From Cytophagaceae bacterium (lineage in GTDB: Bacteria; Bacteroidota; Bacteroidia; Cytophagales; Flexibacteraceae), in NCBI GenBank assembly GCA_027487695.1, contig JAIYDB010000039.1, forward strand, positions 1 through 64,000: a stretch of 64,000 bases of DNA, in the 5' to 3' direction. Each line of letters opens with the position of its first letter. The stretch's first letter is position 1. This document shows positions 1-64,000 of this stretch, piece after piece. The notes beneath the pieces are model-generated. The model was not told the origin of the DNA. It made no database searches and saw only the letters and a program-made list of their open reading frames with translations. The translations under genes and the position numbers were made by a program.

Positions 1-3000
1 CCCTTGCTATCTTTTAGTCGACAGGTGCGGGCGTGGTTTTGAACATATTGTAAGATACGTCCGAATACTTCGCCGTTATAGAAGTTGGTCTTTTCAGCAG
101 GGACAAACCAAGCGCGCAACATATTATCGCGGATAGCTATCTTTTCCATACCTAGCTTTTCGCCTAGCCAACGCAAGCGTACTGTTTTAATAAGCTCTTG
201 AACGGGTACTGGTAAAGGACCAAATCTATCGATAATGCCTGCTTCAAAAAGCTGTAATTCAGACTCGCTGCCTATATTATCTAACTGGTTATAAAGCGAT
301 AGACGTTCACTGATATTGCTTACGTAGTTGTTCGGAATAATGATTTCCAAATCGGTTTCTATAACTACATCTCGTACCAGAGGAGCAAGGTTTAGCTCAC
401 CTTCAAATAGCTCTTTGAATTCCGTTTCTTTGAGTTCTGCCATTGCTTCGTCCAGCACCTTATGGTAAGCTTCAAAGCCAATATCGTTTATAAAACCGCT
501 TTGCTCTGCTCCTAATAAGTCGCCTGCGCCTCTTATATCAAGGTCGCGCATCGCTACTTTAAAGCCATCGCCAAGGTCAGAAAACTCTTCCAAGGTTTTC
601 AAACGTTTCCTTGCTTCATTGGTAAGCAAGTGAATTGCAGGACATAATAAATAACAAAATGCCTTTTTATTGCTTCGCCCTACCCTACCCCGCATCTGGT
701 GCAAATCGCTCAAACCGAACATGTGCGCTCGGTTAATGATAATGGTATTGGCATTCGGGATATCCAAACCGCTTTCAATGATATTGGTACTTACCAATAC
801 ATCGTATTCGCCTTCCATAAACTTGAGCATTACCTGCTCTAATTTATCGCCTTCCATTTGTCCGTGAGCAATAGCAACTCGAGCATCTGGCACCATTTTC
901 AGGATTACATTGGCCATTTCTTCAATATCGCCAATGCGGTTATGGACAAAGAAAACCTGACCACCACGGCGCAACTCATAACTCACTGCATCCCTAATAA
1001 AGGCAGTATCATACATATGTAGTTCCGTAGTAACTGGTTGCCTATTAGGCGGAGGGGTACTGATAATACTTAAATCTCTGGCACCCATCAAGCTAAACTG
1101 AAGGGTACGTGGTATTGGAGTTGCTGTAAGGGTAAGGCAATCTACATTCGCCTTTAGCTCTTTGAGTTTGTCTTTTACCTTAACCCCGAACTTCTGTTCC
1201 TCATCAATAATCATTAAGCCTAATTGCTTGAACTTAATATCTTTGGAGGTAATTCGGTGGGTTCCAATCAATATATCTACCTGACCCTCAGCTACCTTTT
1301 TCAAGGTCTCGTTAATCTCCTTCGTGCTTTTGAAGCGATTGATATAATCAATCTTTACAGGGAATTTGCTTAATCGCTCTCTAAAAGTTTTGTAGTGCTG
1401 CATTGCCAAAATGGTAGTTGGCACTAGCACAGCGACCTGTTTGCTATCAGTTACTGCTTTAAAAGCTGCTCTAATTGCAATTTCCGTTTTTCCGAAGCCC
1501 ACATCGCCACAAACCAAACGGTCCATAGGATAGCGTTTTTCCATATCCTTTTTGGCATCAGCAGTAGCTTTGGCTTGGTCAGGGGTATCTTCATAAATGA
1601 AGCTACTTTCCAGTTCCACTTGCAAATAACTGTCTGGCGAAAAGGCAAAACCAGGTGCCGCCTTTCTCTTAGCATATAAGCCAATCAATTCTTTGGCTAT
1701 ATCCCGAACCTTTTTCTTTACTCTCGATTTTTTGGCTTCCCATTCGCCACTGCCTAATTTGCTTAGGCTTGGGTTCATCCCTTCCTGACCCGAGTACTTG
1801 CTTATCTTATGCAAGGCATGGACAGATACCGTCATTAGGTCATCGTCTTTATAGACGAGTCTAATGCCTTCCTGTACCCTGCCATTCATTTCCATTTGCA
1901 CCAAACCAGCAAAACGCGCAACCCCATAATCGATATGGGTAACATAATCGCCAGGCTGCATGGAGCGCAGTTCTTTCAAAGTCATTGATTTGCTTTTGGC
2001 AAATCGTTCTTTTGTTTTGTAGCGGTGGAAACGTTCGAATATCTGGTGATCCGTATAAACGGCAACCTTCAGCAAGTTATCTTCAAAGCCTTTGCGTAGC
2101 GAACAATATAATGGCTGAAAATCGGCGTCTGAATTAATCTCATCGAAAATCATATTCAGTCGTTCCAATTGCTTGGCATTGTCTGAACAAATTACACGGG
2201 TATATTCCTTATTCTGTAATTCTGTAAGTCTGGTAGCGAGTAGCTTAAAATCCTTATTAAAGATAGTTTGGACTGCACTTTCCCAAGTAAAGGTTTCAGC
2301 AGCCTTAACGGTATTCTTGCTGCCATACTCAATTATAGGGAACTCCTTTAATGATTGCTGAAAGGTTTTACCCGTTTCATATAAGAATGTAGGTTCCTTT
2401 ACTATGGCAACACCACCATGACCGGTGGCTTCATCAAAACTCTTCTGCGCTTTGCCAAAAGCGTGGTCAATTACTTCAACACCTAACTTATATTCTTGAA
2501 TCCAGATAAAGGTATTCTTGGGCAGAAATTCCGTAAAACTTACCCTTGCCTCCTTCTGGAGTTTGTTTTGCACGTTAGGCACTAACGATACTACCGTTTT
2601 CTTTTCTACGGAAAGCTGCGTTTCAGGATGAAAGCTACGGATACTTTCAATCTCGTTCCCTAAAAACTCTAAACGGTAAGGATAATCGCTGCTATAACTA
2701 AAGAAATCTATAATACCCCCACGCACACTAAACTGACCAGGTTCATATACAAAATCTGATCGCTCGAATTCATAACTTACCAAGACTTCACTTAAGAAGG
2801 CCATATCAAGTTGGTCGCCCACTTTTATGTGAAAGGTATTAGATTCTAAAGCTGCTTGGTTAATTACCTTTTCGCTCAAAGCTTCAGGATAACTTACGAC
2901 AATGGCAGGTTTAGCGCCAGGCGTATTCAGATAACTAAGGGTTTCGGCACGCTCTAGTACATTGGCATTATCAACCTCTTCAAAGTGATAGGGACGCTTA

Positions 3001-3266
3001 AATGACGCTGGGAAAAGTAAAACCTCCACACCATCGGCCAAGGCACGCATATCGTGATACAGGTAATTGGCTTCCTCTCTATCAGGAGCTATAATTAATT
3101 GATGTTTTAGCTCATTCTGAAAAACAGATGCAATAACAACAGCATCTAAACTACCATTTAAACCTTTGATATAAAACCGTTTATCAGGCGTAGCCTTAAT
3201 TTGCGAAACAAGAGTATTGAGGAGCGAATCGGCCCGATAAATAGTCAGAAGTTCTTTAACCTTCAC
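1..3266 (-). CDS. mfd: Transcription-repair coupling factor Mfd (C-terminus cut by window edge)
   Basis: Mfd is the superfamily 2 DNA translocase that removes RNA polymerase stalled at DNA lesions and recruits UvrA. Reading the minus strand gives about 1088 codons with no stop. Helicase motif I (GDVGFGKTEIA) lies near residue 588, motif II (DEEQ) near 688, then a TATPIPRT motif, NIIESGLDIPNANT and the MRGRVGRS motif VI. The start is GTG at 3266: an in-frame TAA lies eight codons upstream and no ATG lies between them. Family members are about 1110-1170 residues, so only a short C-terminal part is missing. The N-terminal third (UvrB-like and RNAP-binding parts) is present but less conserved. 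The next gene, yidD, is divergent. Confidence 0.95.
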   Translation of the reverse strand, partial: MKVKELLTIYRADSLLNTLVSQIKATPDKRFYIKGLNGSLDAVVIASVFQNELKHQLIIAPDREEANYLYHDMRALADGVEVLLFPASFKRPYHFEEVDNANVLERAETLSYLNTPGAKPAIVVSYPEALSEKVINQAALESNTFHIKVGDQLDMAFLSEVLVSYEFERSDFVYEPGQFSVRGGIIDFFSYSSDYPYRLEFLGNEIESIRSFHPETQLSVEKKTVVSLVPNVQNKLQKEARVSFTEFLPKNTFIWIQEYKLGVEVIDHAFGKAQKSFDEATGHGGVAIVKEPTFLYETGKTFQQSLKEFPIIEYGSKNTVKAAETFTWESAVQTIFNKDFKLLATRLTELQNKEYTRVICSDNAKQLERLNMIFDEINSDADFQPLYCSLRKGFEDNLLKVAVYTDHQIFERFHRYKTKERFAKSKSMTLKELRSMQPGDYVTHIDYGVARFAGLVQMEMNGRVQEGIRLVYKDDDLMTVSVHALHKISKYSGQEGMNPSLSKLGSGEWEAKKSRVKKKVRDIAKELIGLYAKRKAAPGFAFSPDSYLQVELESSFIYEDTPDQAKATADAKKDMEKRYPMDRLVCGDVGFGKTEIAIRAAFKAVTDSKQVAVLVPTTILAMQHYKTFRERLSKFPVKIDYINRFKSTKEINETLKKVAEGQVDILIGTHRITSKDIKFKQLGLMIIDEEQKFGVKVKDKLKELKANVDCLTLTATPIPRTLQFSLMGARDLSIISTPPPNRQPVTTELHMYDTAFIRDAVSYELRRGGQVFFVHNRIGDIEEMANVILKMVPDARVAIAHGQMEGDKLEQVMLKFMEGEYDVLVSTNIIESGLDIPNANTIIINRAHMFGLSDLHQMRGRVGRSNKKAFCYLLCPAIHLLTNEARKRLKTLEEFSDLGDGFKVAMRDLDIRGAGDLLGAEQSGFINDIGFEAYHKVLDEAMAELKETEFKELFEGELNLAPLVRDVVIETDLEIIIPNNYVSNISERLSLYNQLDNIGSESELQLFEAGIIDRFGPLPVPVQELIKTVRLRWLGEKLGMEKIAIRDNMLRAWFVPAEKTNFYNGEVFGRILQYVQNHARTCRLKDSK

Positions 3267-3333
3267 AGTAAATAGGGAAATTGTGCCTTAAAGGTACTAA
3301 AATTGTGGGGGAGCCTTAGTTGGCACGTGTATT

Positions 3334-3576
3334 ATGAAAAGTTTAACAAGCATAGTGAGGCAGTTGTTCAGTGGGATATTGATCCTCTTGGTGAAAATAT
3401 ACCAATACACATTAGGACCTATACTGCCGAATGCCTGTAGATATGCCCCTACCTGCAGTCAATATGCTATTGGAGCAATCAAAAAGCACGGACCATTAAA
3501 AGGCGGTTGGCTCGCTGCCAAACGGATAGGCAAGTGCCATCCTTGGGGAGGTAGTGGCTATGATCCTGTGCCATAG
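3334..3576 (+). CDS. yidD: Membrane protein insertion efficiency factor YidD
   Basis: This 80-residue protein has the hallmarks of YidD: an N-terminal hydrophobic/amphipathic stretch, the cysteine-rich core [11 protein letters not shown], and the C-terminal [14 protein letters not shown] signature. YidD is thought to sit at the inner face of the membrane and assist YidC in inserting membrane proteins. In many bacteria it lies between rnpA and yidC. Here it stands alone, between mfd on the opposite strand and a secreted protein of unknown function. It is full length; the family is usually 70-90 residues. Confidence 0.93.
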
Positions 3577-3725
3577 GCTAACTAATTCATAGAATGTCAT
3601 ACTCCAAAAAAAGTACAACCTAAAACACAGAAAAACAACATTGGTCAAAGTAAGCTTAACTTAACACAATGAAAATTTGAAATTTTCACTATTTTTACCT
3701 AATTAGCGATAAAAACAAAATCCTT

Positions 3726-5297
3726 ATGTTAAAAACACTTAAAACAATTTTTTCAATTGTTACAATTGTAGTTCTTTCAACATTAATTGGTTTCGCACAG
3801 AACAGCAACCAAGTAAACCTGAACTTAACTGATGAGTTTAAGGCCCACCTGAGAGAACCTACGGTTTATAAATGCGACACAAACGTTGTATACTTTCTTG
3901 AAGACAATAAAAAGTATTACCTAACCGCTTTTTCAATTGCCACTAAAAGGGTTGGCAATAGCTTTAATTTAAAAACGGTACTTAAAAAGGCTGGAACATC
4001 ATTGTCAGATGTAATAAGCTGTTATGTTTACAAAGGCAACTTGGTTTTTCTGACACAGGATTTTTCTAAAAATGATAACCTACTAAAAATTTCCTATTCA
4101 ATAATTTCAAGTGAGGGTTCTGTAAAAAGTGCCTCAAAACTACTTTTAAAGGTCAACTCTAAAAAAGAGTCAAAGGTAAATGTAGAGGTAGATCTCAATT
4201 CAACCAATTTCACGATAAGAACTAAATCAATTTTAGATAATTATATTGAAGAGGAACTTACTATTGCTAATTTTTCATACAGTTTTGTACAAGAGTCGAT
4301 TTTAAAGCTAAATACAAAAGACATATTACAAAACAAAAGAGGCAGCATGTATCCACTTTACGGCTATTCAGATTCATTATATATGATTAATATTTTTCAA
4401 GAAGAAGATAAAACCAATAAGATTAATCGAGTATCATCGGTATTTGCCTTTTCTAAAACTGGAAATAAGGTATTTAATCAAGAGTTGAGATTTGGTATTG
4501 GTACTTTATATAATTTTAAATTACTTAGAGTTGGAAATGAAACTAGGCTTATAGCCTATTATATGGACGACAAATCGTACGGTATTGAAGGTTCTGTTGT
4601 CTATGTATACAGTGCTACTCAAAATAAATTCATTCTAAAAGAAACAAATAAAGTACCAGTTTCAGTTAAAGAAGCATTTCTAAGTAAAAGAGACGTAAAA
4701 AATGATCGAGGTCTTGTAAGATTTGAATTTAGCGATACTAAAATAAATAGCAATGGCGAATATTTTAATATAAACGAACAATCTATTAAAGAGGATAAAA
4801 GAAAAGAAAACCCTGTAACAAAAATAAAGATACCAATATCTGAATTTTATACTGGTTCAGAGTTATTACTCGAAAAATACGATAAAACAGGAAAGTTAGA
4901 ATATATTACCAACGTTAGAATACCCGAGGTTTATACAGGCGAAGTTGCAAAGAAAACCTTTAATTTAATGACCCAGGGAAACAAAACAGCTATTTACTTT
5001 ACTACTAAAGCAAAAAACATTGACTTGTTTGACAGAATGAAAATTATAGACTACAAAATAACCAAGGGTCATTCAATTTATATTTATGATATAACCGAAA
5101 GCGAAAAATCTGAATGGAAACAAATTGATATTCCGCTAGAAAAAGGGTATTATATTGATAATATAACTTATTTAAGTGGAAGTACTAAAGCCTTTATTGT
5201 TATGTCTAAACGCCGACCTTTTTATAGAGAAACTCTAATAGAAACTTTCCATTTGAAGTATAAAACAAAAGTTGGCATTGTAGATATTAAACTGTAG
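3726..5297 (+). CDS. Secreted protein of unknown function, 523 aa
   Basis: I do not recognise this protein. Residues 1-25 form a clear signal peptide (a hydrophobic core ending GFAQ), so it is exported to the periplasm or outer surface. The rest is rich in Lys, Asn, Ser and Thr with many alternating hydrophobic residues, suggesting an all-beta fold. There is no C-terminal PNP-type T9SS sorting domain and no lipobox cysteine. The coding sequence is visibly more AT-rich than mfd or sprA, as is the helicase gene downstream, so both may belong to the accessory genome. It stands alone and is followed by a strong hairpin terminator shared with the convergent DoxX gene. Confidence 0.7.
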   Translation: MLKTLKTIFSIVTIVVLSTLIGFAQNSNQVNLNLTDEFKAHLREPTVYKCDTNVVYFLEDNKKYYLTAFSIATKRVGNSFNLKTVLKKAGTSLSDVISCYVYKGNLVFLTQDFSKNDNLLKISYSIISSEGSVKSASKLLLKVNSKKESKVNVEVDLNSTNFTIRTKSILDNYIEEELTIANFSYSFVQESILKLNTKDILQNKRGSMYPLYGYSDSLYMINIFQEEDKTNKINRVSSVFAFSKTGNKVFNQELRFGIGTLYNFKLLRVGNETRLIAYYMDDKSYGIEGSVVYVYSATQNKFILKETNKVPVSVKEAFLSKRDVKNDRGLVRFEFSDTKINSNGEYFNINEQSIKEDKRKENPVTKIKIPISEFYTGSELLLEKYDKTGKLEYITNVRIPEVYTGEVAKKTFNLMTQGNKTAIYFTTKAKNIDLFDRMKIIDYKITKGHSIYIYDITESEKSEWKQIDIPLEKGYYIDNITYLSGSTKAFIVMSKRRPFYRETLIETFHLKYKTKVGIVDIKL

Positions 5298-5330
5298 CAG
5301 AATCTAGTTTAAAAATTACTAGAGGAACAA

Positions 5331-5358
5331 AGCCCAAGGAACAATCCTTGGGCTTTTC
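5331..5358. terminator. Bidirectional hairpin terminator
   Basis: A perfect 10-bp stem (AGCCCAAGGA / TCCTTGGGCT) with an ACAA loop spans 5331-5354. It is followed by T's on the plus strand and preceded by A's, so it can terminate in both directions. It lies between two convergent genes, the secreted protein (stop at 5297) and the DoxX gene (stop at 5380). Confidence 0.85.
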
Positions 5359-5379
5359 TGATACATCTAATTCTAGTGC

Positions 5380-5727
5380 TTACTTTGCCAAAGGACCTGA
5401 CATATTCTTATCCTGTAAGTACATAGCCACCCAGCCTAATGCCAAGAAAATGGCAGGGAAAATCATTCCTTCGCCCGTAAATACGTGAGCACAAATAGCA
5501 CCGCCTAAATAACTACATACCAAATAGAAGCCAGCTTTCTTAGTTTGTGGAATTACCCAAAGCAATACCACCAGAATTTCTAATGCCCCAATGTAAGGGA
5601 TAGCTTCAATAAGGTGAGGGAAGGCATTCATTTCTGGTGCTGGTGGAGCAAAAAACTTTGCTGCTGCGCTACCTAATAGCGCTAAAGCCGTTAAATACTG
5701 GAGTCCAAGTCCTATTTTCTTGTTCAT
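5380..5727 (-). CDS. DoxX-like membrane protein
   Basis: This 115-residue protein has four hydrophobic segments and the N-terminal pattern GLQYLTALALLGSAAAKF, a glycine and charged pair followed by a lysine. That pattern is typical of DoxX/DoxX-like small membrane proteins, whose biochemical role is generally unknown (some link to thiosulfate:quinone oxidoreductase, others to redox stress). It is a single-gene unit with a terminator downstream. A perfect 18-bp palindrome lies 10 bp upstream of its ATG, suggesting control by a dimeric repressor. Confidence 0.75.
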   Translation of the reverse strand: MNKKIGLGLQYLTALALLGSAAAKFFAPPAPEMNAFPHLIEAIPYIGALEILVVLLWVIPQTKKAGFYLVCSYLGGAICAHVFTGEGMIFPAIFLALGWVAMYLQDKNMSGPLAK

Positions 5728-5737
5728 GTTGTGAGTT

Positions 5738-5755
5738 TTAATGTTTAAACATTAA
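5738..5755. promoter_or_regulatory. Perfect 18-bp palindrome, candidate operator of the DoxX gene
   Basis: TTAATGTTTAAACATTAA is a perfect inverted repeat with no spacer. It is centred about 19 bp upstream of the DoxX start codon on the minus strand. Its length and position fit the binding site of a dimeric HTH regulator such as a MarR- or HxlR-type protein. No such regulator gene is nearby. The identity of the regulator is inference. Confidence 0.5.
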
Positions 5756-6160
5756 TACAAGAATAGGAAAAAGTTTGGCAAACGAAAAGTTTCGAACAAA
5801 AAACTTAGACAGCAATATGTTGTGTAAACAAACTTGGCGGGTTACCCACTAAGTTTATTTCAAACTTTAAGGAAGGCTCTATCCTGGAACTAGCTTTATG
5901 TATGCGGAAGCTAAATTACCAACCTCCATAGAAAACCAAATTCAAAGATGATTGTGAAGAGGACTTAAACCTAAAATGCTGGTTGTGATGGAAAATATAA
6001 GAAAAAGCACATTCATGTGAAATTAATAATCAACAAAAGTTAAAAAATAACTAATCAATTTTCAGCACTTCAATTCTTATATTTACAAAATAAAAACACA
6101 GTACACTCTTTGAGTAAGTAGTTCATAAGTTTGATTAAAACCTCGAAACAAGAAGAGTCC
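5756..6160. other. Long AT-rich intergenic region upstream of the helicase gene
   Basis: About 400 bp without a convincing gene. Apart from the DoxX palindrome at its left end I see no RNA gene, repeat or consensus promoter. TATATTTA at about 6077-6084 is one base from the TAnnTTTG box, but no matching upstream box was found at the usual distance. Such AT-rich gaps often flank acquired genes. Confidence 0.4.
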
Positions 6161-9100
6161 ATGTCGAAAAATAAAAAAATAATGGAACAAGGATTTTACG
6201 AAAGAATCATAAGTGAATCACTGGCACTAGCATTAGAACAAGAAAGTGATAAAACTATAATTCTTGAATCATTCAGCAAGACTAATGGGTCTGTTTACAT
6301 CCAGCGCTATCTTCAAAAGATTCTTCTTCAAGCATTTAATCAAATTACTGAAAGTCGAGATGAAATAGCTAAAGATAAACTTATAGCGTTTACTAATGAG
6401 CTAATTAAAATTACAGCAAACTATTTGAATGACGAAGATTTTGATCAAGAACGAATTTCACCTAAAGGAGAAATCCTTAAGGCATTCTTCCAGAGGTCTA
6501 CCTATACCCATTCTGATCTTAAAAAACATGTTCAAGAATCTTTTCCTATAACAGGGCTATCAGAATCAACCCTTTTCAGCGGAAACAAAAATACGCCAAG
6601 CTTAGAAAGCGAACTAAAGAAAGAAATGGCTACTTCCAATGAAATATGGTGGCTCGTTTCATTCTTAAAGTTTGAAGGTGTTCGAGTTTTTGAAAAGGAA
6701 TTTCGCAAAATGGAAAGGGATGGAAAGAAAGTAAAAATTATTTGTACTGTATATATGGGTGCAACAGACTTAAAGGCAATTGAATTTATTTCCAATTTCA
6801 GTAATGTGGAAATTAAAATATCCTTTAATATTAATCAGGAACGATTACATGCAAAGTCATATTTATTTATAAGAGATTCTGGGTTTCACACCGCTTACAT
6901 CGGCTCTTCAAATTTAAGTAAATCCGCTTTAACAAGCGGACTTGAATGGAATTTAAAAATTACACAACAAGAGATCCCGCATATAATTACAAAATGTAAA
7001 AACACGTTTGATAACTATTGGAGAGATCCAAATTTTGAACTATACAATGCCTCATTACATAAGGAAAAATTACAAGCAGCTTTAGAAAAGGGAAAAAACA
7101 GAAATAACGACGAATCAATTTCAAGCTTCTTTGATATAAGTCCATTTCCGTTTCAACAACAAATTCTTGACAAACTCGCACAATCCCGCGAAAAGGGAGA
7201 AATTAGGAATCTTATCGTAGCAGCAACGGGAACAGGAAAAACTGTAATTGCGGCTTTTGATTTTAAGAAATTCCTTAAATCAAATCCCCAAGCTAAATTC
7301 ATGTTTGTTGCCCATCGTGAAGAAATATTAAAGCAAGCTAGGTATACATTTAGACAGATACTTAAAAATAATGATTTTGGAAAACTTTGGTTTAATGGTG
7401 AAACACCAAATGAATACAGTCAATTATTTGTATCTGTTCAAACTTTAAACAATAGAATTAAGACTTTACAGATTGCAAAAAACTTCTTTGATTACATTAT
7501 TATTGACGAGGTTCACCATAGTGCCGCCACTTCATATCAACTATTGCTTGAGCACTATAACCCGAAGATACTTTTAGGATTAACCGCAACTCCAGAAAGA
7601 CACGATGGAGAAGATATTAAAAAATATTTTGGTAATACCATCTCTGCAGAACTTAGACTTACAGATGCACTAAATCAAAAATTACTCTGCCCTTTTCAAT
7701 ATTTTGGCATTACGGATGAAACGGACATAAGTCATGTTACTTGGCGAAGAGGAAGATATGAAATAGGCATGTTAGATAAAATATATAGTGAAGACCATAG
7801 AAGAGTATATGATATAATAGCAAACTGTGATAAGTATCTAACAGATTGTAGGGAAGTAAGAGGTTTAGGATTTTGTGTATCTATAAGACACGCAGAGTTT
7901 ATGGCAGAACAATTCAACAAAAAAGGATTGAAATCAGCATTCTTGCATTCTAAAAACGGGGAAAATAGAAATTCTATTATTCAACAATTAAGAACAAAAG
8001 AAATCAATTATCTATTCGTAGTTGACCTTTTCAATGAAGGAATTGATATACCAGAAATAGATACTTTGTTATTCTTAAGACCTACTGAAAGTTTAACCAT
8101 TTTCTTGCAGCAATTAGGGCGTGGGCTACGTCTTCACGAAGATAAAACTTGTTTGACAGTTTTAGATTTTGTAGGGCAACAAAATAACGAATATAGTTTT
8201 GAGCATAAATTCCGAGCAATGATCGGAAAAACACACTCAAAAATCAAAGATGAGTTACTTCAAGACTTTCCAAATTTGCCCTTAGGGTGTTCTATTGTAC
8301 TTGAAGAAACAGCTAAAGACATAATTCTGAGAAATATTCAAAGCTCTTACAGCGGCGGCGAACAATCTTTGTTAAAAGCCATGAGGCGGTTTCTTGAAGA
8401 TTATAACTTGGAATTAACAATAAAAAACTTCTGTGAAACGATGAACATCGAATTGTTCGTATTATATAGAAGCAGGCAATTGTTTTTTGAACTAAAACTT
8501 AAACTTGAAGGGCAAGGTTTTACTAAAGCAAACTATGCTAACCGACTCGCAATAGTAATGGGAACAACATGGCTTTCATGTGATAGTGAGAGCTATTTTA
8601 AGTTCTTAATTGAGTTTATTTCAGGAAACTTAAGTAATCAAATGAATGAGCAATTTTTACTTATGTGCTACATAGATATTTTTGATGAAGCACCTATGCT
8701 TAATAATTATGAAGAGTTACAAAAAAAGCTAAACTTGGTGTTTAATGAACCAAACCTTCGCCACGAGGTAATTTCCTATTTAAACTATCGCTTGGAACAA
8801 TTAGAAAGTATTGAGAAGCCAATCGAATTAAAATTTCCAAGTGTTTTAAAACTTCATGGAAGATATACAAGAAATCAAATTTTAGCAGGAATTTCAGAAA
8901 GTACATTAACCCGAAAGGCTCCAAGTAGAGAAGGAGCTTACAGGATTAACAAGTCAGGAAAAGAAACAGAATTGCTATTTGTAACATTAATCAAAGAAGA
9001 TGGAAAGTTTAATGCCAGCACTATGTACAATGATTACTTTATTAACGAACATCTTTTTCATTGGCAAAGTCAAAACAGTATTTCTCCTGAAACTGAAATA

Positions 9101-9322
9101 GGGCAATCATATATTAACCAAGCACAGCTAAAAAAAGATATTATTTTATTTGTTCGCGAATCAACTAAGGATGAAAATGGTTTAACAATGGCATTTGTCT
9201 GTTGTGGGAAGCTACATTATTTACAACATGAAGGGCGTAAACCAATAAGCATAACTTGGAAGCTGGAAACACCGCCTCCAGCATTACTATTAAATGAAGG
9301 CATGAAATTAAAAGTAGGATAA
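6161..9322 (+). CDS. PLD-nuclease / SF2 helicase fusion with DUF3427-type C-terminus (probable defence protein)
   Basis: This is a large 1053-residue multidomain enzyme. An N-terminal helical region leads to a phospholipase-D-type nuclease half-site (H230-x-K232, then GSSNLS at about 248-253). A superfamily 2 helicase core follows: Walker A AATGTGKT (354-361), DEVHH (449-453), LTATPERHDGE and QQLGRGLR (650-657). The roughly 400-residue C-terminal part matches the layout of proteins annotated DUF3427. A single PLD half-site implies dimerisation. I chose ATG 6161, preceded by AAGAAGAG, over the upstream TTG at 6131. Proteins of this layout often occur near restriction and other defence genes, but none is adjacent here. 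The gene is AT-rich and isolated, consistent with horizontal gain. Function is inferred. Confidence 0.8.
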   Translation: MSKNKKIMEQGFYERIISESLALALEQESDKTIILESFSKTNGSVYIQRYLQKILLQAFNQITESRDEIAKDKLIAFTNELIKITANYLNDEDFDQERISPKGEILKAFFQRSTYTHSDLKKHVQESFPITGLSESTLFSGNKNTPSLESELKKEMATSNEIWWLVSFLKFEGVRVFEKEFRKMERDGKKVKIICTVYMGATDLKAIEFISNFSNVEIKISFNINQERLHAKSYLFIRDSGFHTAYIGSSNLSKSALTSGLEWNLKITQQEIPHIITKCKNTFDNYWRDPNFELYNASLHKEKLQAALEKGKNRNNDESISSFFDISPFPFQQQILDKLAQSREKGEIRNLIVAATGTGKTVIAAFDFKKFLKSNPQAKFMFVAHREEILKQARYTFRQILKNNDFGKLWFNGETPNEYSQLFVSVQTLNNRIKTLQIAKNFFDYIIIDEVHHSAATSYQLLLEHYNPKILLGLTATPERHDGEDIKKYFGNTISAELRLTDALNQKLLCPFQYFGITDETDISHVTWRRGRYEIGMLDKIYSEDHRRVYDIIANCDKYLTDCREVRGLGFCVSIRHAEFMAEQFNKKGLKSAFLHSKNGENRNSIIQQLRTKEINYLFVVDLFNEGIDIPEIDTLLFLRPTESLTIFLQQLGRGLRLHEDKTCLTVLDFVGQQNNEYSFEHKFRAMIGKTHSKIKDELLQDFPNLPLGCSIVLEETAKDIILRNIQSSYSGGEQSLLKAMRRFLEDYNLELTIKNFCETMNIELFVLYRSRQLFFELKLKLEGQGFTKANYANRLAIVMGTTWLSCDSESYFKFLIEFISGNLSNQMNEQFLLMCYIDIFDEAPMLNNYEELQKKLNLVFNEPNLRHEVISYLNYRLEQLESIEKPIELKFPSVLKLHGRYTRNQILAGISESTLTRKAPSREGAYRINKSGKETELLFVTLIKEDGKFNASTMYNDYFINEHLFHWQSQNSISPETEIGQSYINQAQLKKDIILFVRESTKDENGLTMAFVCCGKLHYLQHEGRKPISITWKLETPPPALLLNEGMKLKVG

Positions 9323-9339
9323 TCTTGTACTTACTCCTT

Positions 9340-12300
9340 CTACGCCAAGTTAAACCTCAACTGCACCCCAAACCTAGTTAGTGTTCTTCTAAAGCTGCTG
9401 CTGATCTTTGGGTTGTTACGGCTGTGTTCAACATAGAGTTGAACATTTAAACGTTGGTTAACTACATAACTGGCCGTAGGACGGATCTGAATATCTTGCA
9501 TACCAGCAGTATAAGTACCTACTTGATCTAATATACGTTGAACCGTGCGGGTATCGCGTATGGTTACGTTACAGTTGATCTGCACTTCGTTGTTAAGAAC
9601 AATCTGCCTGCCTTTATCTCTGAAAGGTAGCTTCATGCCGCTCTTACTATAACCAATGGTAATACTCACATCCTGACTGCTAAGCTCCGTGATTTGGGCG
9701 TTAGAAACTGCTAATTGAATGTTACGTTCGCGGTTATAGTCCATACGCACATTCCAACGATTCTTTGTTCGGAAGTTGATACCAATCAAAGGACCAAAGC
9801 GCTCGTTAATTACGACAGAGTTAATGATATAAACTGGCTGATAAATAGAATCTGATCCACCTTCTGACCTTGATTGGGTAGGACGTAAATTATTATAATC
9901 GTTCAATGATTTGCTTAACTGGAAGAAAGTAGGGTCGTAGTTGGTGTTAGCAGTATAGTTAGCAATAGTATAAGTACCGTTATAGGCGTGTGATAAACTA
10001 ACAGATTGCAGCTTTCGCTGTAAATAAGGTATTCTATTCAAACCACTGTAGGTTACTCGCCAGTTTGGCATTGGCAAAGCAGGGAAAGGCGAAAGGTTTG
10101 AAGTTGCTGCATTAACCCCTCGATAAGCAGATGTAAAAGCAGGTATAATTGCATCTTGTGCGTTAGTATCGAAACGGGAGGTAGTTCTACCGCTTTCCGC
10201 ATCCAATCTATTGCGAACTAGGTTTCTATTAGATTCAAAGGTTCGGAAGGCAGGAGTTCTAACTTCTGCATCGTCCTTATCGAAAGCTGTTCTAATGGCA
10301 ATAAAGGACACAGAATAATTACCTGTTCTAGCTGCCGACTGACTTTGGAAATCTGGCACATCGGTGAGTGGATTTACACTCCTGAAAATTTCAGAATAGT
10401 TATTTGTAACCTGCATACGAGCTTCAACCTGCACGTTAAAATCGCGGAATGGCTCTATATTACTTTGAACCCTAAAGTTATCCTGCCTAGTTTGGGTAAA
10501 AGGCTGCGTTAGCGATGGACTGCGAGCCATTAAACCACCTTCTGCCAAACGTAAACGCACATTAGGGTCTTGAGAACCTAGCACAAATCCCCACCAATCG
10601 CTTGAGTTTTTACTGAAGTTATAACCTAGTAAATCTACCGTTGGCAAGAAACCTGGTAAGTTTGTATTTTCAGTGCGTTGTAAAGTAACGTTAAAATTAC
10701 GCACAGCCATTAACACCCTCAGCATTGCTTTAAAGGCCTTGTATTCTGGCTTCTTCTTGGTAGTATCTTTTACTTCCTTACCTGTTTTAGGATCAATTTG
10801 CTTAGTAACTGGGGCTGGGGCAGTAGGCGGATTATTTATCTTGTTTAAAAGCTTTATTTTATTGTAAAGTTTCAATAAATCAATACGTCCGTTAAAGCTT
10901 TGCTCACGGTTATTCTGAACAATGTTACCCAAACTATCGGCAATGGCTAATTGGTTTGCTTGCCAATTAAAGGTACCTGCATAGGTAACATCGGCAGTAA
11001 TAAAATTGGTAAGCGGAAACTTATCAAAAGGTAATTTATAGTTACCCCTAACCTGTTGATTAAAGGTTTTAACCCTACCACCACGCAATAGACTTTCCTT
11101 TTGGAAGTCGCGCTTTCTAGCTTCACTTCTAACCGTATCCGAAAGTTCGTCTATCAGGGCATTCGCTGTAGAAGTATAGTTCAACTGAATGCTTCTGGTC
11201 GGGTTATAGGTTACACCGTACTGCCTGTTAAAGAAGAAATTCTTTTCAAAGGTTGGAGTAATTGGGTTACTTTCGCCAGTTAAGAATACATTTGATGAAC
11301 GCTGCTGCGTTTTTGCCCAAGTTCTATTCAAATCCCCACGCACGTTAATAGCATTAGGAACCAAGTTTAGGTTCACATCTGATATCAACTTAAACCAAGA
11401 AGATTTTAGGAATCCTACCTTTTTGAAAGGCTCAATAAAGAACTCTTTCATCGTGTAGTTATAGCCAACACCATAAGTATAATTCAACTGGAAATTATCT
11501 TCCAAATTGATATTGGTTCGCTTGGTTTCGTTGTAAGTGTAGGTAAAGTTTAAGTTTTCAATATCCCACGGCAATGGGATCTTGTTTTGCTTCATCCTGT
11601 TTTTACCTACGTTAGTAAAGTTTATAGCCCGCCGCGTTGTCCGATCTTGTTGGAAACTAAAGTACTGGTCTCGCCGGGGGTCGCCTTCGCCAAAGCTTTG
11701 CAAGGAACCAGAGAGTTTAATATCAGGATTTAACTGATCGTATTGTGGAGTAATTAAGTTACGTTCATAACTCAGATACATTGGTAAACGAAGCCCCCAC
11801 TTTTTAGGCGTAAATTTATCTAACTGAAAACTTCCGCTTACAGCATAGGAAAGTTGTTGCGTTCTGCTTCGTTCGCTAATTTTTTGTTCAATACTACCAA
11901 AACCTATACCCACATAACGTGTACTTGCAGTAATGGTACCTAAATCGGCCAGCTTCACATTTACCCTACCTGTGGCGGCCCAACCATCGTTCTTTTCAAA
12001 GTCAGTAACTCGAAGTTCGTTGAACCAAACACAAACCGATTTAGCTCTGCCATCGGCACTAGCATTGTTACGAACGCCTAGCATTACTACCGCAGCATTA
12101 TTCATATCTGGGTTACCAGTTACTGATATTCTTTGCGTACTTCCATCTACAGGATAAGATGGACTGCTCATAATAAGCGGAATACTATCCCTGTTTCTCC
12201 GCACTTTAGCTGCGTAAAGCTGATCTAGCGTAATGTTTAATTCGTTTTCTGCCAACCAAACATCTACCCCTGCGGTACCTGTTTGAATTAACTTTAAAGG

Positions 12301-15300
12301 TATTTCTACTTCGTAGAAGTTTTCTGTAAAATCGGTACCGAAACGTATGAATGCAGAAACTTCATTATCCTTTGTTCTTGGATCTGAGGTATAGGCTGAA
12401 ATGTAAGCCCTTATGCGTTTATAGTTCAAGAAATCTAAACGGGTATTTTTGAAAACAGCCTTACTATCAGAATCTCTAAGTCTATCCACACACAAGCTTA
12501 ACGACTGCTCGTTAAGTCTACGGTTTACGCCGCTGGTAACATCTCTATCTCTTTGAACTCCAGAAGGAACTGAGTAAGGGACTTTGTTTTCAGCAACTTG
12601 ACCGTTTTCTTCAATATTGGCTGTACCTACAACAAGGGTAGCATCGTCTTGATCAATTAAGCCTGCCTTTGGCGGAGTTAATGGCTTAGGATATGGCCTC
12701 CAAGTACTTGCCACCATTTGGAACTGCACCATACGTAAAGCTACAGGCACTTCAAATCCTGAAACAGTAGCACGCATAAAACGCATACTCTTAAAATCAG
12801 AGATGGTTCCTGTACGTCCCGCAAAGTTAGGGTGGTTCAAATCACGAATAGGAATACGGAATAAGTACCAAGCCGCTCTATTATTATCAGGCTGTATTTT
12901 ATCTACAATATAGTTTCTGCCTGTTTGGAATTCTTCAGGTGTTATTCTAATTCTATAACTATAATATTGGTCTGAATTGGAAACTGTATTATCTCCATTC
13001 AAATCCTCATTATCTGGAGTTTGCGTTCCAGAAGCGGTGAACAATGAATTACCTGTGGCAACTGGCGAGTTGCCTTGCATATTGTTGAAGAACTTATAAC
13101 GGTCAAGAATCTTAGCTCCTTCGGTTTTGCTATCCCAATCGCCACCTAAATAGTATTGGAAGTTATCTGCTGCAGGATCTGCTAGAATTTCCTGATATAC
13201 ATCCGGACTAACTTTGCTTTGGACTTGTTGCAAAAACCTTCCATTCAAATCATTATTGCTTAGGAATTGTCGCTCACCTTCATCGTCTAAGCCATCTAAA
13301 CCAACATCTTGGGCAGTTCTGGCATCAGCAGTATTGCCGAATGCATTGGTTATGTGGGGAGCCTTGGTTACCCTTCCCCATCGAGTAGTATCGGTACGCA
13401 CTAATTGCTGTCCTGGTGTAGGCAACCCATTTTCGAAGGCTTGCAAGTTATCTTCAAGTGCATCTTCAGTAATGGTACCTAAATCAAAAGTCAACTCCCC
13501 TCTACGTCTATTACCATCTGTATTATCCCCTACTCTACCTACTTCGCCATTAACAAAAGGATCCATCATCCAGAATTCCACGTATTCAATGTTCGCAGCA
13601 TCAAAATCGGTATTGGTTGTAATCGGGCGCATTACTGAACCAAAGTTATTTCTTGGGTTTGGCAATGTACCATCAGGATTTAGGTTTGGATTGTAGTTAT
13701 ACATCCCTCTTTCAGAAGGATAATAAGCTAAATCGAAAGTTTGCTCTGGTAGGTTAACCGCAGAAGCGTCTCTATTCGGAAATACTTCGTTAAAAGGAAC
13801 AACCCTTTGGTATTGGTTGGCTAAATCGTCTGAATTAATATTAGTAGGACGGGCAGCGCCACTGCTTCTGTAGAAAATATTATCTATACTATACCAAGCT
13901 AGTTTTGCCCTACGGTGGTTTAATTCAATAGGATTGGTAATTCCTTGCCTAAACCTTACGGGTGTTGATCCATACTTCCAAGATGTAATTTGCCTGCCCA
14001 AGTCAGTAGCAGTCCTAACCGATTCAAAATCATCGATGTAACTGATACCAGCACCAGATTTATCAACAAACCTATTACTACCTGGCATCATACGGGCATA
14101 TTCTCCTGTTGCTTGGATAGATGAACTTTCTTTAGTGCTATACAATGGTAGCTTGTCAAGAATTTTCGTAAGCAGTCGGCTTTCCTTTCTATAGTTTACA
14201 TCTAGACCCCAAAGTACGTTAGTTGCGGGCTCTTCGCCCATTTGGGTTCTCCTAATTAGCGGGGTTTCATTTAGGTATAAAATAGTACCACCAAAACTTA
14301 TGTCTCTGTTCAGCACATAATCTAACCTAGAACCCATAAAGGTTCTGCGTTGGAAACTGAATAAATCGGCCTGTTCATACCGAATATCAATATCCTTGCC
14401 ACTATTCAAAATACCTTGGTCAATAATACGGACACGCCCCAAAGAGTAATCGACCGTAAAGTGGGTATTTTCAATCAATAACTCACCTCCCGCAAATGCC
14501 TGCACACTACCAGGGGCAATGTTTATCCCGGGAAGGGTAATTTCACTACCTCCTGCACTTTGTATTTTCCCCTTAATAAAGAATTTGTTTTTATTGGCAG
14601 CCTGCAAAGCATCTTGCTGGGTTGACCTATACAGTTCAAAGAATACGTATTTATTAATCAGGTTTTGTTCTGTATTAGCATTGAACTGGCGCTGTAAGTG
14701 TGTACCAAACGGTTCAAGCACCGGGAAAACTAATCTACCATTTCTCGCATCAATAGTAATACCATCAACAAAATCGAACAAACCATCAGGACCACGTTCG
14801 CCTGCTTGGTTTATTTGGTCAACCTTAAATACTTCTACTAATTGGCGGTCGCGGATGTTTACGCCTTGCCTTAAAACAGGGTTATCTACACCAGAACTAT
14901 CGTCCCTATAAATAACAGTCATGCTAAAGCCAGTCTTATCTATTTGGCTCGCTCCTAAAGAATAGATATTCTTCATTTGCAAATTCCAAGTAGGTAGGCG
15001 GGTATTCAAAACTGCAGGACGTAGTAACTTTAAGAATATAACATCATCAACCCCACGGTTACTTACATCGTTTTGTAATTCTCCTACTTGGTAAGTGCGG
15101 CCATTAAAAGTATATTGAAAAGCAACACCAAGCACTTCATCAAAATTCAAAGGCGTATTTAATGAAATGTAACCAAGCTGTTCGTGAAAGGCAAAATCCT
15201 TATTTGGTTCTAACCTTCTGGCACTTCTAATTACTTCAAAATTGGTGCTTTGTACATAATTAAGTGGCTGGGCTAATAGTTTATCCCTCACCTGTTCGGC

Positions 15301-16539
15301 ATTTCTAAACGCAGGGTCGGAATTCATCAATTGGAAAAGGTCGTTAGCGGCATTATCGGCAGCTGTTGTACTATCAAAACCTGCACGTTGCCTTCTTCTA
15401 TCCAATGGCGATCCTTCGCCAAGGTCAATTAAGGCATTAATATTCCTTAGGTTTTGGGTAGCATTATTCCTGTTTGTAACATACACTTCAACCCTTCTGA
15501 TAGTTACTCCAGAAGTTGTACCCGGAATAGTTGGGTTGGCTAATGCTCTTTCAAAGTTGTTGCGGAAAAACTGTGCTAAGAAAAAGTGCTTGTTGGCATC
15601 GTATTTATCGGCACTTAATTCAATATTTTTAGTGCTGGCACCATTACCTTTAACCGATACCTTTTGCGATTTACCTCTTTGGTTACTTACTACGCTTACT
15701 ACTTTTAGCCTACCAAATTGCATGGTAGTTTTTAAACCGAAAAGGTTTTGTGCACCAGTAATAAGGGTACTACTGATTGGTAACGATACATTACCAGCCT
15801 CTATCTTTTGGAGGATTTCATGGTCGAAACCTGTATAATCTAGCTTAATCTGGTTTTCAAATTCAAAGCTTGCCTTGGTATCGAAATTGATAGTCATTTT
15901 CAATTTCTCACCAATTTTACCTTGTACGTTAAGGCTCAATTGCTGGTCGAAAATGAACTGTGAATTTCGCTGTTGCCGAATAGGCAAAGCAGGATTATAA
16001 CTGCGCTGAATTTGACCGCCAAAGTCTAGCACTACACTACCGTTTGGCCTAATATCAACTGCATTGGATCCAAAAATCTGGGCCATTGCAGGGTTTACAT
16101 ATATAATAGGTATAAGCCTGTTATTACCAAAAGCACCACCTTCGCCCGCCTTTTCATCGGCTTTAGCTTTGGCATAATCGCGCATACTCTCACGCATTTT
16201 ATAGCGAGAGTATTCTTCAAAAGTCATGGTACTCACTGGCCTAAAATCTAGTGAGCCTACCTTTTCATAAATGGTATAGGTATTGGTTGCACTATCTAGC
16301 TCTACTTTGGTTTGGACGTTTGCAGGATTAGGCAGTAATAAGGGAGTTCTATTATCAGGATTAGAAAAAATATCGCCTTGCCTATCTCTACCCTTGTTTT
16401 TTGGCCTAGTACTCGGGCGATATTTAGCAGTATCTGAAAGGCTTCTGCTGGTATCGGATTGCGCGTACAGCGTTACTGCCTGACCTAAAATCAGGATAAA
16501 GCACCATACAGTAAAATACGCAAACCGTTGCTTACTCAA
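9340..16539 (-). CDS. sprA: Cell-surface protein SprA, T9SS outer-membrane translocon
   Basis: At 2399 residues this matches SprA, the very large outer-membrane barrel that forms the export channel of the type IX secretion system in Bacteroidota. It has a signal peptide (residues 1-27, ending TLYAQ) and a long beta-rich body with repeated NxYxxxY and R-rich strand patterns, and it ends with VQLRFNLA. The start is TTG at 16539: an in-frame TGA lies two codons upstream and the signal peptide begins directly after it. It sits downstream of ruvA, as in Flavobacterium johnsoniae and many relatives, a strong supporting synteny. Its substrates include the CTD-bearing proteins elsewhere in this window. 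It converges on the helicase gene with only 17 bp between stops. Confidence 0.95.
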   Translation of the reverse strand: MSKQRFAYFTVWCFILILGQAVTLYAQSDTSRSLSDTAKYRPSTRPKNKGRDRQGDIFSNPDNRTPLLLPNPANVQTKVELDSATNTYTIYEKVGSLDFRPVSTMTFEEYSRYKMRESMRDYAKAKADEKAGEGGAFGNNRLIPIIYVNPAMAQIFGSNAVDIRPNGSVVLDFGGQIQRSYNPALPIRQQRNSQFIFDQQLSLNVQGKIGEKLKMTINFDTKASFEFENQIKLDYTGFDHEILQKIEAGNVSLPISSTLITGAQNLFGLKTTMQFGRLKVVSVVSNQRGKSQKVSVKGNGASTKNIELSADKYDANKHFFLAQFFRNNFERALANPTIPGTTSGVTIRRVEVYVTNRNNATQNLRNINALIDLGEGSPLDRRRQRAGFDSTTAADNAANDLFQLMNSDPAFRNAEQVRDKLLAQPLNYVQSTNFEVIRSARRLEPNKDFAFHEQLGYISLNTPLNFDEVLGVAFQYTFNGRTYQVGELQNDVSNRGVDDVIFLKLLRPAVLNTRLPTWNLQMKNIYSLGASQIDKTGFSMTVIYRDDSSGVDNPVLRQGVNIRDRQLVEVFKVDQINQAGERGPDGLFDFVDGITIDARNGRLVFPVLEPFGTHLQRQFNANTEQNLINKYVFFELYRSTQQDALQAANKNKFFIKGKIQSAGGSEITLPGINIAPGSVQAFAGGELLIENTHFTVDYSLGRVRIIDQGILNSGKDIDIRYEQADLFSFQRRTFMGSRLDYVLNRDISFGGTILYLNETPLIRRTQMGEEPATNVLWGLDVNYRKESRLLTKILDKLPLYSTKESSSIQATGEYARMMPGSNRFVDKSGAGISYIDDFESVRTATDLGRQITSWKYGSTPVRFRQGITNPIELNHRRAKLAWYSIDNIFYRSSGAARPTNINSDDLANQYQRVVPFNEVFPNRDASAVNLPEQTFDLAYYPSERGMYNYNPNLNPDGTLPNPRNNFGSVMRPITTNTDFDAANIEYVEFWMMDPFVNGEVGRVGDNTDGNRRRGELTFDLGTITEDALEDNLQAFENGLPTPGQQLVRTDTTRWGRVTKAPHITNAFGNTADARTAQDVGLDGLDDEGERQFLSNNDLNGRFLQQVQSKVSPDVYQEILADPAADNFQYYLGGDWDSKTEGAKILDRYKFFNNMQGNSPVATGNSLFTASGTQTPDNEDLNGDNTVSNSDQYYSYRIRITPEEFQTGRNYIVDKIQPDNNRAAWYLFRIPIRDLNHPNFAGRTGTISDFKSMRFMRATVSGFEVPVALRMVQFQMVASTWRPYPKPLTPPKAGLIDQDDATLVVGTANIEENGQVAENKVPYSVPSGVQRDRDVTSGVNRRLNEQSLSLCVDRLRDSDSKAVFKNTRLDFLNYKRIRAYISAYTSDPRTKDNEVSAFIRFGTDFTENFYEVEIPLKLIQTGTAGVDVWLAENELNITLDQLYAAKVRRNRDSIPLIMSSPSYPVDGSTQRISVTGNPDMNNAAVVMLGVRNNASADGRAKSVCVWFNELRVTDFEKNDGWAATGRVNVKLADLGTITASTRYVGIGFGSIEQKISERSRTQQLSYAVSGSFQLDKFTPKKWGLRLPMYLSYERNLITPQYDQLNPDIKLSGSLQSFGEGDPRRDQYFSFQQDRTTRRAINFTNVGKNRMKQNKIPLPWDIENLNFTYTYNETKRTNINLEDNFQLNYTYGVGYNYTMKEFFIEPFKKVGFLKSSWFKLISDVNLNLVPNAINVRGDLNRTWAKTQQRSSNVFLTGESNPITPTFEKNFFFNRQYGVTYNPTRSIQLNYTSTANALIDELSDTVRSEARKRDFQKESLLRGGRVKTFNQQVRGNYKLPFDKFPLTNFITADVTYAGTFNWQANQLAIADSLGNIVQNNREQSFNGRIDLLKLYNKIKLLNKINNPPTAPAPVTKQIDPKTGKEVKDTTKKKPEYKAFKAMLRVLMAVRNFNVTLQRTENTNLPGFLPTVDLLGYNFSKNSSDWWGFVLGSQDPNVRLRLAEGGLMARSPSLTQPFTQTRQDNFRVQSNIEPFRDFNVQVEARMQVTNNYSEIFRSVNPLTDVPDFQSQSAARTGNYSVSFIAIRTAFDKDDAEVRTPAFRTFESNRNLVRNRLDAESGRTTSRFDTNAQDAIIPAFTSAYRGVNAATSNLSPFPALPMPNWRVTYSGLNRIPYLQRKLQSVSLSHAYNGTYTIANYTANTNYDPTFFQLSKSLNDYNNLRPTQSRSEGGSDSIYQPVYIINSVVINERFGPLIGINFRTKNRWNVRMDYNRERNIQLAVSNAQITELSSQDVSITIGYSKSGMKLPFRDKGRQIVLNNEVQINCNVTIRDTRTVQRILDQVGTYTAGMQDIQIRPTASYVVNQRLNVQLYVEHSRNNPKISSSFRRTLTRFGVQLRFNLA

Positions 16540-16649
16540 AACTCAATGAAAAAGAATAATTGTACTAGACTTATTTTAATTAATCAGCTGGTAAATGGTT
16601 AATTATGAGGGTTATTCAGTGAGTTGGTAAACAGATATAAGCCATTAGA

Positions 16650-17255
16650 TTAAGCACTGCGAAGTACCTTTCTAATTAAATCTTCGGTAGTAAAAGTTTC
16701 GCCACCACCATTTTTAATGATGGCATCTAAAGCCTTTTCAGCAACATTACGCACGTAGCCCAAGGTTACCAATGCAATTAACGCTTCATCGCGCTGGGTA
16801 TTGTGATTAACAGAAGCAGATGGTAAGGTTCCAACTGATAAAGTAGCAGGGTCTTTCATTAACTTATCTTTCAGTTCAAGCACAACCCTTTGTGCTGTTT
16901 TAGCTCCTATGCCTTTGATGGAAGATAAACTGCGAAGGTCTTCATGAACAATAGCGTACTGCAAATCGGCGGCTGGCATAGAACTTAGCATAATCAAGGC
17001 AGTGTTGGCACCTATGCCAGTAACCGAAACCAAGTGCAAAAACAGATTCTTTTCCTGAGGTTCCACAAAGCCATATAGGGTATGACTATCTTCCTTTACT
17101 TGAAGCCAAGTATAAACCTTTGTTTTAATGGTAATATCTTTAAGCCTTTGCCAAGTAAGCAACGATATACGCACATGATAACCTACACCTCCTACATCAA
17201 TTATAGCCGATGTAGCATCTAATGCGGTAATGGTTCCTTCCAGATAAGCAATCAT
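16650..17255 (-). CDS. ruvA: Holliday junction branch migration protein RuvA
   Basis: RuvA binds four-way DNA junctions as a tetramer and loads the RuvB motor. This 201-residue protein has the N-terminal OB-fold start MIAYLEGTITALD, the VGGVGYHVRIS segment, two helix-hairpin-helix motifs (VTGIGANTALIMLS and IKGIGAKTAQRVVLELK) and a C-terminal three-helix domain ending in EDLIRKVLRSA. Length is normal. It is the first gene of a ruvA-sprA pair with a 110-bp gap and is preceded by a near-perfect Bacteroidota promoter. Confidence 0.96.
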   Translation of the reverse strand: MIAYLEGTITALDATSAIIDVGGVGYHVRISLLTWQRLKDITIKTKVYTWLQVKEDSHTLYGFVEPQEKNLFLHLVSVTGIGANTALIMLSSMPAADLQYAIVHEDLRSLSSIKGIGAKTAQRVVLELKDKLMKDPATLSVGTLPSASVNHNTQRDEALIALVTLGYVRNVAEKALDAIIKNGGGETFTTEDLIRKVLRSA

Positions 17256-17316
17256 ATAGGGTACCTATTATTTAGGTTAAATGAGTATGCAACCCAAACT
17301 TAGGTTTAAAGCTGCG

Positions 17317-17347
17317 CAAAATTAGAAATTGCAGTGTAATTGGCAAA
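17317..17347 (-). promoter_or_regulatory. Bacteroidota-type promoter of ruvA(-sprA)
   Basis: On the minus strand TTTG (17344-17347) is separated by exactly 19 nt from TAATTTTG (17317-17324). This matches the phylum consensus of a TTTG box about 19-21 nt before TAnnTTTG. The predicted transcription start is about 50 nt upstream of the ruvA ATG. It may also drive sprA, since no clear promoter was seen in the 110-bp gap between the two genes. Confidence 0.7.
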
Positions 17348-17511
17348 AATACAACCACTTTACCGCAATGCATTAGGTAATTAATTCTATTTCAACGCAT
17401 GAAAAAGCACTACCTAGTAAGCTTTTGAATGTTTACCTTTTCTTTTTCTAGTTTTTATTGTAGAATGCAGACCAAATACTACCAGAATAACCAAATAATA
17501 TTGCGCACAAA

Positions 17512-18489
17512 ATGGCTGAAACAGAAGATTTAACCCAAGACCTTTCAGAAAATTCGCTTAAAGCGATGTACTTTAACACAGCTGTTATTGGTACACTTTC
17601 CTTTATTGCAGCCTATGTAATTGTATATATAGCCTATTCAGCAATTACTGGGTTTTTCGGTATATTCTTCGATATGGAACTAAAGTGGTTTTATTACCAT
17701 TTAAAAGTTACCCCTGCCGAAGAATGGATGTGGAGCAAAAAACGCATTATAGTTATTTATACCTCCGGACCTCTAGCTAGTTTAGGTATAGCGCTATTTT
17801 CAAGAATTTTGTACGCCACTGTATTAAAGCACCGCGATAATGTATTAAGAAATATTGTTTTCTGGACCTATTTCCATGGTATTGGCTTCTTTTTTGGCAA
17901 TGCAATTGTAGGTGTTCTCATGAACTTAAGTGATTTGCTAGATACCAATAGAGGTTTTGGACTTACCTTTTTCTTTATGGGGCTTAGCAATAATTGGCAA
18001 ATATTTCTTTCTGCCATAAGCATTATCGGTATGGTTCTTATTGGGCTATTGAGTTATCAGTTTGCTATAAAAACATCTGTAAGCAGACGTTTATTTAAAG
18101 GTGGACCTAAATTCCGTTTGCGCTTCTTATTGAATGCAACTACCATACCATGGTTTGTAGGGTCGTTATTCATATTAGGGCTGCAATACCCAAATTATGG
18201 TGTTTACTATACAATGTATTTTCCTGTAATTGGGCTAATGATGGTTCCTATGCTTTCCTTATATAATTTAAGGGTTAGTTCTACCTCCGTAAAAACAGAC
18301 AGGACCTCACAAGTGAGGCCCCGTTTAAGTTTGATTATTACTGCAATTTCACTAATTCTATTTTACAGGGTTGTTTTAGGCTTTGGGCTAAACTTTAACA
18401 CTTTGCAAGAGCAAGGTATTGAAATTCCTAAAAACGAGTTTGAGGAAGTGAAAACTGAAGAAAAGCCAACGCTAAACAATAATCGCTAG
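17512..18489 (+). CDS. Polytopic membrane protein of unknown function, 325 aa
   Basis: I do not recognise this family. The protein has a short acidic cytoplasmic N-terminus and about eight hydrophobic segments, and ends in a charged tail rich in Glu and Lys. The segment SGPLASLGIALFSR with the preceding bulky hydrophobic stretch recalls intramembrane M50-like folds, but no HExxH is present, so I do not assign a peptidase. It is divergent from ruvA. Its stop overlaps that of the convergent ftcD gene by three bases (18487-18489 against 18486-18488). Confidence 0.65.
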   Translation: MAETEDLTQDLSENSLKAMYFNTAVIGTLSFIAAYVIVYIAYSAITGFFGIFFDMELKWFYYHLKVTPAEEWMWSKKRIIVIYTSGPLASLGIALFSRILYATVLKHRDNVLRNIVFWTYFHGIGFFFGNAIVGVLMNLSDLLDTNRGFGLTFFFMGLSNNWQIFLSAISIIGMVLIGLLSYQFAIKTSVSRRLFKGGPKFRLRFLLNATTIPWFVGSLFILGLQYPNYGVYYTMYFPVIGLMMVPMLSLYNLRVSSTSVKTDRTSQVRPRLSLIITAISLILFYRVVLGFGLNFNTLQEQGIEIPKNEFEEVKTEEKPTLNNNR

Positions 18490-20150
18490 AGTTTTGTAGC
18501 AACTAAAGCGAGTATGGCTGCCTCTTTAACAATAGCTTGTTGTTCTAAAGTAGCGCAATAGGAAAGGGTTTCTGCTTTCCAAGCTTCATCGGCAGTGTAA
18601 GAACCTGCGTTTATGCGCACATTCATACCTGCACCTAATACTGCACTTCTTGCCGCTAGGGCACCTACACCTGCATCTGAAACAGAATTAGGATTGCCTT
18701 CATTTGCCATAGCTTCGCATAAGTCTAAGACTTTTACAGCGGCTTCCATAACGCTTAAAGGCACCTCAATGGCATAACGAGTAGCATCTTGAATGGCTTT
18801 GCTGCGGGCTGCCTTTTCATCAGGGTTTCCTTTTGGCAAGCCAAAAGCATCCATTATCTTATTGAAAGAAGCGGTGTCTTCATCAACCTTACTTAAAAGT
18901 TGAGTGGCTAAAGCTTCGCCAATCTCAGCATAGTTGCTAAAGTGCTCCCATTGATCGTCCCAACCTCTTTTATGACTACTTAAATTAGCCACCATAGTTG
19001 CTAAAGCAGCACCCATACTACCCATATAAGCTGAAATAGAACCACCACCAGGAGCAGGCGATTCACTAGCTGTTTCATTAACGAAATCCTTTAAACTTAA
19101 ATGGATTAAAGGCTGGTTTGCAGCATCTCTAAAAAAATACTCCAATACTTTTTTCTGTGGATCAAACGGCTTTAAGTCGTCTAAGCCCATACTTTTTACC
19201 GCTATTTTAATGAGTTCCGCTTCAGATACCCCTGTTGAGCGATGCTGCTTTTTCAGGAAATATTTACCTGCATCCGTAAGTACACTTAAAGGAACCAAAC
19301 CTACTATTTCAGTACCTGTAACACGCATTCCACGTTTCCAAGCACTATTAGCACTTTCTTCAAAGGCTATATGTAAAGGGGTTTGGTTTCTATCGGTAAT
19401 GTTCATACTCACCTGAGCAATGCCATATTCTTGGATAAACCAACCAATTGCTTTGGTGCCCTTGCAGGTACCTGGTTCACGTGTTTCATTAACTGTACCA
19501 TTAGGATTAGTAGTTTTTACCAATCGTCCTGCTTCACGAACATCGAAAGCGATAGAGTTTGCCCTGCGTGTACTGGTAGTATTTAAGTTAAAGTTTACAG
19601 CCAACAAGAAATCTCTGGCGCCAATAGCAATGGCACCTGTTTCAGGAACAAAAGTAGCAGGACCAAAGTCTGGTTTCCATTCTGGATTTTGCAGCTTTTG
19701 AGCCAAGCCTTCGTATTCACCAGCACGAACGGTTGCTAAATTCTTACGTTCTGGTGTTTGAGCTGCCGATTCGTATAAGTAAACTGGGTATTGCAAAGTT
19801 TCGCCTACTCGTTTGGCCAGTTGCTTTGCATACTCCACCGTTTCTTCCATCGTGATACCTGAAATTGGTATTAGCGGACATACATCCGTAGCACCAAAAC
19901 GAGGGTGTTCGCCTTTGTGGCCACGCATATCTATCAACTCCTTAGCTTTGGCAATACCACGATAAGCAGCTTCAATTACTGCATTAGGTTCGCCTGCAAT
20001 GGTAACTACTGTTCTGTTAGTGGCAGCGCCTGGGTCTACATCTAATAATTTTACACCTGCCACACTTTCAAGGGCATCGGTAATTTGTTTGATGATTGCT
20101 AAATCGCGTCCTTCAGAAAAATTAGGTACGCATTCAATTAACTGACTCAT
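18486..20150 (-). CDS. ftcD: Bifunctional glutamate formimidoyltransferase / formimidoyl-THF cyclodeaminase
   Basis: This 554-residue protein fuses two folate enzymes. The N-terminal half (about 1-320) starts MSQLIECVPNFSEGRD, the formimidoyltransferase signature, and contains HKGEHPRFGATDVCPL. The C-terminal part (about 345-554) has ESPAPGGGSISAYMGSMGAA, the cyclodeaminase signature. Together they transfer the formimino group from N-formimidoyl-L-glutamate to tetrahydrofolate and release ammonia, giving 5,10-methenyl-THF in histidine breakdown. The fusion is as in animals and many Bacteroidota. No hutH, hutU or hutI is in the window, so the pathway context must lie elsewhere. Confidence 0.93.
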   Translation of the reverse strand: MSQLIECVPNFSEGRDLAIIKQITDALESVAGVKLLDVDPGAATNRTVVTIAGEPNAVIEAAYRGIAKAKELIDMRGHKGEHPRFGATDVCPLIPISGITMEETVEYAKQLAKRVGETLQYPVYLYESAAQTPERKNLATVRAGEYEGLAQKLQNPEWKPDFGPATFVPETGAIAIGARDFLLAVNFNLNTTSTRRANSIAFDVREAGRLVKTTNPNGTVNETREPGTCKGTKAIGWFIQEYGIAQVSMNITDRNQTPLHIAFEESANSAWKRGMRVTGTEIVGLVPLSVLTDAGKYFLKKQHRSTGVSEAELIKIAVKSMGLDDLKPFDPQKKVLEYFFRDAANQPLIHLSLKDFVNETASESPAPGGGSISAYMGSMGAALATMVANLSSHKRGWDDQWEHFSNYAEIGEALATQLLSKVDEDTASFNKIMDAFGLPKGNPDEKAARSKAIQDATRYAIEVPLSVMEAAVKVLDLCEAMANEGNPNSVSDAGVGALAARSAVLGAGMNVRINAGSYTADEAWKAETLSYCATLEQQAIVKEAAILALVATKL

Positions 20151-20177
20151 ATCTGTATTTTGGTGTATTAAGTATAA

Positions 20178-20834
20178 TTAGGCTTCAATAAGGCCATCGC
20201 GTAAACGAATGCGACGGTCGGCCATTTCAGCTAAGATTTCGTTGTGGGTTACAATTACAAAAGTTTGCTTGAACTCATCCCTCAGTTGGAAGAAAAGCTG
20301 GTGTAAGTCATCGGCATTGGTGCTATCCAAATTGCCAGAAGGCTCATCGGCAAAAACGATGGCAGGTTCATTTACTAAAGCACGAGCTACGGCAGCACGT
20401 TGTTGTTCGCCACCACTCATTTCAGTAGGACGATGATTTAATCGATGACCTAAGCCTAATCGTTCCAAAAGCTCAGTAGCTTTTGCCTTTACTGAGTTGG
20501 TCGATTTTCCAGCTAACAAGCCAGGTAACGATACATTTTCCAATGCTGTAAACTCAGGCAACAAATGGTGAAACTGGAAAATGAAACCCAATTTCGTATT
20601 ACGGAAAGCAGCTAAGGCTTTACTATTTAGGTTGTTCACCAACTTGCCATCAATAGAAAGCTCACCTCCGTTGGGAGAATCCAGTGTGCCTAAAATTTGC
20701 AGTAAAGTAGTTTTACCAGCCCCTGACGGACCCGTAATAGAAACAATCTCTTGGGGTGCTATATCTAGGTTAATTCCCTTGAGCACCTGTAACGAACCAA
20801 AATTTCTGGTAATTGCTTTTGCCTGCAAAATCAT
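20178..20834 (-). CDS. LolD-like ABC transporter ATP-binding protein
   Basis: A 218-residue ABC ATPase with Walker [10 protein letters not shown], signature MSGGEQQR, Walker [14 protein letters not shown] and a switch histidine in VIVTHN. The DEPSGNLD form and the size match the MacB/LolD/FtsE group. In this group the ATPase powers extraction of lipoproteins to the outer membrane or works with FtsX/MacB-type permeases. I chose ATG 20834: the open frame extends to 20969, but those 45 extra residues are not ABC-like and the alignment begins at [13 protein letters not shown]. No cognate permease is adjacent, so the exact partner is uncertain. Confidence 0.85.
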
Positions 20835-20990
20835 ACGCAAATGTAGGATATAAGCAGGTATAGGCGGTGGGGAAATTTTGGGGATGGACGAATAAAAATG
20901 GGCACCTCTAAAACAAGATACCCAAAGGTTAATATGAATAAATTCATAACAGAGCCTCTGGTAATACATTGCAAATATAATGTTTAAGCC

Positions 20991-22454
20991 CTAATACACT
21001 AAAGTCTGGATACCGTGGGCAGGAATAGTAACCACCGTTTTAGCAGTACCAACTATAAAGTTATAGGTTAACTTTTGGTCAGTCTTATTCATAACTATAG
21101 TAGCCATTTTGCCATCGGCATTGCGGAAGGTAGTGCTTAATAAATGACTTCTGCTTACAGCTGTGCTTACTCGCTTTGCAGCGGGACGTACAAACTTCGA
21201 GAAGTGACCTATATAGTAATAACTAGGTGTATAAATTAATGCACCAGTACGAGAATCGGCGTGAATAGGAGCAAATACTAAATTGAAAACATGGTTAGGA
21301 CCCCCAACCTCATCTAGTAAAATATTCCAATCGGTCCAAGCAACGGTACCTGCATTAAAATCGTTAATCATACTAGTGCCATAGCGTTCTGCATTGGGCC
21401 AATATTGTATTTTAGCTTCATTAAAACCTTCTTGACATCCTTCTGTAAAGAACAGTTTTTTATCAGGATAGGCTTCTTGAACTACTTTCAGGTTATCAAA
21501 CATAGGAGCACCGCCTGCCCAAGTTTCGTACCAGTGAAAGCCAATACCCCAAGCATATTTTGAAGCTGCAGGATCAGAGAAAATAGCGTTGGCACGTTGG
21601 GTAATCAAATCACGGTTATGATCCCAAACTATGATTTTCTTTTCGCCTAAACCATTCTTAGCCAATGTTGGTCCTAGGTAATTCTTCAAGAAATCTCGCT
21701 CTTCTTCTGCTGTATAAATACAAGACTCCCAACGTTGGGTAGCCATTGGTTCATTCTGCACTGTAAGTCCCCAAATAGGCATACCTTCTTTCTCATAAGC
21801 TTTAATAAACTTAGCAAAGTAGTTTGCCCACGGCTGGTAAAACTCTGGCAAGAGCTTGCCGCCTTGTAACATATTCTTATTGCTTTTCATAAAAGCTGGT
21901 GGACTCCAAGGACTCACAAACAACATCAATTTACCGCCCGCAACAGCAGTTGCTTGTTTAATCAAAGGAATACGGAATTGCTTATCGTGGTCAATGCTAA
22001 AGGTTTTTAAGTCCTTATCGCCTTCTTGAACATAAGTATAACTGCCACTACTAAAATCACAACTATGGATAGTGGTTCTAGCTAAAGAATAGCCAATACC
22101 ATCAGTTGGGCTGTAATAAGCCTTTAAAAACTCTTGTTGCTTTTCCTTTGAAAGCTTGGCAAATACTTCTGCACTTGCATCGGTTATGGCACCGCCGATT
22201 CCTAAAAAGGTCTGAAAAGATTTTGTTGGCTCTACGAAAACTGAAACCTCTCCTTCTGTCGGCTGAACGGATTCACCGAAAACTAACTTATCAGTAATCG
22301 AAAGACGTAGTTTAGAACTATCTGCAGTGGTGTAAACTGTAATAGCCTTACCATTAAACGATGGTTTAGGAGCAGGAAAAGGCTTTTTGTTTTGCCCAAT
22401 AGCTGTTCCCATTACCAAGCCGGCAATAGCTAAGCTAAAAAATAATTTCTTCAT
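20991..22454 (-). CDS. Glycoside hydrolase family 30 (glucosylceramidase / beta-1,6-glucanase-like), secreted
   Basis: This 487-residue protein has a signal peptide (residues 1-20) and the GH30 TIM barrel plus beta-sandwich layout. Visible landmarks are FLGIGGAITDASAEVF, SPWSPPAFMKSN, the acid/base Glu235 in VQNEP, the nucleophile Glu338 in FFTEGCQ, and a C-terminal beta domain containing IVMNKTDQKLTYNF. GH30 enzymes cleave beta-linked glucose, xylose or fucose residues. The GxxGxxTD and NEP/TEG motifs suggest subfamily 1-3-like beta-glucosidase or beta-1,6-glucanase activity, but the exact substrate cannot be read from sequence. It probably acts in the periplasm or at the cell surface. There is no T9SS sorting domain. 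Confidence 0.88.
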   Translation of the reverse strand: MKKLFFSLAIAGLVMGTAIGQNKKPFPAPKPSFNGKAITVYTTADSSKLRLSITDKLVFGESVQPTEGEVSVFVEPTKSFQTFLGIGGAITDASAEVFAKLSKEKQQEFLKAYYSPTDGIGYSLARTTIHSCDFSSGSYTYVQEGDKDLKTFSIDHDKQFRIPLIKQATAVAGGKLMLFVSPWSPPAFMKSNKNMLQGGKLLPEFYQPWANYFAKFIKAYEKEGMPIWGLTVQNEPMATQRWESCIYTAEEERDFLKNYLGPTLAKNGLGEKKIIVWDHNRDLITQRANAIFSDPAASKYAWGIGFHWYETWAGGAPMFDNLKVVQEAYPDKKLFFTEGCQEGFNEAKIQYWPNAERYGTSMINDFNAGTVAWTDWNILLDEVGGPNHVFNLVFAPIHADSRTGALIYTPSYYYIGHFSKFVRPAAKRVSTAVSRSHLLSTTFRNADGKMATIVMNKTDQKLTYNFIVGTAKTVVTIPAHGIQTLVY

Positions 22455-22618
22455 GTGTATTTGGTTGTTGAATGGTGCATTGTACTAACCAAAGGTATTA
22501 AAAACAGTGCAATAGTTAGTTTAAACAAGGCCAAAGTGTTAAATAGCTATGGTGATATTTGGAATTATCAGCTTAAAAAGTTTAATTGAGAATAGTAAAA
22601 TAAATCAACGGGGAAAAG

Positions 22619-23089
22619 ATGCATAAACAAGCAAAACACTTCTTATCAATAATAATTTCATTAGCATTCCTAACAGCTTGCAGCGATGGGACGAATAATG
22701 TTGCCACACCTACCAATCCAACGGCCTCAATAAACTTTACCTATAAGTTTAACGGTACTGAATTTAAGCCTAATGTAATTACCGCTTATAGAGCAAATTT
22801 TAGTGGATTACCAGAGCCAACCATGTACATTACAGCTTACAAAGGGTCGGATAGTGTAGCAATTACTTGTCCTGCCGTTGTTGGAACACATTCAGTAAGT
22901 GGAACTGGTAGAACATTTATTCAAATAAATAATGGTGATGCCTATTTATCAACTGAAGGAACGGTTACCATCTCAGAAATAACGGCTACCAAAATAAGCG
23001 GATCCTTTTCAGGCGGTGCGCCTAACGATGGAATTTTTCCTCCATTTAGTGTTACTGAAGGTGAGTTCAAAAATATTGCTTGGTATTAA
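22619..23089 (+). CDS. Small lipoprotein (DUF6252-like), 156 aa
   Basis: The N-terminus has a lipobox (LTAC, Cys at residue 21), so the mature protein is a lipid-anchored protein of about 136 residues with a Thr/Pro/Asn-rich linker. The rest looks like a compact beta-sandwich: TASINFTYKFNGTEF, TMYITAYKGSDSVAITC, and the ending FSVTEGEFKNIAWY. This pattern of 'tangible repeat then G-F-pattern' resembles DUF6252-type lipoproteins common in Bacteroidota. Function is unknown. It stands alone between convergent and divergent minus-strand genes. Confidence 0.7.
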   Translation: MHKQAKHFLSIIISLAFLTACSDGTNNVATPTNPTASINFTYKFNGTEFKPNVITAYRANFSGLPEPTMYITAYKGSDSVAITCPAVVGTHSVSGTGRTFIQINNGDAYLSTEGTVTISEITATKISGSFSGGAPNDGIFPPFSVTEGEFKNIAWY

Positions 23090-23103
23090 CAATACTGGAA
23101 AAT

Positions 23104-23643
23104 CTATTTTCCCTTTTCAGTAGGAATCCTCATTTGTTGCAGCTGCGCATTACTAATTTCATCACCTCGCTTTACAGCATCTTTGAAGGCAGTAATAGCC
23201 TCATCTGGTTTAGAAAGTTGAAGTAATGTAAGTCCCTTTAATCGGTAAGCCTCGGCAGATTTTCTGTTGTACCAAATTGCCTTATTCAATTCAATAAGCG
23301 CTAAAGGGTAATGCTGGTTAGCGAAAGCAACTTTACCCCTATATAAAAATGCACTTGCAATATTATCGTAAACAATAGCTTTATCCAGACAAATCTGGGC
23401 CATCAGCATATCGCCTTGGTGGAAATGTGTAGCACCTAAAGCTGTCCAGGCTACCGCACTTTTATTATGCGATTGGATAACCTTCCCAAAATATTGCTGG
23501 GCTGCGTTCCAATCCTTCTTTCTAAGTAGTTCCATACCTTCAGCAAAGCGCGCAGCATCCCTTTCTTCTGTTGATTTCTCAGCAAACAGTACCCTTAGTA
23601 CTATGTAAATCAAGAAGAAGAAAATAAGTATTACCGCTTCCAT
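23104..23643 (-). CDS. Membrane-anchored TPR protein
   Basis: A 179-residue protein with one N-terminal membrane helix (VILIFFFLIYIVLRVLF), then about three to four tetratricopeptide repeats. These show the characteristic pattern in KDWNAAQQYFGKVIQ, AVAWTALGATHFHQGD and AEAYRLKGLTLLQLSKPDEA. TPR proteins act as binding scaffolds, and the partner cannot be told. It lies alone on the minus strand, about 100 bp from the photolyase gene upstream of it. Confidence 0.8.
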   Translation of the reverse strand: MEAVILIFFFLIYIVLRVLFAEKSTEERDAARFAEGMELLRKKDWNAAQQYFGKVIQSHNKSAVAWTALGATHFHQGDMLMAQICLDKAIVYDNIASAFLYRGKVAFANQHYPLALIELNKAIWYNRKSAEAYRLKGLTLLQLSKPDEAITAFKDAVKRGDEISNAQLQQMRIPTEKGK

Positions 23644-23744
23644 TTCTGAAGATTAAGGTGTTTAAAACTACCTGATGGGAATAGTAAATATACTAACAAG
23701 CTTACAATGAACAAAACGGCTAGATTGACTACCGCTTATTTCTA

Positions 23745-25085
23745 TTACTCGGAAGGGAATAAAGGTAAATCAGACGACTCGCCTTTTAAAGCTAGTTTGA
23801 ATGCCGCTAAGGTTCTGCTTCTTGCAAAGTTATGGTCTACAATTGGTTGTGGATATTTATTAGTTCCAAATTCAGGTACCCACTGTTTTACATAAGCAAA
23901 GCCTGGATCAAATTTTTCCGCTTGAGAGGTTGGATTAAATATCCTAAAATATGGAGCAGCATCGGCACCGCCACCAGCCGCCCATTGCCAACCACCAATA
24001 TTTGCAGCCATATCATAGTCTAACAACTTAGCCGCAAACCAAGCTTCGCCCCAACGCCAATCAATCAATAAGTGCTTCGTTAGAAAGCTAGCAACCACCA
24101 TACGTACTCTATTATGCATAAAGCCAGTAGCAGCAAGTTCTCTCATACCAGCATCAACTAAAGGATAGCCTGTGCGACCTTCTTTCCAGGCATCAAAATC
24201 AGCTTCACTATTACGCCAAGCCATTCTATCGTATTCTGACTTTAAACTTTGCTTGGCAGTTTGTGGAAAATGCCAAAGCACTGCATGGTAAAAATCGCGC
24301 CAAATAAGCTCGTTTACGAAAGTATCTGAAACAGAAAATGCCTGCTTTACCAATTGCCTCACACTCACAGTTCCAAAACGCAAATGAACCCCAATACGTG
24401 ATGTACCTGCCACACTAGGGAAGTTTCTGTGCTCTTCGTAGTTCTTGATTAAAGTATTACTAACTGTTGATTTTGGAAAAGGGGAACTTGTATGATTGAA
24501 ACCCATTGAAGCCAAACTTGGTATTTCAATTACCGATTGTTTGAATAGGTTTCCTAACATATTTTCTGAAGGACGTTCAGATAAATGGTTTTCTGTCAAT
24601 AGTTTACGCCATTTCTTACTGAATGGAGTAAATACAGTATAGGGCTTACCCGCATCAGACATCACTTCTTCTTTAGCAAAGATTACGTGATCTTTAAAGC
24701 TATGAAAGCCTATGTTCTTTGTTGCCAAATCTGAAGCTATTACAGTATCTCGTTCACGAGCATAAGGCTCGTAATCTTCGTTGGTATAAACAGCTTTAAC
24801 ATTATACTTATCAGTGTAATAGGCAAAAGCCTCTTGTGGCGTACCATAGAAAACATCTAAGGTGCTACCTGCTTCTACAAAGGCAGTTTGCATTGCACCT
24901 AATGCCTCATAAATGAAGGTTACCCGTCTATCGTTCTTGTCTTCCAGCTTATCTAGTATAGCCCTATCAAATACAAAAACAGGCACCACAGGAGTACCGC
25001 TATTTAAGGCATTAAAAAAGGCAGTATTATCTGCAATGCGCAAATCTCTGCGGAACCAAGACAAGACAACTTCAGGCTTATTCAT
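23745..25085 (-). CDS. phr: Deoxyribodipyrimidine photolyase / cryptochrome
   Basis: This 446-residue protein matches class I CPD photolyases/cryptochromes. It opens with VVLSWFRRDLRIADN (the Rossmann antenna domain) and includes GTSRIGVHLRFGTVSVRQ. The FAD-binding part has FVNELIWRDFYHAVLWHFP, WKEGRTGYPLVDAGMREL, GFMHNRVRMVVASFL and DYDMAANIGGWQWAAGGGADAAP. Photolyases use blue light to split cyclobutane pyrimidine dimers. The WRDFY, HNRxRM and MAANIGGWQW motifs are those of repair-active members rather than signalling cryptochromes, but that is not decisive. A light-using lifestyle fits the rhodopsin at the window end. Confidence 0.93.
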   Translation of the reverse strand: MNKPEVVLSWFRRDLRIADNTAFFNALNSGTPVVPVFVFDRAILDKLEDKNDRRVTFIYEALGAMQTAFVEAGSTLDVFYGTPQEAFAYYTDKYNVKAVYTNEDYEPYARERDTVIASDLATKNIGFHSFKDHVIFAKEEVMSDAGKPYTVFTPFSKKWRKLLTENHLSERPSENMLGNLFKQSVIEIPSLASMGFNHTSSPFPKSTVSNTLIKNYEEHRNFPSVAGTSRIGVHLRFGTVSVRQLVKQAFSVSDTFVNELIWRDFYHAVLWHFPQTAKQSLKSEYDRMAWRNSEADFDAWKEGRTGYPLVDAGMRELAATGFMHNRVRMVVASFLTKHLLIDWRWGEAWFAAKLLDYDMAANIGGWQWAAGGGADAAPYFRIFNPTSQAEKFDPGFAYVKQWVPEFGTNKYPQPIVDHNFARSRTLAAFKLALKGESSDLPLFPSE

Positions 25086-25131
25086 AATAGCTTAAATACA
25101 GAAATTAAGCATTTTGTTTAAACTATTCTCG

Positions 25132-26070
25132 TTACCAGCGCTTATAGGTCACATGCAGATAGTGCTTAACTACAGCACCAAAGGCTGCATTATATTGTTG
25201 CACCCCCTTCAGGTTAGACCCCTCAAAATCGAGTATGGCATTAGGTAGGCCTTCAATCAGTTGCATGGTTTGCCATAAGGCATAATCTTGTGCGTAATTG
25301 TCCTTTGCTTTATTAGTAGGACCACCAAATAAAGAAATCACTCTATTGCCGTATCTGGTCTGCAAAAGCCCTAACAACGGTTCTTCGCTTTCTTTATGAA
25401 CAACTGTATATGCAACAAGCATATCACGGATTGAAAACGCCTCCACAAGCTGATGTAAGAGAGCTATCTGTTTTGGTTTCAGGTTTAGGGATATCCCAGT
25501 TTCACCTTTCAAAAACCAATCAATTGCAACTAGTGCATCTTTGTTTGCAAGTTTAATGGTCCTTTCCCCACGTCTGATATGCTTTTGTTTGGTATCTGAA
25601 ATACCTTTCCAAATAGCTTCTTTAGCGATTGAACAATCCACCTCTTGGTTAACTCTTTGTAAGCTAATGAATACATTAGGGATAAGTTCCGATATATCAA
25701 AAAGTGGATCAGTATTAAAGGAATAACCTACCCTCAAAAATTTAGACTGCCAGTACTTAAATACCTCCTTTACAAAGGGGACTAAAAACTCCTTAGTCTT
25801 TCCGAAAACACCCAATTGCTGACAAAGAAATGGCATAAATACCTCTGGCAAAACACCCCATTTACGCTGATGCACAAAGGGCAAAACCAGTTCGTATTCT
25901 TTGTTTGTCAATTGCCAAACCGCAACCGACCAATTACCATTACCGACAATATCTAGGTACCAAGGTTGGGCATAAAAGGCAGAAGCCTCACCCCTACTAT
26001 CAGTAAAGGCGAGGCAACGCAGATAAGCGGCCTCATCTAACATAGTCCGATGAAGCACTTTAAAACCCAT
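25132..26070 (-). CDS. Putative FemAB/GNAT-fold acyltransferase
   Basis: A 312-residue soluble protein with no signal peptide. The N-terminus (FYAQPWYLDIVGNGNWSVAV) and the C-terminal half (LGLLQTRYGNRVISLFGGPTNKAKD, then ILDFEGSNLKGVQQYNAAFGA) recall the double-GNAT fold of FemAB-like or peptidoglycan-bridge-type acyltransferases. Its ATG overlaps the stop of the HIT gene by one base (TAATG), so it is translationally coupled to it in a greA-HIT-acyltransferase operon. No acceptor can be named, and the family assignment rests on weak similarity. Confidence 0.55.
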   Translation of the reverse strand: MGFKVLHRTMLDEAAYLRCLAFTDSRGEASAFYAQPWYLDIVGNGNWSVAVWQLTNKEYELVLPFVHQRKWGVLPEVFMPFLCQQLGVFGKTKEFLVPFVKEVFKYWQSKFLRVGYSFNTDPLFDISELIPNVFISLQRVNQEVDCSIAKEAIWKGISDTKQKHIRRGERTIKLANKDALVAIDWFLKGETGISLNLKPKQIALLHQLVEAFSIRDMLVAYTVVHKESEEPLLGLLQTRYGNRVISLFGGPTNKAKDNYAQDYALWQTMQLIEGLPNAILDFEGSNLKGVQQYNAAFGAVVKHYLHVTYKRW

Positions 26071-26465
26071 TATGATAAATACGCTTTTATTTGTTCTGCA
26101 ATGATGAGCAAATCGTCAGTTGCTGGCTTAAGCTTTTCCTTGGCAAAGTTAATATCGCCAACATTTTGCATAGGCACCAAATGCACGTGGGTATGAGGCA
26201 CCTCTAAGCCAATTACCGCAATGCCCACCTTCTTGCAAGGAACAGCCTTTTCAACACCCAAAGCAACCTTCTTTGCAAAAACAAACAGGCTACTTAGCTC
26301 TGAATCAGAAAGGTGGAAAACGTAGTCAGTTTCCTTTTTAGGAACCACCAAAACGTGACCCATAGCCACTGGCATAATATCTAAGAAAGCAATATGTTGT
26401 TCATCTTCAGCTACTATGAAAGCAGGGATTTCCTTATTGATAATCTTTATGAAAATTGAAGCCAT
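26070..26465 (-). CDS. HIT family nucleotide hydrolase/transferase (Hint-like)
   Basis: A 131-residue histidine-triad protein. The HxHxH active-site motif is HTHVHLVPM at about 96-104, with the usual N-terminal IFIKIINKEIPA and DIMPVAMGHVLVVPK. HIT proteins hydrolyse AMP-lysine, AMP-NH2 and similar nucleotide adducts. The gene starts three bases after greA ends and overlaps the following acyltransferase gene by one base, so the three are very likely cotranscribed. Confidence 0.93.
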   Translation of the reverse strand: MASIFIKIINKEIPAFIVAEDEQHIAFLDIMPVAMGHVLVVPKKETDYVFHLSDSELSSLFVFAKKVALGVEKAVPCKKVGIAVIGLEVPHTHVHLVPMQNVGDINFAKEKLKPATDDLLIIAEQIKAYLS

Positions 26466-26468
26466 AAA

Positions 26469-26948
26469 TTAGATAGCTAGAGCAATATCCACTATTTCAA
26501 ATTCCTTCACGCCAGCAGGAGTTTGTGCCTTAGCTAACTCGCCAATAGCCTTACCCACTAAAGCCTGACCAATAGGACTCTTGATAGAAATCTTGCGCAA
26601 TTTCAAATCGGCCTCTTCTTCAGAAACTAAAGTAAATGCTTGTACTGCACCGCTTTTAGTATCCTTAAAAGTTACAGTGGTAAGCAAACCAGCCTTCGAT
26701 ATATCTATAGAGCTTTCATCTAAAACACGAGCATTGCCCACTACTTCTTCCAGCTTGCTAATTTTCATTTCAAGCAAACCCTGAGCATCTTTAGCAGCAT
26801 CATATTCAGCATTTTCACTTAAATCGCCTTTATCACGTGCCTCGGCAATAGCAGCGGCTGCAGCAGCTCTGCCTTTCGTACGCAATTCGTGAAGTTCGTC
26901 TTTTAGTCTTTGTAAGCCTTCGGCGGTATAATACGATACAGTACTCAT
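26469..26948 (-). CDS. greA: Transcription elongation factor GreA
   Basis: GreA rescues backtracked RNA polymerase by inserting its coiled coil into the secondary channel and stimulating transcript cleavage. The 159-residue protein shows the coiled-coil tip ARDKGDLSENAEYDAAKDAQG with the two acidic residues, and a C-terminal FKBP-like domain ending with SPIGQALVGKAIGE. I chose ATG 26948 (MSTVSYYTAEG) because the open frame continues 22 residues upstream without GreA character. It leads a tight operon with the HIT and acyltransferase genes. Confidence 0.95.
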   Translation of the reverse strand: MSTVSYYTAEGLQRLKDELHELRTKGRAAAAAAIAEARDKGDLSENAEYDAAKDAQGLLEMKISKLEEVVGNARVLDESSIDISKAGLLTTVTFKDTKSGAVQAFTLVSEEEADLKLRKISIKSPIGQALVGKAIGELAKAQTPAGVKEFEIVDIALAI

Positions 26949-27021
26949 ATCACTTAAAATTAAGATCTGATTAGAAATTATAAGTTGGCACCCCAAACCA
27001 AATTGAAGTACCAATAGTAAA

Positions 27022-27054
27022 ACAAAAGAGAACGGCTCTTAGGCAGAGCCGCTC
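27022..27054 (-). terminator. Terminator of the receptor/secreted protein/PorV operon
   Basis: The minus-strand hairpin has stem CGGCTCT / AGAGCCG (27045-27051 and 27033-27039) with a TAGGC-type loop and an imperfect extension (GAG/CTC). It is followed by a T-rich tract (TCTTTTGTTTT). It lies about 30 bp beyond the PorV stop. Confidence 0.75.
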
Positions 27055-27084
27055 CCTGTAATTTTCAAAATTAAGGTTTTTAGA

Positions 27085-28200
27085 CTAGAAATTAAAACTT
27101 AACCCTACAGAGTGTGTACCGTTGTATGGGTTACTGCTTCTGAATGAATAGTCTATAGTGAAGAAACGCTTCTTAGGCTTAGTTGCATCGGCTGCTTCTG
27201 TTCCTTCTAATTCGCCACCGTTTTCTTTGGTGAAGATCTGATCTAAAGGTGCCTTTACCGAAAAACCAGCTGTTAAACCTGTATTTAACGATGTTCTATC
27301 AGTTTCACTGAATACGTTATTTTGACCATTGAAACCAGTTCTTAACATAAACAGATCGTTAAAGCCATACTCCAAACCAAAGTTATACTCATCTTGGGTA
27401 TAGCTATTACTTTGGAAAGTACCTGCAAGGGTTAAACGATTCTGAGTATTGAAATAGAAATCGTAAGAAGTACCAATTGACAAAGTAGCAGGCATTTCAA
27501 AGCTATTCACAAATGGTTGTGCTGTACTTTGTTCTACTTGGTTATCTGGATCCTGAATACGTGCAGTAGCAGCAAAGCCATCGCCACGATAAATCATCCT
27601 AGGACCTACGTTACGTAACGATACACCAATTTTAAACTGCTTTTTATCACCACTTCTGTATTGCACACCAGCATCTATTGCCACATTACTAGCACTCGCA
27701 TTTGGTATGCTCTGGAATAAACCACGTAGTAATAAACCACCCGTAATCTTCTCAGAGAACATTTGAGAGTAGCTCATACCGATATTAAAGATATTAGGGC
27801 TAAATGTAGCACCAGTACCTTCAGGCTGATCGAAACGCGTTTCAATAAAATCGCCAAGATTCCAACCTGTAAATGAAATACCCATAACACCAGTTTCACT
27901 TACTCTTGAAGTAAGACCTAAAGCGGTAATACGAATATCTGAACCAGATAGATAACGAGTACTTGCGAACATTACTTCAGTACCTGTGGTGTACGATGTA
28001 CCAGCAACGTTTAAGTTCATTGCTTCTACGCCATTTACACCTGCTAATATTGAATTAGCCATACCACTAGTACGTGCCCACGGATTCACCAATAGTTCGG
28101 TTGCACCACCTTGACCACGTTTTGTATCGTTACCAGCAATAGCATTAAAACTTAATACCGATGCTGAAAGTAAGAGAACTGCCTTGTAAAACTTTTTCAT
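27085..28200 (-). CDS. PorV/PorQ family outer-membrane protein
   Basis: A 371-residue outer-membrane barrel. The signal peptide is residues 1-22 (ending NAIAG). The N-terminus of the mature protein has ATELLVNPWARTSGMANSILAGVNGVEAMNLNVAG, a version of the conserved FadL-like start of the PorV/PorQ family, and the protein ends with aromatic VGLSFNF. In Porphyromonas and Flavobacterium, PorV carries substrates from the SprA/Sov translocon to the attachment complex, and PorQ works in PorU-PorV-PorQ-PorZ. Here it ends a three-gene operon with a TonB receptor and a large secreted protein, so it probably handles that cargo. Confidence 0.82.
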   Translation of the reverse strand: MKKFYKAVLLLSASVLSFNAIAGNDTKRGQGGATELLVNPWARTSGMANSILAGVNGVEAMNLNVAGTSYTTGTEVMFASTRYLSGSDIRITALGLTSRVSETGVMGISFTGWNLGDFIETRFDQPEGTGATFSPNIFNIGMSYSQMFSEKITGGLLLRGLFQSIPNASASNVAIDAGVQYRSGDKKQFKIGVSLRNVGPRMIYRGDGFAATARIQDPDNQVEQSTAQPFVNSFEMPATLSIGTSYDFYFNTQNRLTLAGTFQSNSYTQDEYNFGLEYGFNDLFMLRTGFNGQNNVFSETDRTSLNTGLTAGFSVKAPLDQIFTKENGGELEGTEAADATKPKKRFFTIDYSFRSSNPYNGTHSVGLSFNF

Positions 28201-28219
28201 TGGGAAGTTATATTTTTAT

Positions 28220-28248
28220 CGTGCTCCAAAGTATTAGTTTGGAGCACG
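28220..28248. promoter_or_regulatory. Intercistronic 11-bp hairpin between secreted-protein and PorV genes
   Basis: CGTGCTCCAAA at 28220-28230 pairs perfectly with TTTGGAGCACG at 28238-28248 across a 7-nt loop. In the direction of transcription (minus strand) it is not followed by a T-tract, so it is unlikely to be a strong terminator. It may stabilise the upstream message or set relative expression of the PorV gene. This role is inference. Confidence 0.5.
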
Positions 28249-28261
28249 AAGAGTTCTAAAA

Positions 28262-31200
28262 TTAGTTGGCTGAAAGTCCGCTTAGGTCAATTGGTCTGAT
28301 GGCTCCGAACCATTTAATGGTCTTTTCGCCTAGGCTACCCGCATCAATATGAATGAGGTAGGTACCACTTGCAATAGGTAAGCCAAACTGATTTTTCAAA
28401 TCCCACTCTTGGTAAGTTTGTTCATTTTGGTTCGCTACATTAGATACATCGCGAGTGAAGCGTCTGATAAGGCTACCGCTTAGGCTGTAAATGCTTACCG
28501 TACACTTGCTTGGTAGGTTAGTGATATATATCCTGTTATCTACCTTATCACTTTCATACTGGCTATATGCATAGTATGGGTTTGGAACCGCTCTAATTAT
28601 ATCTAAAGCCGATTTAGCAACTGCTTCTACACCACGTTGGGTGGCAAAGCCTTGGCTATTGAATGAGTAAACAGGGTTGGTAAGGGTATCGCCACCACGT
28701 CTTGGGTAACTTTCTAACCTACGGTCAACTCTTAATTGTAAACGAGCATCGGTTTGTAATGAATCGCCTACAGTTTGGATATCACCCACCCACATAGTTT
28801 GTGCGTGAACACCAATTACTTTACCTAAGAAACGGTTGATAGGGAAACGAGGGAATGCCTCAATTTCATCAAACTCACGCTCATAGTTCCTCGCTTCATC
28901 ATAAGGAGTGTTCATCACATATAAGTGGTGGTGACTAGGTCTGATAAACGTTCCAGCAAAACCAGAGAAGGTATATTGCAAATCGTTACCAGAAGCTTGA
29001 GTACCAGGATTAACACCTTGTGTAAATGAGGCATAAGAACCATCGTAGCGGAATTCACTGAACATTAAGTTTAGTCTAATACCACGATCTAAATCAACCA
29101 CATAGCCAGGGAACCAACCCATACCAGTTGATGGGGTACCATCTGGGGCGTTTTCACCTGAAGGAGTTCCATCTCTTGTAATTGATGGCACAGTGCTCTT
29201 TAATAAACGCTCATTATCATTAGCTGCACCTTCTGGGTTACCTTGTAAAACTACGCATCTTGTCCACTTAGTCCTATCGGCTGTAAGTACAACATCTACG
29301 TTGTGTAGGTTTCTTAAAGTAGAACGGATACCATCTTCATCAACACTACCAGATGAATATCTAGCACCAAAGGTTCTAAGTGTTAGCGCTCCACCAATAA
29401 CTGTATCGTAAGGAGAGATTGGTCTATTACCCGGTCTGGCTGCGAAGTATGGCATAAATGAACCATTCAATACATTGAAGTAATTAGCTGCTTTATCTAC
29501 TGCTAACCAAGCATCTCTATCGCCACCTTTAATACCTCTATCTACGCTTAATAGTGCATTAGCTTGGCTTACCCAAGTTCTTCTTCTATCGGCGTGTAAT
29601 ACAGTACCACTTTGCAAACCTAAACGTGGGTTAATTTCATAAAACTCGCCTGGGTTTACTTTGTCAGTTACATTGATAGCAATACCGTACTGTGGTAATA
29701 ATTGCTCTTGTGCTTGAGAAATACGGAAATCGCTATAAGTAATGCTGTTAGAAGTGGTATTGGTTAACTTCCAATAATCTGCACCTACATATTCAATAGC
29801 AGTAGCAACTTGGCTATTATCGCCTTCTTTGCTAAAGGTTTCTTGCGTTTCAATGTATTGAATAAACGAGCCGTTACTTGCCTTACGCTCTTCAATAACT
29901 CTAGTAAAGCGACCACCTTCATCGTCGTTATACATAGTTACATCCAAGTCATAAACATCTGGAGTAGAAGTAGGTAATACCCTATTAACTACTGCCCTAC
30001 CTGCACTTTGTGCAATTGATGTTGAAAGACTAAATGCAGCTTCGCCAGCATTTGGAGGAATTACTGTTGATAAGGTAGCTTGTAACTTATCGCCTACCGC
30101 AGGAAGGTATGAACCTGTTCTGCGCATTCTTATTCTGCTACTTACTTCAAGTTTAAAGCTACCGTTAGTTAAACGCTTAGGGTTAAACACTTTCACAGAA
30201 ACTGGGCTTGTACCAGCGTATGAAATTTCGCTATTGGTTAAAGTCTGAGCAACTATTGCAGCTTCTGAAGAAGGACTTAAACTATCTAGTTCATTACCAC
30301 CATTTCCGCTACCTGTAACTCTTACCAATGGCAAGTTCAAATCAACTCTACCACCAATTACGGTGCCACCTTGCTCTGGAGCAGGATTGTGAGGAATACC
30401 AGTTACTACAGTAATTAAACCACCAGTTTTAGGATCGCGACGTGGAGTTGAGAATAAGAAATCTTCTCCTAAGTTTTGAGGGTGATTGTTGTAAGCGTAA
30501 GCAATTACACGGAAGTAGTACTTCTTGAAATTGATTAAGCCTTCTCTGTCATCGTTAAACTGATCGCGGTTAATACGGATAATGCGTTGAATACCACGGT
30601 TATTTCCACGTACCATTACTTGGCGACTTCTACCACCCAAATCTGGATCGTCAAATTCGTTTATAATAGTGCTTACAGTATCTTGTAAATCTGACTGGGC
30701 AACAATACGAGCTCTATCAGGATTGCTTAGTTCAGTTGTAGAAACTGTTGCATCGGCCAATTGGTAAACAATATAACCTTGGAAACGATATAATGAATCG
30801 TAACGAGTATCGGTAAAGCTACCATCACGTACTGTATATGTTTCTGTAGTAGTTCCAAGGAAGCTATCAGGCCTAATTACAAGCACTACTTCACGGTTAA
30901 GCTCTACAACATCTACAATTGGTTCGTTAGGACCATTTACACCTACGAAATCATTATCAAATAGTCTTTGTGCTCTATCGTCGTTAATCAATAACTGACG
31001 GAATGAACCAGTAGCACCACCAGAAGTTGCACGTGCCCAAACTACACCAATAGTTAAATCGTTAACTGCACCAGGTACCAAAGTAAACGGACCAGCTGAA
31101 GTAATAAATCGTCTATCGGCAGGAGGGTTACCAGCAATTCTTTCATTCCAAGCAGGTAATGGTAGGCTATTACCCCACGGATCTGGACTTGGACAAGGAC

Positions 31201-32623
31201 GAGACACGTTACCTTCCTGACCCCAACAAATACGTTGATCGCTGGTATCTGGGAACATAAACTTAGTACGTCTTGCAATAATATTTCTGCCTTGGTAGTT
31301 TATGGTTTGGCCTTCAGGGGTTGTACCTTGGCGCATATCATAGGTCATCCATGGGCTACCATTATCAGCTTTCCACTTACCACGACAGTAGTTAAAGTAG
31401 TCACGAGCAGAAACTGGATCGCCATTTATGCCACCACCATTGTTATAGTATACGAAGTTTGAAGCAATAATCTTTTCGTTTTCTTCGTCAACAATACCAT
31501 CCTTATCATTATCAATACCATCTAATTCATCGGCTTGAGGTCCAATAAAGAAGTCAACTGCAATTGAAGGTGGGTTAGAACCATAACCTTGTAAAGTTTC
31601 GTCAAGGTCATCGCCATTGTAGCAAATACCTAAACCACGCGCTACATCACAACCTACATAGTCATCAAAAGCGTAACCTAAGTCGGCATCTACCCACTGG
31701 GCAAAATAACAGCTATCAATTACTTTAGAACCTTTGTTAATCAGTTTGTTTCTGTAAAAGGTCATGTCGTTCCTTGGATCTGCAGTTGCATAAGCAAAAG
31801 ATTCCGTATGAATTTCCATACCAATAGCATCGGCTCTTTGGAAATTACCCAAGTTCTTGGTGTTACCTTGATCGTTATTTACAAAGAATAAAGACTGATC
31901 GGCAGCTGAATTAATATCACCTGGATTTCTGCCCTTATCACCTGGCAATTGAGGGTAATCACCTGCTAATGGATCATAGATACCATCACGGTTTTTATCA
32001 ACAAATCTGGCAGTTTGGAAATTAAGATCGGCTTCGGTCAAAGGCTTTTCAGGACGTGCAGCTAAATAACGGTTACGTCTGCCTGGCCAATACAAAATTT
32101 GCTCAGGAACATCGGCACGGGTACGTATGTTTCCAGCTTCAAAACGCAATACAAAATCTTGTATAGTACGCTTATCAATTTGCCAGATATAATCCCATTG
32201 TGCACAACGGTCTTTTGTGGTTGAACCTGAAATAGTATCAATAGGTCCACTCCAATAAGTTACCTGACCGCCAGTACCAAAGGTCATTGCGGTTACTTGT
32301 AGGTTACTTGTTGCAGGATCTAAACCTGTAATCCAGATACCACCTGCAAATAAAGAGTTCTTCCTTACTGCATTTGGATCAGATGATTTAGGGATTTCGT
32401 AACGAGCAGTACCTACGTGGTCCCACCACATAGTACCATCGTTCCAAATCTGGGTCCTAATATTGTTAATATTAAGTTCAGCCCTTGTATTTGGACGAGC
32501 ACAATCTCGGTTTACCGCAGCCGGTTCAACTTTAGCACCGGAAGGGAGGCCAGCCTGAACCCCTGATACTGCTAGTGCAAGCACTAACAATATGCGCAAT
32601 AGGCTGTGAGTGAACTGTTTCAT
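28262..32623 (-). CDS. Large secreted protein with T9SS-type C-terminal domain, 1453 aa
   Basis: Signal peptide residues 1-24. The body is rich in Asn, Asp, Thr and Gly, with calcium-binding-like DxDxDGxxD segments (VDKNRDGIYDPLAGDYP and GIDNDKDGIVDEENE). Near the C-terminus are IRAVPNPYYAYSQYE and a beta-sandwich with VSIYSLSGSLIRRFT and YQEWDLKNQFGLPIASGTYLIHI, matching a T9SS sorting-type domain in layout, though the end (RPIDLSGLSAN) is unusual for a type A domain, which commonly ends in Lys/Arg. Several surface-exposed extracellular-protein features are present. It lies between a TonB receptor and a PorV-like gene, with 31 bp before and 61 bp after, so it is probably co-expressed and exported by SprA. 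Confidence 0.75.
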   Translation of the reverse strand: MKQFTHSLLRILLVLALAVSGVQAGLPSGAKVEPAAVNRDCARPNTRAELNINNIRTQIWNDGTMWWDHVGTARYEIPKSSDPNAVRKNSLFAGGIWITGLDPATSNLQVTAMTFGTGGQVTYWSGPIDTISGSTTKDRCAQWDYIWQIDKRTIQDFVLRFEAGNIRTRADVPEQILYWPGRRNRYLAARPEKPLTEADLNFQTARFVDKNRDGIYDPLAGDYPQLPGDKGRNPGDINSAADQSLFFVNNDQGNTKNLGNFQRADAIGMEIHTESFAYATADPRNDMTFYRNKLINKGSKVIDSCYFAQWVDADLGYAFDDYVGCDVARGLGICYNGDDLDETLQGYGSNPPSIAVDFFIGPQADELDGIDNDKDGIVDEENEKIIASNFVYYNNGGGINGDPVSARDYFNYCRGKWKADNGSPWMTYDMRQGTTPEGQTINYQGRNIIARRTKFMFPDTSDQRICWGQEGNVSRPCPSPDPWGNSLPLPAWNERIAGNPPADRRFITSAGPFTLVPGAVNDLTIGVVWARATSGGATGSFRQLLINDDRAQRLFDNDFVGVNGPNEPIVDVVELNREVVLVIRPDSFLGTTTETYTVRDGSFTDTRYDSLYRFQGYIVYQLADATVSTTELSNPDRARIVAQSDLQDTVSTIINEFDDPDLGGRSRQVMVRGNNRGIQRIIRINRDQFNDDREGLINFKKYYFRVIAYAYNNHPQNLGEDFLFSTPRRDPKTGGLITVVTGIPHNPAPEQGGTVIGGRVDLNLPLVRVTGSGNGGNELDSLSPSSEAAIVAQTLTNSEISYAGTSPVSVKVFNPKRLTNGSFKLEVSSRIRMRRTGSYLPAVGDKLQATLSTVIPPNAGEAAFSLSTSIAQSAGRAVVNRVLPTSTPDVYDLDVTMYNDDEGGRFTRVIEERKASNGSFIQYIETQETFSKEGDNSQVATAIEYVGADYWKLTNTTSNSITYSDFRISQAQEQLLPQYGIAINVTDKVNPGEFYEINPRLGLQSGTVLHADRRRTWVSQANALLSVDRGIKGGDRDAWLAVDKAANYFNVLNGSFMPYFAARPGNRPISPYDTVIGGALTLRTFGARYSSGSVDEDGIRSTLRNLHNVDVVLTADRTKWTRCVVLQGNPEGAANDNERLLKSTVPSITRDGTPSGENAPDGTPSTGMGWFPGYVVDLDRGIRLNLMFSEFRYDGSYASFTQGVNPGTQASGNDLQYTFSGFAGTFIRPSHHHLYVMNTPYDEARNYEREFDEIEAFPRFPINRFLGKVIGVHAQTMWVGDIQTVGDSLQTDARLQLRVDRRLESYPRRGGDTLTNPVYSFNSQGFATQRGVEAVAKSALDIIRAVPNPYYAYSQYESDKVDNRIYITNLPSKCTVSIYSLSGSLIRRFTRDVSNVANQNEQTYQEWDLKNQFGLPIASGTYLIHIDAGSLGEKTIKWFGAIRPIDLSGLSAN

Positions 32624-32654
32624 ATTGAAGTAGTTTATGTAAACAGGAGTAATT

Positions 32655-35600
32655 TTAGAAGTTATAGGTAACGCCTATTTGAGCTTGGCGTGGTAGCGAT
32701 ACTAAACCTGGGTTTAGCATAGTCATATTATAGAACATAATAGCAGCTTCAGAACTACCAATACCGCCAGCAGTTGCTGCTTGTATGGTACGCTGACCAA
32801 GGTCGCTTGCTAAATAACCATCGTCTTTAGCAGAACCAGTACGAGGATAAACACCTAATATGTTTCTTGTATCAAAAATATTGGTGATATAGATGTAAGC
32901 ATTTAATACTCTTCTCTTGCCACCTTCTTTTTGGAAGATAAACTCCTTGTTTATACGAATATCACAACGTATGTTCCAAGGCAAACGGCTACCATTTTGG
33001 AAACCTTCAATCTGATCGGCATTAAAGTTTACCGCATCGAATCGGGTGTAAGGAGTACCGCTGAAGGTATTGGCTGTAAAGTTGATACCTGCGTTTTCAA
33101 ATACTGCCTTATCCTTAATACGTGGACCTTGCTTAGGACCATAACGGAAATCGATATTACCCTTTAAAGAGTGGCGAGTATCGTAACCTGCTGGTAAAGT
33201 ATTTCTCAAGTTAGGGTTACGAGTGTTATTCAGTTGGTTAGCTGCAAAACCTGATGCTGAAGTTTCAGCAAACTGAAGGCTATAGTTAGCGTTCAGGGTT
33301 AGGTTTTCAGTTTTACGTAGTTCGTAACCTAAGCTTAGTGATTTAACTGTACCAAAATCTTGATTACCATCGGTATTATATGCGGTTGGGAAAGCATTGT
33401 TAATACGGATAATAGCAATTAGATCTCTGATTTCTGAGTAAGCGGCAGTGATTTTCAATGCGCTTCTATCGTTCAAAGCCTGTTGGAAACCAATTTCGTA
33501 ATCAACTTTACGCTGAGGCTTCAAGTTAGGGTTAGGAATATATTGTACCTGACCTAAAACTTGGTTTACACCATTACCATTTTGTGCCAATGCATAGTAA
33601 ACAATTGGGCTACCAAAGTTACTACCACCACCAAAGTTCAATGGACGTTGGGTTAACACATCGTAGTGAGCAAAGAATAATGCAGTTTCAGAAATTGGGA
33701 ATGAGAAAGCTACCCTTGGCAATACATTAAGCTGTGGCTTGTAAGCGGTAAAGGCATCAAGCGTTAGCTTGCTTGTTTGCCATAACTGATTGCGGATAGG
33801 ATCGTTCTTTATATCAGAAATATTGAACCAAGGATATAGGTTACCATTTACTTCTAACTCTCTGGCGTTGTCTATTTCAGTGCCAGAAGTATTAAAGAAT
33901 CTGTTTCCTACACGGTAACCAACTACTGAGAAAATGTTTTGGTTAGAACCATCAAATGAGGTTGCATCTCTGTTTACATAGATTGCTGCATCGCCACCAG
34001 GGTTTGAACCTAGTGCTGCGCCATTAGCAAAGCCATTTAGGTTGGTTTCGCCTACTGTGCGTAAACGAGTTAAGCTGTAAGGATCGCGCAATACTCTTTG
34101 GTTTGCATCAAATCTATCTAAACGTAAACCTATACGGATGGTAACATCTCTAAGTTCGAATTTATCTTCAATGAAACCTGCGATGTAAATAGGACGCCAA
34201 GCATCAATTGGGCGGTTAACTGTATCTAAGAAGAAATCTTCAAAAGAAGTACGTTGGGTTTGTCTGTTACCAAAAGGATCGTAACCTGACCAAGAAGCCA
34301 TTGGAGTGAAACCACCACCAAAGATATCAGATACTGAGAATAAATCTAGTGTGATTAAATCAGGATTAATGGCATCAATATTTAACCAATCATCTTGTCC
34401 TATTCCTGCACGTGCTCTTAAGTTTTTATCAAATGCACGCTGACCAATTAATTGACCATTGGCATCTAAACGCTTAGCTGGAGCAAGTGTAATATTGCCA
34501 TCTGCATCTTCTCTTGCTGCAAAACGAGTGCTGAATTGTTGGTTGGCATAGTTTCTACCTCTTTGCATAATATTGGTAGGCCCATTAAATGAGCTAATAA
34601 CACGTTGCTCATATTGGAAACCTACTTTAATAGTATGACTCTTTATTTCAGCTGAGGCAACTGCATTAACTCTGTATTGCTGAGTTAAGCTTCTGCCAAA
34701 GCCAGATATTGAGTTACCTAAAGCACCAAAAGATGCTACTGCAGATGCACCACTACTTAAAGAATAACCTATGTTATTTAAGCCACCACCGTTAATACCG
34801 AAGTTAACATCGTCTAACTGGTCAATGTTGGCAGAGTTAAATCCAGTTAAAAATCCTTGACGTGAACGTAAAACAGCGAGGTTCCACTTATTCAAATCAG
34901 TATTAATATCGCTACCTGTGTATCTAAGACCTGTAACACTGTTTAGCAATGTGCCATTGAATACTCTAGGGTCTCCTTGAGAGCCATCAGGATTAAGTGA
35001 AGGTAAAATGCCGTTAAAATTGTTTACAACAGCAGTTTCTTCAACTAAAGTACCGTAATAGTTGTAACGGCTAAGTTTATCTTTATGAACAGCATCTTGG
35101 GTAATTGTGCTGCTTCTAGATACATCGAATTGAACTTGGTAGTAAACGTTCTTTAAAAGATCGTTTTTACCAGAAGGGAACGACTGACGGAACCTTGCAA
35201 ATAAGTTATAGTTCAGGTTAGTAGTTTGGCTGTTGTTTGCATAGTTAAACAAACGGAAATCGGCACCATTTCTTCCTCTATTGTATTCTACGTTACCACC
35301 TACTGAAACAAGAATATTTTCTGTTGGCTGGTAATCGAAAGTACCATTGTAAACAATAGAACCAGAATAGGCATTAGGTCTGTACTTGATGTTTTCCATA
35401 CTATCTCTAGTAAAGAAATTACCTTTACTCGCCAAGCCCCCATTTGGCAAGGTTACAATAGGATCGTTAGCGTAACGCTCAAGAACATCGTCTTTTACTT
35501 TCCAGTAACCATAAGCCGATGGACTACCATCTCTAGCACCTGAGTATTGCATTACCGAATAGAAACCTATTAAGGCTCTTGGCGCAATAGTTTTAGTTTT

Positions 35601-36416
35601 TCCGTTGGTATCGGTAACTGTTTTCTCTTTAGTCATTAAAAGCGGACCACTAGCAGAAACACTTATGAGGTCGTTTCTCCAAGCATTAAACGGACGGCTA
35701 GTTTGTAACTGAACACCAGCATTAAATTTAGAAGCAGCATTTTTAGTAGTATATGAAATAACACCACCCAATGCATCGCCATATTCTGCTGGGATACCAC
35801 CAGTGATAACCGCAACTTCTTCAACCGATTCTGGTGGAGGTAAGCTGCTACCAAATTGGCGCACACCGTTAATATAGGTAGCGTTATCGCCACTTCTATT
35901 ACCTTTAATGAACAAGCCACCACCCGCATCGGCCGAGAAAACGGTAGGGGTAACGGCAGTAATCATGGTGCTAAAATCACGAGTACCAAAGTTCGCGATT
36001 TGGTCTGCTGAAATCCTTGCACCAGTTGATGAACCATCTTTATCAATTAATGGCTTAGTGTATACAACATCAACAACGGTAGTAGTAAGTGTAGACTGGC
36101 TAAGCTTCACGTCTAAACGTTCAGTTCTATCTACACCAATCCTTACACTAGAAATTTTAGTTTTGGAGTATCCTGCAAAACTTACTTCAACATCGTACAC
36201 ACCAGGTGTAAGACCACCTATGGAGTAATCGCCTTGAAAATCTGAGGTTGCTCCACCTTTATAAGAACCTCCACTAAACACTTTTACAAGTGCATTATAT
36301 AATGGTTCTTTTGTAGTGGCATCGGTTATTCTACCAGAGAGCTTACCAGTTTGCGCAAAGGCAAGTACCGGAAGGGTTAGTAAGAATAACAGGAAATGAA
36401 CGTAACGGTGCATCAT
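32655..36416 (-). CDS. TonB-dependent receptor with carboxypeptidase-D-like N-terminal domain
   Basis: A 1253-residue outer-membrane receptor. After a signal peptide (1-22, ending LAFAQ) comes a CarboxypepD-regulatory-like beta-sandwich (about 25-105: GKLSGRITDATTKEPLYNAL). Then the plug domain (about 125-235) contains GGGLFIKGNRSGDNATYINGV and EYGDALGGVISYTTK, and a 22-strand barrel ends IGVTYNF. This is not the SusC type, as no SusD is adjacent. It leads the receptor/secreted protein/PorV operon. The substrate is unknown. It could export or dock a surface protein as well as import, since its neighbours are secretion-related. Confidence 0.92.
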   Translation of the reverse strand: MMHRYVHFLLFLLTLPVLAFAQTGKLSGRITDATTKEPLYNALVKVFSGGSYKGGATSDFQGDYSIGGLTPGVYDVEVSFAGYSKTKISSVRIGVDRTERLDVKLSQSTLTTTVVDVVYTKPLIDKDGSSTGARISADQIANFGTRDFSTMITAVTPTVFSADAGGGLFIKGNRSGDNATYINGVRQFGSSLPPPESVEEVAVITGGIPAEYGDALGGVISYTTKNAASKFNAGVQLQTSRPFNAWRNDLISVSASGPLLMTKEKTVTDTNGKTKTIAPRALIGFYSVMQYSGARDGSPSAYGYWKVKDDVLERYANDPIVTLPNGGLASKGNFFTRDSMENIKYRPNAYSGSIVYNGTFDYQPTENILVSVGGNVEYNRGRNGADFRLFNYANNSQTTNLNYNLFARFRQSFPSGKNDLLKNVYYQVQFDVSRSSTITQDAVHKDKLSRYNYYGTLVEETAVVNNFNGILPSLNPDGSQGDPRVFNGTLLNSVTGLRYTGSDINTDLNKWNLAVLRSRQGFLTGFNSANIDQLDDVNFGINGGGLNNIGYSLSSGASAVASFGALGNSISGFGRSLTQQYRVNAVASAEIKSHTIKVGFQYEQRVISSFNGPTNIMQRGRNYANQQFSTRFAAREDADGNITLAPAKRLDANGQLIGQRAFDKNLRARAGIGQDDWLNIDAINPDLITLDLFSVSDIFGGGFTPMASWSGYDPFGNRQTQRTSFEDFFLDTVNRPIDAWRPIYIAGFIEDKFELRDVTIRIGLRLDRFDANQRVLRDPYSLTRLRTVGETNLNGFANGAALGSNPGGDAAIYVNRDATSFDGSNQNIFSVVGYRVGNRFFNTSGTEIDNARELEVNGNLYPWFNISDIKNDPIRNQLWQTSKLTLDAFTAYKPQLNVLPRVAFSFPISETALFFAHYDVLTQRPLNFGGGSNFGSPIVYYALAQNGNGVNQVLGQVQYIPNPNLKPQRKVDYEIGFQQALNDRSALKITAAYSEIRDLIAIIRINNAFPTAYNTDGNQDFGTVKSLSLGYELRKTENLTLNANYSLQFAETSASGFAANQLNNTRNPNLRNTLPAGYDTRHSLKGNIDFRYGPKQGPRIKDKAVFENAGINFTANTFSGTPYTRFDAVNFNADQIEGFQNGSRLPWNIRCDIRINKEFIFQKEGGKRRVLNAYIYITNIFDTRNILGVYPRTGSAKDDGYLASDLGQRTIQAATAGGIGSSEAAIMFYNMTMLNPGLVSLPRQAQIGVTYNF

Positions 36417-36522
36417 TTCGAGTATGGGGTTATCGAACGGTTAATAATTTTGCAAACAGCGTGTAAAGTTGCAGAATAGCAAGGAAAAATCCTTATCCAA
36501 TTCTGAATTTTAATCACAGTAC

Positions 36523-37488
36523 CTAATGTTGAACCCCCGAATGGTGAAGAAAGGAGCGAACTTTCTGCACAATAATCTGGTTGATTTTCAAATAGCTTTC
36601 TTGAGTTAAGCCAGCTATATGCGGGGTAGTTATTGTATTAGGTAGACCTGTAAAGTTTTTTAATAGTTGCCTCTCGGCATCATTAAATTGGATTATTTTT
36701 TCATTTTCTAGCACATCTAAACCTGCTGCAATTACTTTTTCTGCCTTTAAAGCATCAAAAAGGGCATTTAGGCTTACTATTTTACCTCTCGCTACATTGA
36801 TAAAATATATGGGCTTTTTAAATGAATTCAGGAACTGTGTATTTACTAAGTGGTGAGTTTCGGTGGTGAGTGGTATATGAAGGCTTACAATATCTGCTTC
36901 AGCTTGTAAAGTTTCAAGGCTCACTAGCTCCACATTTTCCAGTGGTGAAGATTTTAAATATTTATCGTAAGCAATTACACGGCAATCGAAAGCCATTGCC
37001 CTTTTTGCAAGTGCGCATCCGTTATTACCAAGACCTATAATACCTAATGTTTTGCCTTCTAATTCAGCACCACGGTTTGCTTCACGCTCCCAAATACCGT
37101 TGGCTACTTCGTTATTGCTCTTTACAATTTTATGAAGTAGGGCTAAAATTAGTCCTAAAGCATGTTCGCCAACAGCAGTTCTATTCCCTTCTGGGGCATT
37201 GATTACTGCTATGTTTTGGCTTTCTGCGTAGGCAATGTCAATATCGTCCAGTCCTGCACCTGCTCTTACAATAAGCTTTAAATCAGGACATTGACTTAAT
37301 ACTTCCTTAGTTAGGGGAAGTTTAGTTCTACCAATAATAATGTGGTACTGAGGTAACTGTTCTGCAGCTTGTGCGGCAGTTAAATAAGGTGAAAAAGTAA
37401 CCTCTAAGCCCATAGCCGAGAGTGCATCCTGAATACCAAGGTGCAACTCGTCGTAAATCAACGTGCGTAAAGGCGTAGCTATAGCCAC
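36523..37488 (-). CDS. D-2-hydroxyacid dehydrogenase (phosphoglycerate dehydrogenase-like)
   Basis: A 321-residue NAD-dependent D-isomer-specific 2-hydroxyacid dehydrogenase. It has the Rossmann fingerprint LGIIGLGNNGCALAKRA, catalytic Arg in NVARGKIVS, Glu in GLDVLENEK and His in TPHIAGLTQES, in the usual spacing. The size and NAPEGNRTAVGEHALGLILALL match serine-biosynthetic PGDH-like enzymes without an ACT domain, but glyoxylate or other 2-ketoacid reductases cannot be excluded. It lies downstream of a class IV aminotransferase on the same strand, with serine dehydratase nearby, suggesting amino-acid metabolism. Confidence 0.85.
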   Translation of the reverse strand: MAIATPLRTLIYDELHLGIQDALSAMGLEVTFSPYLTAAQAAEQLPQYHIIIGRTKLPLTKEVLSQCPDLKLIVRAGAGLDDIDIAYAESQNIAVINAPEGNRTAVGEHALGLILALLHKIVKSNNEVANGIWEREANRGAELEGKTLGIIGLGNNGCALAKRAMAFDCRVIAYDKYLKSSPLENVELVSLETLQAEADIVSLHIPLTTETHHLVNTQFLNSFKKPIYFINVARGKIVSLNALFDALKAEKVIAAGLDVLENEKIIQFNDAERQLLKNFTGLPNTITTPHIAGLTQESYLKINQIIVQKVRSFLHHSGVQH

Positions 37489-37563
37489 AAATAAGTAATT
37501 TTCGTTGTAATTGGTGTACTAGGGTGCTAATGTATAAAAGGAATGGCACCTCTCCATAATTTA

Positions 37564-38406
37564 TTATTGCGCAAGCGGAATTTGCGCCAAGAAAGGAGCC
37601 AATATTTTCTGCAAAGGGGCGGGATCTAGAGGGGTATCGCCCAACTGATTAAGCCAAGTAAGTCGCATACTATTGCAACATAAAATGCTCGTAGCTCTTT
37701 GCAAACGCTGGAACGATTGTTGGTAAAAAGGATTTACCTCATAAGGCAGATTAGTCTGCATTGCCCAATCGGAAATTTCTTGAAACATAACTCCTTTAAT
37801 GCCAAAGGGGCGCGGATCTACCAAGCCTATTACATTATCTACTTCATTAAATACTATCAAATTACCAGAACCAGACTCAACAGCCTTACCGTTGGTATTT
37901 GATATTAAAATTTCGCCTAGGCCTCTATCTCTTTTTTCTATCCCTGCAAGCACATAAGGCAGGGCATTGGTGGTTTTCAAGCTACTCCAAGCCGACGATT
38001 GTAAAAGTACCTTTCGGCTAATATCTGCATTGGTAACGGTTTGTTCTATTCCTTTTGAAGGTGCGGCGGTAATTAGAATATTAGCCTTATCTGAAGTTGG
38101 GGCATATAAACCACCTGATTCTCGTACTAAAGTAATTCTTATTCTGGCGAAGTTGCCTAATTGGTTTTCCTTAACTAATAAGGCTATGTTTTGGGCCAAA
38201 TTGTCGAATGCTATTTCATCAGGCATTAGCGAAAGTATTTGGCAACCATATTTTAATCTAGTAATGTGAGCATCGAATAAATGTACTGCACCATTGGCAA
38301 AAAGACAAGTTTCAAACAAACCATCGCCATAGGTAAAACCCCTTTGGAAATGGAATGCTGATAAAGAATTTTCGAGCAAAAGTTGGTCGTTTAAAATGCA
38401 GTACAT
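37564..38406 (-). CDS. Aminotransferase class IV (aminodeoxychorismate lyase / branched-chain-like)
   Basis: A 280-residue PLP enzyme of the class IV fold. Visible: N-terminal FHFQRGFTYGDGLFETC, the PLP lysine in SSLKTTNALPYVLAG, and the phosphate-binding end VMFQEISDWA. ADC lyases make p-aminobenzoate for folate, and D-amino acid or branched-chain aminotransferases share the fold; motifs here fit ADC lyase size and layout best. It is followed 75 bp later by the hydroxyacid dehydrogenase on the same strand. Confidence 0.75.
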   Translation of the reverse strand: MYCILNDQLLLENSLSAFHFQRGFTYGDGLFETCLFANGAVHLFDAHITRLKYGCQILSLMPDEIAFDNLAQNIALLVKENQLGNFARIRITLVRESGGLYAPTSDKANILITAAPSKGIEQTVTNADISRKVLLQSSAWSSLKTTNALPYVLAGIEKRDRGLGEILISNTNGKAVESGSGNLIVFNEVDNVIGLVDPRPFGIKGVMFQEISDWAMQTNLPYEVNPFYQQSFQRLQRATSILCCNSMRLTWLNQLGDTPLDPAPLQKILAPFLAQIPLAQ

Positions 38407-38562
38407 TACTGAATAAATAGAAGAAAGGTGGTTTAAAACAGGCTATTGCCTTTTATCATAAAGTTATATGAAAGAAATTGTTACTCTCCTTACCTTAGGG
38501 TTGAAGTAGTTAGGCGGTAAATATATGTAATTTGCATTCACTACCTAAAACACTACAACAAA

Positions 38563-39237
38563 ATGGCAGAAAGAAGTTCCGTATTTGATATGATTGGACC
38601 CGTTATGATTGGTCCTAGTAGTAGCCATACTGCAGGTGTGGTACGCATAGGACTTGTGGCCCATCTCCTTTTAAATAGTGCGCCTGAAAAGTGTACTGTT
38701 ACTTTCTATAATAGCTTTGCCACCACTTTTGAAGGGCATGGTAGCGATAGAGCTATTTTGGCTGGGCTTATGGGTATGCCTACCGACGATAATCGAATAA
38801 AAACTGCCCTAGATGTAGCCAAAGAAAGAGGAATTGCCTATCAGTTTAAACCAGTAGGTAATGCAAGTACAATGCACCCTAATACTATTAAAATTCATGC
38901 TACCTCTGGCGATCGAAGCATTGAAGTTACTGGCCAAAGTTTAGGGGGAGGGGTAATTTGTATAGTGAATGTGAACGGGTTTACCTGCAATTTTAGCGCA
39001 GGTACCGATACCTTGATTATTGAAGCAGACGATGTTAAAGGTTCTATTGCCTTTATTGCCGATGTACTTAGTGCCGACGATTGCAATATTGCCACCATGA
39101 GTTGCAACCGCCGTGGCAAGGCCGATATTGCCTGCCTTGTAATTGAAATAGATTCGCCACCACGAGATATAACTATCCAATACCTTCAGCATCTTACTTG
39201 GGTAAGAAGCGTGAATCACTTGAAATCTGTCCGATGA
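38563..39237 (+). CDS. sdaAB: L-serine dehydratase, iron-sulfur type, beta subunit
   Basis: A 224-residue protein with the beta-subunit signature IGPSSSHTAGVVRIG, then SFATTFEGHGSDRAI and a C-terminal ACT domain (about residues 150-224: FIADVLSADDCNIATMSCNRRG). This subunit joins an alpha subunit carrying a [4Fe-4S] cluster to convert L-serine to pyruvate and ammonia. The alpha subunit is not adjacent and must be encoded elsewhere. Its stop overlaps the start of the TolC-type gene by four bases (ATGA), which implies translational coupling of two genes with no obvious functional link. Confidence 0.9.
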   Translation: MAERSSVFDMIGPVMIGPSSSHTAGVVRIGLVAHLLLNSAPEKCTVTFYNSFATTFEGHGSDRAILAGLMGMPTDDNRIKTALDVAKERGIAYQFKPVGNASTMHPNTIKIHATSGDRSIEVTGQSLGGGVICIVNVNGFTCNFSAGTDTLIIEADDVKGSIAFIADVLSADDCNIATMSCNRRGKADIACLVIEIDSPPRDITIQYLQHLTWVRSVNHLKSVR

Positions 39238-40682
39238 AAAAAAGACTAGCCACCTTAGGGCTTTTATTAGCCTTTGGCTTCACTCACAAAACGATGGCCC
39301 AAACGGGCAAACAATGGAGCTTAAAAGAATGTGTTGATTATGCCTTTCAGCACAATGTTTCTATTAAGACCCAACAAAACGCCGTTCAAACCAATAAGAA
39401 CAACCAGTTCCAGAGCAAAATGAATTTGCTGCCTGGAGCTAGTGCATCGGCATCGCAATCGTATAGCGGGGGTGGTCGTTCGGTCGATCCTTTTACTAAT
39501 ACTATTGTGGTTGACCAAACCTTCCGCAGTAATAACTTTAGCGTGGGTGCTAACTGGGCTTTGTTCAGAGGCTTTCAGAATATAAATGCTTTAAGTCAAA
39601 GTGCTTTAACTACTAAAGCATCTGAGTTTGATGTAGAAACCCAAAAGAATACTATCTCCTTAAATGTAGTATCGGCTTATGTAAATATGTTGGCTGGTTA
39701 TGAGCAGGTTACCGTGGCAGAAGAACAGCTAAAACTTACCCAGGCACAGGTAGAAAGAACCCAGAAATTGGTAAACGCTGGAGCTAGTGCAGAAGTAAAT
39801 CTATTGAACCTGAAAGCGCAATTAGCAACCGACGAACTGAATTTGATAACAGCACAAACCTCACTTGATTTGGCGCGATTACAAATTCAGCAATTGATGC
39901 AAAAGCCAGTGGAGCAGAACTTTGAAATTGATCGTCCGCAGTTGAATGTGCCTAACTCCGCTTCGTTGGCAGAAAACCCACAGCAAATCTATCAGACAGC
40001 AGAAAAGGCATTACCTCAAGTAAAGGCTGCTGAAACACGTATTCAATCAGCCAACCAAAATATCAGGATTACCAAAGGTGGCTTCTCCCCAACTTTGGAT
40101 ATGCAATTTGGTTACTTTACTAATTACTCTGGTTTGGCAACCAAGTTTGCTATATCAGGTGCAGAAGAACGATTGAGCCAGTATTATTATAGAGATGCTA
40201 ATAATGGAGTGGTACCAGTTTATCAGGTAGCACCCATTGGGAGAAGTGAAAAAATTGGCTTCAACTCACAGTTCAGAGACAACTTGAGACAATCACTAAG
40301 CTTTAGTTTGAATGTGCCCATTTTTAGCAATTGGCAAAACCATACCAATTTAAGCAATGCTAAAATTCAGCGATACAATGCAGAATTGAATGCACAAACC
40401 ACCAAAAACACGCTCCGTCAGGAAGTAGAACAAGCTTGGTTAGATGCCAGAACAGCAAGCAAACGCTATGAAAGCACCCAAAAGCAAGTGCAATCATTAA
40501 AAGAAGCCTTGCGTGCTAACGAACAACGCCTAAACGTAGGCGCCATTAACTCTGTAGATTATACACAAAGCAAGACAAACCTTGCTCGCGCAGAATCTGA
40601 CTTAGTAAGAGCTAAATATGACTTGGTACTACGCATAAAACTGCTTGACTTTTACTTAGGTAAGGGATTAGACTTGAACTAA
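39234..40682 (+). CDS. TolC family outer-membrane efflux protein
   Basis: A 482-residue TolC-like protein. Signal peptide (residues 1-23, ending TMAQ) then LKECVDYAFQHNVSIKTQQN, typical of the first helix, and two repeated coiled-coil/beta-strand halves (AYVNMLAGYEQVTVAEEQLKLT; EVEQAWLDARTASKRYEST). It forms the outer-membrane duct of tripartite efflux or type I secretion. No membrane fusion or pump gene is adjacent. I chose ATG 39234 inside the sdaAB stop (ATGA overlap) because the signal peptide begins there. A strong terminator follows. Confidence 0.9.
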   Translation: MKKRLATLGLLLAFGFTHKTMAQTGKQWSLKECVDYAFQHNVSIKTQQNAVQTNKNNQFQSKMNLLPGASASASQSYSGGGRSVDPFTNTIVVDQTFRSNNFSVGANWALFRGFQNINALSQSALTTKASEFDVETQKNTISLNVVSAYVNMLAGYEQVTVAEEQLKLTQAQVERTQKLVNAGASAEVNLLNLKAQLATDELNLITAQTSLDLARLQIQQLMQKPVEQNFEIDRPQLNVPNSASLAENPQQIYQTAEKALPQVKAAETRIQSANQNIRITKGGFSPTLDMQFGYFTNYSGLATKFAISGAEERLSQYYYRDANNGVVPVYQVAPIGRSEKIGFNSQFRDNLRQSLSFSLNVPIFSNWQNHTNLSNAKIQRYNAELNAQTTKNTLRQEVEQAWLDARTASKRYESTQKQVQSLKEALRANEQRLNVGAINSVDYTQSKTNLARAESDLVRAKYDLVLRIKLLDFYLGKGLDLN

Positions 40683-40696
40683 AAATAGGCATTTGG

Positions 40697-40720
40697 GCCC
40701 CGCGCACCGGGGCTTTTTTT
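40697..40720 (+). terminator. Rho-independent terminator after the TolC gene
   Basis: GCCCCG (40697-40702), loop CGCAC, CGGGGC (40708-40713), then seven T's. It lies 14 bp beyond the TolC stop codon and before the convergent beta-oxidation gene. Confidence 0.9.
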
Positions 40721-40734
40721 GTGGACTAAACCAG

Positions 40735-43149
40735 CTAATTCCTCACCACCTTCTTCCCAGTCAATACAGCATTAATTCGCTCTAGAGTTTTATGCTCGCC
40801 TAGCAGACTTAAAAAGGCCTCACGCTCTAAGTCTAAAAGGTATTGCTCGCTTACGTTTTGTGGTGCCGATAATGCGCCACCACAGATTACGTAAGCTAAC
40901 TTTTCAGCAATTAACTTATCGTGGGCAGAGATAAAGCCACCCTCCAACATTTGGTGCGCAGCAACATATAAACCAGCTAATCCTGTTTTGCCTTGCACTT
41001 TAATAGGTGTTGGCTGTGGTGCCACATACCCTCTATTTGCCATAAGCTTGGCTAGGTCCTTTGCATCAGCTATTTGGTTAGCTCTATTCATGGAAACTAG
41101 AGCACCATTCTTGATATAATACAAATCTACAGCTTCATAAGCACTGCCAGAAACCTTAGCTGTAGCTATGTTCATATATATCCTTTGGAGCATATTCAAT
41201 TCCACATCTCCAGCTATGCTTCGTTCAGAAATGCGTCTTGCCATTTCTTTAGTTCCTCCGCCAGCAGGTATTAAACCTACACCAAACTCAACCAATCCTG
41301 TATATAATTCAGGCGTTGTATGCACTGCCGAAGCATGCAACATTAATTCGCAAGCTCCGCCTAGGGCCATACCGTGAGGAGCTACAACAATTGGAATGTT
41401 GGCATACCGAACCTTTAGCATAATTTGCTGAAACTGCTGGATAAGCATATCTAATTGCCCCCAATCCTTATCGCAAGCCAACATATAAGGTATCACCAAA
41501 TTAGCTCCTAAAGAAAAGTTATCACCTCCATTAGCAATTACCATTCCATCAAAGTGGTTTTCAGCAATGGAAATAGATTCAGCAATTCCCTCCATTACGC
41601 CGCCGCCCATAACATTCATCTTGGTTAGGAACGATAGCTTTAGAATACCATCGCCCATATCAACCAAAGTCACATCTGAGTTGGTCCACACTTGGTTATG
41701 ACTTCTAACTAAATAAAACTTAAGAGGACTATTTATAACATCTTTAGATTCATTAAAAAATTTATCAGGCCAGCCCTGAGCTTCTGAATCATAAAAGGTT
41801 TGGAATCCTTCCTGAATAAAGGAAGTAAACCAACCAGATTCAAGTGTTATATATTTATCAATAAGAGCTTTTCCCTTTTCAATACCTAATTTATCCCAAA
41901 GCTCAAACACGCCTAACTCCCAACCAAACCCTGCTTTTAAAGCAGTGTCCATTGAGGTAAAACTTGAACTTATTTCAGGTATTCTGTTCACAGCGTAGGC
42001 AAACAAACCAGCAAACAATTTTTGATAAAAACTTCCAACTTTTCCTTCAATTTTCAGAAGAGCGGCAATCCTTCTTGGTAGATTCGTTTCTTGTAGTATT
42101 TGCTTCAATTCCGGAAACAACCTTTCAGATTTTGGTTTGTACTCCAAACTAGTTACATCTAAAAAGCTTATTTCTGTTTCTCCATTTATTGATTTTGATT
42201 TCTGATAGAAGCCTTTTCCAGATTTATCGCCAAAGAATTTGTTATTGACTAAATACTCAATATAGTTAGGAATACGAAACACTTCTCGTTGCTCATCGTT
42301 AACTAAAGCTTGGTGTAAACCTTGGGCAACTTTGGCAAGTGTATCTATACCTACTACATCAGCAGTTCGGAAAGTTGCCGACTTTGGTCTGCCAATAATA
42401 GGACCCGTGAGGTAGTCTATCTCTTCAACTGAAAAGCCAAACTCCGCCATCAATTGCAGGGTGTACATAATGGAAAACACCCCCATTCTGTTAGCTATAA
42501 AAGCAGGCGTATCGTTACAGATAACAGTTTCCTTACCCAAGAATTTACCTATAAATCCATCTAGGAATAATACAATTTTAGAATCGGTATCTGGAGTTGG
42601 AATAATCTCTACCAACTTCAAATAACGAGGCGGATTAAAAAAGTGAACGCCCGCAAAGTGCTGCCTAAAATCGGCCGACCTTCCCTTAGTTAATAAGTGA
42701 ATTGGGATGCCGCTGGTGTTAGAGGTTACTAAGGTTCCTGGCTTTCTGAATTGTTCAACCTGCTCATATAAACCACGCTTGATTTCAAGGTCTTCAATGA
42801 TCACCTCCACAATCCAATCGGCAGTGGCAATCTTAGGCAAATCATCTCTGAAATTACCTGTAGTAATTCTCTCTACAAAACTTGGATGGTATAATGGGTT
42901 TGGCTGCAACTTTAGTGCGGCCTGTAAGGCAGCATCTACTATTGCATTGGCAACTTTAGGATGAGCCAATGAAAGTCCCTTAGCGGTTTGTTCTAGGGTT
43001 AATTGCTCAGGTGCTCTATCTAAAAGCAAGACTTTAAAACCTGCATTGGCAAAGTGCAAGGCAATTTGAGAGCCCATAACGCCGCTGCCTAAAACTGCCA
43101 CAGATCTAATAATTCGTTTTGGTTCCGATAATGTTTGAGCTAATGCCAT
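40735..43149 (-). CDS. 3-hydroxyacyl-CoA dehydrogenase / enoyl-CoA hydratase fusion (FadN-type)
   Basis: An 804-residue fused beta-oxidation enzyme. The N-terminal NAD-binding domain is AVLGSGVMGSQIALHFANAGF, the 3HCDH C-terminal domain has GNDTPAFIANRMGVFSIM-like and LTGPIIGRPKSATFRTADVVGID segments, and the crotonase part holds MALGGACELMLHASAVHTTPE and GVGLIPAGGGTKEMARR. The dehydrogenase-first order is that of FadN (Bacillus) and unlike FadB/FadJ, whose hydratase is N-terminal. I chose ATG 43149 over the further upstream ATG at 43176. No thiolase or acyl-CoA dehydrogenase is adjacent, unlike in many fadN operons. Confidence 0.88.
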   Translation of the reverse strand: MALAQTLSEPKRIIRSVAVLGSGVMGSQIALHFANAGFKVLLLDRAPEQLTLEQTAKGLSLAHPKVANAIVDAALQAALKLQPNPLYHPSFVERITTGNFRDDLPKIATADWIVEVIIEDLEIKRGLYEQVEQFRKPGTLVTSNTSGIPIHLLTKGRSADFRQHFAGVHFFNPPRYLKLVEIIPTPDTDSKIVLFLDGFIGKFLGKETVICNDTPAFIANRMGVFSIMYTLQLMAEFGFSVEEIDYLTGPIIGRPKSATFRTADVVGIDTLAKVAQGLHQALVNDEQREVFRIPNYIEYLVNNKFFGDKSGKGFYQKSKSINGETEISFLDVTSLEYKPKSERLFPELKQILQETNLPRRIAALLKIEGKVGSFYQKLFAGLFAYAVNRIPEISSSFTSMDTALKAGFGWELGVFELWDKLGIEKGKALIDKYITLESGWFTSFIQEGFQTFYDSEAQGWPDKFFNESKDVINSPLKFYLVRSHNQVWTNSDVTLVDMGDGILKLSFLTKMNVMGGGVMEGIAESISIAENHFDGMVIANGGDNFSLGANLVIPYMLACDKDWGQLDMLIQQFQQIMLKVRYANIPIVVAPHGMALGGACELMLHASAVHTTPELYTGLVEFGVGLIPAGGGTKEMARRISERSIAGDVELNMLQRIYMNIATAKVSGSAYEAVDLYYIKNGALVSMNRANQIADAKDLAKLMANRGYVAPQPTPIKVQGKTGLAGLYVAAHQMLEGGFISAHDKLIAEKLAYVICGGALSAPQNVSEQYLLDLEREAFLSLLGEHKTLERINAVLTGKKVVRN

Positions 43150-43355
43150 ATACCCTTTGTAGTTCTTGTAAATCAAGTGTAAAGTAAGAATTTATTAGGT
43201 TTATAGGTTCTATAAAAATGGCAAGCTTTGCCTATTGCCTTACTTATTTTTAAATGCAAGCCAACAAATGCAGCAAGTTGAAGGTTTATTGCTTTGTTTT
43301 GCAGTTATATTTCCGAGCCTATTATAGGTTCATCTAACATTTACATCGTAACCAA

Positions 43356-43967
43356 ATGAATCACTTACACATTACCATAGTAGTTTTATTTATGGTATGG
43401 TTTGCTTACAAAGCATTCCTTTTACTTACTGGCAAAACCGCACAATTAGATAGCCTAAGAGCTAAATTTAAGCTTGTTGATATTATTTTAGGCGTGCTTA
43501 TCCTAGCAACAGGCGGCTATTTGATTGCTAAACTAGGTCACCCACCTTTGTATATGATGGTGAAACTTGGCCTTGTGCTTGCCTTAATCCCAATGGGTAT
43601 TGTGGCTATTAACAAGAAAATTAAGCCTATGGCAATAGTTGTATTATTGGGCTTTGTATATGTATTTATTGCTTCTCAGGCAAAATCGTTGACCCTTCAA
43701 AAGGCAGATGCTACGGCACAATTGGCTTCTGGTAATTTATTAGAAGCAGGTGCTATTATCTATACCAACGAATGCCAACGTTGCCACGGCGATAAAGGCG
43801 ATGCTATGATTGCTGGTGCTAAAAACCTACAAGTAACTATGCTTGATAATGCTGGCATTAAAGAAATGGTTACCAATGGCAAAAACACAATGCCTGCCTA
43901 TGGCGACAAACTTTCTGCACAAGAAATTGATGCGGTAGTTGCTTACGCTGCTAGCCTGAAAAAGTAA
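43356..43967 (+). CDS. SirB-like membrane domain fused to cytochrome c
   Basis: A 203-residue protein with two parts. Residues 1-112 hold four membrane helices with a start like MNHLHITIVVLFMVWFAYKAFLL and the pattern FKLVDIILGVLILATGGY, resembling the SirB family. Residues about 120-203 form a small class I cytochrome c domain: haem motif CQRCH near residue 139 and axial Met in NTMPAYG. The cytochrome domain must face the periplasm. It may pass electrons in a respiratory or protective pathway. Its stop codon abuts that of the convergent gene with no gap. The role is unknown. Confidence 0.75.
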   Translation: MNHLHITIVVLFMVWFAYKAFLLLTGKTAQLDSLRAKFKLVDIILGVLILATGGYLIAKLGHPPLYMMVKLGLVLALIPMGIVAINKKIKPMAIVVLLGFVYVFIASQAKSLTLQKADATAQLASGNLLEAGAIIYTNECQRCHGDKGDAMIAGAKNLQVTMLDNAGIKEMVTNGKNTMPAYGDKLSAQEIDAVVAYAASLKK

Positions 43968-46625
43968 TTACTGAAGAATTACCTTGATAATGCCCTTTTC
44001 AGTAGTGGTATAAAGGGTATATTTTAATGTTCTGGAATTGAACAAAAGACTCACCGGATATCTGTTTTCAACAGGCTTTTCGGTGAGTTTTTTTAGTGCC
44101 CCATTGTACACATAAGTACGTCCTGTTTTCTGATAGTTTAACAACAAGACTTCTTTACCGCCACCAAACTGATAGTATTGAATTTCTGGCAATTCGCCTG
44201 TGGCAGGAATAGACTCTCCCATTTTTGAACCATTTGGCTTAAAGAAATCTAGCTTACCTCCAGAAAAACGAGCAATCACAAAACCGTGAGACTGTGCCTC
44301 TGGCACAAGTACGAACCGAGCGTCTTTCCCGGGACGTTCAAACTGGTTTTTTTCTAAAAAGGTACCATCTATATTCCAGCGACTTAAGCCACCGTATTCG
44401 CTCATAGCCAATAAGTAACTATCAGTTGCCGTATTGCCTGATTTAGCAAAGAGTTGAGTTAAAATCCTCGTTTCCGCATTCACTGGAAAGCCTGGCACAA
44501 GCTTTCCTTCTTGGTTTATCAGGAATAATTCGCCCCCATCATTAGCCAGAGTCAAATAGGTGGTATTCCCTTGCTTGAAAGATATTGGCGGAAATTGAAA
44601 ATTGCCCTTTAATGGTAAGTTAGGCCAACGTCGTAATTCCTTTGTCCGCCAATTTACTTGCATCAATCCTGTATCAGGTAAGTAAGTAAGCAGCAAGGGT
44701 TCAGAATCTGGCATTAACTCAAACGATTTTAGCCAAGATGCAGGTCGTATCCTGTTATGAGGAATAAGCATAGCCGTATTGGTATCACCTTCGGCAACAA
44801 GCTCTATACCTTTGGTGGTTGATGCAGCAATCCAACGGGCACCATTCACTGCATTAAACGTGATAGGACTAATATTGATGGTCCCTATGGTTTGATATTC
44901 AAAGCTTGTTTCCTGATTTACCACCTTCAAGACCAAGTGCTTGGCAGAATCGGCAAAGACCAAATCTAACTTCGAGGTACTGGTATTCCTGCCCAATTTA
45001 GGTGCTAAAACAGGTAGCCCATTCAATGGAATAATGTTTTCCTCTTCTGCAATGGCAATAGCATTTTGCTGTTTTTCAGTATTTAATTCAAAGCTGAGCA
45101 AAGCCTTAAATCCCCCTTCAACTGACTGACCGATACCAAAACTTGCCGACTTAAACTTGTTGTAAACCGTGTCGGTAGCATAGAGCGCGATTTTCATGGC
45201 ATCAGAACCAAAGCCTACCAATATATTCTTGGCATAAGCACCTCTCACCAAAGCCAAATAGCGCAAATCGTTCGTTGGTAATTGATAACCTTCCAAGCTT
45301 TCTTTGTTCACCAAGGCCTCTTTCAAGGCACTCAATCGGGCATAGCTATTAGAGAAGACTAGGAAATCCTCTTGCTTCATTACATAGGCATTCCCTTCCA
45401 ACTGATAAGCCTCCCCAGCGATAGCCTCAGTAATAGCTGCTGAGGATAGACCTATGATATCATTAGCAGTGCCTTCCGTTTCCGAGGTAGATTGATTGGC
45501 CATTGATAAACAAACCTTAGCAAGCGTTTGACTATAAGGCATATAAATCAACTTATCGGGATTGGTTTCCCCGAACAATTCTGGTTCAGGAACCACAATG
45601 CCCAGCGTTCCTTGCACCGAAGCTTTGAGTGCTTCTACATTGGTTTTGTACTGCTGGCGCAATACATTTTCAGCCAATTGCTGGCTTTCATTAGATTTTT
45701 GATTGAGCCATAATTCAGGCAAAACTGCACTCAATTGAATAAAAGCCGCCTGCTGAGGAATTACTTCAAAAACCTTTTCATCAATTTTATTACCGAACGA
45801 AAGCAAGTTGCTACTATCCGCCAATTGGATACTTCCTTGTAACGATAACCGGTTTTCATCACTCACCCACTGACCGTTAAAACCAGTGAGCTTCCATTCT
45901 TTTTGGGTAAAATCAGTAGAGAAAGTTGGGAAATACTTTGCCTGATACACCCCCAAACTATTGCTATTCAGATAGAAACGTACCTTTTCGCCTTTGCTAT
46001 CCCAGTCGGTAGCTGAAACAGTGGTTTCCCATTGGGTTTTCTTTTCTTTAGCCCTAATGGCATCTTCCACTAATAAAGCCTTTCTACTTACCAAGAACGT
46101 TTCATCGGTATAGGCGTAGGCAAACCGAGTGGCGGTTTGGGTATGCTCAAGCTCGAATAAATCTATTTTTTGGAAGGTGCGCTTTCTGATTTTCCAGCCC
46201 TTTTCAATAAGCGACTGACTTATCTTTTGCTCTAAACTATGGAAAGAATCCGCCTGAATGGGCAGATAAACCAAGTATTGATAACTACCATTCCCTTCCG
46301 GATGCTGAGATATAAAAACAGTTTTATCCGCACTAAAGTCGCTCAGGTCGGCAAATGGTTTTAAGGCGAGTTTTGCCGCCATAAAATCGTGGTCTAAGTC
46401 CTTAAATACTTGCAGCTTACTTACCGACTTAAATACATCGCCCTCTTTTACCCGCAACCAGGTAGTAACCGGATTAGCCACTTCAATAACCATTGACGCA
46501 TTGGAAGGCACTAAAGTCCATATACCCTTTTGCGGTTTGTTAGCAAATAAGAAAAACCAAGCAGCAATAGCAGCCCCAAGAATTGCCACGCCAATAATCC
46601 AATACCAGTAAGCCTTTAAACGCAT
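43968..46625 (-). CDS. Membrane-anchored DUF3352-like protein, 885 aa
   Basis: A large protein with one N-terminal membrane helix (YWYWIIGVAILGAAIAAWFFLF), then a periplasmic body. The early part (LVPSNASMVIEVANPVTTW and ADKTVFISQHP) recalls DUF3352-type domains, which are common in Bacteroidota but of unknown function. The last third has beta-propeller-like repeats (NDGGELFLINQEGKLVPGFPV and GGLSRWNIDGTFLE), suggesting a PQQ-like fold. I chose ATG 46625 over the TTG at 46631. It lies at the edge of the repeat-rich region and its stop directly adjoins that of the cytochrome gene. Confidence 0.6.
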   Translation of the reverse strand: MRLKAYWYWIIGVAILGAAIAAWFFLFANKPQKGIWTLVPSNASMVIEVANPVTTWLRVKEGDVFKSVSKLQVFKDLDHDFMAAKLALKPFADLSDFSADKTVFISQHPEGNGSYQYLVYLPIQADSFHSLEQKISQSLIEKGWKIRKRTFQKIDLFELEHTQTATRFAYAYTDETFLVSRKALLVEDAIRAKEKKTQWETTVSATDWDSKGEKVRFYLNSNSLGVYQAKYFPTFSTDFTQKEWKLTGFNGQWVSDENRLSLQGSIQLADSSNLLSFGNKIDEKVFEVIPQQAAFIQLSAVLPELWLNQKSNESQQLAENVLRQQYKTNVEALKASVQGTLGIVVPEPELFGETNPDKLIYMPYSQTLAKVCLSMANQSTSETEGTANDIIGLSSAAITEAIAGEAYQLEGNAYVMKQEDFLVFSNSYARLSALKEALVNKESLEGYQLPTNDLRYLALVRGAYAKNILVGFGSDAMKIALYATDTVYNKFKSASFGIGQSVEGGFKALLSFELNTEKQQNAIAIAEEENIIPLNGLPVLAPKLGRNTSTSKLDLVFADSAKHLVLKVVNQETSFEYQTIGTINISPITFNAVNGARWIAASTTKGIELVAEGDTNTAMLIPHNRIRPASWLKSFELMPDSEPLLLTYLPDTGLMQVNWRTKELRRWPNLPLKGNFQFPPISFKQGNTTYLTLANDGGELFLINQEGKLVPGFPVNAETRILTQLFAKSGNTATDSYLLAMSEYGGLSRWNIDGTFLEKNQFERPGKDARFVLVPEAQSHGFVIARFSGGKLDFFKPNGSKMGESIPATGELPEIQYYQFGGGKEVLLLNYQKTGRTYVYNGALKKLTEKPVENRYPVSLLFNSRTLKYTLYTTTEKGIIKVILQ

Positions 46626-46689
46626 ACACAAAAAACCCTGTTTTTGCTGAGTAAATCAAGGAAAAAGAAAAAAGGGGAGATGTTGGATT

Positions 46690-46776
46690 GAAAAAATTAC
46701 GCTTTGCTTTACTTACTAAGACATGTAACCAGAGTTATTTCGTTATTAGGTTTTGAAGATTTGGAGGAAAAGGGGT
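46690..46776 (+). repeat. Palindromic element, decayed half copy (A)
   Basis: This retains the second hairpin loop (AAAAAATTACGCTTTGCTT) and a mutated right arm (CTAAGACATGTAACC for CTAAGACGTGGAACC). It is followed by the conserved tail ending GAAGATTTGGAGGAAAAGGGG. The left hairpin and spacer are missing. It lies between the DUF3352-like gene and the secreted protein gene at 46787. Confidence 0.7.
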
Positions 46777-46786
46777 GCTATTTAGA

Positions 46787-47296
46787 TTAATGAATTAGGT
46801 TAAACTTTACTATTTCATCATCAGGAATACAAAACATACCATTACAAATATCTACTTCACAAAGTATATTTACTTTATTTTTAATTTTCTTTCTCAAAAA
46901 AACCAAATTATTAATCCTTCTCTTTGCAAATTTCTTTCGATCGATTATGTTTACAATAATCAAGTCGCTTTTGGAAAATTCTTTTCGAATCATCTTATGA
47001 ACCTCCAACCTGCCATTGCTCTCTAAATAATTATGTATATTAAAAATAAATTTAATACTATCAAGTGACTTAAGATTCCTATAAATAATTGAATCTTTAT
47101 TATCAAACCAAATCAAACCTGGCAAATAACTCAATTTAATAAATTCAGTAGAATCTGAGGGATTAACCATTTCCACATAACATAAATTTTTAATTATTTG
47201 TCCATTATGAAGCATTATTAGCCGTAAAGATGTTGTCTGTGCTGAACAAAATACAGAATAGAACAAGAGTACAAATATTATAAATATCTTTTTCAT
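46787..47296 (-). CDS. Small secreted protein, unknown, between repeat copies A and B
   Basis: 169 residues with a signal peptide (MKKIFIIFVLLFYSVFCSAQ). The mature part is rich in Ile, Lys and Asn, with cysteines at CYVE, CEVDICNGMFC. I do not recognise it. An in-frame extension to 47446 exists, but that part is only translated repeat. The true ATG 47296 sits 4 bp from the left end of element B. It is strongly AT-rich and lies between element copies A and B, a cassette-like position. Confidence 0.6.
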   Translation of the reverse strand: MKKIFIIFVLLFYSVFCSAQTTSLRLIMLHNGQIIKNLCYVEMVNPSDSTEFIKLSYLPGLIWFDNKDSIIYRNLKSLDSIKFIFNIHNYLESNGRLEVHKMIRKEFSKSDLIIVNIIDRKKFAKRRINNLVFLRKKIKNKVNILCEVDICNGMFCIPDDEIVKFNLIH

Positions 47297-47300
47297 TGCA

Positions 47301-47540
47301 CCCCCACTAGTTCCACGACTTAAGAAATGAAGGTATAGCCGCACATTTCCGAGACTTGGAACTGCTAACCCCACGCCTGCAAATAGTTTTGCGTTACTGC
47401 CGTTATTTACCATACCCAAAGATATAAAAAGTAGTGGTTTTTCCACGTCTCGGAAAAAATTACGCTTTGCTTATTTTTTCCTAAGACGTGGAACCAGAGT
47501 TATTTGCTTATTGGGATTTTGAAGACTTGGAGGCAAAAGG
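47301..47540 (+). repeat. Palindromic element, near-complete copy (B)
   Basis: Starts CCCCCACTAGTTCCACG. Hairpin 1 is 47310-47362 (mutated arms), spacer about 77 bp, hairpin 2 is 47440-47494 with right arm CCTAAGACGTGGAAC, then tail to about 47540 (AGACTTGGAGGCAAAAGG). The two hairpins are inverted relative to each other. It carries a TATCTTTG sequence (47417-47424, minus strand) that resembles the phylum -7 box, pointing at the gene at 46787. Confidence 0.85.
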
Positions 47541-47565
47541 ATATTAAAATTAAAGTAAACTTTTT

Positions 47566-47806
47566 CCCCCACTGGTTCCACGTCTTAGGAAATGAAGGCG
47601 TAGCCGCACATTTCCGAGACGTGGAACTGCTAACCCTACGTCTGCAAATAGTTTTGTGCTACTGCCGTTATTTACCATACCCAAAGATATAAAAAGTAGT
47701 GGTTGTTCCACGTCTCGGAAAAAATTACGCTTTGCTTATTTTTTCTTAAGACGTGGAACCAGTGTTATTTGCAAACCAAGTTTTTGATGACTTGGATGTA
47801 AAAGGG
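47566..47806 (+). repeat. Palindromic element, near-complete copy (C)
   Basis: Begins CCCCCACTGGTTCCACG. Hairpin 1 is 47575-47627, hairpin 2 is 47705-47759, tail to about 47806 (GACTTGGATGTAAAAGGG). It is the best match to the consensus and lies directly after copy B in the same orientation, separated by only 25 bp of unrelated AT-rich sequence. Confidence 0.88.
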
Positions 47807-47829
47807 CTAACCTATATCATTAATTTATA

Positions 47830-48078
47830 CTATTTATACTTTACTAAATTAATCATAAAAACAACAATTATATGTGCTAAAGTAAAAAAGAAATACAAAA
47901 ACATTCCCCTAACACAGCCGAAGGGGTATAGCATTATCGTAAGAATTAAAAATCCTGAATATAGTAAGAAAAATATAAGGCTAATTAGATTAAACTTATC
48001 TCTCATAAAGAGAAAGAATGCAACTAATATACATAGTACAATTAGAGCGTAGTTATAATTAAAATGACAATTTTCCAT
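47830..48078 (-). CDS. Small membrane protein, 82 aa, between repeat copies C and D
   Basis: Predicted start ATG 48078 (MENCHFNYNYALIV). The protein has two to three hydrophobic segments (ALIVLCILVAFFLFM; LISLIFFLLYSGFLILTIML; MFLYFFFTLAHIIVVFMI). No relatives recognised. The open frame continues upstream to 48135, but that part is repeat-derived. AT-rich and lying between copies C and D, on the same strand as the gene at 46787. It may be a real but orphan gene or a random AT-rich open frame. Confidence 0.45.
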   Translation of the reverse strand: MENCHFNYNYALIVLCILVAFFLFMRDKFNLISLIFFLLYSGFLILTIMLYPFGCVRGMFLYFFFTLAHIIVVFMINLVKYK

Positions 48079-48121
48079 AATGAACCTTTGTTTGCGTAAA
48101 TAACTATTTAATTCCCATTTA

Positions 48122-48291
48122 CCCACTGGTTCCACGTCTTAGGAAATGAAGGCGTAGCCGCACATTTCCGAGAGGTGGAACTCCCTGCCCCACACCTGCA
48201 AATAGTTTTGTGCTACTACCGTTAATTACCATACCCAAAGATATAAAAAGTCGTGGTTGTTCCATGTCTTAGGAAAGGAAGGATTAGGAAC
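48122..48291 (+). repeat. Palindromic element, copy with damaged second hairpin (D)
   Basis: Hairpin 1 at 48129-48181 is intact, and the spacer (CACCTGCAAATAGTTTTGTG, CATACCCAAAGATATAAAAAG) is conserved. The second hairpin has been replaced or truncated: GTTCCATGTCTTAGGAAAGG (48259-48278), then GAAGGATTAGGAAC. That first piece resembles the left arm of hairpin 1, in direct orientation. The conserved tail is missing. Confidence 0.8.
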
Positions 48292-48346
48292 AAATCAAAG
48301 CTTAGCAATTTATGGGTCAATCCAATTCCAATACCCATTTAACCCC

Positions 48347-48354
48347 TATATTTG
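48347..48354 (+). promoter_or_regulatory. -7 box of the Cys-motif operon, placed for a leaderless or very short leader
   Basis: TATATTTG (48347-48354) fits the Bacteroidota -7 box. The usual start lies about 7 nt beyond it, which puts transcription at or near the ATG at 48361. No clean TTTG box is visible 19-21 nt upstream (TTCC at about 48326-48329). Confidence 0.5.
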
Positions 48355-48360
48355 CGCCCA

Positions 48361-48747
48361 ATGAAGGTAATGGCGTTTTTGGTTCTGATGGCTTTAGGCT
48401 TGGCAATGGCTGCCCAGTCTATCGTATATCTGAACTTTAAGCTAAACCAAGATTCCATTGCCAAAGAGCTTTGCGTGGAACGTGAAGTCGTGAACTCTTG
48501 TTGTAAGGGTAGCTGTTATCTAGAAAAGCAGTTAGATAACTTAGACCAGCAACCGGAAAGCACTTCTAAGAAATCTGACTTGCCTAAAGAAAAGTTTGAG
48601 TTAGCCAGCTTTGTATTACCTACTATGGTATTCGCTTCTGTGCCTACTTGTACCTATTCATTTTTTAACTACCCTACCCCATTTAACTATGGCGCAGAGG
48701 TAGGTTTTAGTTTTTGCGTTTGGCATCCGCCAACCCAGAAGGCATAA
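48361..48747 (+). CDS. Small membrane-anchored Cys-motif protein (CCKGSCYLEKQL)
   Basis: 128 residues. One N-terminal hydrophobic segment, then LCVEREVVNSCCKGSCYLEKQLDNL. This matches a pattern seen in small Bacteroidota proteins (Cys-x-Gly-x-Cys-x-Leu-x-Lys-x-Leu after a conserved CVxR/NR) that often open metal-related or TonB-linked operons. Those cysteines could bind a metal. ATG 48361 is favoured over the upstream TTG at 48352 (start of a longer frame) because of the -7 box. First gene of a three-gene operon with a barrel protein and a His-rich lipoprotein. Confidence 0.65.
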   Translation: MKVMAFLVLMALGLAMAAQSIVYLNFKLNQDSIAKELCVEREVVNSCCKGSCYLEKQLDNLDQQPESTSKKSDLPKEKFELASFVLPTMVFASVPTCTYSFFNYPTPFNYGAEVGFSFCVWHPPTQKA

Positions 48748-48781
48748 TAAAAGTGCTTTCTTACTAAAATCTTAAATTTTA

Positions 48782-49702
48782 ATGAAAACTTCCATCATAT
48801 TCCTGATGGTGAGTTGGTTATGCCTTGGTTCAATTCAAGCGTGTAATAGTTGCGGCTGTGCCCCCGGGGGTTCGTTATTAGGACTAGGAAACTATGAAAA
48901 CGGACACTATATAGGCTTGCGCTATCTACAACGTGGATTTGAAACTCGCTTGCCCAATTCACTATTCGGAAACCCTGAAGTGAAGTACCATAAAGCTCAG
49001 TTCCAGATTGTGGAGCTAGATTTTTGGTACTATCTGCATAAGCGCTGGCGTTTGCAGGCTACTTTACCGTATAGAAATATCCACAGTACCGATCCTTATA
49101 CCACCTTGCATACTCAAGGCCTTGCCGATGCGCAATTGCAGGCTTGGTATATGGTATTACCTGCCTATAAAACAGATAAAGGATTTACTTATAGTTTGTT
49201 AGCAGGGGCAGGTTCGGAAATGCCTACGGGAAAGTTTGACCAGACCAACCAAGCAGGAATTCCATTTTCTATGCAGCCTGGCTCTAAATCGTGGGATTGG
49301 CTAGGACAGTATTACTTTCAAATAGGCAAGAATAAATGGCAAATAAGTCAGCAATCTGCCTACAGAAGAAGTGGTTTTAGTCCTAACCGTTACCGTTTTT
49401 CAGATGCCTTTAATACCCGGATAGCCTTCCATTACCGCTTTTATACCATGGCCGATACCAAAGTAATTGCAGCCCTTGGTTTAAACAGGGAGTACTATTT
49501 GGGTAATTACAACCAAGGAAAAACCGAAACCAATTCCGAAGGTGGTCTTTCAATGGCCGATATCGGGGTGATGGTGGTTAAAAACAGGCTTTCTTTTGAA
49601 GCCAGTTTCTTTTTGCCCTTTGCCCAAAATGTAGGCGGGGGCAACGTTCGCTCAACTGAGTGGATACAAACAAAAATAGCTTATCAACTTAAAACTAATT
49701 AA
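48782..49702 (+). CDS. Secreted, barrel-like protein with CxxCGC N-terminal motif
   Basis: 306 residues. Signal peptide (residues 1-20) followed at once by CNSCGCAPGGSLLGLGNYENGHYIGLRY. The mature part looks like an outer-membrane beta-barrel of 12-14 strands: LQATLPYRNIHS, YYFQIGKNKWQISQQSAYRR, and final RSTEWIQTKIAYQLKTN. Similar proteins with an N-terminal Cys cluster occur in Bacteroidota metal-handling loci. It lies 34 bp after the Cys-motif gene and 2 bp before the lipoprotein gene, so the three are cotranscribed. Confidence 0.65.
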   Translation: MKTSIIFLMVSWLCLGSIQACNSCGCAPGGSLLGLGNYENGHYIGLRYLQRGFETRLPNSLFGNPEVKYHKAQFQIVELDFWYYLHKRWRLQATLPYRNIHSTDPYTTLHTQGLADAQLQAWYMVLPAYKTDKGFTYSLLAGAGSEMPTGKFDQTNQAGIPFSMQPGSKSWDWLGQYYFQIGKNKWQISQQSAYRRSGFSPNRYRFSDAFNTRIAFHYRFYTMADTKVIAALGLNREYYLGNYNQGKTETNSEGGLSMADIGVMVVKNRLSFEASFFLPFAQNVGGGNVRSTEWIQTKIAYQLKTN

Positions 49703-49704
49703 CT

Positions 49705-50115
49705 GTGAAAACAGCCATTAAAAATATACTAGGTTTAACTTTAGTTTCTCTAATCACATTCAGTTGCTCAGATTCAACTGACTCTACTCCAACACCAACC
49801 AAAGCGGTTGAAAATCCTAAGGTGAAAATTATTTCTCCGGCGGTAGGAACGATGATTGATGCGGGAGATTCTATTACTGTAATTGCCGACCTTACCCACT
49901 CTCAAGATTTACATGAATATGGGGTAAGGCTTTCAACTGGTAGCACCATTTATATGGAACGCACCTTCCATTCTCATACTGATAGTACTCGCCTTATCAT
50001 GGGCTGGAGAGCACCAAGCACATTGCATCACGTAGATGTGAAAATTGAGGTTGAAGCTACTGACCACGAAAACCGTAAAGGTGCTGCTGAGGTAAGCTTA
50101 CACGTACACGGTTAA
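49705..50115 (+). CDS. His-rich lipoprotein (DUF4625-like)
   Basis: 136 residues with a GTG start 2 bp after the previous stop. Lipobox-like FSCSD (Cys at residue 21) and a Thr/Pro linker, then a beta-sandwich resembling a fibronectin/Ig fold: NPKVKIISPAVGTMIDAGDSI, then a cluster of histidines (LTHSQDLHEYG, RTFHSHTDS, LHHVD, TDHENR and C-terminal LHVHG). The density and layout of histidines suggests surface metal (Zn or Cu) binding. The DUF4625-like call is from memory of the fold and is not certain. Confidence 0.6.
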   Translation: MKTAIKNILGLTLVSLITFSCSDSTDSTPTPTKAVENPKVKIISPAVGTMIDAGDSITVIADLTHSQDLHEYGVRLSTGSTIYMERTFHSHTDSTRLIMGWRAPSTLHHVDVKIEVEATDHENRKGAAEVSLHVHG

Positions 50116-50141
50116 TAAGCCGGTATTACTCTGTATACTTT

Positions 50142-50167
50142 AATCCCTGCTTCGGCAGGGATTTTTT
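50142..50167 (+). terminator. Terminator of the Cys-motif operon
   Basis: AATCCCTGC (50142-50150), loop TTCG, GCAGGGATT (50155-50163), followed by T's (TTTTATT). A UUCG-type tetraloop gives high stability. It lies 26 bp after the lipoprotein stop and just before repeat copy E. Confidence 0.9.
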
Positions 50168-50176
50168 ATTGTTAAA

Positions 50177-50353
50177 CCCCCACTGGTTCCACATCTTAGG
50201 AAATGAAAGCGTAGCCGCATATTTCTGGGACCTGGAACTGCTAACGCCACACCTGCGAATAGTTTTGTTCTACTGCCATCATCTATCATACCCAAAGATA
50301 TTAAAAGTAGTGGTTGTTCCACGTCCCTGAAAAAATTACGCTTTGCTTTTTTC
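50177..50353 (+). repeat. Palindromic element, copy truncated at the right (E)
   Basis: Begins CCCCCACTGGTTCCAC. Hairpin 1 is 50185-50237 with altered right arm (GGGACCTGGAAC), the spacer is present, and hairpin 2 starts at about 50315 (GTTCCACGTCCCTGAAAAAA) and keeps its loop TTACGCTTTGCTT. The right arm is missing and replaced by TTTCCCTACCTTCG just before aroA. Confidence 0.8.
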
Positions 50354-50366
50354 CCTACCTTCGTAT

Positions 50367-51602
50367 ATGCTCCAATACCAGCCCGTATCAGGAATGCCTA
50401 CTGTGCAGTTACCTACCTCAAAATCGGTAAGTAATAGGGTGGTGGTTTTGCAGTATCTGGCAAAGGGTAGTTTTTCTGATTTAAAAAACCTTTCTGATGC
50501 TGCCGATACACAGCTTTTGTTGAAGGCATTAGCGGATTTTGATAGCGGATTAACTGTCCTAAATATTGGTCACGCTGGTACTGCTATGCGTTTTTTGACT
50601 GCCTTACTAGCTTTAGAAGATTTCAAGGGGGTGCTTACTGGTTCAGACCGTATGTTGCACCGACCGATAGGTCCGCTTGTTTCTGCTTTACGGCAATTGG
50701 GATTTGCGGTTTCCTCTAGGGAAGGTCATTTTCCGCCAGTGCATTTTGAAAAATGTATTGCTGCAATAGGCAACTCAGTAAGTATCGATGGACATATAAG
50801 CAGCCAATTTATCTCTGCTTTAATGATGGTGGGCCCTTTACTGCCTAACGGTTTAACCATTCATTTGAATACCCCGCTTACTAGCATCCCTTATGCCCAA
50901 CAAACAGCTTTGCTTATGGAACAGTTTGGGGCATCGGCCATTATTGAGGAGCAAATTATTACTATTCCAAAGGGTAAATACCTTCCGCAAGATTATGTGG
51001 TAGAGGCAGATTGGTCTGCCTTTGGGTATATCGCTACTTGCGTTTTGCTCACAGGCAAGCCATGTTTTATAGAAAACCTATTCCCTACACAGTTGCAGGG
51101 CGATTTTAACGTGCTTTCAGTTTTTGAGCAATTGGGTTTATCGGTTGCGTTCAACCCTCAAGGGGCCGAGGTTTCCAAAAAGTCCGATTTCAATTTACCC
51201 AATACTTTAGTGGTCAATTTCAGCAACATACCCGATCAAGCCCAAACCATTATGGTGCTTTGCGCTGCTTTGGGTGTGCATTTGTTGGCAACGGGTTTAC
51301 ATACGCTAAAAATTAAAGAAACGGATAGAGTTGCGGCTGTTGCTCAAGAACTTGCCAAGTTCGGAATTGTAGTCAGTTATCCAGAAGAAATTCTGCCTGA
51401 AACAGTGGTAGAAGTAAATGGTCAATTTGCTTTTAATCAGGAGGTTATTAATTTAAAAAGCTATCAGGATCATAGAATGGTGATGGCGTTTGCACCACTT
51501 GCAGTTTATGGTAATTTTAGTTTCGATGTGCCTGACGAGGTAAAAAAGAGCTTCCCAACCTTTTGGGACGAACTATTAAAGCTTGGTTATCGTTATATTT
51601 AG
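50367..51602 (+). CDS. aroA: 3-phosphoshikimate 1-carboxyvinyltransferase (EPSP synthase)
   Basis: A 411-residue EPSP synthase of the shikimate pathway, joining shikimate-3-phosphate and PEP. Landmarks: N-terminal LPTSKSVSNRVVVLQYLA (short variant of the PGSKS motif), AGTAMRFLTALLAL, GSDRMLHRPIGPLVSALRQLG, DGHISSQFISALMM, IKETDRVAAVAQELAKFG and SYQDHRMVMAFAPLA. It is shorter and divergent, a form I associate with Bacteroidota. I chose ATG 50367. Its 5-prime region is the truncated end of repeat copy E, so no independent promoter can be seen other than a weak TACCTTCG at 50356-50363. Confidence 0.9.
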   Translation: MLQYQPVSGMPTVQLPTSKSVSNRVVVLQYLAKGSFSDLKNLSDAADTQLLLKALADFDSGLTVLNIGHAGTAMRFLTALLALEDFKGVLTGSDRMLHRPIGPLVSALRQLGFAVSSREGHFPPVHFEKCIAAIGNSVSIDGHISSQFISALMMVGPLLPNGLTIHLNTPLTSIPYAQQTALLMEQFGASAIIEEQIITIPKGKYLPQDYVVEADWSAFGYIATCVLLTGKPCFIENLFPTQLQGDFNVLSVFEQLGLSVAFNPQGAEVSKKSDFNLPNTLVVNFSNIPDQAQTIMVLCAALGVHLLATGLHTLKIKETDRVAAVAQELAKFGIVVSYPEEILPETVVEVNGQFAFNQEVINLKSYQDHRMVMAFAPLAVYGNFSFDVPDEVKKSFPTFWDELLKLGYRYI

Positions 51603-51621
51603 GAGTTGATTGCCAAATTAT

Positions 51622-52731
51622 ATGTTGAAATACCTGCCGCTTTTACTGCTTACCTTATTGCTTTCTGCCTGTTCAGATGAACCTGCAGCAGTAAGCAATG
51701 AAGAAAATCCGCTGGTAACTATTCAAATTCCGAAATACCTCAACAAAAAGCTGAATATCACAACGGGCAATGCGCCTACCGTAAAAGGTGTGGCATTAGG
51801 CAGGATGTTGTTTTACGATACACAGCTATCGGCCGATAATACTGTTTCTTGTGCCAGTTGTCACAAACAAGAAAATGCGTTCAATGAGCCTCGTGCAACA
51901 TCCATTGGCATCAGAGGTCAGGTAGTACCAAGAGCTTCAATGTCGCTTACCAATAAAGTTTGGGAAAGTCGGTATATGTGGGATGGTAGGCACACCAATC
52001 TAGAAGCCCTAGTGAACGACCCCATCACCAACCCGATTGAAATGGGTTCAGATTGGGCAAGCGTTATTTCAAAGTTAAAAGCAGATGCTCGTTATGCGGG
52101 AAAGTTTAAAGCAGCTTTCGGTGCAAATGCAGAAGTTACCCAAGAAAATGTGAGCAAGGCTTTAGCCCAATTTATCTACACACTACAATCAACCACCAGC
52201 AAATACGATAGGTATTTGAATGGGGAAGAGCAACTTTCACCAGCTGAAAAAAGAGGATTCCTCTTATTCACCACCCATCCAGATCCTAATAGGGGTGTGC
52301 GCGGTGGAAACTGTTCAGACTGCCATACCATAGGACATTTAGGTGGCGATAATTTTGAGTTCCTAGGCTTTAAGAACAATGGTTCTGTACCATCGTTTAC
52401 AGGAAATTTTGATAAAGGACTTGAGCAATTTACCCGCAACCCAGCCGATAGAGCTAAGTTCAAAGTACCTTCACTTAGGAACGTGGCCTTAACTGCACCA
52501 TACTTTCATAATGGTAGCGCAGCTACTTTAGAAGCAGTGTTAGACCATTATAATTCAGAAGATCTTTTCAACCGTCCGCTAGTAGATACTACTATCACAC
52601 ATGGTATCAATATCCCTGGCGGAACCTCGTTAGGATTAACCAGACAAGAGAAAGCCGATATCATAGAGTTTCTGAAAACCCTTACCGATACTAGCTTTAT
52701 TACCAACAAAGCACATAGCAACCCATTTTAA
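51622..52731 (+). CDS. Di-haem cytochrome c peroxidase (MauG/CcpA family), lipoprotein
   Basis: 369 residues. Signal peptide with lipobox LSAC (residue 17). Two haem motifs: CASCHKQ and CSDCHTIG, with GRMLFYDTQLSADNTVSCAS and YMWDGRHTN, typical of bacterial di-haem peroxidases. Such proteins reduce H2O2 using electrons from cytochromes or act in MauG-like oxidation. I chose ATG 51622 over the longer frame from 51610. It follows aroA by 20 bp on the same strand. Confidence 0.9.
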   Translation: MLKYLPLLLLTLLLSACSDEPAAVSNEENPLVTIQIPKYLNKKLNITTGNAPTVKGVALGRMLFYDTQLSADNTVSCASCHKQENAFNEPRATSIGIRGQVVPRASMSLTNKVWESRYMWDGRHTNLEALVNDPITNPIEMGSDWASVISKLKADARYAGKFKAAFGANAEVTQENVSKALAQFIYTLQSTTSKYDRYLNGEEQLSPAEKRGFLLFTTHPDPNRGVRGGNCSDCHTIGHLGGDNFEFLGFKNNGSVPSFTGNFDKGLEQFTRNPADRAKFKVPSLRNVALTAPYFHNGSAATLEAVLDHYNSEDLFNRPLVDTTITHGINIPGGTSLGLTRQEKADIIEFLKTLTDTSFITNKAHSNPF

Positions 52732-52744
52732 GGGAAATTAAAGG

Positions 52745-52774
52745 TTGTATAAGCCTTTGAAAACCCTATATTTG
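52745..52774 (+). promoter_or_regulatory. Bacteroidota-type promoter of lpdA
   Basis: TTG (52745-52747), 19 nt, TATATTTG (52767-52774). It matches the phylum consensus and predicts a transcription start about 40-45 nt upstream of the lpdA ATG. Confidence 0.7.
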
Positions 52775-52823
52775 CACGCGTAGTTGCTAAATTTCAAGCG
52801 TACATTAATCACTCGCAATCAAT

Positions 52824-54218
52824 ATGTCAGCACAATACGATGTTATTGTAATTGGTAGTGGCCCCGGAGGTTACGTTGCCGCCATCAGAGCTTCACAGTT
52901 AGGTTTAAAAACCGCTGTGGTAGAAAAAGAAAGTTTAGGCGGTGTTTGCCTTAACTGGGGTTGCATCCCTACTAAAGCCTTATTAAAGAGTGCTCAAGTA
53001 TTCGAATATATATCACATGCCAAAGATTATGGTATTGAAGTAAGCGGTGCTACCGCCAATTTCCCTGCTATGATTAAGCGCAGCAGAGATGTTGCCAATG
53101 GTATGAGCAAGGGCGTTCAGTTCTTATTAAAGAAAAATAAGATTGATGTACTTATGGGTATGGGCAAATTAACGGCCGACCGTAAAGTGCAAGTAACCCC
53201 TGAAAGTGGCGAAGCTACCGTGTATGAAGCAAAGAGCATTATCTTAGCTACAGGTGGCAGAGCTCGCGAATTGCCTAATTTACCAATTGATAACCAATAC
53301 ATTATTGGCTACCGTAAAGCAATGGTGCTTGAAAAGCAACCAGAAAGTATGGTAGTAGTAGGTAGCGGTGCTATTGGTGTTGAGTTTGCTTATTTCTATA
53401 ATGCAATTGGTACTAAGGTAACCATTGTAGAATTTATGCCTCGCATAGTTCCTGTAGAAGATGAGGAAGTAAGCAAGCAATTAGAAAAGAGTTACAAGAA
53501 AGCGGGTATCGATATCCTAACTAATAGCTCAGTAGAATCTGTAAAGGTAGTAGATGGCAAATGCCACGTTACCATTAAAGGTGCTAACGGCGAAAGCACT
53601 ATCGTTTCAGATATCGTTCTTTCTGCAGTTGGTATGGCTTCTAACTTAGAAGGCATTGGCTTAGAAGAAGCTGGTATTTCCCACGAAAAAGGCAAAGTTC
53701 TAGTTAACGATTTCTACCAAACCAATGTACCTGGCATATACGCCATTGGCGATATTGTTAAAGGTCAAGCATTGGCTCACGTAGCTTCTGCTGAAGGTAT
53801 TACTTGTGTAGAAAAAATCGCAGGTCACCACCCAGAGCCAATCAACTACGGAAACATCCCTGGTTGTACTTATTGCCAGCCAGAAATTGCTTCAGTTGGT
53901 ATGACAGAAGCTCAGGCTAAGGAAGCTGGTTACCAAGTAAAAATTGGTAAGTTCCCATACTCTGCAAGTGGTAAGGCAAGTGCTGCCGGCGCTAAAGATG
54001 GTTTCGTAAAAGTAATTTTCGATGCTAAATATGGCGAATGGTTAGGTGCTCACCTTATTGGTGCAAACGTAACTGAAATGATTGCCGAAGTAGTGGTAGC
54101 ACGTAAGCTAGAAACTACAGGACACGAAATCATTAAGTCGGTTCACCCGCACCCAACTATGTCAGAAGCAATTATGGAGGCAGCCGCCGCCGCTTACGAC
54201 GAGGTTATTCACTTATAA
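52824..54218 (+). CDS. lpdA: Dihydrolipoyl dehydrogenase (E3)
   Basis: A 464-residue flavoprotein. FAD-binding GSGPGGYVAAIRA, the redox-active disulfide C42/C47 in GGVCLNWGCIPTKALL, the NAD-binding VVVGSGAIGVEFA, GIYAIGDI, and the active-site His-Glu region HPHPTMSEAIMEA near the C-terminus. E3 reoxidises dihydrolipoamide in the pyruvate, 2-oxoglutarate and branched-chain dehydrogenase complexes and in glycine cleavage. The gene is a single unit with its own promoter and terminator. Confidence 0.97.
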   Translation: MSAQYDVIVIGSGPGGYVAAIRASQLGLKTAVVEKESLGGVCLNWGCIPTKALLKSAQVFEYISHAKDYGIEVSGATANFPAMIKRSRDVANGMSKGVQFLLKKNKIDVLMGMGKLTADRKVQVTPESGEATVYEAKSIILATGGRARELPNLPIDNQYIIGYRKAMVLEKQPESMVVVGSGAIGVEFAYFYNAIGTKVTIVEFMPRIVPVEDEEVSKQLEKSYKKAGIDILTNSSVESVKVVDGKCHVTIKGANGESTIVSDIVLSAVGMASNLEGIGLEEAGISHEKGKVLVNDFYQTNVPGIYAIGDIVKGQALAHVASAEGITCVEKIAGHHPEPINYGNIPGCTYCQPEIASVGMTEAQAKEAGYQVKIGKFPYSASGKASAAGAKDGFVKVIFDAKYGEWLGAHLIGANVTEMIAEVVVARKLETTGHEIIKSVHPHPTMSEAIMEAAAAAYDEVIHL

Positions 54219-54237
54219 TAAAAACTATTTCAGATTT

Positions 54238-54266
54238 AAAGGGGCTTTAGGGCCCCTTTAGTCTTT
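54238..54266 (+). terminator. Terminator of lpdA
   Basis: AAAGGGGC (54238-54245), 6-nt loop, GCCCCTTT (54252-54259), and a short T-rich tail. Confidence 0.8.
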
Positions 54267-54290
54267 AAGCTAAAATCCTCAAGCATTGTT

Positions 54291-55181
54291 ATGGAAGCCC
54301 CTATTGTGCTCATTCATAAAGGCGATAGTAGCTACTTATTCAACTCCTTATATATGTTGAATAAGTACCATAGCAAAAGCAATATTTTTTTGATTGGCGA
54401 TAATGCCAACACCCATTATTCTGATTGGTGCACCCATTTTCAGTTTGAGAATTATAGCCAAAAGGCAGAAGAATTACGCCCTATTTATTGGCATAAAAGT
54501 GTGTTTAGTTATGAACACGAACTTTTCTGTTTACAGCGATGGATGGTGCTAGAAAGCTTTATGGCTGAACACCAACTTACTCAAGCCATTTATTTGGATT
54601 CAGATGTATTGGTTTATGATCACCTACCCTCTTGGTTGCCTAAGTTTAGCGGTTACGGGATGAGCATAGTGGGCGTTAGCGGACATACAAACTTTGTACA
54701 GTCAGCAGCAACCTTGGCTAAGTTCAACAGATATGTAATTGATAAATACAGCACAGAAGAAGGTAAAGCCACCATTCAAGATTGGTACGATGAACACATG
54801 AGAGGCAAGGCCGATCATGGCATTAGCGATATGGATATGCTTACCCATTTTGCTGAGGAAAATCCAGAGGAAGTGGTTAACCTAGAAACTTTCTTTAATC
54901 AGTTTGTATTCGATAGATCGTTTTCAGAATCCAATGGCTTTGAAATAGAAGCAGGTACAAGGTTCAAGAAAGTTTATTGGAATGAAGAAAAACCGAGCCT
55001 AAAGAGTTTAGTAGCCAGTGCAATGGTCCCTGCAATTACACTTCATTTCCAAGGGAATATCAAGCAAAATCAAAAGGCGTATTTGCCTAAAACAGATTTT
55101 AACTTTACACTTTGGAATACCTATTTTAAGATAAGGTGTTTAATGAACAAAATAGAAAGCAGAATTTTAAGTATAGTATGA
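54291..55181 (+). CDS. Putative GT-A fold glycosyltransferase
   Basis: A 296-residue soluble protein with no signal peptide. The DxD-type metal/nucleotide-sugar motif is in AIYLDSDVLVYDHLP, after an N-terminal GT-A start (PIVLIHKGDSSYLFNSLYML). HGISDMDMLTHFA and TLHFQGNIKQ with a late histidine are in positions seen in GT8-like and related families. The acceptor is unknown. It stands alone with a hairpin terminator downstream. Confidence 0.6.
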   Translation: MEAPIVLIHKGDSSYLFNSLYMLNKYHSKSNIFLIGDNANTHYSDWCTHFQFENYSQKAEELRPIYWHKSVFSYEHELFCLQRWMVLESFMAEHQLTQAIYLDSDVLVYDHLPSWLPKFSGYGMSIVGVSGHTNFVQSAATLAKFNRYVIDKYSTEEGKATIQDWYDEHMRGKADHGISDMDMLTHFAEENPEEVVNLETFFNQFVFDRSFSESNGFEIEAGTRFKKVYWNEEKPSLKSLVASAMVPAITLHFQGNIKQNQKAYLPKTDFNFTLWNTYFKIRCLMNKIESRILSIV

Positions 55182-55207
55182 GTTAGGGATTGTATTTTTA
55201 ACTCTCA

Positions 55208-55238
55208 CTAAAAAAGCCCGCGCAGCGGGCTTTTTTAG
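55208..55238. terminator. Strong bidirectional hairpin terminator
   Basis: CTAAAAAAGCCCGC (55208-55221) pairs perfectly with GCGGGCTTTTTTAG (55225-55238) across a GCA loop. The A/T tracts on both sides allow termination both ways. It separates the glycosyltransferase gene from the convergent T9SS cargo gene. Confidence 0.92.
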
Positions 55239-55318
55239 TTTCTTGAACTGTGAATTATCAGATTAAGGTGATTCTAATGAATTTTTTGCACCTGCACGGC
55301 AATCATAGTTCAGACAAA

Positions 55319-56824
55319 TTACTCCCGTACCACTTTACGCACATACAACTTACCACCTACACTTTGCAGACGTAGCAAGTACATACCCTTAGGTAAGTTA
55401 CCTACTTTTAATTCCTCACCTGCTTCCACTGGTTGGGAGAGAATTACCCTACCGTGCACATCCAATAACTGAGCGGTACCTTTATGGGAAAGGCGCAAAG
55501 TATTAGTAAAAGGGTTGGGGTACACTTGTAGGTTAGGTTCTATTTCAGGCTCCTTTTCTTGATTAGAAAGCACCAATTGCGGACCACCACCAGTTACAAA
55601 CGGACGACCAATGTTATCAATTTTACATAGATACATAGCCTCTCCAAAATAGGTTCCTGTTCTATCTTCAGTAATTTTACCACCAAATATTGCAGAACCA
55701 TCGCCTAAGAAAATAGCATCGTTAAAGATTTTATAGCCAGAGTTCGTTTGGGTTGTATCGTTACTAATCAGCAACGCAAAAGCAAGGGTTGAATCAGCTA
55801 AATTCTTTTTGTAATACAGTCCATTTCTTCCTGTAAGGGTACCAATACTCCAAGTTGAACCATCAGTAAAAACTTTAAGGAACAATCTGGAATCGTTAGA
55901 TAGGCTACCCCAAATTTTCTGACCAGTTGAATCATATTTCCCAAGGTAGGTTCTGAAGGGCTGCCCACTTGCAAAGTTTTCCTGCCCGTTTATATAAAAC
56001 TGATTATTAGGAGCTTGATAAACCTGAACCTTAGAAAAGCCTCTAGTAATAATTCTTCCAAAATTGATGGTTCTCACCAAATTTCCAGTAGAATCGTCAA
56101 TTTCCCTTGCCACAGGTTGCCCACCTTCCCAACCACTTAGTAATAAATTACCATTTGCGGTATACTCTACGTGGTTAACTTCATTATTTACAAAGTTGCT
56201 TGAGTAAGTTTGACCCCATACATATTCAGCTGTGGCACTAAGTTTGGCTACACACCAAAGAGTAACAGGCTGCCCATTTATTACACTACCTTGATTTCCA
56301 ATTACGTAGATACCTCCATCTAATGCAGGAATTATCTTTGAAACAACTGGATAGCGAAGTTCTGGATTGAAAAAATATCTATTTTCATATTGACCTGAAA
56401 ACAACAGATTGTTATTGTAACGTTTAATTACAGAAATTCCAGACCTAGAATATCGTTGGTAAAGCACAAATAAGTAGCGGTTAACTGGATTATAGCAAGT
56501 GTAAAAATCTGAATCTGTGGTATCGTAAATATTAACTAACGGCGAGGTATAATTACCGCTGGTTGAAACTTTTCTAAATATTAAGCCTTTAGAGAATTCA
56601 GCACCAGCTCTTCTCCAAGCAAGACCGAAAGAATCGGACTGAGCGCTATATATAAAATCACCTGATTCAATTTGATCAAGGTACTTTATCTGGTCATCGT
56701 CAGATGCCCATTGTGGGTCTAGGTGGTCCCTAAAATCAATGGTTTTCTCCCAAACTAATCGTTGGGAGAAAACTGAGATTGAAGTAACTAATAATAGAAT
56801 TATGGAAATCAGTAGCTTTTTCAT
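55319..56824 (-). CDS. Secreted protein with T9SS type A C-terminal sorting domain, 501 aa
   Basis: Signal peptide (residues 1-20, ending ISVFSQ), then a body of repeated beta segments such as DGGIYVIGNQG, NGNLLLSGWEGGQP and DGSAIFGGKIT, consistent with a beta-propeller or beta-helix. The last ~80 residues are a classic type A CTD: VYPNPFTNTLRL, LLDVHGRVILSQ, NLPKGMYLLRLQ and KVVRE at the end. Such proteins are exported by SprA and anchored or released at the surface. The start overlaps the stop of the upstream CTD fragment by four bases (ATGA), a coupling that may be a relic. Confidence 0.88.
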   Translation of the reverse strand: MKKLLISIILLLVTSISVFSQRLVWEKTIDFRDHLDPQWASDDDQIKYLDQIESGDFIYSAQSDSFGLAWRRAGAEFSKGLIFRKVSTSGNYTSPLVNIYDTTDSDFYTCYNPVNRYLFVLYQRYSRSGISVIKRYNNNLLFSGQYENRYFFNPELRYPVVSKIIPALDGGIYVIGNQGSVINGQPVTLWCVAKLSATAEYVWGQTYSSNFVNNEVNHVEYTANGNLLLSGWEGGQPVAREIDDSTGNLVRTINFGRIITRGFSKVQVYQAPNNQFYINGQENFASGQPFRTYLGKYDSTGQKIWGSLSNDSRLFLKVFTDGSTWSIGTLTGRNGLYYKKNLADSTLAFALLISNDTTQTNSGYKIFNDAIFLGDGSAIFGGKITEDRTGTYFGEAMYLCKIDNIGRPFVTGGGPQLVLSNQEKEPEIEPNLQVYPNPFTNTLRLSHKGTAQLLDVHGRVILSQPVEAGEELKVGNLPKGMYLLRLQSVGGKLYVRKVVRE

Positions 56825-57156
56825 TGTTTGATAAAGCGTTTAGTTACAGTGGTATTATCCGAAAGTTGAACTTTTATAAAGTAAACTCCCGAAGCTAATT
56901 CTTCAATATTGAGTTCAAAATCACCTTCGATGTTTCGCACTGGAACTATTAATTCCTTTCCAGCTAATGAAAGTAAACTCAATTTCTGAATTTCCAGATT
57001 ACTGTTACGTAAGCTAAGAGTTATACTTGAAATAGCAGGATTTGGAGCCAAAATTAAACTATGTTCAATTTTGCTATCTATACCAAGAGCTGGCACTATT
57101 AAGTATGGAAAATAGACAGCATCGTCAACCACTGAATTATCACAAATCCTTACCAT
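56821..57156 (-). pseudogene. Orphan T9SS C-terminal domain fragment, cut at repeat element F
   Basis: The 111-residue frame begins at ATG 57156, four bases from the edge of element F. It has no signal peptide: MVRICDNSVVDDAVYFPYL, then a complete type A CTD (LAPNPAISSITLSLRN, LSLLSLAGKELIVP, ASGVYFIKVQ, TKRFIKQ). A sorting domain without its passenger and signal peptide cannot be exported, so this is the 3-prime remnant of a larger cargo gene whose 5-prime part was lost at the repeat. The element gives an artificial upstream extension of the frame to 57399. Confidence 0.7.
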
Positions 57157-57158
57157 TT

Positions 57159-57380
57159 TGGTTCCACGTCTTAGGAAATGAAGGCGTAGCCGCACATTTC
57201 CGAGACGTGGAACTGCTAACCCCACACCTGCAAACCGTTCTGTGCTACTGCCAATAAATACCATACTCAAATATATCAAAAAGTAGTGGTTGTTCCATGT
57301 CTCGGAAAAAATTACGCTTTGCTTATTTTTCCTAAGACGTGGAACCAGAGTTATTTGTAGAACAGTCTTTTGAAAAGGGG
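57159..57380 (+). repeat. Palindromic element, near-complete copy (F)
   Basis: Left end is GGTTCCACGTC at 57160 and lacks the CCCCCACT seen in the others. Hairpin 1 is 57161-57213, hairpin 2 is 57292-57345, then a diverged tail to about 57380 (TTTTGAAAAGGGG). Arms are nearly perfect, with one change (GTTCCATGTCTC). The spacer has more changes than in copies B-E. Confidence 0.85.
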
Positions 57381-57399
57381 TGACAACTAACCCCATCAA

Positions 57400-57424
57400 A
57401 AAAGCCCCGCAACGCGGGGCTTTT
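57400..57424 (-). terminator. Terminator of clpC
   Basis: AAAAGCCCCGC (57400-57410), loop AAC, GCGGGGCTTTT (57414-57424), with A/T tracts on both sides. It is 22 bp beyond the clpC stop codon on the minus strand. Confidence 0.9.
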
Positions 57425-57446
57425 GAAATCTTATTAAATATACTCC

Positions 57447-59972
57447 TTATTCGGTAGCGGCGTTTTGCTTCAGCGTTAACTCAAGCTCTTCTTTGCCGGC
57501 TTCGTAAGCTACCATAATGGTATCGCCTGCTTGGATTTCACCTTTCAAGATGATTTCTGCAACAGGGTCTTCCAAGTATTTTTGGATGGCTCTGCCTAGC
57601 GGACGGGCACCATATTGTTGGTCGTACCCTTTATCGGCTAAGAAATCTTTAGCTTCCGTGGTCAATTCCATTTGATAACCTAGGGTTCCTAAACGGCCAT
57701 ATAACTGACCTAAGAACTTATCGATAATCTTATGGATATCTTCCTTCTGTAAACTGTTAAAGACAATTACATCGTCCAAACGGTTCAAGAATTCTGGGCT
57801 AAATGCTTTGCGTAAGGCATTCTGAATGGTGGTTTTCATCATCTCATCCATATTTTGTTGCCTTGCCTGGCTCATAAAGCCTATGCCTGCACCAAAATCT
57901 TTCAGATCACGAACACCAATGTTAGAAGTCATGATGATAATAGTATTTCTAAAATCAACCCTTCTTCCAAGGCTATCAGTTAAAATACCATCGTCTAATA
58001 CTTGTAGTAAGATATTGAACACATCTGGGTGTGCCTTCTCAATCTCATCTAACAAGATTACGCTATAAGGCTTACGGCGCACTTTTTCAGTAAGCTGACC
58101 GCCTTCTTCATAACCTACATATCCTGGAGGCGCACCTACCAAACGGCTGATGCTGAATTTCTCCATATACTCACTCATATCTATACGGATGAGTGAATCG
58201 TCCTTATCGAATAAGTAAGTAGCAAGCACTTTAGCCAATTCGGTTTTACCTACCCCAGTTGGTCCTAAGAATATGAAAGAACCTATTGGCTTTTTCTTGT
58301 CTTTAAGTCCTACGCGGGTACGCTGAATAGCCTTCACCAATTTAGAGATAGCCGATTCTTGCCCAATAACTTTCCCTTGAAGTTCTTCGCCCATCAGGAG
58401 CAATTTATCCTTCTCGTTCTTGTTCACTCGGCTCACAGGGATACCTGTCATCATCGCCACCACCTCAGCTACATTTTCTTCTGAAACTGTATAGCGTTTA
58501 GTTTTGGTTTCTTCTTCCCAACGGCGTTTTGCTGCCTCTAATTCTTCAAGCAAACGCTTTTCGTTATCACGTAACTGGGCAGCTTGCTCGTATTTTTGGC
58601 TCTTTACAACACGGTTCTTTTCCTTTTTCACCTCTTCGATAGACTTTTCAAGGTCTTCGATTTCAGCAGGAACGTGGATATTATTCAAGTGCACTCTTGC
58701 ACCAGCTTCATCAAGCACATCAATTGCCTTATCTGGCAAGAAACGATCGCTGATATAACGTTCAGATAAATCTACACAGGCCTTAATGGCATCGTCAGTA
58801 TAGTTTACGTGGTGGTGGCTTTCGTACTTTTCTTTGATGTTATCTAAGATTTGCACGGTTTCTTCAGGGGTGGTAGCATCTACCATCACCATCTGGAACC
58901 TACGAGCCAAGGCACCATCTTTTTCTATATACTGGCGGTACTCATCTAAGGTAGTGGCACCAATACATTGGATATCGCCCCTAGCTAAAGCAGGCTTAAA
59001 CATATTGCTGGCATCTAAAGAACCTGATGCACCGCCGGCACCCACAATGGTGTGGATTTCATCGATGAATAAGATTACTTCAGGCGTTTTTTCCAGCTCG
59101 CTCATTACTGCTTTCATACGCTCTTCAAACTGACCACGGTACTTTGTACCTGCCACTAGAGAAGCTAAATCGAGTGTAACTACGCGCTTGTTAAACAATA
59201 CACGGCTTACCTTTTTCTGGATAATGCGCAAGGCTAATCCTTCAGCAATGGCAGTTTTACCAACGCCAGGCTCACCAATTAGTATTGGGTTGTTCTTTTT
59301 CCTGCGAGATAGAATTTGGGCTACACGCTCAATTTCTTTTTCACGACCTACGATAGGATCTAACTTACCATCTTCAGCCATACGTGTTAAATCACGACCG
59401 AAGTTATCTAGCACTGGGGTACGACTCTTTTCAGCCGAACCTTTGCCTTCACTTCTGGACGAAGATGAACCACTGCCAAAACGAGCAGCATTATCATCGT
59501 CGTTATCGTCAGTATCACTACTTGCGGTAGGGCTTTGCGCCTGGTAGCGCAACATATCGCGGAAGTTATCGTAAGTGATTCCTTGGCGTTCTAATAAATC
59601 TTTAGCACTTAATTCTTGCGCGCTTAAAATACTTAGCATTAAATGCTCTGTACCAATAAGTTCGCTCTTGAAATGACGTGCCTGCAACGTAGCCAAACGA
59701 AGTAGTTGTTCTACCTGACGGCTTATCTCGATATTATTCAAATTACGAATACTATTGAGCGATGTACGCATCATTGAGGTTTCAATATCGTCGCGCAGGG
59801 CATCGATATCTACTCCCAATCTTTTCATGATATTGATAGCCTGCCCTTCGCCATCGCGAATGATACCCAATAAAAGGTGCTCTGGCAGCATCATATCATG
59901 GCCCAGCCTAAGAGCTTCCTCCTTGCTGAGTCTGATAACCTCTCTTGTTTGATTAGAGAATTTTGGTTCCAT
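57447..59972 (-). CDS. clpC: ATP-dependent Clp protease ATP-binding subunit ClpC
   Basis: An 841-residue HSP100 unfoldase. Two N-terminal Clp-N repeats (about 3-145), an acidic Ser-rich linker (148-182), AAA domain 1 with Walker A GEPGVGKT (233-240) and IHTIVGAGG, a UVR-type middle helix (IEEVKKEKNRVVKSQKYE), and AAA domain 2 with GPTGVGKTELAK and IRIDMSEYME, then a C-terminal ClpB-D2-small domain. It unfolds substrates for ClpP. It has its own terminator, and its promoter region lies in the AT-rich 148 bp upstream. Confidence 0.96.
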   Translation of the reverse strand: MEPKFSNQTREVIRLSKEEALRLGHDMMLPEHLLLGIIRDGEGQAINIMKRLGVDIDALRDDIETSMMRTSLNSIRNLNNIEISRQVEQLLRLATLQARHFKSELIGTEHLMLSILSAQELSAKDLLERQGITYDNFRDMLRYQAQSPTASSDTDDNDDDNAARFGSGSSSSRSEGKGSAEKSRTPVLDNFGRDLTRMAEDGKLDPIVGREKEIERVAQILSRRKKNNPILIGEPGVGKTAIAEGLALRIIQKKVSRVLFNKRVVTLDLASLVAGTKYRGQFEERMKAVMSELEKTPEVILFIDEIHTIVGAGGASGSLDASNMFKPALARGDIQCIGATTLDEYRQYIEKDGALARRFQMVMVDATTPEETVQILDNIKEKYESHHHVNYTDDAIKACVDLSERYISDRFLPDKAIDVLDEAGARVHLNNIHVPAEIEDLEKSIEEVKKEKNRVVKSQKYEQAAQLRDNEKRLLEELEAAKRRWEEETKTKRYTVSEENVAEVVAMMTGIPVSRVNKNEKDKLLLMGEELQGKVIGQESAISKLVKAIQRTRVGLKDKKKPIGSFIFLGPTGVGKTELAKVLATYLFDKDDSLIRIDMSEYMEKFSISRLVGAPPGYVGYEEGGQLTEKVRRKPYSVILLDEIEKAHPDVFNILLQVLDDGILTDSLGRRVDFRNTIIIMTSNIGVRDLKDFGAGIGFMSQARQQNMDEMMKTTIQNALRKAFSPEFLNRLDDVIVFNSLQKEDIHKIIDKFLGQLYGRLGTLGYQMELTTEAKDFLADKGYDQQYGARPLGRAIQKYLEDPVAEIILKGEIQAGDTIMVAYEAGKEELELTLKQNAATE

Positions 59973-60121
59973 AACAATTGTTGCTCCTTTCTGGGTTTAA
60001 ATAGTGTGCGGGAGTAATTTGTGAATTTAACATTTAGAAGTAACAATGCAAATACCTTGCTACTTTACATATATACGTTTAAAAGAGAAACGGTAACATT
60101 AACTTCTTTGTTGGAAGTATT

Positions 60122-60739
60122 TTACAAAATCATTTTTTGCAAAATGGCCTTGCTATCGGGTCCACAGTTAAACAGTAAGTCAATAATACTCAAACCTTTT
60201 TCAAAATCAACGCCAAATACCTGATAATATGGTACAACTTGTAATATTTCTGTAGGAAAATAGCTGTTTTTCAATGAGTTTCGGTAATCTGGGGCTGAAA
60301 AAATAGTTTTTTGCCAATCGGAAGTTTCTGTAATTTCTACTGACAGTTTTACCAATTTCAGACAAAGGAGGAAAAGTTCCCGATTAAACGCCCATAAATT
60401 ATGATGGGGTTTGCTGTAAAAATTTTCAAAATATGGTGCGTAAAATTGAAAATACGGTGCCTTTCCGTAGGCTGCCTGTATGGCACGCCAATGCAAAACT
60501 GACCAGTTGGTTTGGCTATCAATCTCTAATTCTTGGTAAGGAACTTTGCCATGATGTATTACTGGTACAGATAGCATTTGGATACCTTGGGCAGTTTTTA
60601 TATAGCACCTATTCCTTAATGTTTGCTTGGTGAAGTTTTCGTGTGCTTCCAAACAGATACCACCGTGCTTCACCGCTACCGCAAAATAGCTGGTAGGTGG
60701 CAGGTAACATAAAGGCAGTACAGGATAATTGTTTTCCAA
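60122..60739 (-). CDS. WbqC-like family protein
   Basis: A 205-residue protein with YLPPTSYFAVAVKHGGICLEAHENF, the N-terminal signature of the WbqC-like family, plus KQTLRNRCYIKTAQGIQMLSVPV and NWSVLHWRAIQAAYGKAPYF. Family members are often found near O-antigen or glycan genes, but the activity is not established. It lies between clpC and ribD on the same strand, 17 bp after ribD. Confidence 0.8.
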   Translation of the reverse strand: MENNYPVLPLCYLPPTSYFAVAVKHGGICLEAHENFTKQTLRNRCYIKTAQGIQMLSVPVIHHGKVPYQELEIDSQTNWSVLHWRAIQAAYGKAPYFQFYAPYFENFYSKPHHNLWAFNRELFLLCLKLVKLSVEITETSDWQKTIFSAPDYRNSLKNSYFPTEILQVVPYYQVFGVDFEKGLSIIDLLFNCGPDSKAILQKMIL

Positions 60740-60755
60740 GGTAGAGTTTCAGTGT

Positions 60756-61751
60756 TTATTTCCCTGAATTTGGGATGGCAATGCCGTTGGCAAAGTACAG
60801 ATTAGGATGGGTATAAACCCACTTTTCTTGGTAATGATTACCGTTTAAGAACCAGGCGAGAGTTTTTGCGCCCCCTTCAACTACTAAAGAACCAATACCA
60901 TTTTTACTGAGCAGCTCCAGCATTTCTGTTGGGTTATCCCAATTGGTAACTTGGAGGTATTTAATACGGTTGGTAGTATCGGTCTTTTGGGAATTGATAA
61001 TCCAAACGGTTTCGGCACCACCAAAAATCTGGTAGGTAAGCGGTAAAGCTAGTTGTGGGTCAACTACAATACGCTGTGGATTTCTGCCGGTCCAATGTCT
61101 TACCGTGAGTGCTGGATTATCATTTATTACGGTATTATAACCTAATAAAATGGCATCTACCTCAGCACGTTGTTTATGCACTTGCATTTGGTGCACCTCG
61201 TTTGAAATAAGGACAGGCTTACCATCGGTAGGAGCCAGGAAGCCATCGGTGCTTTGTGCCCATTTCAGATAGACATACGGCATGCCTGTTCTGATATGAT
61301 GCAAAAAGGTCTTGTTTAGCAAAGTTGCTTCTTGTTCCAAAACACCTGTAATCACTTCAATCCCTGCTTGTTTTAATAAAGCTATACCTCTACCTGCGAC
61401 TAAAGGATTAGGGTCTTGCAGGGCAACCACTACTTTCTTTATCCCTTTTTCAATGATCAGGTTAGCGCAAGGGGGGGTTTTGCCAAAGTGACTACACGGT
61501 TCTAAGGTTACATAGATTGTAGATTCTGAAAGCAAACTGGCATCAGTAACTTGAGCAATGGCATTTACCTCTGCATGCGGACCTCCATAAACCTGATGGT
61601 ACCCTTCACCAATGATACCCTTTTCAGGATGTACCACAACCGCACCCACCATGGGGTTGGGACTCACTTTGCCTAAACCAAGCGCAGCGAGCTGTAAGGC
61701 TCGCTGCATATACTTTTGATGAACAGCAATATCAGAAACTGAATTAGCCAT
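60756..61751 (-). CDS. ribD: Bifunctional riboflavin deaminase/reductase RibD
   Basis: A 331-residue enzyme. N-terminal deaminase with zinc site H59-A-E61 (GGPHAEVNAI) and PCSHFGKTPPC. C-terminal reductase (about 150-331) has PYVYLKWAQSTDG and SLVVEGGAKTLAWFL. It performs steps two and three of riboflavin synthesis. It overlaps the upstream Fe-S gene by eight bases, so the two are translationally coupled although functionally unrelated except through flavin. Confidence 0.95.
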   Translation of the reverse strand: MANSVSDIAVHQKYMQRALQLAALGLGKVSPNPMVGAVVVHPEKGIIGEGYHQVYGGPHAEVNAIAQVTDASLLSESTIYVTLEPCSHFGKTPPCANLIIEKGIKKVVVALQDPNPLVAGRGIALLKQAGIEVITGVLEQEATLLNKTFLHHIRTGMPYVYLKWAQSTDGFLAPTDGKPVLISNEVHQMQVHKQRAEVDAILLGYNTVINDNPALTVRHWTGRNPQRIVVDPQLALPLTYQIFGGAETVWIINSQKTDTTNRIKYLQVTNWDNPTEMLELLSKNGIGSLVVEGGAKTLAWFLNGNHYQEKWVYTHPNLYFANGIAIPNSGK

Positions 61752-63063
61752 TTACTTTTTCGGTCCAGTTGGCTCTATCGCTAGGAGGGAATGCCCAAGG
61801 AGCCGCATTGTTTTCTACGTTTTGGAACATGCTATTCCAACTTGCAGGGGTAGCACTTTCTTCTAACGCTACGTAACGACGCATCTCTAGAATAATTTCC
61901 AGTGGATTGATATTGATAGGACAAGCATCTACACAGGCGTTGCAAGTGGTGCAAGCCATTAACTCTTCCTTAGTGATATAATCTTGGTATAAAGATTTCT
62001 TATCTGAATTAGGCTTCTCACCAACATATACTAACTCGGCTACCTCTTGCGCTCTATCGCGGGTATCCATCATAATTTTACGAGGCGAAAGCTTTTTGCC
62101 TGTAATATTCGCTGGGCAAGCAGATGTACAACGTCCACATTCTGTGCAGCTGTATGCCTCCATGATGTTTTTCCACGTTAAATCGGTTACATCTTTAGCA
62201 CCGAAACGTCCTGGTTCTGTAGGTGGTGTTGGCATTCCTTCTACCGAAAGACCTAGCATACTTTTTACCTCGTAGCTAATCACTGGCATATTGTTGATTT
62301 CGCCAACTGGCTTTAACCTACTGAAATACACATTAGGGAATGCCAAAATCACGTGCAAGTGCTTACTCCAACTCAAATACAAGGCAAAACCAAAAATCCC
62401 GATGATGTGTAACCACCAAGCCGTGCGCTCATATATATGGATAGCTTCGGCATTGCCGCCAAAGTTTACAATTGGTTGAATAAACTTAGAAATTACAAAG
62501 CTACCAGTAAGCGGATAGTGAGGATCGGCCAAGGCTTGAAGGTTAGCATCGGCAGCGTTCATACTTAAGAACAACCACATCAAAACACACTCATATATAA
62601 GGATAGTGTTCGCATCTTTTGCTGGCCAACCGTTTAGTTCTGGCTGTCTGAAACGTTTGATAGCCAATACATTCCTGCGGATTAAGAAAACCACACATAC
62701 CGCCAATACACCTAAGGCTAACCACTCAAACGAGTTAATGAGGAAACTATATAAGCCACTGCCAATAATAGGGAAGAACATACGGTGCTGACCAGTAAGT
62801 CCGTCTAATACAATTTCAAGCAATTCTATATTGATGATTACGAAGCCCAGATAGATAACCAAGTGCAAGAAACCCACGATAGGGCGGTCGAACATTTTCT
62901 TTTGACCGAAGGCTATAAGCAGCATAGTTTTGATTCGCTCAGGCTTATTGTCTGAAAAATCGGCAGGCTTGCCCAAGTTAATGGCCATTTTTATCAGCGT
63001 AAACCGACGGTAAATAAAGTAAGCGAATAAAGCTGTTACCAGCAGAAAAGCCATTTGAGCCAT
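61744..63063 (-). CDS. Membrane-bound Fe-S oxidoreductase (HdrD/GlpC-like)
   Basis: A 439-residue protein with an N-terminal part of about five membrane segments and a C-terminal cytoplasmic domain with two [4Fe-4S] motifs: CTECGRCTSACP and CTTCNACVDACP. This layout resembles (Fe-S)-binding proteins of Bacteroidota that pair with a CCG-domain protein. No such partner is adjacent. It probably passes electrons between a soluble donor and the quinone pool. I chose ATG 63063 over 63108 because the membrane domain begins there. It starts a pair with ribD. Confidence 0.8.
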   Translation of the reverse strand: MAQMAFLLVTALFAYFIYRRFTLIKMAINLGKPADFSDNKPERIKTMLLIAFGQKKMFDRPIVGFLHLVIYLGFVIINIELLEIVLDGLTGQHRMFFPIIGSGLYSFLINSFEWLALGVLAVCVVFLIRRNVLAIKRFRQPELNGWPAKDANTILIYECVLMWLFLSMNAADANLQALADPHYPLTGSFVISKFIQPIVNFGGNAEAIHIYERTAWWLHIIGIFGFALYLSWSKHLHVILAFPNVYFSRLKPVGEINNMPVISYEVKSMLGLSVEGMPTPPTEPGRFGAKDVTDLTWKNIMEAYSCTECGRCTSACPANITGKKLSPRKIMMDTRDRAQEVAELVYVGEKPNSDKKSLYQDYITKEELMACTTCNACVDACPININPLEIILEMRRYVALEESATPASWNSMFQNVENNAAPWAFPPSDRANWTEKVNG

Positions 63064-63178
63064 AACAAGAGGGTATTTGGTAGCATTAAAGGTACTAAAG
63101 CCGCACAAATAAAGGCAGTAAAACGTACCCTAAATTTGGCAGTGCGAATATAGCTAAGAAATATTTTGTTGCTACTAC

Positions 63179-63208
63179 TTGTTTAGAACGAAAAAAGCCC
63201 TACTTTTG
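63179..63208 (+). promoter_or_regulatory. Promoter of tRNA-Phe
   Basis: TTG (63179-63181), 19 nt, TACTTTTG (63201-63208). An exact match to the phylum's TAnnTTTG box, giving a predicted start near 63215, about 28 nt before the tRNA. Confidence 0.75.
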
Positions 63209-63242
63209 CAAACCTTTTCAACGAAAGGGACAACGAGCATAT

Positions 63243-63315
63243 GGAGACGTAGCTCAGTTGGTAGAGCAAAGGACTGAAAATCCTTGTGTCGATGGTTCGA
63301 TTCCATTCGTCTCCA
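63243..63315 (+). tRNA. tRNA-Phe (anticodon GAA)
   Basis: A 73-nt cloverleaf. The acceptor GGAGACG pairs with CGTCTCC, D-arm GCTC...GAGC, anticodon stem AAGGA/TCCTT with loop CTGAAAA (anticodon GAA), T-arm GATGG TTCGATT CCATT. The discriminator base is A at 63315. CCA is not encoded. Confidence 0.97.
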
Positions 63316-63317
63316 CA

Positions 63318-63346
63318 AAAACCCCGATGAGCTTCATCGGGGTTTT
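63318..63346 (+). terminator. Terminator of tRNA-Phe
   Basis: AAAACCCCGATGA (63318-63330), loop GCT, TCATCGGGGTTTT (63334-63346). It begins three bases after the tRNA. Confidence 0.92.
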
Positions 63347-63422
63347 GTGTTTTTGGGGGTGGGAGGTGATGAAGAATAATAGTTAAACAGGTTAAAACCA
63401 ATTGCAAGTAATACTATAGCTT

Positions 63423-63483
63423 TTTCCACGTCTCGGAAATGTACAGCTACGCCTTCATTTCCTAAGAGGTGGAACCAGTGGGA
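63423..63483 (-). repeat. Solo hairpin of the palindromic element (G), inverted orientation
   Basis: On the minus strand it reads CCCACTGGTTCCACCTCTTAGG, then GAAATGAAGGCGTAGCTGTACATTTCCGAGACGTGG. That is hairpin 1 of the element with its left CCCACTGG end, but neither spacer nor hairpin 2. It lies between tRNA-Phe and the rhodopsin gene. Confidence 0.85.
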
Positions 63484-63855
63484 GTGAGCGGAAATCTTCA
63501 ATGGATTTAGTCGTTAAAATCAGGAGGTAAGCTAATGCTGCATAGTATGGATGAGCCATTTGTCAGTACCCAAAATTTCTGGTCTTCGCTATTAGTTTTG
63601 TTTAATGAAGGTTAGCAAATGGTAAGTGCTAAAGAAAAATTTTAGCTTGTAAACCAAACCTTTAAACAAGGTTTATTGCCACTACAAGGCGCTTTTTGCC
63701 AATGGTTCTTCTGTTTTGTTTAATTTTTTTAAAATTTTATTAAACAAAAAAAACTCTTTGTAGTAGTATATGTATTGTGGAGGTAAAACCATGTAAAAAA
63801 AGCGGAGAAACCGAAAATCCTTAAGAGTAGGAATAACCAAAATAACCCAAAGAAT
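63484..63855. other. Upstream region of the rhodopsin gene
   Basis: About 370 bp without a convincing gene. It holds a perfect 11-bp inverted repeat (TTTTGTTTAAT at 63714-63724, ATTAAACAAAA at 63739-63749) with a 14-nt AT-only loop, and a smaller one (AAACC at 63655-63659, GGTTT at 63670-63674). A 26-codon frame at 63535-63615 follows an AGGAGG but has no other support. No clean TTTG/TAnnTTTG promoter pair was found. Confidence 0.5.
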
Positions 63856-64000
63856 ATGGAGCATTTAAAAATTGCCAGTGACAACTACGTCGCATTTACC
63901 TTCTTTATTGGGACTATGGCCATGATGGCCGCGTCTGTATTCTTCTTTTTTGAGCTTAGTAATACCTCACCTAAATGGAGAACCTCCGTTTTAGTTTCAG
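63856..64000 (+). CDS. Proteorhodopsin-like microbial rhodopsin (N-terminus only)
   Basis: Only 48 codons are in the window. They read EHLKIASDNYVAFTFF, then IGTMAMMAASVFFFFELSN and KWRTSVLVS. This matches helix A and the A-B loop of Bacteroidota proteorhodopsins, whose typical sequence is DYVGFTFFVGxMAMMAAxxFFF...KWRTSVLVSG. It lacks the cleavable signal peptide present in several such proteins. These proteins bind retinal and pump ions in light. The retinal Schiff-base lysine and the ion-specificity residues of helices C and G are outside the window, so the ion (H+, Na+ or Cl-) cannot be told. Confidence 0.8.
   Translation, partial: MEHLKIASDNYVAFTFFIGTMAMMAASVFFFFELSNTSPKWRTSVLVS

Follow-up and report, generated by a model that had tools for sequence, protein, structure and literature searches.

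A conserved inverted-repeat operator suggests co-control of a Bacteroidota proteorhodopsin and carotenoid synthesis by a CarH-like regulator

Light-responsive regulons of the CarH/LitR type can include an extracytoplasmic function (ECF) sigma factor, as in the LitR-LitS system of Streptomyces. The CarH proteins are defined by two motifs, Wx9EH and ExHx2Gx41SxV/Tx22-27GG, of which the former caps the adenosyl group and is absent from the B12-independent CarA, and their known operators are tandem 11-bp direct repeats with the consensus nAnnTnnACAn (PMC8156234). The control of proteorhodopsin expression in Bacteroidota, on the other hand, has been said to need elucidation, and in Dokdonia PRO95 the expression was reported to be constitutive (PMC3587595). 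In our literature search we found no report tying CarH/LitR to proteorhodopsin regulation or to rhodopsins of Bacteroidota, which is weak evidence given that few subscription journals were covered. The proton pump, the retinal-forming blh and the CarH-type carotenoid regulation considered here are all of known kinds; it is the control of the pump that is unusual.

The window, i.e., the whole stretch of DNA analysed, comprises bases 1-64000 of contig C99 (71,168 bases) in a 2.89-Mb genome of 129 contigs and 96% completeness. At its right edge, on the plus strand, an intact proteorhodopsin gene begins (63856..64000 within the window); it continues to C99:64587 and encodes 243 amino acids. The earlier note, made from the window alone, had likened the 48 visible residues to helix A of proteorhodopsins, and indeed the frame is open over 63856-63999 and this fragment by itself matches solved proteorhodopsins at E=4e-14; its Pfam match is weak (15.3 bits, under the cut-off). 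The note had also named the helix C motif and the retinal lysine of helix G as the residues to look for past position 64000, and an early frameshift or a missing lysine as outcomes against a proteorhodopsin-type pump. The open reading frame runs uninterrupted past 64000 to its end, helix C (RYVD80WILT84VPLM88CVE91) carries the DTE set as D80/T84/E91, and K223 occupies the retinal site in DAINK223IGFG, so that all of these residues are present, neither adverse outcome was found and the assignment stands. Consistent with this, the full-length protein, which also carries H58 and D219, matches PF01036 (Bac_rhodopsin) with 143.1 bits over residues 13-233, and its closest solved chains, 9jov and 9jou, are named 'Proteorhodopsin' (E=5e-89). 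M88 lies at the green-tuning position, where GPR has Leu105, and according to the tuning rule a Met at this position marks the green type; all 81 rhodopsin loci compared share both this Met and the D/T/E set. By its sequence, the protein is thus predicted to belong to the Bacteroidota clade of proteorhodopsins and to use light to pump protons outward, with absorption in the green. Gly135 aligns with Phe152 of GPR, at a position which we take to be equivalent to Gly156 of xanthorhodopsin, and the same Gly is found in 9jov and in the other matched loci. In xanthorhodopsins, Gly156 contributes to the carotenoid fenestration (PMC13093654). Gly135 might therefore open a similar fenestration in this rhodopsin.

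Upstream of the gene, the inverted repeat at 63714-63749 that had been suggested as a possible control site is real, with perfect 11-bp arms (TTTTGTTTAAT and ATTAAACAAAA) around a 14-nt spacer. Its core, TGTTTAA-N16-TTAAACA (63717..63746), hereafter the operator, ends 109 bp 5' of the rhodopsin start codon and occurs once in the window, where shuffled sequences predict 0.04 occurrences. Across the genome, a scan with spacers of 2-24 nt returned 8 sites, 4 of them with a spacer of exactly 16 nt, and none for the reversed pattern. With N16 fixed, the 2.89 Mb hold 4 perfect and 0 one-mismatch sites, and two-mismatch sites are at about background level (45 versus 41 in the control). One perfect copy is that of the rhodopsin gene. 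The other three stand before a PF04240 (CruF-like) carotenoid gene with a MerR gene behind it, before an ECF sigma factor gene, and before a DUF4397 gene that has a lipoprotein gene in divergent orientation beside it. A match with an N17 spacer in a MarR region on C23 lies inside a coding sequence and was taken as chance.

The operator recurs before related rhodopsins. We scanned 80 homologous rhodopsin loci (proteins 85-95% identical, mostly from Bacteroidota MAGs) along with that of the window, and within 200 bp upstream of the genes the 16-nt spacing yielded 14 perfect, 8 one-mismatch and 11 two-mismatch sites, compared with 0, 0 and 4 for the reversed control; other spacers gave 0 perfect and at most 3 one-mismatch sites. 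The motif stands before 22/79 homologous rhodopsin genes (control, 0), and a recognisable operator is absent at over half of the homologous loci. The 16-nt spacer sequences vary from locus to locus, and shared ancestry of the stretch is therefore not enough to explain the conservation. Elsewhere in the 1.13 Mb of rhodopsin loci, only 2 further sites with up to one mismatch were found. A match at ileS in L167 is within the coding sequence and is regarded as chance. One genome (G016) has two rhodopsin genes (L047 and L066), of which only L066 has a perfect operator.

The same sequence marks a wider set of genes. The 14 genomes with an operator at or beside the rhodopsin gene contain 1-5 perfect motifs each (control, 0-1), and the sites away from rhodopsin are mostly at ECF sigma factor genes, often adjoining or divergent from a MerR gene; in five of the 14, the ECF gene is followed by crtI and crtB, and other sites lie near photolyase, GTP-cyclohydrolase or DUF2805 genes. 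In 148 genomes of the order, surveyed without selection, there were 176 operator sites against 22 for the control (totals summed over the per-genome table). Among 30 of these sites, inspected at one per genome and with one locus counted as both MerR and ECF, 16 front an ECF sigma factor homologous to that of the present genome (44-70% identity) and 4 front rhodopsins just 52-57% identical to the present one, the others including 3 MerR, 3 DUF4397, 2 fasciclin and 2 photolyase-cluster genes. In total, 29/30 sites are at these gene classes and one (L234) has no explanation. The recurrence of DUF4397 also accounts for the fourth site of the present genome. Secreted DUF4397 or fasciclin-domain proteins are recurrent under the rhodopsin/ECF operator (L213, L214, L220, L223 and L227). 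Collectively, these comparisons place the rhodopsin gene within a regulon and strongly support the view that its promoter carries the operator of a light or photo-oxidative regulon common across Bacteroidota; that the operator and the regulon exist we regard as close to certain. The suggestion of a control site is accordingly strongly supported by a motif that is conserved, rare in the genome and located before rhodopsin and carotenoid-regulator genes.

A second element, a DUF805 RNA (RF03081, a cis-regulatory family; 63772..63837, plus strand), lies between the operator and the rhodopsin start codon. Its score in the window is marginal (51.3 bits against a gathering threshold of 51.1), the RNA scores 52.0-76.8 bits in 9/20 homologous rhodopsin loci, and the core GAGTA[AG]G is present in 52/81 rhodopsin leaders, the first hairpin being poorly aligned in a MAFFT alignment of the leaders. 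Loci with the operator immediately before the start codon are devoid of the RNA. The frequency of this core could be read to mean that the DUF805 leader alone matters, with the rhodopsin being constitutive, as in the precedent of Dokdonia PRO95 (PMC3587595), and the palindrome an incidental product of AT-rich sequence, since AT-rich leaders yield palindromes by chance. Chance is, however, excluded by the gene specificity of the sites, by their constant 16-nt spacing and by the counts in the controls (0 versus 14 and 22 versus 176), and we consider this reading hardly credible. Another copy of the DUF805 RNA in the same genome precedes a lipoprotein gene, so the element is not rhodopsin-specific. 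DUF805 RNAs were seen 5' of small lipoprotein or secreted-protein genes in L210/L130 (G000:C54:6303-6372), L128, L136 and L141, three of them clustered in G001:C89; their targets may hint at the function. A literature search covering few subscription journals found no description of this RNA.

The position of the operator bears on the direction of control. Its distance to the rhodopsin start codon ranges from 6 to 119 bp across loci, and six loci have a -7 box of the Bacteroidota type (TA[TC]ATTTG) 27-29 nt after it; overall, such boxes were found in 8/44 loci, with 1.3 expected from shuffles. In those six loci, the operator would be just 5' of the -33 element, a position that an activator can occupy. 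Nevertheless, in several loci 6-20 nt separate the operator from the start codon. This better fits a block of transcription, and because of these very near sites we infer that the control is repressive.

The regulator most closely tied to these sites is the MerR protein encoded behind the second operator (L019:11272-12159; 295 amino acids; PF13411, 56.1 bits; B12-binding_2, PF02607, 34.9 bits). It is the only CarH/LitR-like MerR protein of the genome, its closest PDB relatives are CarH structures (3whp and 5c8d, E about 1e-18), and in most related genomes examined its gene adjoins the CruF-like carotenoid gene. The Wx9EH motif (WQTGSINPAQEH) and the lower-axial-ligand His are both kept in 30/30 aligned homologues. 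The Rossmann motif reads ExHxxS for ExHxxG, with a Gly-to-Ser change, and its distal part is degenerate; the protein scores 96.8 bits against the NCBIfam CarH equivalog model, with a cut-off of 400. The tandem 11-bp direct repeats of CarH operators were not found here, the operator being an inverted repeat with N16, although its half-site TTAAACA agrees with the consensus of CarH-contacted bases at T, A, C and A. Given the inverted operator, the partial second motif and the low equivalog score, we file the protein as CarH-like rather than as CarH. No link was visible between the recognition helix of the MerR proteins and the presence of an operator.

Two features of this protein leave room for a regulon that is real but governed by a MerR acting independently of B12, be it CarA-like, responsive to redox or photo-oxidative stress, or an activator, with singlet oxygen or another cue as the signal. 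The degenerate Rossmann motif and the score far under the equivalog cut-off are in line with this, as are the photolyase-cluster and fasciclin genes in the regulon, the activator-like placement upstream of the -33 element and the precedent of CarA, a protein of this kind that does not need B12. The Wx9EH motif, which CarA lacks, is nevertheless invariant among the aligned homologues, and the start-proximal operators suit a repressor better; we judge a B12-independent MerR unlikely, if not negligibly so. The palindrome could also be bound by a different regulator, with the MerR gene a mere neighbour in the regulon. An N16 palindrome is unlike known CarH operators, MerR clusters of other genera in the family have no perfect operator near them, and 2/14 operator-bearing genomes, both MAGs that may be incomplete, have no MerR match. 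On the other side, MerR is, besides ECF, the only regulator that repeatedly adjoins the sites, operators lie directly before MerR genes in L231, L232 and L235, palindromes are not the kind of site that sigma factors bind, and the half-sites match the CarH contacts. A different binder hence appears improbable, and the CarH-like MerR protein is very likely the one that recognises the operator.

For the pump to function, the cell needs retinal. The expectation that genes for its synthesis would follow or lie near the rhodopsin gene did not hold, as the rest of contig C99 carries neither blh nor crt genes, which are found on other contigs instead. For blh in particular, the search of the remainder of C99 came back empty, and contig C120 holds two tandem copies (L035:12332-13282 and 13495-14448) that are 60% identical and score 124 and 129 bits with TIGR03753; a 461-aa protein without a Pfam match precedes the pair. 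In addition, crtI, crtB and a lycopene cyclase-domain gene are consecutive on C38 (the cyclase is above the cut-off for TIGR03462, with a PF05834-type match under its cut-off), and crtD is on C89. With two blh copies, crtI, crtB and a cyclase in the genome, the cell can probably make retinal, in spite of having no neighbouring cluster. No operator was found at the crtI-crtB cluster of this genome, and control of crtI-crtB by the ECF sigma factor is consequently an assumption.

The rhodopsin unit sits downstream of tRNA-Phe(GAA) (63243..63316, plus strand), behind which a terminator hairpin is located (63318..63357, plus strand). A 98% identical copy of this 40-nt terminator lies 3' of the rhodopsin gene (C99:64609-64648; L009:2609-2648), these being the two copies genome-wide, and the near-identical terminators bracketing the unit could be the mark of an insertion beside tRNA-Phe. 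We rejected a mobile tandem-terminator cassette, as the flanking 40-nt repeats occur only in this genome among the compared loci; L062 has one flanking repeat, unrelated to the 40-nt terminator. Between the tRNA and the operator there is a dispersed, hairpin-forming REP-like repeat (63424..63485) with about 25 copies in the genome. The repeat measures 59 bp, folds as a hairpin (z = -3.6) and has further copies in the window at 47299, 47438, 47568, 48122, 50176 and 57159; we do not think that it is part of the rhodopsin control system. Downstream of the rhodopsin on C99 are genes for an S46 peptidase, a TetR regulator and TolC/RND proteins. The photolyase at 23745-25085, from which a sunlit habitat had been deduced, is real and encoded on the minus strand. 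It was dismissed as a member of the regulon, the window scan having revealed no operator nearby. A sunlit habitat is plausible, and the closest named relatives include MAGs from ponds and other freshwater.

We propose that proteorhodopsin and carotenoid synthesis are under the joint control of a CarH-like repressor, with B12 and light as the signal, a model that we find likely on the genomic evidence. In the dark, the MerR protein with bound adenosylcobalamin would sit on the operator and keep the rhodopsin gene, its own operon with the carotenoid gene and the dedicated ECF sigma factor from being transcribed. On illumination, cleavage of the cobalamin bond would free the DNA of the repressor, so that the pump would be switched on together with the ECF-driven carotenoid genes, which presumably provide the retinal precursor. 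The DUF805 RNA in the leader might add a second, post-transcriptional control. To the B12-dependent derepression of the regulon by light, taken on its own, we give slightly better than an even chance. The evidence seems to us evenly balanced for the picture as a whole, in which a B12 light sensor directly targets a Bacteroidota proteorhodopsin, a phylum-shared operator couples the pump, the carotenoids that feed retinal (and perhaps serve as antenna) and the ECF sigma factor, and the DUF805 RNA forms a second layer. With a 30-bp operator, a regulator and a sigma factor now named, the question becomes testable in culture, and the operator and regulator set predicts which Bacteroidota genomes induce phototrophy by light and which do not. 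If the B12 reading is true, light energy capture in lakes would be tied to the supply of vitamin B12.

Finally, the components of the locus can be set beside their described counterparts. The rhodopsin resembles Bacteroidota proteorhodopsin (9jov/9jou) and GPR (2l6x) in its fold, DTE set, His-Asp counterion pair, Lys and the Met at the equivalent of position 105; nothing fundamental differs, and GPR has Phe152 where Gly135 is found here. It shares the Gly at the fenestration position with xanthorhodopsin and Kin4B8, the rhodopsins with a carotenoid antenna, but by sequence it is a proteorhodopsin, and an antenna role is putative. The leader agrees with Rfam RF03081 in sequence and two-hairpin structure, while the gene that it leads is that of a proteorhodopsin. 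With the CarH/LitR regulons of Myxococcus, Thermus and Bacillus megaterium, the system has in common the Wx9EH motif and the axial His, a MerR protein with a B12-binding domain encoded beside carotenoid genes, and an ECF sigma factor; it departs from them in the inclusion of proteorhodopsin in the regulon, the N16 palindrome and the less canonical Rossmann motif.
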